IMG/VR virus record: IMGVR_UViG_3300031758_000285
Span: 1-34,232 of that record
Origin: a virus
Reading direction: 5' to 3' (one strand)
Length of the DNA: 34,232 bases
The position numbers were made by a program, and so were the translations under genes. Positions 1-34,232 of this stretch are shown one piece after another. Under the pieces are notes generated by a model. The model was given only the letters and a program-made list of their open reading frames with translations, searched no databases and was not told the DNA's origin. Numbering within the stretch: position 1 is the first letter of the stretch; each line of letters begins with the position of its first letter.

Positions 1-1526
1 TGCTGGTATTCCTGCAGGCTCATGATGCCTTCTGCTTCCATTGATGATTGCCCGTACCGTTCAATGCTGAGCGCGCCATAACGTAAGGCATCAATGCCGT
101 GATCTGAACCACGGAAGTTGATCCTGCCCGCTGATGAGCGTTCAGTGTGATACTGGCGCATTTCATCTATCAACTGGCGGCAGTGCGGTGATATGAAGAA
201 CCGGCCCATACGCATCTGCTGTATCATATACTGCAGGCCATAGTCAATGCCGCGCGAGCCGTCAGGATTGGTAAATGGTTCGTTGAGTGTGCGTATGCCA
301 TATCTGTTGGTCAGTTCGTGTATGGCTGACGTGGTTTCTGTATAGCCCTTGCGCTGTCCATCTGGTGGCCAGGCCACGGGCACATCTCTACCTCTGCTGA
401 GTATGTGTGGTGCATATTCCACAGGCGTTTGGCTGCGTCCATAATACTCGTCGTAGACATAGGTGCATTGTGTGCGTGGATCATATGCTATCCAGATCAC
501 AGCAGTGGGATCAGGTGATCTACCAAAGTCAATGCCGGCTATACGGCGATGCCATACTTCTAACTTGGGAGGCTCTTTAAGTATGACCCTGTCCCAGTCT
601 ATCTGGAACACTGACCCTGCGCCTGCCATGGGTATGCCCTGTGTTCTTGATTCTATCTCCCAGGGCAGCCACGATGCTTTCAACAGATCTCGCGTTTTGG
701 TGTCTAACAGGGATTCAGGCACATCATCCCAGGTATAGCGCACCATTGAGTGGCCTTCCACACCTTCCCAGAATCGCTTGATCATTGGCGTCCAACCTAC
801 CAAGGGCGTGGCTGATAGATAGATTCTGCCTTCTTGTCCTGTGGGTGTTTGTGCCAAGGCACGTATCAGTTCTGACACCACATCATCGTCTCTGGGCTGC
901 TCGTCAAACCAGATGACGTCAGCCTTGCCGCCCTGCAGCACAGCACGGTCCTGCTCATAACTTACTATCTGCAGGGTTGATATGGAACCTGATTTATGAC
1001 GTATCTGTAGGCCACCTATGCCTCTGCGGTCAGCACCGGTGATGATGGTATCTCTCAAGATCGCAGACTTTGGCACTAGACCTGAACCTATGGCTGCTTC
1101 CTGTATCTTGTCCTGTGTGCCCACTAAAGTGTCTTGTATGGCTTCACGGATCTGCTGGCTTGACGCGCCTGCTGCTATCACACGCACACCTGTTTGATAT
1201 CTTATGTCGCCCCACCAGTCAGGATAGATGCCGGTCAAGTGACAAGCAATGGCATAGCCCACTGAGTATGATTTGCCTGATCGGTTTGACGCTATCACTG
1301 CCTGCGCCATGGTGCGCAGCTCATACAGTTTCTTTTGATAGTCAAAGGGTTGGTAGTATCGGATCTTGTTGTATTGTAAGTCTTGCTCGTAGAATGCTAT
1401 CAGTTCTGCATACTGGCGCATCTGACTGTTGTTGTTGCGGTCAATGGTGATGCCGTGCCTCTCAAGTTCTTGATTGGCCTGCTCACGGGCACGGTTAAAC
1501 AGTTGATCAGGCGCTATCAGTGCCAT
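1..1526 (-). CDS. terL: Terminase large subunit (TerL), 3' end cut by the window edge
   Basis: The packaging motor: an ATPase that pumps DNA through the portal, and a nuclease that cuts concatemers. Translating leftward from the ATG at 1526 gives 508 open codons to the edge. Walker A is ASNRSGKS (about residues 79-86), Walker B is VIWFDE (204-209), and motif III is YLSATP (236-241). The C-terminal RNase H-like nuclease begins at GIDFG (D333) and has a late acidic motif, SDHGIDALRY, near residue 480. Almost the whole protein is therefore present and only a short tail is missing. The start overlaps the end of the TerS-like gene by 20 nt. If the contig is circular, the frame continues for ten more codons across the junction and stops, giving about 518 aa. 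No key motif is lost. Very confident. Confidence 0.95.
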   Translation of the reverse strand, partial: MALIAPDQLFNRAREQANQELERHGITIDRNNNSQMRQYAELIAFYEQDLQYNKIRYYQPFDYQKKLYELRTMAQAVIASNRSGKSYSVGYAIACHLTGIYPDWWGDIRYQTGVRVIAAGASSQQIREAIQDTLVGTQDKIQEAAIGSGLVPKSAILRDTIITGADRRGIGGLQIRHKSGSISTLQIVSYEQDRAVLQGGKADVIWFDEQPRDDDVVSELIRALAQTPTGQEGRIYLSATPLVGWTPMIKRFWEGVEGHSMVRYTWDDVPESLLDTKTRDLLKASWLPWEIESRTQGIPMAGAGSVFQIDWDRVILKEPPKLEVWHRRIAGIDFGRSPDPTAVIWIAYDPRTQCTYVYDEYYGRSQTPVEYAPHILSRGRDVPVAWPPDGQRKGYTETTSAIHELTNRYGIRTLNEPFTNPDGSRGIDYGLQYMIQQMRMGRFFISPHCRQLIDEMRQYHTERSSAGRINFRGSDHGIDALRYGALSIERYGQSSMEAEGIMSLQEYQ

Positions 1527-1938
1527 TGGTTATTTGGGGTAGGACTTCTTTGAATTCAGCGTCAATGGTTTCTTGCTGTAGGTTCCGGATGATGTCACTC
1601 ACACGGTCATCAACGAATGATACTTCTACTTTTTCACTTACCACGCGGCTCAATATCATACGCTCATATTCCAAGCGACCTTTGTAGTCTAGACGATTGA
1701 TTGCGTCCACATAACCTTCTGCCAACAGTGTGGCAAAGTCTTTGTGCGCATGTTCGTTGATGGCTTTGAGTATTGACACGCCTGAAATGCGTGTGATCAG
1801 TCCTTTGGGCCTGCCACCAGGATTGTTGGATGGTCTGCCTGCCAAGCCGTGACTACTTTTTGTAGATTTGATCGGATCAAAATTGGTGTAGTCAGCAGTG
1901 GAATCAGCAGTGTCTCTGCTGTTATTGGTGTCTAACAC
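1507..1938 (-). CDS. Probable terminase small subunit (TerS-like)
   Basis: 143 aa, GTG start, ending inside the first codons of TerL, which is the usual terS-terL arrangement. The disordered, polar N-terminus (1-35) is followed by NPGGRPKG (39-46), the basic GRPKG-type motif found in DUF5681-like phage proteins near terminases. The rest is a predicted helical body with an acidic C-terminus. TerS proteins recognise the packaging site and stimulate TerL. The assignment rests on size, position, overlap and the GRPKG motif; I cannot confirm a helix-turn-helix. The alternative is a terminase-associated DNA-binding protein of unknown role. Confidence 0.65.
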   Translation of the reverse strand: MLDTNNSRDTADSTADYTNFDPIKSTKSSHGLAGRPSNNPGGRPKGLITRISGVSILKAINEHAHKDFATLLAEGYVDAINRLDYKGRLEYERMILSRVVSEKVEVSFVDDRVSDIIRNLQQETIDAEFKEVLPQITNGTDSA

Positions 1939-1942
1939 TGTA

Positions 1943-2185
1943 TTATCTTACGTCTCTGTTTTTATCGCCGCGGTTGTACTGGTCGCCGCGTGATCTGGGT
2001 TTGGTTGCGTTTAAACCAGTTTCAATAGGCGGCTGTGCGCCTGTGTTCCAGGCTTCGCGACCTGAAGTCTGGTAAGCATCTTGCTTGGTTTTCACGCGAT
2101 TGGTGGTCTGCTGAAGTAACACAGAGGATGGTTTCAAGGTCCGGGTTCTGACCGTTTTTGAGCCTAAGAGTTTTCCCATAGTCAT
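1943..2185 (-). CDS. Small basic hypothetical protein
   Basis: 80 aa, rich in Lys, Arg, Thr and Gln, with no hydrophobic segment; likely disordered (for example NTGAQPPIETG, then a charged RSRGDQYNRGDKNR tail). It lies 4 bp upstream of the TerS-like gene and just downstream of the rho-independent terminator that closes the NUMOD gene, so it is the first gene of the terminase transcript. No good Shine-Dalgarno precedes the ATG at 2185; the in-frame ATG at 2179 is an alternative. A CTAAATA motif (2187-2193) abuts the start. Function unknown. Confidence 0.6.
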   Translation of the reverse strand: MTMGKLLGSKTVRTRTLKPSSVLLQQTTNRVKTKQDAYQTSGREAWNTGAQPPIETGLNATKPRSRGDQYNRGDKNRDVR

Positions 2186-2195
2186 TTATTTAGTC

Positions 2196-2220
2196 AAAAA
2201 AAACCCCGCGCCTGGCGGGG
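2196..2220 (-). terminator. Rho-independent terminator after the NUMOD gene
   Basis: Read leftward, a perfect 6-bp CCCCGC/GCGGGG stem (2215-2220 and 2204-2209) with a 5-nt loop is followed by eight T (A on the + strand, 2196-2203). It separates the NUMOD gene from the terminase genes, so the latter need their own promoter or read-through. Confidence 0.92.
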
Positions 2221-2256
2221 CTAACCTCCCAGCAGTGATCTAGTTTGATCCCTTAA

Positions 2257-2886
2257 TTACATCATCTTTTTACACTTATCAAAGTGCCAATGTTTCATAG
2301 CACTCATACCACCTTCCAAATGACAATGTGGACAAGTTAGACGTTGTTGCGGTTTTCTTAAATTTAATTTAGGTTTTCCTTTTTGTGCTTCACTAATTTT
2401 CTTTCTTGTTTCTTCTGTAATTGGAGATCTTTTGGTCCACGCTGCTTTCATTTTTATTATTGTTTCAGCACTGCGTTTTTTTCCTTTGTTAGATAATTGT
2501 CTTTTTTTAACTGATTCTGGAGTTTGTTTCATTCCTTTTTTTGCGAGCCCAATATTTTTCTTATGCTCATCTGTTAATTTTACACCTTTATGCGAATCAC
2601 TCAGTTTTTGCTTTGTTTCTTCACGCCATATACGGTTTTTGCCTGCCTGTCTAAGTTTTTCTTTTCTTGCTTCAGTGTAACTGGCTTTTATCTCTTGGCT
2701 TAGTTTATTGCGATGTTCTTGTTTCTGATAATAATCTCTTAATGAATTACTAATTTTCTCCCTTCTCGCGGGATCAGCAGCAGCAATTAATTTTTCATCG
2801 CTAACATTGTGTTTGGGGTTCTCCCGTAGTGTTTGTAATAATTTTTTGAAATCTTTTGCGGAGATCACACCATTTTTTAGTGGCAT
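2257..2886 (-). CDS. NUMOD3-repeat and zinc-finger DNA-binding protein, homing-endonuclease-like but without a visible nuclease domain
   Basis: 209 aa from the ATG at 2886, which has GGGAGA about 8 nt upstream; a longer frame from a TTG at 2901 has no such support. The protein is very Lys-rich. Residues about 90-175 hold five units of roughly 17 aa (for example TDEHKKNIGLAKKG, ITEETRKKISEAQKGK), the pattern of NUMOD3 DNA-binding modules found in GIY-YIG and HNH homing endonucleases. The C-terminus has CPHC and then HWHFDKC, a probable C2HC zinc finger of the kind that ends many phage homing endonucleases. The N-terminal 90 residues lack GIY-YIG and HNH motifs and look like further helical DNA-binding repeats. 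The gene overlaps the ATPase stop by 10 nt, ends in its own terminator and is more AT-rich than its neighbours, suggesting an acquired gene. It could be a nuclease-less remnant or a regulator. Confidence 0.8.
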   Translation of the reverse strand: MPLKNGVISAKDFKKLLQTLRENPKHNVSDEKLIAAADPARREKISNSLRDYYQKQEHRNKLSQEIKASYTEARKEKLRQAGKNRIWREETKQKLSDSHKGVKLTDEHKKNIGLAKKGMKQTPESVKKRQLSNKGKKRSAETIIKMKAAWTKRSPITEETRKKISEAQKGKPKLNLRKPQQRLTCPHCHLEGGMSAMKHWHFDKCKKMM

Positions 2887-3752
2887 TTTTGTTTCTCCCA
2901 ACGGGCACGATAGTCACGTTTGTTTGCGTATTTGGCCATATACCGCCATAGTTTGTCTTCTACAAATCTCACAGAGGTTTCTTTCACCTGTGTCCAATTG
3001 TCCCACAACCAATGCAACATTTCGGCTTTTTGATCTTCTGTTGCGCCTATACACATATTGGTATTCCAAACTACATCAGCGATCCAACCCCAATAAGTTT
3101 CTTGATCCATTATCAAATCTTCATAGGTAACTCTACTATAGATTGCGTGTTTATTGTTTAATGGTACCCATTTTGGTGACCCAATTGCATACTGATTCAG
3201 ATCTTGTGCCGTGGCCAAAGGAGTATTCATTGTAAAAATAAATTTTACACGACCATCAAACGGAACTATGAAGCCTGTGCGATCTGGATACATACTTTTC
3301 CAATGTTCAATAGCTTCTTGTTCTAATGTCTCGGCTTGACTTACTTGCGCACCTAAACTGGTATTGTACTCCAAGCGATCTCCAGAATTTTTGTCCATTG
3401 CAATTTTAAACATATCAAGAAAGCCGGTGCTTGGTGTAAACAATCCATTCATATCATCAATATACACAGCAACAAATTCTTTGGGTTGAGCCAAATATAC
3501 CGCTACAGCTATAGTTTTGATAAATGCCCAAGGTTTCATATCGCCTTTTAAGGTCACCATTTTAATATTCTTTTTATCTGCGATTGTTTCCACTGTGTAA
3601 CTTTTACCTACACCTGGTTGGCCTGGAATGTACAGGTGATGGTCTTGATCATCAAAAAATTCATTGACCGCGCTGAGAAACAACTGCCGGTAATCTTGTC
3701 CTTTAATTAAAAAAGCCTGGTGCTGTGCACCAAAGTGATCATTGAAAGCCAT
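2877..3752 (-). CDS. AAA+ family ATPase
   Basis: 291 aa. Visible motifs are Walker A GQPGVGKS (44-51), Walker B VAVYIDD (94-100), a sensor-1 Asn in FIFTMN (N176), a candidate arginine finger in AIYSRV (R207) and a possible sensor-2 Arg in SVRFVEDKLW (R262). The order and spacing fit a single AAA+ module with a small helical lid; I see no added protease or DNA-binding domain. AAA+ proteins of this size can be helicase loaders, MoxR-like remodelers or DNA-handling factors. The sequence alone does not choose, but this is the only candidate replication-related enzyme in the window. It has its own SD (AAGGA) and a candidate promoter directly upstream, and the NUMOD gene follows with a short overlap. 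Confidence 0.88.
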   Translation of the reverse strand: MAFNDHFGAQHQAFLIKGQDYRQLFLSAVNEFFDDQDHHLYIPGQPGVGKSYTVETIADKKNIKMVTLKGDMKPWAFIKTIAVAVYLAQPKEFVAVYIDDMNGLFTPSTGFLDMFKIAMDKNSGDRLEYNTSLGAQVSQAETLEQEAIEHWKSMYPDRTGFIVPFDGRVKFIFTMNTPLATAQDLNQYAIGSPKWVPLNNKHAIYSRVTYEDLIMDQETYWGWIADVVWNTNMCIGATEDQKAEMLHWLWDNWTQVKETSVRFVEDKLWRYMAKYANKRDYRARWEKQKCH

Positions 3753-3779
3753 GATAGATATCCTTGTTGTTAAAAGTTT

Positions 3780-3809
3780 ATGTTAAGCGATTAGTTATTT
3801 TTCTGTCAA
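3780..3809 (-). promoter_or_regulatory. Candidate sigma70-type promoter of the ATPase gene
   Basis: On the minus strand TTGACA (3804-3809), an 18-bp spacer and TAACAT (3780-3785) lie in the 81-bp gap upstream of the ATPase gene. The predicted start near 3773 leaves a leader of about 20 nt with an AAGGA ribosome site. The -35 is perfect and the -10 has two mismatches to TATAAT. Confidence 0.55.
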
Positions 3810-3833
3810 ATGTATTGTTGTAAAAAAACAACA

Positions 3834-4472
3834 CTACTCGCTACGCAAAGTTTGGTTATAGAACCAAGTGTCCTGTTCAGTTGACCATTTTTGTGTGTTT
3901 TCCACTGTGTAGATTTTTGTAGAGATTTTGAAGTCTGGCGTTTTCATTTCTTTGGGAACCATACTAACATCATACCAAAGGCAGCGGTTGTTGGGCTGCA
4001 CAGCATACTGACCTGAATCCATTTGTATGACATTGAAACTTTTGTGCTCGTCTGCTGACTCTGAGAACCCAACATTTAGGCAGTTGTGATCTGGAGCGGC
4101 TTGGTCAATGGTAAAAAGATAGTTGCCCCAGTGATACTGCTGATCTCTGCCGTAGAACTTGACTTTCAATCCACGCAGGTTTGATTTTTCTATAACTGCT
4201 ATGTCGTAGGCCAAGCAGTCCCAGATCTGCAGGTGATCTAGTGGCAAGGGGTTGTCAACTGCTTGCCACACAAACGCGGATATAGGCAGTTTGTCGTAGA
4301 TGGCGCCATAGTTGATCAGCATGGCCTCAATACGGAATGCCTGACCTTTGATGCTTTTTACTGTGAGCCAGTAGCAGGGTTCCAGATCACCATGACCCCG
4401 TTCATGGTCATAGAGATATTCTGCACGCACGTAACATTTGATTGCTGGCACATTGGCCACTAGATATGACAT
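3834..4472 (-). CDS. Conserved-looking phage hypothetical protein
   Basis: 212 aa, with SD AAGGAAATATC before the ATG at 4472. Rich in Tyr, Trp and His with many beta-type stretches (for example CYWLTVKSIKG, VKFYGRDQQYHWGNYLF), no signal peptide, membrane segment or motif I recognise. The composition suggests a compact soluble beta-rich fold. It sits between the secreted small protein and the promoter of the ATPase gene and is the last gene before that promoter. Function unknown. Confidence 0.75.
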   Translation of the reverse strand: MSYLVANVPAIKCYVRAEYLYDHERGHGDLEPCYWLTVKSIKGQAFRIEAMLINYGAIYDKLPISAFVWQAVDNPLPLDHLQIWDCLAYDIAVIEKSNLRGLKVKFYGRDQQYHWGNYLFTIDQAAPDHNCLNVGFSESADEHKSFNVIQMDSGQYAVQPNNRCLWYDVSMVPKEMKTPDFKISTKIYTVENTQKWSTEQDTWFYNQTLRSE

Positions 4473-4487
4473 GATATTTCCTTTATG

Positions 4488-4856
4488 TTATTCAATTCTT
4501 AGACACTGACCCTGACCCACGAAGTGAAATACATCTCTACCTCTATGGCCTATTCTTGCATACTGCACTGCACCTGTGCCTGACCACTGCAGTTGTTCCC
4601 ATACACTAGTATTGAATTTAGTCTCTAGACTTTCCATGACATGGGCATATCTGTCATGTTCAGAGGGCAGCGCACGTGTCAATGTTCTCACTCGGGGCTG
4701 TGGCACCTGTTGACCCTGTATGGTAGTGACAACAGCACCAGGTTTCAAGGTAAAGCGATATTCATAGTTTGTCACCATATCTTTAGTGGTACATGACCAG
4801 ATTTCAGCCAAAACCGGTGGTGAAACCAGCAAAAATAATAATGCCAGTTTATTCAT
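4488..4856 (-). CDS. Small secreted or periplasmic protein with a signal peptide
   Basis: About 122 aa from the ATG at 4856, whose N-terminus (MNK, then ALLFLLVSPPVLA) is a typical Sec signal peptide with a likely signal peptidase I cut after VLA. A start at 4880 would add eight residues ahead of the charged n-region, so I prefer 4856, which overlaps the previous gene by 8 nt. The mature part has two Cys, one near its N-terminus (EIWSC) and one near its C-terminus (GQGQC), able to form a disulfide, and no transmembrane helix. No lysozyme or amidase motif is visible. Possible roles are an envelope-acting lysis accessory or a superinfection-exclusion protein; the sequence does not decide. Confidence 0.72.
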   Translation of the reverse strand: MNKLALLFLLVSPPVLAEIWSCTTKDMVTNYEYRFTLKPGAVVTTIQGQQVPQPRVRTLTRALPSEHDRYAHVMESLETKFNTSVWEQLQWSGTGAVQYARIGHRGRDVFHFVGQGQCLRIE

Positions 4857-5055
4857 TGGTTGCCCCGTGGCGGTAGCCATGTACGGGGCCAGACATGGGA
4901 GAAGGGTTGGAGCACCCTGCTACCTTGATCAACTCAGCACAAGCCTGAGCTGGGTTGAGATCTTGTTCTCGCATGATGGCTTGGATGTAAGCACTGCGCA
5001 AGACCTGCATCTGTCGTTGGGGTGTGAGATTACTCAGTAATTCGTCTGCTGTCAT
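4849..5055 (-). CDS. Small hypothetical protein
   Basis: 68 aa, with a strong SD (GGAGG) before the ATG at 5055. A helical N-terminal half (ELLSNLTPQRQMQVLRSAY) is followed by a Pro/Gly-rich tail. It overlaps the gene before it by 26 nt and the secreted protein after it by 8 nt, so translation is probably coupled. No family recognised. Confidence 0.65.
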   Translation of the reverse strand: MTADELLSNLTPQRQMQVLRSAYIQAIMREQDLNPAQACAELIKVAGCSNPSPMSGPVHGYRHGATNE

Positions 5056-5416
5056 TTCGGATTGCCTCCAACATTTCTGTGACCTTGTTAGTTTGATTGG
5101 GTTTAATTTTCGCCAATTGAGATTTCAAACTCTGATCGTCTTCTAGGCTGGTATCAGGTTCCGGCAGTGACATCCTGCCCAATTGTTGACGCAAGTCTGA
5201 CAGCATTTGATTGACAGATTCATCTGTGAGATATTCTCCAAACAAGCAATGAAAATCATACTGTATATTGCTGCGTAAGTCTGCTAGATCTGTACCTGGT
5301 CCCGTCAATATCCAATTGGCCAACACAGTGTATCTTTTTAACTGATCAAGATTTCCTTGTAAAACTTTACGGATAAACTCATCTGGGTTTTGATCTACGT
5401 CTTGTTGTGTAAACAT
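5030..5416 (-). CDS. Hypothetical acidic helical protein
   Basis: 128 aa, SD GAGGAG before the ATG at 5416. Mostly helical and charged, without Cys-based motifs, signal or membrane segment. It is in a tightly packed leftward run of small genes behind the promoter at 6991-7019. Function unknown. Confidence 0.68.
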   Translation of the reverse strand: MFTQQDVDQNPDEFIRKVLQGNLDQLKRYTVLANWILTGPGTDLADLRSNIQYDFHCLFGEYLTDESVNQMLSDLRQQLGRMSLPEPDTSLEDDQSLKSQLAKIKPNQTNKVTEMLEAIRNDSRRITE

Positions 5417-5420
5417 GATA

Positions 5421-5825
5421 CTACTCCTCTGTAAAAAGATGTTGTGGTAATTGTACTGGTGGTGGTTGTATACCCAGTGGCCTAGGAGGTTTGTAGCCGG
5501 CTTTCAGCAGTCGTTGCCTAAACGTATTGGGTATGTTCCAATTGACATAGTCCATGAGTTCTTCGGGAAATGGCAGCATGGATCCGTATTTTCGGTGCAG
5601 TCCGCGGTGTCGGTTGTAGTTTGGAAACTTACCTGCTGGATCGGTCCTGTCCCAGAGATATTCTGCTTCACCTGGGCTCAGCAGTTGACCTTTTTGATAT
5701 AGATCGCAGATGGCTGGGTACAGCCTATCATAGCCTTCGGAATCAATGCCAGCATCACGCATAGCACGCCAACGCTGTAGTGCGGCTTCAAAATACTGTT
5801 CTACTACCAGGGGTGGATTAATCAT
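5421..5825 (-). CDS. Hypothetical protein
   Basis: 134 aa when started at the ATG at 5825, which has AAAGGAG about 8 nt upstream and overlaps the previous gene's end; a longer frame from 5864 lacks this support. Residues are rich in Tyr, Arg and Pro, with an internal segment (NYNRHRGLHRKYGSML) and a Pro-rich C-terminus (PPRPLGIQPPPVQLPQ). No catalytic pattern recognised. Confidence 0.7.
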   Translation of the reverse strand: MINPPLVVEQYFEAALQRWRAMRDAGIDSEGYDRLYPAICDLYQKGQLLSPGEAEYLWDRTDPAGKFPNYNRHRGLHRKYGSMLPFPEELMDYVNWNIPNTFRQRLLKAGYKPPRPLGIQPPPVQLPQHLFTEE

Positions 5826-6189
5826 ACTGACTTCTCCTTTGATCCCAACGTTCATACTGTTCACGCGTCAGTTCTGCTGCACTGGGTTCTGGATCTTGAC
5901 TGCGATCATTCACCATACAAAATAACCAAGCGCGATTTTGTGGCCACTGACCTGACATATCCTCAAGCCAGGCCTCCAATCTTGACCATGGTATTTCATA
6001 CACGTTGCCCTCTAAAAAACCAATGTGCAATCTATCAACTGTGGGCAAGACCTTTATCTCTAATATTTTATTGCGATTGAACACAAATTCAACTGCATGC
6101 TCACCAAATCTATAGACTATATCAGGATAAAGCGTTTTCATGCGATGTATAACATCGCTGGGTGTAAGATCCGGTTTTTTATTCAGCAT
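5818..6189 (-). CDS. Hypothetical protein
   Basis: 123 aa, SD GGGAGGC before the ATG at 6189, overlapping the stop of the preceding gene by 11 nt. Mixed alpha/beta: a helical start, beta stretches (AVEFVFNRNKILEIKV) and a charged helical tail. No known motif. Tight overlaps on both sides place it in the same operon as its neighbours. Confidence 0.7.
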   Translation of the reverse strand: MLNKKPDLTPSDVIHRMKTLYPDIVYRFGEHAVEFVFNRNKILEIKVLPTVDRLHIGFLEGNVYEIPWSRLEAWLEDMSGQWPQNRAWLFCMVNDRSQDPEPSAAELTREQYERWDQRRSQYD

Positions 6190-6931
6190 TCACGCCTCCC
6201 ACATGTGGAGCTGCTATGATAGCAGCCAGCCCCGATGGTTGTCTATGCTGCGGTTTACCTAATGTGATTTCACCCCAGTATCCATCATACAACATATTGG
6301 CTGCTCGTTGACGCGGACTCAAATCTTCAGAGCAAATGGCAATGCGATAGTCTTGCTCACCACAATAAAATGTAAAAAATGCTTCCTTTCGGCACCATAA
6401 CAGTGCCATACCAGGCTGCATTTTCTTTTCACCGCGGAGATGGCAATGTCCCAGATACACTTGATCTTCATAATCACGATAACGATGGTAATGTTGCAAT
6501 GCACGACGGCTTGTATCATCCCTAATGCATCTGGTGAAATTGTTGCGGCGTATTTGGAGATAACCAGTTAATCTCACATAACTGCCCTGCAGTTGTGCTA
6601 TATTAGTTTGTACCGTGAGATAACATTTAAAACTGCTTTTCATCTCACGACCTGTGTCTAGACTGATATTTTTTGCTATCTGGGCGCGGATTCCGGTGAT
6701 GCGCGGCAGCTCCTCTTCAGAGACTTCGTCTCCCTCACTGGGGACTACGCCCTCCTGGGCGCAGCCATTGATAGCCAGAGGCGTGTCCATTCCTCTAACT
6801 GCGTCTTCAGACACGCAGTCATTTTCTGTGTAATTAACAGTTTTAAGTTTGTAATTTGTAATTAATTGCGCACAGTCTTGACTTAAAAAAAGGTCACTGC
6901 TCTGTGATTTTGATGGTTTGGTTGTGTTCAT
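6179..6931 (-). CDS. Hypothetical protein, first gene of the leftward promoter
   Basis: 250 aa, SD AAAGGA before the ATG at 6931, reading from the strong promoter at 6991-7019. The N-terminal 75 residues look disordered and acidic (EGDEVSEEELP). The rest has several Cys and aromatic residues, basic stretches (HYHRYRDYEDQVYLGHCHLRGEKK) and a Gly/Ala-rich tail. I find no known domain. As the first gene of an operon behind a near-consensus promoter it may be early-expressed, but that is inference. Confidence 0.72.
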   Translation of the reverse strand: MNTTKPSKSQSSDLFLSQDCAQLITNYKLKTVNYTENDCVSEDAVRGMDTPLAINGCAQEGVVPSEGDEVSEEELPRITGIRAQIAKNISLDTGREMKSSFKCYLTVQTNIAQLQGSYVRLTGYLQIRRNNFTRCIRDDTSRRALQHYHRYRDYEDQVYLGHCHLRGEKKMQPGMALLWCRKEAFFTFYCGEQDYRIAICSEDLSPRQRAANMLYDGYWGEITLGKPQHRQPSGLAAIIAAPHVGGVNAE

Positions 6932-6990
6932 TATTAGTCCTTTATAAAATGATATTGGTTAGCCATAGCACCAATATCATGTATTTAGCG

Positions 6991-7019
6991 ATTGTATGCT
7001 AGATAAATACAAATGTCAA
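6991..7019 (-). promoter_or_regulatory. Strong sigma70-type leftward promoter
   Basis: Minus strand TTGACA (7014-7019), exactly 17 bp, then TACAAT (6991-6996): a perfect -35, optimal spacing and one -10 mismatch. The start near 6984 falls inside a GCTAAATA motif (6982-6989). It drives the leftward gene group from 6931. Confidence 0.82.
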
Positions 7020-7349
7020 GTTTAAGTTAGTCCTTTACTTGACACCTACGCCTAATCCGTCTTGAGCGACTCTAGATTGGGCTGTCCCAACTGAAGGATC
7101 TTTTACACGTTTAGCTAGTATCACTGGGACAACACACTGACGCCGGGTCTCCGACAAGGGTTCCCGAAAGACATTTTAAGGCATTTTTATCCAGTTTAGC
7201 GTCAAAATTATCTTGATTATATCGCATGAGAAATAAGCCATGTGGGCGTTTTTAGCCATATTTTCGCCCTATTATTTCTTGAGTATGTTTGGACTGGGTG
7301 CGCTATCACCGTAAAATGGATCTGTTCCCAAAATTTCTAGAATCTGTTC

Positions 7350-7358
7350 TGTTATATT
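7350..7358 (+). promoter_or_regulatory. Candidate extended -10 promoter for the rightward island
   Basis: TG, one base, then TATATT (TG at 7350-7351, TATATT at 7353-7358) matches an extended -10 element; no good -35 lies at the expected distance. Transcription from about 7365 would put the 9-bp hairpin in the leader of the 164-aa gene. A T4-late-like TATAAATA at 7410-7417 is an alternative -10. Confidence 0.35.
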
Positions 7359-7369
7359 TGTGTATCCAA

Positions 7370-7394
7370 CACAGTGGCCCAAAAAGCCACTGTG
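7370..7394 (+). other. Perfect 9-bp hairpin in the leader of the rightward operon
   Basis: CACAGTGGC (7370-7378) pairs with GCCACTGTG (7386-7394) around a CCAAAAA loop, about 50 nt before the ATG at 7445. Neither strand continues into a T-run, so it is not a standard terminator. It may be an operator, an RNA stability element or a protein-binding site. Confidence 0.6.
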
Positions 7395-7444
7395 GGGAAC
7401 CGGCATTTCTATAAATAATCATACACTGAACAAAGGATGACAAT

Positions 7445-7939
7445 ATGGCTACAACTCCCCAATTAGATCTAACCATGTCAGCAGGCGTGCTGTTGAACTA
7501 TTGTATGGCTCGTGCTGGCATCAATGAAGAAAGACTACGTCGCGACTTTCGCAAGCAGTATGAACTCAACGCAATCACTGCAGTAAAACCCCTGCCTGAT
7601 CGCCAGGGCTACTTGGTCACAACCGCCAACTACGAAATGAAGGTCACTGAATATGGCAAGATCACAGGCATCAAGCACACAGGTAAACCTCGTGACTGTC
7701 GTGTCAAAGAAAAGCAACTGCGACGTGATGTCAAATCTGGTTTGAAAACAGCAGCCCGACAAACAGCCAATCGTGAGCGTGTGGCCCGGAAGTATCCTCA
7801 GAAACCACGTGCTGTACCACAACATCTGCAGGAACAACAGCCTGACTCCATGGCATCAGCTATCGTTGACACTATCCAAAAAGAGGCAAAGGTGCCACGT
7901 GTGTATGTAAAACGCCGCAGAGATCTGGAGCCACATTAA
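7445..7939 (+). CDS. Basic hypothetical protein, first gene of the rightward island
   Basis: 164 aa, SD AAAGGATG before the ATG. Strongly basic: the second half (KEKQLRRDVKSGLKTAARQ, then ANRERVARKYPQKPR and VYVKRRRDLEPH) is a run of Lys/Arg helices typical of nucleic-acid binding, although no named fold is visible. A Tyr/Val-rich central part (DRQGYLVTTANYEMKVTEYGK) looks like a small beta sheet. The gene is followed by the zinc-ribbon and Dps-like genes on the same strand, opposite to the rest of the window, which suggests an accessory or early unit. Function unknown. Confidence 0.75.
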   Translation: MATTPQLDLTMSAGVLLNYCMARAGINEERLRRDFRKQYELNAITAVKPLPDRQGYLVTTANYEMKVTEYGKITGIKHTGKPRDCRVKEKQLRRDVKSGLKTAARQTANRERVARKYPQKPRAVPQHLQEQQPDSMASAIVDTIQKEAKVPRVYVKRRRDLEPH

Positions 7940-7965
7940 CACAGTTGGGGTGCTAAATATGATTT

Positions 7966-8229
7966 ATGCGCCAACACAGGTTTTTTCAACGCTTGCAAGG
8001 CCAGTGGCGTGAGGTAGGACAATGTTGTGCTTATTGCAACTATGCTACTCAGCGTGTCTGGAGCTTGAAACGCCATTATAATAATTGTGATGCTATGAAA
8101 CGCATCAAGAAAGAAATAATTAATGAACAAGAACTCAACCCTAACCAACGATTTGTTACATCAAGCCCTAGCGGAGAACTTTGCCATTTACTTTTCATCG
8201 CACGTGGCGCATGTCAACACACAGGGTAG
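7966..8229 (+). CDS. Small putative zinc-finger protein
   Basis: 87 aa. CAYC and then SLKRHYNNC (about residues 21-41) form a CxxC...HxxxxC pattern like a single C2HC or C2H2-type finger, with basic flanks. The last third overlaps the Dps-like gene by 107 nt in another frame and has the look of a shadow translation, so the useful protein may be the first 50-55 residues. The SD is weak. It could be a real small DNA-binding protein, a decayed gene, or an upstream frame fused to the next gene by frameshifting. Confidence 0.5.
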   Translation: MRQHRFFQRLQGQWREVGQCCAYCNYATQRVWSLKRHYNNCDAMKRIKKEIINEQELNPNQRFVTSSPSGELCHLLFIARGACQHTG

Positions 8230-8620
8230 AACTTTTGTCAGCGATCATAAACTGTTTAAAGGTATCTATGAAGATGCGCAGGCCAATATAGATACCTACG
8301 CTGAATTTTTACGCACTCGCAAAGAATACATGTGCGATAATCTATTGGACATTATCCAACAGAGTTCAATCACAGCAGGTTGGATGGGACCACAGACCGC
8401 AGATGATTACATTGAAGGCTTGTATGATCGCATTGAGGCCTTTGTTGATACCTTGGCAGATCTTTATCGTGCTGCTGAGGCAGCGGGTGATTATGGCCTA
8501 TCGGGTTATATGCAAGAGCGCTTGACTACGCACAAGAAACAGTGCTGGCAGCTACGTGCCATTATCAATGACACAGAAGAAACTGAAGAAGACGAGTCCG
8601 AAGAAGAATCTGACTATTAA
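8123..8620 (+). CDS. Dps-like ferritin-fold protein with an acidic tail
   Basis: 165 aa. Dps proteins form 12-subunit shells that oxidise iron at subunit interfaces and often bind DNA. Here H30, H42, D57 and E61 reproduce the spacing of E. coli Dps H51, H63, D78 and E82 exactly (12, 15 and 4 residues apart). The fifth ligand position (Dps D67) is K46, and the tryptophan beside the first His is Val. The final helix (GLSGYMQERLTTHKKQCWQL) matches the Dps C-terminal helix pattern, including a Trp. An added tail (about 150-165) is nearly all Glu/Asp, unlike the Lys-rich tails that bind DNA. Ferroxidase activity may be weakened. The start is the ATG at 8123 with a weak AAGAAAG site; the stop overlaps that of the convergent gene. 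The family call is firm, the role is not. Confidence 0.8.
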   Translation: MNKNSTLTNDLLHQALAENFAIYFSSHVAHVNTQGRTFVSDHKLFKGIYEDAQANIDTYAEFLRTRKEYMCDNLLDIIQQSSITAGWMGPQTADDYIEGLYDRIEAFVDTLADLYRAAEAAGDYGLSGYMQERLTTHKKQCWQLRAIINDTEETEEDESEEESDY

Positions 8621-9315
8621 GGTCCCGGCAGCCCTGCCTGCTGCGCTTCTTCCAGACGCTGTTGTCTCTCCAACGGCGTCATTTTAGCATAGTTTTGATA
8701 CATCTTGTATCCTGCATAAGCAGGACCTAATACTGCTGCCGTGCCGGCCAACACAGGCAATGCTGCTGTACCGGTAGCACCAGCCAACATAGGTAATGCT
8801 CTGGCAGCCATAGGTGCCAAACGACCTGCTGTTTGTTCAGCAGCAAATTGTCCAACTCTGGCAGCACCACGACCCAGGGTCTGTTGTAAAGGACTACCGC
8901 CTGCTTGGGCAATATTGGTTCCTACCTTTAAGGGATTTACATTAGAACCACCAAACATACCTTGACCTAAACCTACACCTATATTTTTTAAGCTAGTAAA
9001 AGCACCTTTACCTACATCCATAGCAGCACCCACTGTAGGTCTAACACCTGGAATCTTGCTGGCAAGATAACTGCCTGCACCCAGTGCTCCTAAGCCTAAA
9101 GCTTCTTCTTGATTTTCACGCAAAACTTCCATTGTTTTTCTACCAACATTATCCAAAAAACTGGCTTCATTGATCATGGACGAGTCTTGCTTTGGTTGTG
9201 TGGATTTAGCACCTGACAATTGACGTGCTGCCTCATCAATGTCTGCTTCGGTAGGTTCACGGTCAAATTCAACCCTCATACCGTTTACTTCATAGATAAA
9301 TTTTTCAGTTTTCAT
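8617..9315 (-). CDS. Ala/Gly-rich putative internal virion protein
   Basis: 232 aa. The N-terminus (YEVNGMRVEFDREPTEADID) resembles the short beta-hairpin-plus-helix lead found on other phage virion proteins. The middle and end are Ala/Gly-rich amphipathic to hydrophobic stretches (for example LPVLAGTAAVLGPAYAGY, about 187-205) that could cross or insert into a membrane. Such composition fits a protein ejected with the DNA. It is the last gene of the long structural run and converges with the Dps-like gene, sharing a TTAA at the stops. No enzyme motif is visible. Confidence 0.7.
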   Translation of the reverse strand: MKTEKFIYEVNGMRVEFDREPTEADIDEAARQLSGAKSTQPKQDSSMINEASFLDNVGRKTMEVLRENQEEALGLGALGAGSYLASKIPGVRPTVGAAMDVGKGAFTSLKNIGVGLGQGMFGGSNVNPLKVGTNIAQAGGSPLQQTLGRGAARVGQFAAEQTAGRLAPMAARALPMLAGATGTAALPVLAGTAAVLGPAYAGYKMYQNYAKMTPLERQQRLEEAQQAGLPGP

Positions 9316-9332
9316 ATGCTATCTTCAGAGCC

Positions 9333-11366
9333 TTATTGAATACGTTTGAATCTATTATTAGTAGATGTAGTGCCTTCTGTACCCACTGGTTTGTTGCTTG
9401 ATGATCCGGGTGCCGAAGGTGCAGCAGGAGCTGCGGGTGCCGCGGGTGCCGAAGGACGTCCACGCTGGAATCTAATAACATTTTCTGACACTGCTTCATA
9501 GCCAGGAATGGCTTCATTGCGATCAAAAAATCCTGCAATGTTTTTGTTGATCTTTTTCCATTCTTCAGATTCATATTTCTGCCATTCAGTTTCAAATGCA
9601 CCGTAATCTGGCACAGCCTGACCAAACTTTCTGCGATTCCAATCATCGGCTTTTTCTTTAAACAGTCTATTGGTTTCTTTAATCAAGTACTGATTACCAA
9701 CCAGACCCTTGGCTGTGTCTGTGGTACTACTGACAGTGTTCCAAGCGGTTTGTGCATCTAAGTTACTGGCAGCGCCCAAGCCACGCAAGGCCTGCTGTGC
9801 TGTCAAACGTTGCTGTGCAATATCAGCTACTACTGATTCCAATTTGCTCTTTTGATCACGGGTCAAGTTCAATGACTCTAAAAACTTAGTAACTGGCAAA
9901 CCAATGCGAGCATTGGCACCTTGGCTGGATTCAGTATCAATGCTGGCCAACAAGGCATTAAATGCGCCACCGTTTTGCTTCAAGATACCAACTATTTCAG
10001 GATCATTACCTACTCGTTCTATGATACGATCAGCACCAGCAATGGCACGAGTACTGTCAATGCTCTTGTTGTTCACACGCTCGTCATACTCTTTGGCTGT
10101 TTTGGCTTGTTGCTGTTGCCATTCTTTTGCACCTGCAGCATATACACTGGCCTGTTCTAGACCCAAATTCTTTATCTGATCAGGCGAAACTTGGCGTCCT
10201 GCAGTGTCAAGATACACTGTTCTACCATTCACTATAGTTTCACGATAATATTGATTGTCCTTGCCACGGAACAATTCACCTGTGCTGGTTGGTCCTAGTC
10301 TACCAGATTTCAATGATGTACCGCGTATCAGTGTTTCGCTGTCATTGTAGCGCGATTCTGCAGCATCAAGGTCTCTGCTCATAAAACCAAGACCAGCAGC
10401 TGTTAGTTGTTCACGTGCGGACTGAAAGTCACCAGTTTCAATGCCAACCTTAATTAAGTCAAGACCCTGTGCTATCTTGGCAGCAGGCACTGATGCTGGC
10501 CCACCATCACCACCAGGTTGTCGGTAAAAACCTGTGCTGGCTTTTTTGTATATGGCACGTTCTGTTGCTGCTGTATTGGTGGCCACAGCTTTGGCACGCT
10601 GTTTGGCCTGTTGTTCAATGACCTGACGATCCTCATAGACCTTGGCCTGTATTTCTGCTGTTTTAGCTATGGCAGTTTGATGTGCTTTCATGGCATCTTC
10701 AGCAGCTTTCCAAGGTGGTCTTCCCAAGGCCAAGGCTGTGAGATAAGCGTTACCAGCCACACGATCCAGGGGATTGTCATCTGATTCAATCTGTTGGCGT
10801 AGGCCTTCGTCGCCTAATTCTTTATGTTGTGCTGCAATCTTGAAACCCTTGACCACACTGGCTGCTTGTATCTGTTCTTCGGTCTTGGGTGGCTTCTTGG
10901 TAAAGCTGGCATCGGCTGCTGAAAGTTGCTGGCTATTGGAATTATCCATGGCTCGGTATGCATCAGGTTCTGTGTCTTTGGCATATGTCAAGGCCTGATC
11001 CAAGGGTTTATTTTCCTTAAACACATTGTCTTTGATCATATCAATCATACGCTTGACCACATTGGTTTCTTTGGCCACAGCAGCAGGCGCCGACTCAACA
11101 GGCATAGTGGTATCCACATTGGCTACACTGGGTTCTACTTCTGGCACCACAGGTTCTGGAGCAGCAGTCACAGGCGCCGCAGGTCCCATGGCTGAGGTTT
11201 GGCCAGGCATGATAGGTGTAACCTGTACATCTGTACCATCTGATACCAACTGTGTCTGTGGTTGATCTTCTTTGACACCTGGAACAATAGGTTTGGGTAA
11301 AGTCGGATCTTCCTCGTCGGCATAAGTGACACGTTGTTGTTGCGATAGCAGGGGTTTGATTGCCAT
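9333..11366 (-). CDS. Large putative internal or ejected virion protein
   Basis: 677 aa, SD AGGA before the ATG. The N-terminal 110 residues are Pro/Val/Ala-rich and disordered and begin with SQQQRVTYADEED, a motif echoed at the end of the preceding 1181-aa protein. The middle (about 115-600) is charged and helical (AAEDAMKAHQTAIAKTAEIQ and similar), fitting the long helical internal proteins of podoviruses. The C-terminus is a Pro/Ala repeat (SAPAAPAAPAAPSAPG) and a polar tail. I see no transglycosylase or peptidase motif. Its place after the fibre and nozzle genes agrees with an ejection-protein role, which is inference. Confidence 0.72.
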   Translation of the reverse strand: MAIKPLLSQQQRVTYADEEDPTLPKPIVPGVKEDQPQTQLVSDGTDVQVTPIMPGQTSAMGPAAPVTAAPEPVVPEVEPSVANVDTTMPVESAPAAVAKETNVVKRMIDMIKDNVFKENKPLDQALTYAKDTEPDAYRAMDNSNSQQLSAADASFTKKPPKTEEQIQAASVVKGFKIAAQHKELGDEGLRQQIESDDNPLDRVAGNAYLTALALGRPPWKAAEDAMKAHQTAIAKTAEIQAKVYEDRQVIEQQAKQRAKAVATNTAATERAIYKKASTGFYRQPGGDGGPASVPAAKIAQGLDLIKVGIETGDFQSAREQLTAAGLGFMSRDLDAAESRYNDSETLIRGTSLKSGRLGPTSTGELFRGKDNQYYRETIVNGRTVYLDTAGRQVSPDQIKNLGLEQASVYAAGAKEWQQQQAKTAKEYDERVNNKSIDSTRAIAGADRIIERVGNDPEIVGILKQNGGAFNALLASIDTESSQGANARIGLPVTKFLESLNLTRDQKSKLESVVADIAQQRLTAQQALRGLGAASNLDAQTAWNTVSSTTDTAKGLVGNQYLIKETNRLFKEKADDWNRRKFGQAVPDYGAFETEWQKYESEEWKKINKNIAGFFDRNEAIPGYEAVSENVIRFQRGRPSAPAAPAAPAAPSAPGSSSNKPVGTEGTTSTNNRFKRIQ

Positions 11367-11370
11367 GGTA

Positions 11371-14300
11371 TTATCCTAAAAATGTTCTTGTGGGATCGCG
11401 ATCAAGTATGGCTGATCCCGATTCAAATGCAGGTGCTTCTGGTACATCATCATATGTCACACGCTGTTGACCATATATGATAGGTGTAGCTCTGGCTGCT
11501 GTAGTAGTTAGCCCGGCAGCAGTTGTTCCGCCTAGTAAACCACCTAACCAACTGAAATCTGTTCCACCTGTGCTGGGTGCGCCAGGTACAGTGGGTATGG
11601 TAGGTGTTGTGGGTGTTGTGGGTGTTGTGGGTGTTACTGGACTGGGTCCTCCGGAAACGAGTCTTTGTGCCTCTGATACCAATCCATTAACGATTCCTCT
11701 TGTTGCTGCTGAAATAAATGTGTTCGTGAGATACCTTTGCAGTGCTTCCAACCATTTATCTGCGGAGGGGAACTGACTCTGTTGCGGAATAGGTGGATCC
11801 TGCGGCGTTGTAGGTGTGGTTGGTGTTGTAGGCGTTGGTTCAGATGGCGCAACTGGAACTCCTGTTGGTTGTTCAGGCTGTACAGGTGTGATAGGACCCA
11901 AGGGCTGTTCAGGCGTAGGTGTGGTTGTAATAGGTTCTAATTCTGGCGGTGGTGTTGGTATGACCAAGCCTGTTTGGCCACCTGTGCCTGGAGTTATGCC
12001 AGTTTCTCCACCTGTGCCTGGAACTATACCTGTGCCTAATCCACCACCACCAATTGATGGTGCACCAGTTGGTGGCAACAGTGATACGGGTGGCAATGGT
12101 GTAGGTTCTTGTGGTGGCGCTGGTAATGTTGGCGCGGGCGGTGCAACAACACCCGTTTCTCCACCTGCACCCGGTGTTATACCTGTTTGACCACCTGTGC
12201 CTGGTATGGTAGGTGGTTGTAATCCTCCGCCCAGAGGTGCTTGCGGTACAGCATCTATATATTGGCTGGTTCTACGTGTATCGCCTGCGCCTATTATGCT
12301 ATCAACACCCTCATCAGCACGTCTAAAAACATAGATGTCACCGTTGGAATCACGTTCATATCGGTAATTGGGATCAATGCCTGTGTTCTTATTAACAACT
12401 TCAGTCAGTGTAGTTGTATATCCATCAAACCTAGTGTAAGTGCGTGTGCCAGGCCGTTGTACTGGTTGCGTAGGTTGTGTAGGTTGTGTAGGCGCAGTTG
12501 GTTGTGTGGGCGCAACAGGTGCTGGCAATGTGATATCAACCGGCGCTACAGGTGCTGGCGGTATGACAACAGGTGTACCTACTGGTGCAGTGGCTCCAGG
12601 CGGTATTGGTGTGATTGTGGTGGGTCCTGTGGGACCTGTGTCTGTTACAGGCTGCGCAATTGGTAATTCTGCAACAGGTGGTATAGGTGCCGGAGCATTC
12701 ACATAAATTTGATCTGCTATAGATTTTGGCAATACTTTGCCTGTGGGACCGCTGTCACGTCTAAATTCAATAACTTCACCAGTAGGTGTGCGTTCGTATC
12801 TGTAGGTGTTGTCTCGCCCATATGAAGCATATACTTCACGATTGCCAGGTGTTACTTGATCAATGTATTTTGGTGCTGCAGGAGCAGCAGGAACAGCAGG
12901 TGTTGGCGTAGATTGCGTGGGTGGTTTAGGTGTTATTGTTGGCGGTATTACAATATCAACCGGCGCTACAGGTGCTGGCGGTGCTACAACAGGTGTACCT
13001 ACTGGTGCAGTGGCTCCAGGCGGTATTGGTGTGATTGTGGTTGGTCCTGTTGGTCCCGTGTCTGTTATAGGCTGGGCAATTGGCGTTTCAACCACAGGTC
13101 TAGTTAAGTCTGTAAGTAAACCGCCTGGCGGTGCAGTAGGTGCTGTTGGTACCGTAGGTGCTACAGGTGCAGGTGCAACAGGTGTTGTAGGCGCTGTTGG
13201 TGCAGGCGGAGCAACAGGCGCTGTAGATACAGGTGCTGTAGGTGCTACAGGTGTAGGTTCAGCATATCTAAATTGCGCACGTAATTCACGGTCAAATTCA
13301 AGGTTACCTTCTGGGTTAAAGGTAAGCTGACCTGTGATTTGGCCCGTGGCAGGATCAATAAAATCTACTTGACCATTGGCGCGTTCAATAACTTTATAAT
13401 CACGTGCCCAGGCCGGACCACCTGTTAGTTCTCTATCACCTGTAGGAGCAACAGGTGCTGCAGGAGGTGCAGGAGCCACTGGTGCTGTGCCTACGGGTGT
13501 TGTTGGTGTTGGTGCTGCAGGAGGCGCAGGAGCAACTGGTGCTGTAGGTGCAATGGGTCTTACTTCTGCTTCCGGACCAGTGGGTATTCCAGGTGCAACA
13601 GGTTCTGTTGACGGTGGAATCGGAGCAGGCATAGGACCAGAAATTTCTGGTGCCACAGGACCTTCTTGCTGATCTTGTTGTATGTATTCACTGTCTGGTG
13701 GCCTTACAGGTTCTGGTGCAGTGGGTTGTGGTGCTGGTGTTACATCATAGACAGTTTTAGCATTGTACTCAGTTAATACTTGCTGACTTCCATCTGAACG
13801 TATCATTGTAATGGTGCCATCACCATTATCAAAAAATTTCCTATCTGTATAGCGAGGACTTATTAATTCATTTTTCTCATATTGCGGTTGTGGAGTTTCA
13901 ATCACAGCATCTGGTGCATACTTGCCCAGGCCTTGAGATTTTGCCCATAAATCATTTCGCTGCGCTTCAAGTGCATTACGAGCAGGATCTCCATACTCCA
14001 GGCCATCCATCTCATAGGCAATGTCATTCATTTGTTTTTGGATGGCCAGGCGCTGATCTAACGGCAAACGATTGGGATACTTATATCCATCTTTCTGATC
14101 TTGGATCAGGTTGACTCTAGCGCCTTCGGGGAAGTCGCTGAGATCACCCAACGCACCATATTGCCCGCCTACGCTGTCGCCGCCGATGTATTCACCTGCT
14201 AGGTTATAAATTGCTAGACCTCTATTGCTAGGATCAACCACAACATAGGTGCCTTTATTGCCAATGATGCTGTTGCCTGCTGTGTCAACACCGCCTAGGA

Positions 14301-14916
14301 TATTGCCATCATTGTCATAGATGAATTTGCTGCCATCGTCTTCGCGATAGATGTTGATTGCTCTTGGACCTGCTGGTGTAAAGTTAATAAACTTGCCTAA
14401 TTCTTGAGCTGTGGTAATAAACTCTGGAAACTTTTGTTTAACCATTGCACCAGTGTAGTTTGAAAATTGCTGCATACCATAGGCCACGCCTTGGTTGATT
14501 ATACCTGATGTTACACCTTCGCCAAAGTCTTTGCCTTGCAAAGCCGCGGTCAAGCCGCCACGGATACCACCTGTGGCTATGTTTTCAACTAGTTTGCTGT
14601 CGCCTATCAGTGTCTTGGCAATGTCGCTTTTGACGATACCTGATGTCACATAACTGGCCACATAAGCAGCGGCTGCTGCTTTGAGTACATCTTCGGGTTT
14701 GGCTCCTGAGGCCAAAGCAGTGCCTGCGTTGATATAAGGCAGTAACTGCGGCTGTCCAGCAGCCAGGGCCGCTATACTTAATATAGCATTTAAGGGATTG
14801 CTTTTGATGCCTTTGACAGTGGCAACTACAGTGTTTTTGACTGGTTGGAAGATTTCGTCATCTATCCATCTGCCTACATCTTTAACACCTTCCCAAAGAT
14901 CACTAAGAAAACCCAT
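11371..14916 (-). CDS. 1181-aa virion protein with a long Pro/Thr/Val-rich repeat region
   Basis: The N-terminus (about 1-180) has amphipathic and hydrophobic stretches (NAILSIAALAAGQPQLLPYI, DVLKAAAAAYVASYVTSGI) as seen in tail-end or ejected proteins of podo-like phages. Residues about 180-390 form a Gly/Asp/Tyr-rich beta-type region (IYNLAGEYIGGDSVGGQYG). From about 390 to 1120 the chain is mostly Pro, Thr, Val and Ala, broken by short folded islands of the form YRYERTPTGEVIEFRR, and contains a 130-bp duplicated segment and TPT tandem repeats. The C-terminus ends with YGQQRVTYDDVPEAP. The start overlaps the stop of the 74-aa gene. The function is unknown; a stretched virion or ejection protein is the best guess. 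Confidence 0.72.
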   Translation of the reverse strand: MGFLSDLWEGVKDVGRWIDDEIFQPVKNTVVATVKGIKSNPLNAILSIAALAAGQPQLLPYINAGTALASGAKPEDVLKAAAAAYVASYVTSGIVKSDIAKTLIGDSKLVENIATGGIRGGLTAALQGKDFGEGVTSGIINQGVAYGMQQFSNYTGAMVKQKFPEFITTAQELGKFINFTPAGPRAINIYREDDGSKFIYDNDGNILGGVDTAGNSIIGNKGTYVVVDPSNRGLAIYNLAGEYIGGDSVGGQYGALGDLSDFPEGARVNLIQDQKDGYKYPNRLPLDQRLAIQKQMNDIAYEMDGLEYGDPARNALEAQRNDLWAKSQGLGKYAPDAVIETPQPQYEKNELISPRYTDRKFFDNGDGTITMIRSDGSQQVLTEYNAKTVYDVTPAPQPTAPEPVRPPDSEYIQQDQQEGPVAPEISGPMPAPIPPSTEPVAPGIPTGPEAEVRPIAPTAPVAPAPPAAPTPTTPVGTAPVAPAPPAAPVAPTGDRELTGGPAWARDYKVIERANGQVDFIDPATGQITGQLTFNPEGNLEFDRELRAQFRYAEPTPVAPTAPVSTAPVAPPAPTAPTTPVAPAPVAPTVPTAPTAPPGGLLTDLTRPVVETPIAQPITDTGPTGPTTITPIPPGATAPVGTPVVAPPAPVAPVDIVIPPTITPKPPTQSTPTPAVPAAPAAPKYIDQVTPGNREVYASYGRDNTYRYERTPTGEVIEFRRDSGPTGKVLPKSIADQIYVNAPAPIPPVAELPIAQPVTDTGPTGPTTITPIPPGATAPVGTPVVIPPAPVAPVDITLPAPVAPTQPTAPTQPTQPTQPVQRPGTRTYTRFDGYTTTLTEVVNKNTGIDPNYRYERDSNGDIYVFRRADEGVDSIIGAGDTRRTSQYIDAVPQAPLGGGLQPPTIPGTGGQTGITPGAGGETGVVAPPAPTLPAPPQEPTPLPPVSLLPPTGAPSIGGGGLGTGIVPGTGGETGITPGTGGQTGLVIPTPPPELEPITTTPTPEQPLGPITPVQPEQPTGVPVAPSEPTPTTPTTPTTPQDPPIPQQSQFPSADKWLEALQRYLTNTFISAATRGIVNGLVSEAQRLVSGGPSPVTPTTPTTPTTPTIPTVPGAPSTGGTDFSWLGGLLGGTTAAGLTTTAARATPIIYGQQRVTYDDVPEAPAFESGSAILDRDPTRTFLG
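11601..11640 (-). repeat. Tandem GTGTTGTGG-type microsatellite coding for TPT repeats
   Basis: Four near-perfect 9-bp units (GGTGTTGTG on the + strand) encode a Thr-Pro-Thr run near the C-terminus of the 1181-aa protein. Such a run can change length by slippage without shifting the frame. Confidence 0.8.
12533..12663 (-). repeat. Direct repeat copy A within the 1181-aa gene
   Basis: About 130 bp matching the segment exactly 420 bp to the right with roughly ten differences. It encodes the module PIAQPVTDTGPTGPTTITP followed by PPGATAPVGTPVV. The 420-bp offset (140 codons) keeps the frame, so recombination would delete or duplicate a whole module. Confidence 0.85.
12953..13083 (-). repeat. Direct repeat copy B within the 1181-aa gene
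   Basis: Partner of the 12533-12663 copy. The differences are scattered and mostly silent or conservative, indicating an older in-frame duplication held under protein-level constraint. Confidence 0.85.
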
Positions 14917-15140
14917 TATATCTCACTGCGGAATTTTTTAAGATTCTCTTCAATCATACGACGGATCTCATCAGCACCACCTAGATGTTCAAATGATTCT
15001 GGCGATTCTTCAACAAACTCCAGCAGTTCCTCAAGATTTTTTATTTTTTCTGCTGTGGATATTTCCAACTCTTTTGGTATCTTTGTCTGTTGCCGTGTGT
15101 CAGGTGTGACAGGTTCGGGCATATTGTTGTCAATGATCAT
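14916..15140 (-). CDS. Small acidic helical protein
   Basis: 74 aa, SD AGGA before the ATG. Acidic and helical (AEKIKNLEELLEFVEESPES, then RRMIEENLKKF), with no membrane segment. It is locked between two virion genes by one-base stop/start overlaps on each side, so translation is coupled. It could be a chaperone or minor component of the neighbouring large proteins; function not recognised. Confidence 0.7.
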   Translation of the reverse strand: MIIDNNMPEPVTPDTRQQTKIPKELEISTAEKIKNLEELLEFVEESPESFEHLGGADEIRRMIEENLKKFRSEI

Positions 15141-15868
15141 TAGAATATCCTGGGTTGTGTTGATACTGCTTGCACACCAGCAATCTGCTGTTGAGGCATC
15201 AATTGATTAGATGAATATCCAGGTGCCAACATCTGTTGATTCAACATCTGTTGGTATTCTTCTTGAGTCATTGGTTGACCAGTCAAAGGATTGGTGTATG
15301 ATGCCATTGATTCCATGGGCAAACTATGAATGTAATTTAGTTGATTAGTTTGGCTTGACTCTATTGGTTGTCCAGTCAAAGTATTTGTCAAAGGTTGCAT
15401 GGATGGTGGTGCCATTAAACTATAAGAATAATTAGAATTAGGAATATATGGTTTGCCTAATCCTGGTGTCAACATATTTGTATTATTATTAGAATTAATA
15501 TTACCAAATTGTGCTTGGTAATCTTCCGGAGACATCTGTTGACCAGTTATAGGATTGGTCGGCACAGATTCTACAGGCGCCATAGATTGACTCTGTTGAT
15601 TGTTAATTACAGGTCTAGTTAAACGTGGCGCTATCATATTACTAGGCATGTTAGTCATAGCAGGCATCTGCGTCATGCGTTGTTGATTGATCTGTTGCGC
15701 ACGTGTTAATACACCAGCAGGTAATCTATTTGCTACATTAGCTGCTGCAGGCGGACGTGGCATACGTGGTATGCGTTGATTAGTTAAAAACCTAGGTCTA
15801 TTTCTTGTTTGACTCAACGGTGTAGGTGTGGTCATGGCTGTGTTGCTCATTAAATTATCGTATGGCAT
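15140..15868 (-). CDS. Gln/Asn/Pro/Met-rich repeat protein
   Basis: 242 aa, SD AAGGAAAC before the ATG. Low-complexity throughout and probably disordered, with a basic Pro-rich part near residues 22-60. Three copies of a short unit occur: TNPITGQQMSPEDYQ (104-118), TNTLTGQP (161-168) and TNPLTGQPMTQEEYQ (192-206). It lies between two putative internal virion proteins and overlaps the 74-aa gene by one base. The composition suggests a flexible virion linker or binding-repeat protein; no family recognised. Confidence 0.68.
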   Translation of the reverse strand: MPYDNLMSNTAMTTPTPLSQTRNRPRFLTNQRIPRMPRPPAAANVANRLPAGVLTRAQQINQQRMTQMPAMTNMPSNMIAPRLTRPVINNQQSQSMAPVESVPTNPITGQQMSPEDYQAQFGNINSNNNTNMLTPGLGKPYIPNSNYSYSLMAPPSMQPLTNTLTGQPIESSQTNQLNYIHSLPMESMASYTNPLTGQPMTQEEYQQMLNQQMLAPGYSSNQLMPQQQIAGVQAVSTQPRIF

Positions 15869-15879
15869 TATTGTTTCCT

Positions 15880-17280
15880 TTAACCGTAAAGGTCTGCGAG
15901 ATTGTCAAAGTTGTTGTTTTCTGTGCTGGCATAGTCATAAACTGGAAAATTAAATTCTGGTACTGTGGTACCTTCTGCATAATCATATTCACTGCCAGCA
16001 CCAGGCACTTGATCACTGGGATTGTAACCACCCGCAGCGTTATCATAGCCTGCACCTCCACCGGCAACAGCATCAGGACCATATACTGCTTGATAATCAC
16101 CTGCCTCGTTTCTAACATAATAGGAGCCATTGGGACTGATCACTGTGCCATCGCTGTAGTACTTGTAACCATAGGCTTCATCGTCGGGTCCCGCGGTATT
16201 GGGTATTTCTGTGACACCTGCAGGTGGAGTAGGTCCACCACCAAATACATTTCGTAGGGCATTACCCAAGGCACCTGCTACACCACCGGCACCGCCTACG
16301 CCTCCGCTGAGTATCCTTTGCAGGCCTGCTGTGACATTGCCACCGCCTGCTACTGCGCCACCCAAACTTAACAGTGATTGCAAGTTGGTGGGCACATCTA
16401 TGTTGCTGGCTGAGAACTGTGGTCCCAATATGCCAGCAGCTTTGCCATACTGTCCAAGTCCGGTAAAACCAAAACCCAAACGATCTTGATAGGCCTGGCG
16501 AGCAGCATCCAATTCTGCTTGGCGCTGTGCCTGCAGTTGCTCGCCCACTGCCTGTTGTGTGGTTCCTGGTGCCAACTGTGCTTTTTGTAATTCTGCGGTT
16601 AATTGTGCGCCTGTGGCTGCTTGACTGCCTAATGTATTGGCAGCTGACTGGCGTGCTTGGAAGTCGTTGGCTCCGGCCTGTACAGCTGCTTGATATGCTG
16701 CATTATAGGCCGCTGACCGATTCTTGGCTTCTATATCGGCCAAGTTCTCTGCCAGTCGCTGCCCTGACTCCACGCCCAATGCTGTGGCACCCACGCCTGT
16801 CAGTCCGCCTCTGCGTGCTGCCATACTGACGGCAGGTGCTACCTGTTCTTGATATTCTCTCTGTAAAGCACGTTGTTGTTGTTGTATTGAAGCATCAAGA
16901 TAAGGATTCTGATATGAACCCAGCACTGATTGGCTCACGCCTTGGCCTATCTGGCCTTGTGCTATCCTACCCAGGATATCTTGGCTGGTTCCCAGTCCTG
17001 CTTGCAGTCCTGTGCCAGTGCCTAGGCCGGACTGTGCTAATTGTTGTTGGCCTCCAGTGGCGCCTAACTGTGCTTGCAGGCCTGCCATTCTGGTGGGATC
17101 CATTGCGGCTTGATAATCGCCTTGATATGGGCCAGCAGCCATATACTTTTGTAGTTCGCTGCCCAGCAGGGGTTGTATCTGACCTAGGTTTTGCACCTGC
17201 ATTTGACCCGCACGGAATGCTGGGTTAGCACTCAGATAGTTTGTCAAACTTGAACTTTGTAACCAATCACTTATTGCCAT
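15880..17280 (-). CDS. Putative virion protein of the NPYLD / Ala-Gln-rich type
   Basis: 466 aa, SD GAGG before the ATG. The first 270 residues are helical and rich in Gln, Ala and Gly; YQNPYLDASIQQQQRALQRE followed by a Gly-rich AARRGGLTGVGATA element matches a pattern common in podovirus structural proteins of unclear role (often YxNPY..., then GAxGGSR). Residues about 300-350 are Gly-rich (GGVGGAGGVAGALG), and the end is acidic and Tyr/Asn/Gly-rich. Following the fibre and nozzle genes, it is probably an internal or tail-end component. Confidence 0.65.
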   Translation of the reverse strand: MAISDWLQSSSLTNYLSANPAFRAGQMQVQNLGQIQPLLGSELQKYMAAGPYQGDYQAAMDPTRMAGLQAQLGATGGQQQLAQSGLGTGTGLQAGLGTSQDILGRIAQGQIGQGVSQSVLGSYQNPYLDASIQQQQRALQREYQEQVAPAVSMAARRGGLTGVGATALGVESGQRLAENLADIEAKNRSAAYNAAYQAAVQAGANDFQARQSAANTLGSQAATGAQLTAELQKAQLAPGTTQQAVGEQLQAQRQAELDAARQAYQDRLGFGFTGLGQYGKAAGILGPQFSASNIDVPTNLQSLLSLGGAVAGGGNVTAGLQRILSGGVGGAGGVAGALGNALRNVFGGGPTPPAGVTEIPNTAGPDDEAYGYKYYSDGTVISPNGSYYVRNEAGDYQAVYGPDAVAGGGAGYDNAAGGYNPSDQVPGAGSEYDYAEGTTVPEFNFPVYDYASTENNNFDNLADLYG

Positions 17281-17300
17281 AATAGTACCTCATCTTATAT

Positions 17301-18515
17301 TTATTGATAGTATGGAATGTAGGCGTTGGCCCCATTCAATACAATGCGAACATAGCCTACTACACTGCTAGTGTTTGCAGGTGTGCCAGTTTGGGTGTAT
17401 GAAATATCCCCACTGATATTAGCATTGGCCAACACAAATAGATTGCCTGTTTCTACATAAGTGTCGGCAATAACGTTGCCGTTGACATCAACACCATTAC
17501 AAAACACTGTGCCTGCTGATACATCCAAAGGAGATCCTGATACACCATTGGTAAAACCTAAACTGTCTGGCGGAGTTGTATAGGTAAAATTAACCTCGCC
17601 AAACTGTAACACTGCATTACTAGATCCAACACTAGGGGTAACTAAAACACTGTTATTGGCATATCTTATGATAATTTCGCGTGTGGGCAACTGAAATACA
17701 GCACCTTGACCGTTGCGATATCTAATGGGAAAAGATACAGTATCCTGATCTTGATCCTGTGCTTGATTAGCACGATCACCAAATATTACAATTTCACCTT
17801 TGAAACCAACTGTTGATTGTTGTATTACCAAATTACTCAGTGTGCTGGTCACAGAATTGCCGCCTACATTAGCATTCGCGCCTATACGTATACTGTTATT
17901 AACAAAAGTGTTGGCTGAATCTGTATTTGCCACTGCAAATGATACGTTGGTCAAACCATCAGTTGCATCTAAAGATATGGTAACGTTACTGATATTGAAA
18001 ACTGCATTGCTAGTCAATGGATAGGTAAAAACACCAGGACTGGCTGTAACAGCAATAGTAGTGACATCGCTGACTGCGGTGATGAGATCTAGGTCAATGA
18101 CTTGTTCTACAGTGCTGGTAGCATATCCATTAGGTGCAGTGGTGTCAACGGCAAATGCTATCTGCCTACCTCCCAAGACCTGATAATTTAGATTGCGTGT
18201 AGAACCAAACCCTTGATTGGTTTCAAAATACACATAGTCTGCAGGATTTGAACTCCACACACTGCTGTTGCTGTTGTATGTGGCAAAGAAAGCACGATTG
18301 GCCTGTGTGTTGCTAAAGTCAAGACCAGATGCAGAATTGGCATAGGCTATGGCCAAGTATCTATTGAGATATCCACCCGAGAAGTTTGATGTGTCATCGG
18401 TGTTTAGTATGACATTGGCGCCAGGCTGTTGACTGGCCAAATAGAGATTGAGCTGCTCTAGGTAGTAAGCCAGATCCTGATCTTGTATTTCTGGTACCTG
18501 TGGTATGGATGCCAT
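17301..18515 (-). CDS. Tail fibre or neck-type structural protein
   Basis: 404 aa. The N-terminal domain (about 20-130) has the pattern RYLAIAYANSASGLDFS, then SSNPADYVYFETNQGFG and YQVLGGRQIAFAVDTTAPN, which recurs at the base of fibre and tail proteins in many environmental phages and probably serves as the virion-attachment module. The rest is Asn/Thr/Val-rich beta sequence with a compact C-terminus (VGYVRIVLNG). The ATG overlaps the stop of the nozzle-like gene (TAATG). It may be a short fibre or a collar protein. Confidence 0.72.
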   Translation of the reverse strand: MASIPQVPEIQDQDLAYYLEQLNLYLASQQPGANVILNTDDTSNFSGGYLNRYLAIAYANSASGLDFSNTQANRAFFATYNSNSSVWSSNPADYVYFETNQGFGSTRNLNYQVLGGRQIAFAVDTTAPNGYATSTVEQVIDLDLITAVSDVTTIAVTASPGVFTYPLTSNAVFNISNVTISLDATDGLTNVSFAVANTDSANTFVNNSIRIGANANVGGNSVTSTLSNLVIQQSTVGFKGEIVIFGDRANQAQDQDQDTVSFPIRYRNGQGAVFQLPTREIIIRYANNSVLVTPSVGSSNAVLQFGEVNFTYTTPPDSLGFTNGVSGSPLDVSAGTVFCNGVDVNGNVIADTYVETGNLFVLANANISGDISYTQTGTPANTSSVVGYVRIVLNGANAYIPYYQ

Positions 18516-20134
18516 TAGCCTGTTAGTCCTAGGATTTCTACATCTATGTTCATACTGTTGAAACTGTGATACACTTGATCACTGGTAACAATCTGTATAG
18601 CAACAAAACGACCCGGTTGATACTGGTCAATCTTATAGTTTATGGTGGTATAAAATTCACCAGTGTAACTAGTATTGGCAAAGTCTGGCTGGGTGACAAA
18701 AGGTAAGTCGCTGGCTATCATACTAAAAGTTGCCACAGTGTTGCCGTAGAATATAGGAAACAAACTGTTGATTTTCTTAATCACGCTGGAGTTTGATCCT
18801 TCTTGTTCAAAGTCATAGACCTTGCTTAGAGTGGTAGTGATATTAGCAGTGCCAAGATAACTGAAGCCTGTGTCGTGTACATACAATACATTGCCATATT
18901 GCGTATGCACACGATTGTAAGCACTGGTATAACCAGTGAATGGCCTATTTACACCATTGTTGCCATAGCTGCCACCATAGTATGCATCTTTACATTCGGG
19001 CACATCAATCTGCGTAAATGTGTTGGTCTGCAGATTCAAGATCACTGCTTCATTGCAGGGTCCTGCGGAGTTTTTGTTGGGATAATACCAAACTACCTCA
19101 TTATAATATCTATTGTAGATGCCAAACACATTATAAGCATAAGTGGTGTTCAAGCGTTGTTGGAAGAAGTAGTTACGGTATGTGTTGGCAGCCAAACTGG
19201 TAAAACCCAGTGTTGAACCATTGGTAACACAGATATCATCAGTGGTTATAAAGTAAGTGCGGCCATCCACGTACACTGCGGACCTAGCAGTCAGTAGGCC
19301 ACGCACACTACTCAATGGCGATACTTGTATCCTTGCTGTAGATTGGTTCTCGGTCAGTTGGAAACACTGATTGGTAGTGAATGCCAACAAGCTGTCTCTG
19401 CTGGGTATTAATCCAACCACAGGTTCATCCACAGGCAGTTCCACTATCTGACCAAACTGTTCTGCATTGATGGCACTGGGAGTGAATGTTTCAGGTGGTA
19501 TAGCAGGATCAATGTTGTTGCTGGCAGACGATACTTTGATAAAGTTAGGCTGATATGTTATGACATTGCTTGACGTGTCCAACAATTTAATATTGCCCAC
19601 AAATATTTTATTAAATGCTGTGGCTACCACAGTGCCACTGGTAACGGTATTGCTGTTGGCCACGTCCCAGTTGGGCAGGCTCTGTAGATTGTAGTTGGTG
19701 TATTCGCTGGCATACTTGGGTGTGATTTCGCCGTTGGTCAGAATAATGATTGAACCACCACCTAACTGAGCACTTGACCATTTGGTGGTATTACCGATGG
19801 CAGCATTACTAAACACATTTACATAGGTGTTGGCCATCTGCGTTGATATGGCAGTAGCAGTATTGGGTGCTGTATTGACTATGCTACGGAATGCTGCACC
19901 TGCCAAGGCTGACACAATAAATCTTGAATCACCTGGTGGATTCCACGCTGTTAATAAATCAGGATCGGTGATAGGCATGGATATCACTTCTGTCTCGTGG
20001 CCGCCTATCTTCTGCATTGCACGATTCTGGCCGCGATAGTTTATGGCGGCAACATATTCATTTATTTTGTGTTCGTGCGGGCTTACGTCAGGTACCTGAC
20101 CACCTTCGGTATCACGATATTTGACCACGCTCAT
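18515..20134 (-). CDS. Tail nozzle / tail tubular protein B-like
   Basis: 539 aa. Repeated beta-propeller-like strands and short signatures such as RYYNEVVWYYPN and AVILNLQTNTFTQIDV match the style of podovirus nozzle or tail-tube B proteins (T7 gp12 / P22 gp10 type), which hang below the adaptor ring and form the DNA exit tube. There is no signal or membrane segment. In this window it is separated from the adaptor gene by the fibres. The family call is by pattern and position only. Confidence 0.62.
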   Translation of the reverse strand: MSVVKYRDTEGGQVPDVSPHEHKINEYVAAINYRGQNRAMQKIGGHETEVISMPITDPDLLTAWNPPGDSRFIVSALAGAAFRSIVNTAPNTATAISTQMANTYVNVFSNAAIGNTTKWSSAQLGGGSIIILTNGEITPKYASEYTNYNLQSLPNWDVANSNTVTSGTVVATAFNKIFVGNIKLLDTSSNVITYQPNFIKVSSASNNIDPAIPPETFTPSAINAEQFGQIVELPVDEPVVGLIPSRDSLLAFTTNQCFQLTENQSTARIQVSPLSSVRGLLTARSAVYVDGRTYFITTDDICVTNGSTLGFTSLAANTYRNYFFQQRLNTTYAYNVFGIYNRYYNEVVWYYPNKNSAGPCNEAVILNLQTNTFTQIDVPECKDAYYGGSYGNNGVNRPFTGYTSAYNRVHTQYGNVLYVHDTGFSYLGTANITTTLSKVYDFEQEGSNSSVIKKINSLFPIFYGNTVATFSMIASDLPFVTQPDFANTSYTGEFYTTINYKIDQYQPGRFVAIQIVTSDQVYHSFNSMNIDVEILGLTG

Positions 20135-20137
20135 AAT

Positions 20138-20305
20138 TTATTTTCTCTTGTTGCGATCTGGACCACGATGTTTTTCAGTGGTGCCTTTAGGTTTAACTGC
20201 TTCTGGCAGTCTGCCAAAGTTTTTGGTTTCTGCAGCAAACTTTTTGGCTACTTCAGGTTCTTTAGCAAACAGATAACGTTGCTGTGCTTTTGATTTAAAT
20301 GGCAT
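20138..20305 (-). CDS. 55-aa KSKAQQRYLFA-type phage protein
   Basis: Short gene between the nozzle-like and one-helix genes, with a strong SD (AAGGAG) 7 nt before the ATG at 20305. It reads MPFKSKAQQRYLFA, a Lys/Ala/Glu helix (KEPEVAKKFAAETKNF), then a basic tail ending DRNKRK. The N-terminal KSKAQQRYLFA block is widespread in small phage proteins of unknown function. Highly basic (many Lys/Arg over 55 residues), so it may bind nucleic acid or an acidic virion partner. Confidence 0.85.
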   Translation of the reverse strand: MPFKSKAQQRYLFAKEPEVAKKFAAETKNFGRLPEAVKPKGTTEKHRGPDRNKRK

Positions 20306-20309
20306 ACAA

Positions 20310-20513
20310 TTACTCCTTGAATTTGATCCTGGGTGGCCATAATTCTATGGCTTCAATTTCATTACCTCTGCGTCCAATAATGCGTAGTCCGCACCAGACA
20401 CCAGCAATGAAAGTCATGGCAGTCATAAAAACTACTATGACAAATAATACTTCTACGGTGATGGCCAACCAATTGGGCAGTGTTTTTACAAAAGTAGCTA
20501 TAGATTCTAACAT
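20310..20513 (-). CDS. Small single-helix membrane protein
   Basis: 67 aa with one hydrophobic span (about residues 15-43, WLAITVEVLFVIVVFMTAMT and on) and a charged C-terminus (RRGNEIEAIELWPPRIKFKE). Size and topology fit a holin-like or spanin-like lysis protein, or an unrelated small inner-membrane protein. No endolysin gene is recognised beside it, so a lysis role is only a possibility. It ends 4 bp before the 55-aa gene. Confidence 0.65.
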   Translation of the reverse strand: MLESIATFVKTLPNWLAITVEVLFVIVVFMTAMTFIAGVWCGLRIIGRRGNEIEAIELWPPRIKFKE

Positions 20514-20522
20514 TTTATTTTC

Positions 20523-21428
20523 TCAGAAAAAAGTAATGCTGCCTGATTGCGTAAACTTATATTCACGATATCCACCTGCCACAGTCACTGTAGGTGATCC
20601 AGTGGTGCTGGCTTCTGGATAGCTGTCGGGATATCTAAGCATGACCAAGCCTGATCCGCCAGCGCCACCGCTGCCTGCACCAGCACCGGTGCCACCACCA
20701 CCTCCACCTGAACCAGTATTGTTAGTAGCATCCTGACCATTTGCGCCTTGTCGGCCTCCGTTACCTGCACCACCGCCACCACCTAAACCAGCGGTGCCAT
20801 TATAGTTACCTCCGCCGCCACCGCCAGCGTATGCTGTATTGTCCCAATCGGGGATGGATACTGCAGAGCCACCAGGTCCTGATGTCTGTGCTGGAGTAGG
20901 AGATACCACGCCCGCAGTACCAGCACTGCCTGCACCACCGCCACCGCCTGAAGCATCGTTTGTGAAGGGACTGTTGTTGGTACCTGATCCGCCTGGGTTG
21001 CCCTGGCTGGGACTGGTGGGAGGTGAGTTACCTGATCCCCCAGCATTGGTAGCGGGAAATATAGCACCTGTTGCGCTGGCTCCGCCGCCGGAACCTCCGG
21101 GCAAGCCTGCTCTGAATCCCACAGCTGAACTGCCGCCACCGCCACCACCTGTGGATTCTACCAGTGCGCCAAATGATGTGGGGTTGCCGCTGTTTCTTGA
21201 TGAGGTACTTAAGGTAGCTGTAGCACCAGCGCCTAAAGTAATGGTATAAGCAGTGCCAGTGGTAATAGTAGCATTGCCGGTGCGATATCCACCTGCGCCT
21301 CCGCCACCTCCGCCGTTGTAGCCACCTGCGCCTCCACCACCTATCACTAGATATTGCACTAGGAATGTAAAAGATGTGCCAGGAGACACAAAATTAGCAT
21401 TAATTATGCTGGCCCCAGAGATATTCAC
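20523..21428 (-). CDS. Glycine-rich tail adhesin
   Basis: 301 aa, GTG start overlapping the fibre stop (TAGTG). The N-terminus (SFTFLVQYLVIGGGGAGGYN) starts a body of many poly-Gly tracts joined by short variable segments, and the C-terminus is a small beta domain (VTVAGGYREYKFTQSGSITF). Poly-Gly sandwiches of this kind occur in tail-tip adhesins such as gp38 of T-even phages, where the segments between Gly runs contact the receptor. It follows the long fibre gene, so it may cap it or form a separate receptor-binding tip. Confidence 0.78.
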   Translation of the reverse strand: MNISGASIINANFVSPGTSFTFLVQYLVIGGGGAGGYNGGGGGGAGGYRTGNATITTGTAYTITLGAGATATLSTSSRNSGNPTSFGALVESTGGGGGGSSAVGFRAGLPGGSGGGASATGAIFPATNAGGSGNSPPTSPSQGNPGGSGTNNSPFTNDASGGGGGAGSAGTAGVVSPTPAQTSGPGGSAVSIPDWDNTAYAGGGGGGNYNGTAGLGGGGGAGNGGRQGANGQDATNNTGSGGGGGGTGAGAGSGGAGGSGLVMLRYPDSYPEASTTGSPTVTVAGGYREYKFTQSGSITFF

Positions 21429-24400
21429 TATGCAAACCTTTGCTGGGTGGCCAACACTGTGTAGGTATTGGCTGCTGTTTTCACTATGGTATATTCATAC
21501 TGCATAGTGCTGTTGGCATTGGCTGCAGTAGGTGCTGTGGCATTTAACCATTTAGGTGTTACATTGCTGCCATCAATGGTATAATTCACAGGCAAATATG
21601 CTGTGGCGCCATTGGTGTTCAACAATCTCACAGTGATGGTGTCACCTGTGCCCAGTGAATTGTTGAATGTTATAGAACTGTTACCGCGGAAGTTGATGTT
21701 GGCATTGGCAGTGGCATTGGCATTGTAGAACAAGATGCCCTGCGTGATGATGTCATAATTGATGTTGCCTGTGATGCCTGTGCCTGTAATGTTGGCACGT
21801 TCAAGAAATGATCCAATATCTAACAGCGTGGTAGTGGCATCATAGGTAATGCCACTGGTTCCTTCAAAACTTCCGTTGGCATTGTATTGCAATTGTCCCG
21901 TGGTTCCACCAGGCACTGTGGTGCCACTACTTCCATTAGTAACAACAGTGCGTGACACAGCCAAAGTTGTGACTACACCGTTGCTGAGTCCATTGGTTAT
22001 ATTGGCCGATACCAAACTGTTGGTAGGCAGGAATCCAGGAATTAAACTGGTGAATCTCACAGTGTCACTGTCAAAGGCCGTGGCTGACCAATCAGGCAAA
22101 GTTTCTGTGTTGGCTATGCCTGTGACAATGTTGCTGATGTTGCTGTTGAATGCAGGACTGTATTGGAAGGTAGCGCTGGAAACCGGATCTGTAAATGTTA
22201 TGGTATCTTGAACTGCATTAGCACCATCTGTTACACTTAAACTTATTGTGCCTGCTATGGGCAGTGATACTGTTGCAACAGTAAATGCACCTGATATGTC
22301 GCCACCGCTGTTGGTATCTATCACAGTGATTCTGCTGTTGGCATAACTTGCAGTGTATGTAGGTCTGTTGGCTACTATTAGATTACCTAAATCTGTGGCC
22401 GCTACATTGGCATCGGCTCCAGACGAGGGCGTGAATGTAATGGTATTGGCACCATATGTGGGATCAGCAGGCAATCCAATGCTGTAGATACCCTGTGAAT
22501 TATATGGAATACGTTCAACTTCTGCAGTGCTGACAAATATTGCAGCGTTGCTGCTTCTAGCATAACCTCCCAGCGTGCCTGTGCGTCCTGTGGTAGTATC
22601 CGCTATCCATATGTTGGCATTGCTGTCACTGGTTCGCCAAATACCTGCACCTGAGGCAAACCACGTGTTGCCAATAAACTGCATAGAACCATTTTGAATA
22701 CTGAGGTTGGCCACTGAAGACTGCGTGACCCAATTACCTGATACCGTAGGATCGCCATTACACCAATAGATGGTGCTGGCCGAACCGCCTGAAATACGAT
22801 AAATGCCATTGCTGACACCGTTGTATGCCATAGCACCTGGGAAACTACCAAAAGTTAATACTCCTACTCTGGTCCAGTTGGCGCCATTGTCTGTGCTGTA
22901 GAACAAGCCACCATTACCTATGGCTAACCAACGTGTGCCATCCCATAACAGACCACGTACAGCACTGGGATTGGTAGTGCTGCCGGTAAATGTTGTACCA
23001 TTGGTGCTGAACCAAGCTTTGGCATCATCACCTGCTGCCATAAACACACCATTACCATAAGCAGCAGCATAAAGCAGTCCAGAGGCAGTTTCTGTTGCTG
23101 CTGTCCAGGTGCCAGTGGGTATGCCGTTGGCGTTGTTGTTATATTGAATTACCCCGCCAGATGCTACACGTATCCATGTAGGCGTGCCTGAGACATTACC
23201 AAAAGCTAAACCAAATGTGGTAGCAGGAGGACTACTGCCCAAAGTTGCCCAGGTAGTGCCGCCATTGATGCTGTATTCGTTGTCTGTTATAAACACGCCT
23301 GTGTCGCTGACAGCAGCTTTTTCACCACCGGCTGTGGTATAACGTGTCCAACTGGTGCCTGAAACATTGCCATTGCCCTGTGAATAGTCGCTGGAGAAGG
23401 TGTAGTTGACAAATTCATCTGTTACTGCGCCGTTGCTGGTTAATCCTGAGAATGTGAAATCTGCCTCTGCAGGTGTAATGGGTATTGATATATCGGTCAA
23501 CTGCGAACCATTACCTATAAAGTAATTGGCCTGTACGTTAGCTGTTGTAGTAACATTGGATGTCAAGACCTGAAGGAAATTAGCTACGTTAGCGTTGCTG
23601 TATGATGATGCTCCACCTAAGTTTACTGCTGTGCCATTGGCATAGTTGACTGCAAAAATATTACCAGGTAGACTTAGATTACCAGCACTGTCAAAAGTCC
23701 AAGTATAGATATTAGTTGTTATTGTAGTATTACTATTACCGATACCAACAAATTTATTAGCTGTGACATTAGCTGTTGTAGTTACGTTACCTGTGGTAGT
23801 TATTTCAACATTTGAATTGCTGGCCAAATATGCGGCCACATTGGCATTGCTGTAAGGCGAACTTATGCCAGTCAGTTGACTACCATTACCTAGGAAATAT
23901 CCTGCGGTGATGTTGCCCGTGGTAGTAATTGTGTTGCTGCCAAATCCATTAGCAAGGAAATTGCTGACATTGGCATTGCCATAAGCTCCAACAATGTTGC
24001 TGGCCTGTATACCGGACAAGAAATATCCATTGCCAAAATAGTATGCAGCTGTGACATTGCTGGTAAATGCTGCGTTGTTGCCGGCAACTGTTTCATTGAC
24101 TGTAATATTGCCGCCATTAAAATTATTAGCACTAACATCTTCTGAAGCAGTGAAATTTTCTGCGTTGATATTAAATGCGTTGATATCAAATGTTACTGTG
24201 ACATAGTTAGCAGTGACGGTTTCTGTTGCTGTGACATAGTTAGCAGTAATGTCATTGGTTATAGTAACATTATTGGCTTGTATGGTTTCAGTGATGTTTA
24301 TATTGTTAGCGGATACAGTTTCAACAAACTGGGCATTACCGCCATATATTTGGTCTACATTCAAATCAAATACCACTGTTGCATAATTTGCTGTTATACT

Positions 24401-26749
24401 ATCATCAACTGTCAAGTTAGTGACAACACTAATATTGTTGGCGGAGATGTTACCGGTATATGTGGGCAGATAATTGGCCACATTGGCATTGCTGTAACCA
24501 CCTATGATATTGCTGGCTTGTATTCCGGTTAAGAAATAACCATTGCCCAGAAAATATCCTGCTGTGACATTGCCTGTGGTTGTGATATTGAAATTGCCAC
24601 CTGCTAAATTACCACCCAATGCAGGTGTGGTATCAAGACTGATATCCAAAGGCACGCTGTCCCAGATGGTGCCATTATAGACCAAGAAGTCATTGGTGAC
24701 AGCGTTATCTGCTACATTTTCCAGATCTCCCAGTGCAGGTTCGCGCGTGACACGCACTGAATAGATGCCACCATTACCAGGACTGGTTTTCAACACTGCT
24801 GCAACCTGCACGCGAGCATTGCCTGCAGCAGGTTTGGTATTGCTCATCAAGCCAGATGTATTGGGTGCCAACCATAGCACATCACCAACCACAAATGTGC
24901 CTGTGTTGACATCACGCACTTTGCCTTCACTGGTAACAAAGCCTGATGCGGTGTCTGCTATATCCTGCGTGGCCATACCTATGACATAGGTGCTGTTGAA
25001 TGCAGGATCGGCTGTGTTGGCCACGCGAGCCACAATTTCATCACCTTGCACACCTGCAAACATCACAATTTGGCCATTAGAGATAGCACCATTGGCTTTG
25101 ACACGATATACAAACTCTTGGCCCAACTGTAGTGTGACATCAGTGTTGAGTCCAAGATCTACAGTTTCTTCTGCGGCATTCCACGTCATCTCGCCTGTGG
25201 CTGCAGTTTGACCAGCTGCAGTATTAAATTTTACTACATTCGCAGAGATGTTGCCTAGGATGATAGCATTGCCAGCCTGTATGTTTCCTGTGGTGATTAT
25301 AATGTTACTACCAAATCCGTTGGCAAGGAAATTAGTAACATTAGCATTGCCATAAGCTCCAACAATGTTGCTGGCCTGTATGCTTGTAAGGAAATAACCA
25401 TTGCCTAAGATATAGGTGCCAGAAACATTACCTGTGGTTTCAATACCAGGATACAGTGTCCAGGCATTGGCAGGATTGTTGAATATGATGTTGGCAAGAT
25501 TGCCTTGTCCAACTATGAGGCCTGCGCCATTGGCTTCTGCTGCGGTGAGCGCGCCATTGGCCACTGTGATGTCTTTGTCATTTATGTTCAGCGTGTTGGC
25601 ATTGATAGTGGTGGTGTTGCCCAGCACTGTTAGATTGCCTTGTATCACTGCCGAATTCACAACCAGGAGGTTGCCGCTTTGTAGATTGCCTAGGTATGTT
25701 GGCAAGTAATTGGCTACATTAGCATTTGAGTAGGCTTCTGGAAGACCTGTTAAGAAACGACCATTACCTAAAACATATTGACCCTGCAGATTAGCAGCAG
25801 TGGTAATATTGCTGGTAGTTAGAATAGTGATTGCTGAGTTACTAGACAAATATTGAGCAACATTGGCATTACCATAACCTCCGATAATGTTGCTGGACTG
25901 TATGTCTGTAAGATAATAACCATTTCCTAGAAAATAAGCAGCTTGTACATTGGCAGAAGTTGTGACATTAGAATTCAGTACTTGTAAGAAATTAGCTACA
26001 TTGGCATTTGAGTAAGCTTCTGGAAGACCTGTTAAGAAAGCGCCATTGCCAAGAAAATATCCTGCGGTGATATTGCCTGTGGTGGTGATGGTATTGCTGC
26101 CAAAACCCGTGGCAAGGAAATTGCTGACATTGGCGTTGGAGTATTGTGCTGCCTGTAAATTGGCTATGGCATTTGACTGAACAGCAGCGTTAGCATACAA
26201 TGCTATGATGTCTGAACTTGACGCCAAATTGCCAGTGTATGTAGGCAGATAATTGGCCACATTGGCATTGCCGTAGGCATCTATGATGTTGCTAGACTGT
26301 ATGCCTGACAAATAATAACCATTACCTAAAATGTAAGCGCCTGATATGTTAGCTGTGGTAGTGACATTTGATGTTAATACTTGTAGGTAATTGGCCACAT
26401 TGGCATTGCTATAACCGCCTATGACATTTCCTGCAGATATGCCAGTTAAAAAGGAGCCATTGCCTAAGAAGAAATTGGCAGTGACATTGCCAAGACTGGT
26501 GATGTTGCCAGCCTGCAGATTGCCAGTGTAAGTACTGAGTACTGAATCTAAATTAGCTGAAACTAAATTAGCGGAAACTGTGACCACGCCCTGACCACCT
26601 GCTGGATCAAGGTTGATGCCATTGCCGGCCACTATCTGTTGAACGCCAGTGGCTGACACATTTGATTCGTTAGGACCTACAGTGACACTGCTGTCTGCTG
26701 AATATTTTCTTAAAACCTCACCAACATTATCATTGTACAACTGGGGCAT
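21428..26749 (-). CDS. Long tail fibre with GNANV repeats and a propeller-like module
   Basis: 1773 aa, SD AAGG before the ATG. The N-terminus is a short attachment segment. About residues 90-1060 carry eleven copies of a unit ending [SG]NANVxxxL, alternating with GNGYFLTGIQ-type units, as in trimeric beta-helical fibre shafts. Inside this lies a domain common to phage fibres (EMTWNAAEETVDLGLNTDVT... to ALGDLENVAD, about 520-700). About 1100-1370 show BNR/propeller-like repeats (WTRVG, FYSTDNGANW, TRWLAIGNGG), then a beta-rich C-terminus. The role is host recognition. It lies between the tail adaptor pair and the Gly-rich adhesin. Confidence 0.85.
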   Translation of the reverse strand: MPQLYNDNVGEVLRKYSADSSVTVGPNESNVSATGVQQIVAGNGINLDPAGGQGVVTVSANLVSANLDSVLSTYTGNLQAGNITSLGNVTANFFLGNGSFLTGISAGNVIGGYSNANVANYLQVLTSNVTTTANISGAYILGNGYYLSGIQSSNIIDAYGNANVANYLPTYTGNLASSSDIIALYANAAVQSNAIANLQAAQYSNANVSNFLATGFGSNTITTTGNITAGYFLGNGAFLTGLPEAYSNANVANFLQVLNSNVTTSANVQAAYFLGNGYYLTDIQSSNIIGGYGNANVAQYLSSNSAITILTTSNITTAANLQGQYVLGNGRFLTGLPEAYSNANVANYLPTYLGNLQSGNLLVVNSAVIQGNLTVLGNTTTINANTLNINDKDITVANGALTAAEANGAGLIVGQGNLANIIFNNPANAWTLYPGIETTGNVSGTYILGNGYFLTSIQASNIVGAYGNANVTNFLANGFGSNIIITTGNIQAGNAIILGNISANVVKFNTAAGQTAATGEMTWNAAEETVDLGLNTDVTLQLGQEFVYRVKANGAISNGQIVMFAGVQGDEIVARVANTADPAFNSTYVIGMATQDIADTASGFVTSEGKVRDVNTGTFVVGDVLWLAPNTSGLMSNTKPAAGNARVQVAAVLKTSPGNGGIYSVRVTREPALGDLENVADNAVTNDFLVYNGTIWDSVPLDISLDTTPALGGNLAGGNFNITTTGNVTAGYFLGNGYFLTGIQASNIIGGYSNANVANYLPTYTGNISANNISVVTNLTVDDSITANYATVVFDLNVDQIYGGNAQFVETVSANNINITETIQANNVTITNDITANYVTATETVTANYVTVTFDINAFNINAENFTASEDVSANNFNGGNITVNETVAGNNAAFTSNVTAAYYFGNGYFLSGIQASNIVGAYGNANVSNFLANGFGSNTITTTGNITAGYFLGNGSQLTGISSPYSNANVAAYLASNSNVEITTTGNVTTTANVTANKFVGIGNSNTTITTNIYTWTFDSAGNLSLPGNIFAVNYANGTAVNLGGASSYSNANVANFLQVLTSNVTTTANVQANYFIGNGSQLTDISIPITPAEADFTFSGLTSNGAVTDEFVNYTFSSDYSQGNGNVSGTSWTRYTTAGGEKAAVSDTGVFITDNEYSINGGTTWATLGSSPPATTFGLAFGNVSGTPTWIRVASGGVIQYNNNANGIPTGTWTAATETASGLLYAAAYGNGVFMAAGDDAKAWFSTNGTTFTGSTTNPSAVRGLLWDGTRWLAIGNGGLFYSTDNGANWTRVGVLTFGSFPGAMAYNGVSNGIYRISGGSASTIYWCNGDPTVSGNWVTQSSVANLSIQNGSMQFIGNTWFASGAGIWRTSDSNANIWIADTTTGRTGTLGGYARSSNAAIFVSTAEVERIPYNSQGIYSIGLPADPTYGANTITFTPSSGADANVAATDLGNLIVANRPTYTASYANSRITVIDTNSGGDISGAFTVATVSLPIAGTISLSVTDGANAVQDTITFTDPVSSATFQYSPAFNSNISNIVTGIANTETLPDWSATAFDSDTVRFTSLIPGFLPTNSLVSANITNGLSNGVVTTLAVSRTVVTNGSSGTTVPGGTTGQLQYNANGSFEGTSGITYDATTTLLDIGSFLERANITGTGITGNINYDIITQGILFYNANATANANINFRGNSSITFNNSLGTGDTITVRLLNTNGATAYLPVNYTIDGSNVTPKWLNATAPTAANANSTMQYEYTIVKTAANTYTVLATQQRFA
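23500..26500 (-). repeat. Fibre shaft repeat array
   Basis: Region of interspersed repeats within the fibre gene; the unit with AATATTGGCATT-like DNA and the GNGYFLxGIQxSNI / NANVxNxL protein pattern recurs at least eleven times. Some pairs are nearly identical over 50-60 bp (for example around 23950-24010 and 25320-25380). Boundaries are approximate. Confidence 0.7.
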
Positions 26750-26751
26750 CG

Positions 26752-26922
26752 TTATGAACCTTCATCTATTATGGCTTGACTATTAACAATAGTGACATTG
26801 CCTTGATTTTCTGCTGAACTAATTAAGTTGCCGCCAAAGTCGTATTCATAGGTGGCATCCGGCACAATGTAATCCTGGCTGCGCAGCACCAGTGTGGGTA
26901 ATCCTGTATAAAGTAGCGGCAT
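26752..26922 (-). CDS. Small conserved-looking structural-region protein
   Basis: 56 aa from the ATG at 26922, with CGGGA just upstream. A GTG at 26937 overlapping the previous stop (GTGA) is an equally possible start. The sequence (PDATYEYDFGGNLISSAENQG) looks like a small beta fold. It sits between the tail adaptor and the long fibre, where it may be a minor tail or fibre-attachment protein. Confidence 0.62.
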   Translation of the reverse strand: MPLLYTGLPTLVLRSQDYIVPDATYEYDFGGNLISSAENQGNVTIVNSQAIIDEGS

Positions 26923-26933
26923 TGTTGTCCCGA

Positions 26934-28019
26934 TCACCAATTTACGTTCTGATTATAGTCACTCTGCTGATTGGCACCAGCAAACTCAGCGCGGTCTGTG
27001 AACTGCTGGAATACCTGCACTGCTTTGATAAACTCTTTCTCCACAAACTGATAACGATCTTGGTCAGCAAGGCCGTTGTAGGCGTGCTTGAGTGCTGCAT
27101 AATAGTAGAGATAAGGAAAGTTATACAGCAGCCAGTTGGTCTGTACTGTTTGTATAAACGGTGTTGTGACATTGGCCAAGGTAAATGTCAGGCCCACATT
27201 GGCATTAGGCGTGACAGTGATGTTAGCAATGTTGCTGGTAAAGGTTGGGCTGGTGAATATGGCTATGTTGCCATTGCCGTAGGGCACGTTCTGCCAGTAG
27301 GTGATGTTGTTGCCAGGCAAGTTGCCTTCATACATCAAGTTGAATATGGCTGAATTAGCTATGGTTGTGTTGATGGCGTTGGCGTTTGCACCTGTGGTTA
27401 TGTTCAACGTGCTAATCGCTTGCATTAGGTTACCGTTGGTGATACCTGTTTGGAAAGCTATAGTGGCATTGGCATTGGCCGAACCTGTGGTTGCGATAGA
27501 AATCTGTTGCAGTCTTGAATTGGTGGTTAGATCACCTAACTTGGCCCAGTCGCAGTAGTATTCAATGCCTATTTCGGCTTCGGGTGGTGCAGGATACACC
27601 TGTATGATCTGATCATTGGATCCATCATCGTCGGTCATGATGGTGTAAGTGGCCTGTGCGAATGATGCAGCATAGCCTTGACCAAAGGTCACAGGATCTA
27701 CATACTGCAGATACACACGCTGGTTGAACATATCTGCATAACTGTAGTATAGGCCTATGAGTTCGGTCATGGGAAACTGTAGATCACGTATGCGATAGCG
27801 TCCGTCGGTGTCCAGGGTAATGACCTCAGCACGTTTCATAAAGAATGTTTTTAGTGGCGTGAGGTCAATGTCTTCTGCAGCATTGATATAGCCCAGGGCT
27901 GAATCATCTGTGACTGTGATGTTGTTGACGTTTAAGTGATAACGCACAGCCTGGATCAGGCCTGTCAGGGTCTGTAGCTCACGTCTATTTGGTAGTGGTG
28001 GTCTGACAAGTGCGGCCAT
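26934..28019 (-). CDS. Tail adaptor (tail tubular A / T7 gp11-like) with an insertion domain
   Basis: 361 aa. The N-terminal part (about 10-168) and the C-terminal helices (NWLLYNFPYLYYYAALKHAY, about 295-345) match the head-tail adaptor proteins that form the ring under the portal in T7-like and related phages. Between them, about residues 169-293, lies an Asn/Thr/Ala-rich beta segment (TTGSANANATIAFQTG and ITVTPNANVGLTFT), in the same style as this phage's fibre. In typical relatives LGDL(N)... runs directly into NWLL. The ATG overlaps the previous stop (TAATG) with SD AGGA. Confidence 0.75.
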   Translation of the reverse strand: MAALVRPPLPNRRELQTLTGLIQAVRYHLNVNNITVTDDSALGYINAAEDIDLTPLKTFFMKRAEVITLDTDGRYRIRDLQFPMTELIGLYYSYADMFNQRVYLQYVDPVTFGQGYAASFAQATYTIMTDDDGSNDQIIQVYPAPPEAEIGIEYYCDWAKLGDLTTNSRLQQISIATTGSANANATIAFQTGITNGNLMQAISTLNITTGANANAINTTIANSAIFNLMYEGNLPGNNITYWQNVPYGNGNIAIFTSPTFTSNIANITVTPNANVGLTFTLANVTTPFIQTVQTNWLLYNFPYLYYYAALKHAYNGLADQDRYQFVEKEFIKAVQVFQQFTDRAEFAGANQQSDYNQNVNW

Positions 28020-28630
28020 TATTGTGTAGTTCCTGTGGTTATGACCAGTTGGTTGTCACGCAGTTCAGCTGCCACATCACCCATGTTGATGCTGATACGT
28101 TCAAAGGGATTGGGCATGCCGCGTGTTTCCATCAGTGGTGTGACCTTGTATCTGCTGGCAAACTCATCGTGGTCCATGATCCAAGCAAACTTCTTGAAGT
28201 CAGCAGTGGTAGGATCATTCCAAGATTCGCCATAGACATCAATGCCATATTTCAGCAGGATGTAGGCTTCCAACAACCAAGTTGATTTGTAGTATTCTCT
28301 TATGGGCAGTTCTGCATTCTGCTTATGGCTGCGGCGTATCTCCGCATCTTCTTCACGCAAGCGCTGACACCAAGCCCATACAGCTGAATCATCCATCTGA
28401 TATGTGGTATAAAGGTGACCATCCGAATATCTATAGGTCACATGCAGGGGTGCGCGCGGATTCTGTGGATTGGGTAGGCTGTAACTGAAATCATTTAACT
28501 TACCTGCTTGCATATCTGCCAATCTTTTACGCAGGCCCGTGAAACTGTTCATCGTGTGTTGCCACATCCAGGCTTTGTTGCCTTCTTTTAACACTGATCT
28601 GGTGTTATTTTCTTTGTAGGTTTTTGTCAT
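28019..28630 (-). CDS. Hypothetical protein between the capsid and tail adaptor genes
   Basis: 203 aa, SD GAGG before the ATG. Charged, with many aromatic residues (WMWQHTMNSF, AVWAWCQRLREEDAE) and no signal or membrane segment. It is the first gene after the capsid terminator and overlaps the adaptor gene start. By position it could be a head-completion or connector protein, but I recognise no family signature. Confidence 0.65.
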   Translation of the reverse strand: MTKTYKENNTRSVLKEGNKAWMWQHTMNSFTGLRKRLADMQAGKLNDFSYSLPNPQNPRAPLHVTYRYSDGHLYTTYQMDDSAVWAWCQRLREEDAEIRRSHKQNAELPIREYYKSTWLLEAYILLKYGIDVYGESWNDPTTADFKKFAWIMDHDEFASRYKVTPLMETRGMPNPFERISINMGDVAAELRDNQLVITTGTTQ

Positions 28631-28650
28631 TGGGAGCCTCGGAATATTGT

Positions 28651-28660
28651 ATATTTAGCA
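28651..28660 (-). promoter_or_regulatory. Candidate start-region motif TGCTAAATAT downstream of the capsid terminator
   Basis: Lies between the terminator and the 203-aa gene, in the same orientation. The identical 10-mer occurs at 7951-7960 (+ strand), just ahead of the zinc-finger gene. A TACAAT follows at once on the minus strand, so a weak sigma70-type promoter is possible. Confidence 0.35.
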
Positions 28661-28661
28661 C

Positions 28662-28690
28662 AAACAACAAAGCCCCCTAAGGGGCCTTGT
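28662..28690 (-). terminator. Rho-independent terminator after the major capsid gene
   Basis: Leftward, a stable AAGGCCCC / GGGGGCTT-type stem with a short TTAG loop (28670-28688) is followed by TTTGTTGTTT. It closes the highly expressed capsid transcript, a common place for partial termination. Confidence 0.85.
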
Positions 28691-28711
28691 TGATTTACAC
28701 TAGATCGCTGA

Positions 28712-30164
28712 TTAGGCGATGTTGGCGTAGTTTGCTGATGTGATATCGTAATCAATACCTTTCCACATCACGATGTCTCCTGGGTTATAGAACACAGCAG
28801 TGGCTTCTGCTACTAGAGCAGATGCCGCACCGTAGATTGGCTGCGGAATGTCATCGTTACGTGTCACAGGCGTGATGTAACCCATCTTGATGTTGCGTGG
28901 ATTGAATGCCAGCAACATTGAAGGATCGCCACCATAGCTCAGCTTGTTCTGCTGCTCTGTGTCAATCCTGAGACGGAAACCAAAGTCAGTGATATAAACA
29001 CTGGTGGTGTTCATAATCTCTGTGGGATCAGTCATATTCACACGATAGATGTCGTTATTAGCGCCACCACGTGCAATCACTTCTGTCAGCACTGAACGCA
29101 GTCCAGGACCAACCACGATGTTTGTGGGAGCACCACCGCCATCAAACGCATCAGCAAGAACTTTGTTCAGCGCTTTGCGTGTGAATGTGTAGGTTGTGGT
29201 GGGCACAACAACGTTGGCAGCGGAAACGTCAACGTTTCCTGATTTGCCCTGTACCATCCAAACAGTGGAACCATCGTTAACAGCATTGGCCACGTTACCA
29301 ACACCACCTGATGCTGTGAGTGCGGGTGTGACTGTGCTGCCATTGCTGGCCTGGTTGAATGCAACAGTGTACTGCTGATAAGCATTGGCTGCGGCTGTGG
29401 TTAGATCGCCGAACTTGAGGTTCTGCTGACCATATGACGCAACGCCACCCATCACGCGGTTGGTTGAACCGCCTGTGGTGATGCCTTTGGCACCTGCTGT
29501 ATACAGCAAGCTCTGGTTCATATCACGACCCAGTGCCACTGCTTCTTTTTCTTCTACCTGGTATTCCAAATATGTTACGCTTGCTTACGCAAGGGAGAAA
29601 TCTCTTCGGATTTCTCTCTACCACTTCAATCAACAGTTATATGGTAGTTCAGACTATCGCATCATCCACTTGGGATGTCTTCTCACTTAGTCGTTCAGGC
29701 TGCACAGTTACCTTGCTTGCCCCTTGTTGTCCACTGCTGGACTTCCAAGTCAATCAGAGAAAATTTTCATTTATGTGTTACCACATAAGGGCACAAATTC
29801 TATGCTCGTCACCGGTATTGGTTTCTTCACGACGTAGTGTACCTTCAGTTTCAACTGGGCCAATAAAGACCTGTGTGTAGTTGTTACGGACGATACGCTG
29901 TGTGGGGCTCTGGCCACCATTCTGCGTGAAATACTGGAAGCCATTGTTAACGTTCACTTTAGGTGAACGCAGGCTGTCAGTTTCCCATTCCCAAATACGT
30001 GCGTGGATTTGGATGGGGTCAATCATTGACAGTGTGGTTGCCTCTAAACGAGAGATCAATGTCAACGTGGTGTCAAAGCCACGCTGTTCTGAACTACCAC
30101 GGCCGCCAACTTGGGTATCACTGGTGATACCTGGGTTTAGGTTTAGTGCGGTTACTGCGGACAT
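28712..30164 (-). CDS. Major capsid protein, SU10/DUF5309-like, split by a group I intron
   Basis: Exon 1 (30164-29802) and exon 2 (29566-28712) join in frame to 405 aa, reading TGDEH then EYQVEEKEAVALGRD. Strong SD (AAGGAG). Exon 2 contains the features of HK97-fold capsid proteins of the SU10/DUF5309 group: the LGRDMNQSLLY helix, GGGAPTNIVVGPGLRSVL, VYITDFGFRLRID, and an end region ending in AVFYNPGDIVMWKG. Without splicing, exon 1 runs seven codons into the intron and stops, and exon 2 has no proper start. It follows the scaffold-like gene and precedes a terminator, as expected for a capsid gene. Protein identity is strong; splicing is inferred from RNA structure. Confidence 0.87.
29567..29801 (-). 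ncRNA. Group I self-splicing intron, 235 nt, ORF-less
   Basis: 5' site after the U of GACGAGCAU, 3' site after UUUG (omega-G, 29567). P1: exon GAGCAU with internal guide GUGCCC (29794-29789), a U·G pair at the cut and one mismatch. P2: UUAUGUG/CACAUAA with a GUAA loop (29771-29788). P3: UUCUC/GAGAA (29757-29761, 29680-29684). P4: CUUG/CAAG and P5: GUCCA/UGGAC joined by A-rich gaa/aa (29723-29749). P6: GGC/GCC (29698-29722). P7: GACUA/UAGUC (29688-29692, 29652-29656). P8: CAUCC/GGAUG (29663-29677). P9: CUACCA/UGGUAG (29618-29647), then P9.1 (8 bp, 29595-29616) and P9.2 (29580-29593, GUAA loop). P10: exon GAAU with AUUU before the guide. The sites restore the capsid frame exactly. The core resembles phage group IA introns. 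Confidence 0.92.
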
Positions 30165-30184
30165 TGTAGATACTCCTTATAATA

Positions 30185-31276
30185 TTATCTACCTTGCTTC
30201 AAACGATACAATTCTTTGAGTTGTTCGCGATTGGCTCGTGTGCCTAATCGTTCTAACTCTTGAATTCTCGTGGACTGTGGGTTGCCTACCGTTACGCCGC
30301 GACCTTCAGATCGGCTGCGTTGTGCTAACACACGGGTATTCTGACCCACACGCTTTTCTTTTGACTGGCTCTTCAGTGCGTTGTCGTACCTCATAGCCTT
30401 GTCCAATACGATCATCAATTCAGCTTTTGAATGACTCAATGCATTGGCGTCTTCGGCGGAAAAACCTGAACGTTCTAGAAACTTTGCTATATCATTACGT
30501 GCTTTCAGCGTTGATGGGCTGCGTTGCTTGAGGACTTCTTCCTGCGCTTGGATGAAATCTTCCTGCGCTTTACGAATCTGTTGCTCAGCTGCAGACTTGC
30601 GCTGCTGCTGCTGTGCATACTGATTCTCTAAGGCAGTCTTTTCTGCAATCAGTTGTGTCACCGACTTGTTAGTTCCATCTTGGAACTTGACAGTGTCCAC
30701 GCCATAACGATGTGCGTGTGCAATAGAATTCTGCACCCACTCATATCGTTTAGCGATCTTGGCTTCTTCTGATTCAGTAGATTGCAACACTGCTTGGTTC
30801 GCTTCAACCAAACGTGTCTTTATAGCATCTATTTCGCGTTCGCGATCAGCAAGTTCACGGGCTTTTTTGTTTACCTTGGCATATGTGCCTACAGTCTTGT
30901 TGAAATCCTCATAGGATAGGTATTCTACAGTGCCATCTTCTGCCATGACAGGTATCTCATACTGCTGCAGATCATCTGCTGAGAGCCTGCGACGGCTGGC
31001 GGCAACATCGGGAATAGCGTCCTGTGTGGATGACTCATCTGTGGCGTCATCTGTGTCGGTCAGCAGCTCAGCTGGTAGATCAGCAGCGTCCAAATTCTGG
31101 ATAGGTGCTGTCGTCTGTGCCTGTGGTGCTGCTGCGTCTGGAGTGTTACGCAATGCGCGGACCCGTCTAAGGTATTCCGTGCGTGCTTCTGGGTCTTGCA
31201 TATTAGGTACAGCCAATAATGTAGCGTCTGTGACGATAGGTACATCATCTCTTGGTTGTTCTACTACTGTTGACAT
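30185..31276 (-). CDS. Scaffold-like capsid assembly protein
   Basis: 363 aa, SD GAGGAG before the ATG. An acidic, disordered N-terminus (about 1-110) precedes long Gln/Glu/Lys/Ala helices (about 130-270, for example QQQRKSAAEQQIRKAQEDFI), predicted to form coiled coil, and a basic C-terminus (SRSEGRGVTVGNPQSTRIQE to RLKQGR) that could grip the capsid protein. This acidic-coil-basic layout and the place directly before the major capsid gene are typical of phage scaffolds. No protease motif is visible, so this is not the usual protease-scaffold fusion. Confidence 0.8.
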   Translation of the reverse strand: MSTVVEQPRDDVPIVTDATLLAVPNMQDPEARTEYLRRVRALRNTPDAAAPQAQTTAPIQNLDAADLPAELLTDTDDATDESSTQDAIPDVAASRRRLSADDLQQYEIPVMAEDGTVEYLSYEDFNKTVGTYAKVNKKARELADREREIDAIKTRLVEANQAVLQSTESEEAKIAKRYEWVQNSIAHAHRYGVDTVKFQDGTNKSVTQLIAEKTALENQYAQQQQRKSAAEQQIRKAQEDFIQAQEEVLKQRSPSTLKARNDIAKFLERSGFSAEDANALSHSKAELMIVLDKAMRYDNALKSQSKEKRVGQNTRVLAQRSRSEGRGVTVGNPQSTRIQELERLGTRANREQLKELYRLKQGR

Positions 31277-31346
31277 TGATATCTCCTCTAGTGTGTCGGC
31301 GTCTTGTTAAGATAGGCGACTGTCAAACGTGCTAATCACTGTTTTT

Positions 31347-31625
31347 TCAACCTTTGTAAATACTGGTCTTGGTGAAAGATCCTTTGCGGGGATTATCACT
31401 ACCAGGATTACCTCTACCACCAATCTTGCCGGCAATGCCGCCAGGACCGATAGTTGAAGGCATTACTACTGTGCCCTTCCTTGGGTTACTGGCACCAGGT
31501 TTACCTTCCGCGTGTTTCTCGGCCGGATTGGAACCCATCATTTTGGTTTCCATCTCGCGTCCTTTACGGGGGTTACTGGAGCCAGGAGCTCCCTCAGGAG
31601 GATTCATTCCAGGATTGATTTTCAT
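31347..31625 (-). CDS. Small basic protein with three NPRKG repeats
   Basis: 92 aa, start overlapping the previous stop (ATGA) with SD GGAG. Three matching 11-residue units occur: GAPGSSNPRKG (12-22), GKPGASNPRKG (41-51) and GNPGSDNPRKG (72-82), spaced about 30 residues apart, with Gly/Pro-rich links. No Cys, signal or membrane segment. It is probably disordered, with repeated basic contact points, and sits between the portal-proximal gene and the scaffold, so it may bind DNA or the inner capsid. Family not recognised. Confidence 0.72.
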   Translation of the reverse strand: MKINPGMNPPEGAPGSSNPRKGREMETKMMGSNPAEKHAEGKPGASNPRKGTVVMPSTIGPGGIAGKIGGRGNPGSDNPRKGSFTKTSIYKG

Positions 31626-31969
31626 TCCTGTGTCTCCTTCATGGTTGTTTCCAGCTGTTCCTGTGCGGCTATCTTGTTGTCAAGTAACGCACAGATCTGG
31701 CGCAGGGCTCTCCGCTGGGCAAGAATCCACTGCACACGAGATTCATAGTCACCCTGTATGGGCTCCAATGAATCAAGTTCTGCTTCCAAGTGCAGATAAA
31801 GATCTGCCACTGCACTTTGGAACACGGGGTTGGTCATGAGTGCGCGACTTTCGGCACCATGAGCGATAATGTTCTGTTGTTGTCTGCGTTCTTCACGCTC
31901 GGGTTTAAGCATACGCTCACCCAAATCACGAGCAGTGAAGAATATGCGCAGTATTTTGTCTCTTAGCAT
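31622..31969 (-). CDS. Small helical protein downstream of the portal
   Basis: 115 aa, helical and charged (LRIFFTARDLGERMLKPERE, RVQWILAQRRALRQICALLD), likely coiled. The ATG is 10 nt after the portal stop; the SD is weak, so translation may be coupled. A portal-associated or head-completion protein is plausible from its position; the sequence shows no domain. Confidence 0.7.
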   Translation of the reverse strand: MLRDKILRIFFTARDLGERMLKPEREERRQQQNIIAHGAESRALMTNPVFQSAVADLYLHLEAELDSLEPIQGDYESRVQWILAQRRALRQICALLDNKIAAQEQLETTMKETQE

Positions 31970-31979
31970 CAGTTACTTA

Positions 31980-34205
31980 TTACACTGTTACACGCACAGG
32001 CGCTATCTGGCCGCGGCGCATCTGTGTCTGTGCTATTTCTGCTTCAACTTTGGTCTTGGCTGATTCGGCAATTGACTTTTCAGCATCAGCCTGTGCTTTC
32101 TGGGCCTTGGCACGACTTTCGTCAGCCATGGCCTGCAGTTGTGCTACCTGTGCTTCCAGCATGGCCAATTGCAGTTGCGCTGTTTGTTCTGCTATGGGAT
32201 CTGGCTGAGCAGGCTGTTGGCTCTGTTGTAACAAGTTTTGGAAGTATTGATCAAACTCATCACGGTCCATCAGCATCTGATCTGGATCATAACCTAAACT
32301 GCTGACCTGATCACGAAAGCCTTCATACATTCTAGGCAAGAGATTGGGCAGGGTCTGTCCTGACATGGCTTGATTGAATGCAGCAAACACCTGCAGCAGT
32401 TGTGTGGCACGGAAGTTCTTGTAGTCAGGTGAATCTACACCCAAGCCAACGTTGACCCGAAATTCATCACGCTCCCACCATTCACCTACACGCATGCGTT
32501 CTGCATCAAGGCTGGGCCGTCCTGTGATCTGTAGGAACTTCTGCTGTATGCAAGGGTGGTCCGAATCCTGCATGATATACCAGTACAGTATGCGGAACAG
32601 AGGCTTGACAGCCGTTTCACCATAGCACATGATATAGTCTTCTACTTGTATATCCTGGCTGCGTTGTTGTATGGCAGCTGTGGTAGCAGGATTGGTGGAC
32701 TGTGTGTGATAAGCAGCCACGTCATTTAATGAGTTTACGCCCACTTGGTTTGACTTCTGGCTGTCAACCATGGCCAACAGGCTTTGTGTGGCCTGGCTGG
32801 GTTCTGGCTTTTGGATCACGTGTATGGCATCTGCTAAAGGACCTGATATGGCCAAGGCCTGACCCTGTTCATTCTGGCCGTAGGGTATGATACCTGGTGC
32901 GCCTTCCATGAGTTTGCGCTGACCTGTCAGTGGGAAAGCACCTGACTTGGCTATGATCTGTAGGTTAGTCCTGTCCTGCTGTGCCTTGACATCACCGCGG
33001 ATCATGGCAGTCTTGATCAGTGTACTATCTTTGCTACGTTCTGCGATAGTGATTTCGTCAGGACGATGAGGATCACGGTTAAGGTTAGGTAGTATGATAG
33101 GAATGGGGCCATCCCAGTAAGTATTCTCCAGGATTGTATTATCAACAATAGCAAAATGGCGCCACTCAGCAATGCCGTCACCGTCATAGTCATAGCGGAT
33201 ATACCCTTCTATTACCATACACACCTTCATAGTTGAATCAAAGGTGGCTGGTCTTGATGTGATGTTCAAGGTATTGTGAACACGTCGGCGATATTGCTTT
33301 TCATTGGAGAAGTTGGTGTTGTATGAAGTGGCCACTGATCCAAGATCTTCTGGAAACTCACGTGCGTCTGGCCACATCTCAATGATGTCGGTCCTGGGCA
33401 TAAAGCGACGCTGGCACACAAACTTGGCAGTATGCACATTGGTGGCTTCTTTGTCCATCAAGAACTCTTCAGGTGGCACTACCAAGATAGGATAGTGTAT
33501 GCTGTGTTTGGTAACTTCATAGATAGCAGTGTATTGATTGCGTGTGTCCATGATCTTGGTACCATCAGGTGCTTCAATACCTGATTCTTCGGCAAAGATC
33601 TCTTCTTTGACTTTGATCAACTTCCATTCAATCAAGGCTTCTTGTGTATTCTCACGTGCGATAACTCTGGCTGCCTCTTCTGCAGATTCAATTGAAGTGA
33701 TCAGTGGATTGCCTTGATCATCATAGGCTGGAATGTCCATACGATGTTCAAATATTTTCTTACGTGCATCACGATAGACACGCATGACGCCACCAAAAGG
33801 ATATTTGGCAGCTGACTTGATTGAATCACGCAGGATGATCTTGCCTTCGTTGGCATTAAACAGTTGGTTCCTAACTATCTTGGTGGCCTGTTCTGCTGCG
33901 ATCGTGTCATCGTCATTGATGGCCAAGGCTTCCACTGACTTTTCATCGTAGAAGGCAGCGGCCACTTGGCTGACCACACGATCCACAGCAGGCTGCACAT
34001 CGTTCATTATGACCTTGGGACCGTTGGTATTGGGGCGTAATCTATCTGCGGGCACGCCATCATAGAAAGTGTCGTTTTCTCTACGCACCACTGATACTGT
34101 ATCAGCGTAGACGTTGATGGCCACGCCGATCCATTGTTTGATCTGATTCAGGAATGTTGAATCACGGAAGTCTTTGTTGTCTACATAATTGCGGTTCTGT
34201 ATCAC
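31980..34205 (-). CDS. Portal protein, P22-like; 5' end uncertain at the window edge
   Basis: The 12-fold ring through which DNA enters and leaves the head. About 740 aa when started at a GTG at 34205; the frame is open to the edge, and a TTG at 34214 or an upstream start beyond the window is possible. P22-type features include an N-terminal wing region, a central stretch YDGDGIAEWRHFAIVDNTIL followed by PNLNRDPHRPDE and SKDSTLIKTAMIRGDVKAQQ, and a C-terminal helical barrel with Gln/Ala/Glu coiled coil (about 675-735). It is first in the capsid cluster. If the window is circular, the GTG overlaps the TerL stop (GTGA). Confidence 0.87.
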   Translation of the reverse strand: MIQNRNYVDNKDFRDSTFLNQIKQWIGVAINVYADTVSVVRRENDTFYDGVPADRLRPNTNGPKVIMNDVQPAVDRVVSQVAAAFYDEKSVEALAINDDDTIAAEQATKIVRNQLFNANEGKIILRDSIKSAAKYPFGGVMRVYRDARKKIFEHRMDIPAYDDQGNPLITSIESAEEAARVIARENTQEALIEWKLIKVKEEIFAEESGIEAPDGTKIMDTRNQYTAIYEVTKHSIHYPILVVPPEEFLMDKEATNVHTAKFVCQRRFMPRTDIIEMWPDAREFPEDLGSVATSYNTNFSNEKQYRRRVHNTLNITSRPATFDSTMKVCMVIEGYIRYDYDGDGIAEWRHFAIVDNTILENTYWDGPIPIILPNLNRDPHRPDEITIAERSKDSTLIKTAMIRGDVKAQQDRTNLQIIAKSGAFPLTGQRKLMEGAPGIIPYGQNEQGQALAISGPLADAIHVIQKPEPSQATQSLLAMVDSQKSNQVGVNSLNDVAAYHTQSTNPATTAAIQQRSQDIQVEDYIMCYGETAVKPLFRILYWYIMQDSDHPCIQQKFLQITGRPSLDAERMRVGEWWERDEFRVNVGLGVDSPDYKNFRATQLLQVFAAFNQAMSGQTLPNLLPRMYEGFRDQVSSLGYDPDQMLMDRDEFDQYFQNLLQQSQQPAQPDPIAEQTAQLQLAMLEAQVAQLQAMADESRAKAQKAQADAEKSIAESAKTKVEAEIAQTQMRRGQIAPVRVTV

Positions 34206-34232
34206 AGGACCCAAAGGCTGTGGTGGGGTTTT

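What the first reader, a model, noticed from the sequence alone, without database searches (positions are those of the whole stretch)
29567..29801. ORF-less 235-nt group I intron inside the major capsid protein gene
The capsid frame is cut by 235 nt that break translation on both sides. Seen in the sequence: P1, P2 with GUAA loop, P4-P5 with A-rich junction, P6, P7 (GACUA/UAGUC), P8, P9, P9.1, P9.2 and P10 can all be drawn, P3 more weakly, and the predicted sites rejoin the frame at codon 121/122. Established: group I introns use U·G at the 5' site and omega-G at the 3' site and pair both exons through the guide, all met here. Inference: it splices itself. An intron in a structural gene that must be expressed at very high level, without an encoded endonuclease, is unusual: spread would need a helper or the element is purely vertical.
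Basis: partly seen in the sequence, partly recalled or inferred. Interest (0 to 1): 0.88.

Follow-up and report, generated by a model that had tools for sequence, protein, structure and literature searches.

The report
Self-splicing intron in capsid gene
The gene for the main shell protein of this uncultured bacterial virus is interrupted by a 235-base piece with every mark of a self-splicing RNA, and it belongs to a large, largely unannotated clade of small introns that sits almost only in virus capsid genes.

Summary
Confirmed. Minus strand 29801-29567 is a 235-nt ORF-less group I intron between codons 121 and 122 of an SU10-type major capsid protein (MCP) gene. Rfam's group I model matches (28.9 bits, E 4e-5, under its cut-off of 50). 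A 95%-identical phage (L001) has the uninterrupted gene; a second phage (L002) carries the same intron with 2 changes, both structure-preserving.

The premise that a capsid-gene intron is unusual fails. A core-pattern search hit over 120 stretches with relatives; 124 of 139 assigned introns lie in MCP genes of six sequence families, at 24 or more positions, up to three per gene. Most are 196-279 nt, and none in 20 loci reaches Rfam's cut-off. Generic phage group I introns sit in MCP genes in only 20-32 of 113 cases. The intron is not purely vertical: its nearest relative outside this phage type lies in an unrelated MCP family. All three empty sites carry different synonymous codons at exactly the guide-paired positions. 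Splicing was not observed. No helper endonuclease was identified; the one candidate ORF lacks a recognisable catalytic domain.

The parts
29802..30164 (-). 5' exon of the MCP gene (codons 1-121)
   Evidence: SU10_MCP (PF17236) when joined to exon 2
29567..29801 (-). group I intron, 235 nt, no ORF
   Evidence: natural empty site in L001
28712..29566 (-). 3' exon of the MCP gene (codons 122-405 and stop)
29802..29807 (-). P1, exon strand GAGCAU; last U makes the U.G pair at the 5' splice site
   Evidence: read from the sequence; empty alleles read GAACAC
29789..29794 (-). P1, internal guide GUGCCC (intron nt 8-13)
   Evidence: 5 of 6 positions pair
29795..29798 (-). P10 guide AUUU (intron nt 4-7), pairs with 3' exon GAAU at 29563-29566
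29771..29788 (-). P2, 7 bp with GUAA loop
   Evidence: (minimum-energy fold)
29757..29763 (-). P3 5' strand UUUUCUC (partner 29678-29684)
   Evidence: 98.2% paired, 6/7 pairs covary; L002 changes U.G to U-A
29678..29684 (-). P3 3' strand GAGAAGA
29723..29749 (-). P4-P5 domain: P4 29746-29749/29723-29726, P5 29738-29742/29729-29733
   Evidence: P4 100% paired; P5 about 90% with compensatory changes
29698..29721 (-). P6: 29719-29721/29698-29700
   Evidence: 100% paired, all 3 pairs covary
29688..29692 (-). P7 5' strand GACUA (partner UAGUC 29652-29656): guanosine-binding site
   Evidence: invariant because it was part of the search pattern
29652..29656 (-). P7 3' strand UAGUC
29663..29677 (-). 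P8 hairpin
   Evidence: 5/5 pairs covary
29618..29647 (-). P9 hairpin
   Evidence: 4/5 pairs covary
29596..29615 (-). P9.1 hairpin
   Evidence: 7/7 pairs covary
29580..29593 (-). P9.2 hairpin CUUGC-GUAA-GCAAG
   Evidence: L002 changes the loop GUAA to GCAA, still GNRA
29567..29567 (-). omega-G, last intron nucleotide

Best explanation
It is an ORF-less group I ribozyme that interrupts the major capsid gene between codons 121 and 122. The transcript folds into the P3-P9/P4-P6 core, binds guanosine in P7, cuts after the U of the P1 U.G pair, and ligates the exons at omega-G, restoring the 405-aa capsid protein. It belongs to a clade of small introns that has repeatedly settled in MCP genes of unrelated phages. 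Shown here: anatomy, covariation, intronless alleles, clade membership, host-gene bias, crossing between gene families. Inferred: self-splicing in vivo, and that spread is by recombination after a DNA break made by an endonuclease supplied in trans or since lost, with a few flanking bases co-converted.
For: RF00028 match E=4.2e-5. Uninterrupted alleles L001 (95% aa), L003 and L004 at the same codon. 55 related introns: 95.3% of cells paired against 36-47% when slid, 29/41 pairs with double-sided changes, covariation score 0.572 against at most 0.121. No clade intron in L001, L003, L004. 124/139 assigned clade introns in MCP genes; the PHROG tally of exon pieces agrees: phrog_283 52, phrog_9953 19, phrog_1357 18, phrog_267 4, phrog_1328 2, phrog_14242 2 of 131. 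The intron tree needs 19 host-gene changes against 8 if each gene had one origin; the window's nearest relative outside SU10 is in a phrog_267 MCP. Intron 2/235 different from L002 against about 6% in the flanking coding sequence, Fisher p=2e-4. Three intronless alleles read GAACAC|GAG, both intron alleles GAGCAT|GAA: synonymous changes at -4, -1, +3, each fitting P1 or P10.
Against: No RNA or splicing data. The Rfam score is below the curated cut-off. P1 has one A.C mismatch and P10 is only 4 bp. No catalytic homing endonuclease was found in the window, and the record is a linear fragment. The low intron divergence could also be structural constraint, and the junction codons could be compensatory substitutions instead of co-conversion.
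Confidence: 0.93

Rival explanations
1. A decayed group I intron: it folds like one but no longer splices, so the capsid gene in this assembly is a broken minority allele.
For: One P1 mismatch and a short P10; the Rfam score is below cut-off.
Against: L002, a separate metagenome contig, keeps the intron with only two changes, both structure-preserving, and both exons stay open and about 95% aa identical. Whole-core covariation shows the clade is under selection for the fold. The MCP is essential.
Confidence: 0.04
2. Intron helped in trans by the window's own NUMOD3 protein (2257-2901) as a collaborative-homing endonuclease that cuts the empty MCP site.
For: Free-standing NUMOD3 ORF with PHROG homing-endonuclease matches. 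It is absent from the intronless L003 and L004 records. Collaborative homing of ORF-less introns is known (PMC3984707).
Against: The ORF has only NUMOD3 repeats and a C-terminal Cys/His cluster; no GIY-YIG or HNH domain was found. L003 and L004 are only about 70% identical, so absence is weak evidence. GIY-YIG is absent from all 50 related records.
Confidence: 0.08
3. The intron spreads by RNA-level reverse splicing and reverse transcription, retargeted by guide changes, not by endonuclease homing.
For: Many distinct sites (at least 9 in P22-type, 11 in N4-like, 4 in phrog_9953 MCPs), host-gene changes on the tree, and few endonuclease motifs close to the introns.
Against: No reverse transcriptase was looked for or seen. 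LAGLIDADG ORFs do occur at N4-like MCP introns, so DNA homing probably operates in the clade.
Confidence: 0.12

Closest known systems
Mycobacteriophage LittleE capsid intron and BAKA tail intron (PMC3706429)
   Same: Intron in a phage MCP gene, U at the 5' exon end, G at the intron end, intronless alleles in sister phages; BAKA's is ORF-less and 265 bp. Both were shown to splice by RT-PCR.
   Different: LittleE's capsid intron is 819 bp and encodes an antisense LAGLIDADG-like protein; the BAKA intron is in a minor tail gene. Their sequence relation to this clade was not tested. Splicing of the window intron is untested.
Lactococcal phage Tuc2009 capsid intron (cited in PMC3706429)
   Same: Group I intron in a capsid subunit gene.
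   Different: Not compared at sequence level here; known only through the citation.
Group I introns of jumbo gut (Jug) phages (PMC12363816)
   Same: Many small (about 206 nt) phage group I introns with mostly free-standing endonucleases; 37 of 76 with splicing supported by metatranscriptome reads.
   Different: Reported mainly in terL, nrdD and DNA polymerase genes; no capsid preference in the passages read.
Collaborative homing: free-standing endonuclease plus ORF-less intron, as in cyanophage psbA (reviewed in PMC3984707)
   Same: ORF-less intron at one site, helper nuclease encoded elsewhere.
   Different: No cutting of the MCP site by any nuclease is shown here.

Membership tests
Group I intron | Conserved catalytic core P3-P9 with P7 guanosine site | tested here: met
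   RF00028 alignment spans model positions 1-253; all core helices present and all but P4 and P7 covary
Group I intron | U.G wobble in P1 at the 5' splice site | tested here: met
   Sequence: exon GAGCAU with guide GUGCCC; the intronless alleles have C instead of U
Group I intron | Omega-G at the 3' end and P10 with the 3' exon | tested here: met
   Intron ends ...AUUUG; 3' exon GAAU pairs with AUUU
Group I intron | Precise removal restores the host gene | tested here: met
   Uninterrupted homologues L001, L003, L004 at the same codon
Group I intron | Guanosine-dependent self-splicing | not testable with these tools
   No RNA reads or biochemistry available
Rfam RF00028 | Score at or above the gathering cut-off (50 bits) | tested here: not met
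   28.9 bits; none in 20 loci with clade relatives reaches it
Mobile (homing) group I intron | Intron-encoded homing endonuclease | tested here: not met
   No ORF in the 235 nt
Collaborative-homing pair | Free-standing catalytic endonuclease that cuts the empty site | tested here: inconclusive
   Only a NUMOD3 ORF without a recognised catalytic domain; the record is a fragment

The most novel reading that the evidence does not exclude
A previously unrecognised clade of 200-280-nt, mostly ORF-less group I introns is specialised on major capsid genes: it has invaded at least six MCP sequence families at two dozen or more sites, up to three per gene, in uncultured tailed phages. It is missed by Rfam's default threshold and almost absent from deposited phage genomes.
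Probability: 0.68. Interest if true: 0.65.

Novelty: new variant of a known kind. Interest (0 to 1): 0.52.

Why it matters
Capsid genes are marker genes for viral surveys. Introns in them split the gene in annotation (as in MW202674.1, where the P22 coat gene is filed as two CDS with a spurious ORF between), so the marker is miscounted or truncated. A clade that almost always sits in one of the most heavily expressed late genes and crosses between unrelated capsid families asks directly why capsid genes: late co-infection recombination, conserved targets, tolerance, or a benefit. It also shows that Rfam's default cut-off can hide a whole group of phage ribozymes, which a better model would recover.

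Tried and rejected
Coding insertion or frameshift: rejected, homologues lack the residues and all frames hold stops. Group II intron or other Rfam family: no match. Assembly chimera: rejected, L002, a separate metagenome contig, has the same intron at the same codon. A long co-conversion tract: not seen; window and L002 differ at 11/100 sites just upstream of the intron, so only -4, -1 and +3 are intron-specific. NUMOD3 ORF as proven helper: not supported. Family search with RF00028 in the whole record: no hit at its threshold. tblastn of the MCP against deposited phages: no match. First control (upstream pieces) under-counted MCP hosts because it often caught intron ORFs; it was repeated with downstream pieces.

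Full report
Observation. The MCP frame on the minus strand is cut by 235 nt at 29801-29567 with stops in all frames; joining 30164-29802 to 29566-28712 gives a 405-aa protein that matches SU10_MCP PF17236 (E 1.5e-24) and phrog_1328, major head protein. The record is a 34-kb linear virus fragment. cmscan of the region finds RF00028 Intron_gpI over the full model, 28.9 bits, E 4.2e-5, under the gathering score of 50; a whole-window scan misses it, presumably through filtering.

Natural empty sites. IMG/VR gave four relatives. L001 encodes the uninterrupted MCP at 95% identity; L003 and L004 (about 70% and 68%) are also uninterrupted; L002 (95-96%) has the intron at the same codon.

Structure. 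L002 differs from the window intron at two of 235 positions: one turns the P3 U.G pair into U-A, the other turns the P9.2 loop from GUAA to GCAA. From 55 clade members I counted pairs of the structure written from the window: 95.3% of cells paired, 29 of 41 pairs with double-sided changes, covariation score 0.572 against 0.048-0.121 for slid partners. P3 is 98% paired with 6 of 7 pairs covarying, so it is not weak. P7 never varies because it was part of the search pattern and says nothing. The structure comes from the window, which favours it against slid versions, but the size of the gap and the compensatory counts go far beyond that. MFE z-score is -2.8.

The junction. All three intronless alleles read GAACAC|GAG and both intron alleles GAGCAT|GAA. 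The three changes are synonymous and fall on P1 positions -4 and -1 (the latter makes the obligatory U.G) and P10 position +3. An intron dropped into the L001 sequence without its flank would lack the U.G pair. This fits co-conversion of a few bases with the intron, or later compensatory change; I cannot separate the two. Further out there is no tract of reduced divergence.

Relatives. BLASTN similarity to the window intron is 67-100% over the aligned part, mostly 70-89%. Host genes by tblastn: 124 of 139 assigned introns are in MCP genes (P22 coat 58, N4-like/Phage_capsid_4 32, phrog_9953 19, an unannotated MCP-like group 8, SU10 4, phrog_267 3); the rest are in tape measure (5), portal (4), TerL (4) and NrdD (2) genes; 2 unassigned (family identities). 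The unannotated group is called MCP-like by inference. In a list dereplicated for similarity 63 of 74 are in MCP genes. PHROG tallies of exon pieces agree. Insertion points cluster into at least 9, 11 and 4 positions in the three largest MCP families, and single genes hold up to three introns. Of 81 introns whose length could be estimated, 71 are 196-279 nt.

Control. A generic group I pattern (AGACTA-N20-50-GATATAGTCC) gives introns whose upstream pieces are mostly HNH ORFs and whose downstream exons hit major head PHROGs in 20-32 of 113 (the range allows for members that match two families). So capsid genes are common homes for phage introns in general, and the window's clade is far more concentrated. 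Both samples are the first rows of a capped scan, not random draws.

Spread. The intron tree needs 19 host-gene changes where 8 is the minimum; labels are still clustered (shuffled mean 30.9) and many deep branches are weak. The window and L002 are joined at 100/99, and their nearest outside relative, L109 (89% over 198 nt), lies in a phrog_267 MCP, a different sequence family from SU10_MCP. Between window and L002 the intron differs at 2/235 sites and the flanking sequence at about 6%, p=2e-4: recent exchange or strong constraint.

Helpers. The window holds one homing-endonuclease-like ORF, 2257-2901, with NUMOD3 repeats and a C-terminal Cys/His cluster but no recognised GIY-YIG or HNH domain. 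HNH_3 is present in 11 of 50 related records, including about 3.4 kb upstream of the intron in the L109/L123 phages (below the family cut-off there); GIY-YIG in none. LAGLIDADG motifs lie in ORFs antisense to N4-like MCP genes, most close to their introns, like LittleE. Endonuclease-bearing members therefore probably exist, and the ORF-less state is most simply a loss or a trans arrangement.

Known context. A capsid-gene intron with demonstrated splicing is published for LittleE, with an ORF-less tail intron in BAKA (PMC3706429). Small phage introns with spliced reads are reported for Jug phages (PMC12363816). I found no paper describing a capsid-specialised intron clade, within an open-licence library only. 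Only 3 of 50,697 deposited phage records match the intron, one being MW202674.1, where a P22 coat gene is annotated as two CDS with a spurious ORF in the intron; the clade model matches there with E 2.7e-45. None of the introns in 20 loci passes Rfam's gathering cut-off.

Verdict. The individual intron is a well-supported group I intron in a known type of place; the surprise lies in its clade. Splicing and mode of spread remain inference.

Noticed in passing
window 2257-2901 (-): Free-standing ORF of NUMOD3 repeats plus C-terminal Cys/His cluster, no recognised nuclease domain, between an AAA ATPase-like gene and the terminase region; absent from L001-L004 records.
   Followed up: partly
L078:4874-6741: Four introns of this clade within 1.9 kb of one contig, with a LAGLIDADG-type ORF; host gene not identified.
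   Followed up: no
MW202674.1 16569-18084 (L250:2193-3708): Deposited complete podovirus genome has its P22 coat gene split into two CDS with a spurious hypothetical protein; the gap is an intron of this clade.
   Followed up: yes
L027, L032, L033, L056, L062, L084, L114, L119: LAGLIDADG-motif ORFs on the strand opposite to N4-like MCP genes, most at or near their introns.
   Followed up: partly
L040:5130-5305 and downstream: A divergent clade intron in another SU10-type MCP, apparently at a different position from the window's, followed by an ORF that looks LAGLIDADG-like.
   Followed up: partly
window 3834-4472 (-): Strong match to phrog_3704, labelled ferredoxin / auxiliary metabolic gene (E 6.8e-85).
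   Followed up: no
L130-L249: Generic phage group I introns also sit in major head genes in roughly a fifth to a quarter of cases, so capsid genes may be a general intron hot spot in environmental phages.
   Followed up: partly
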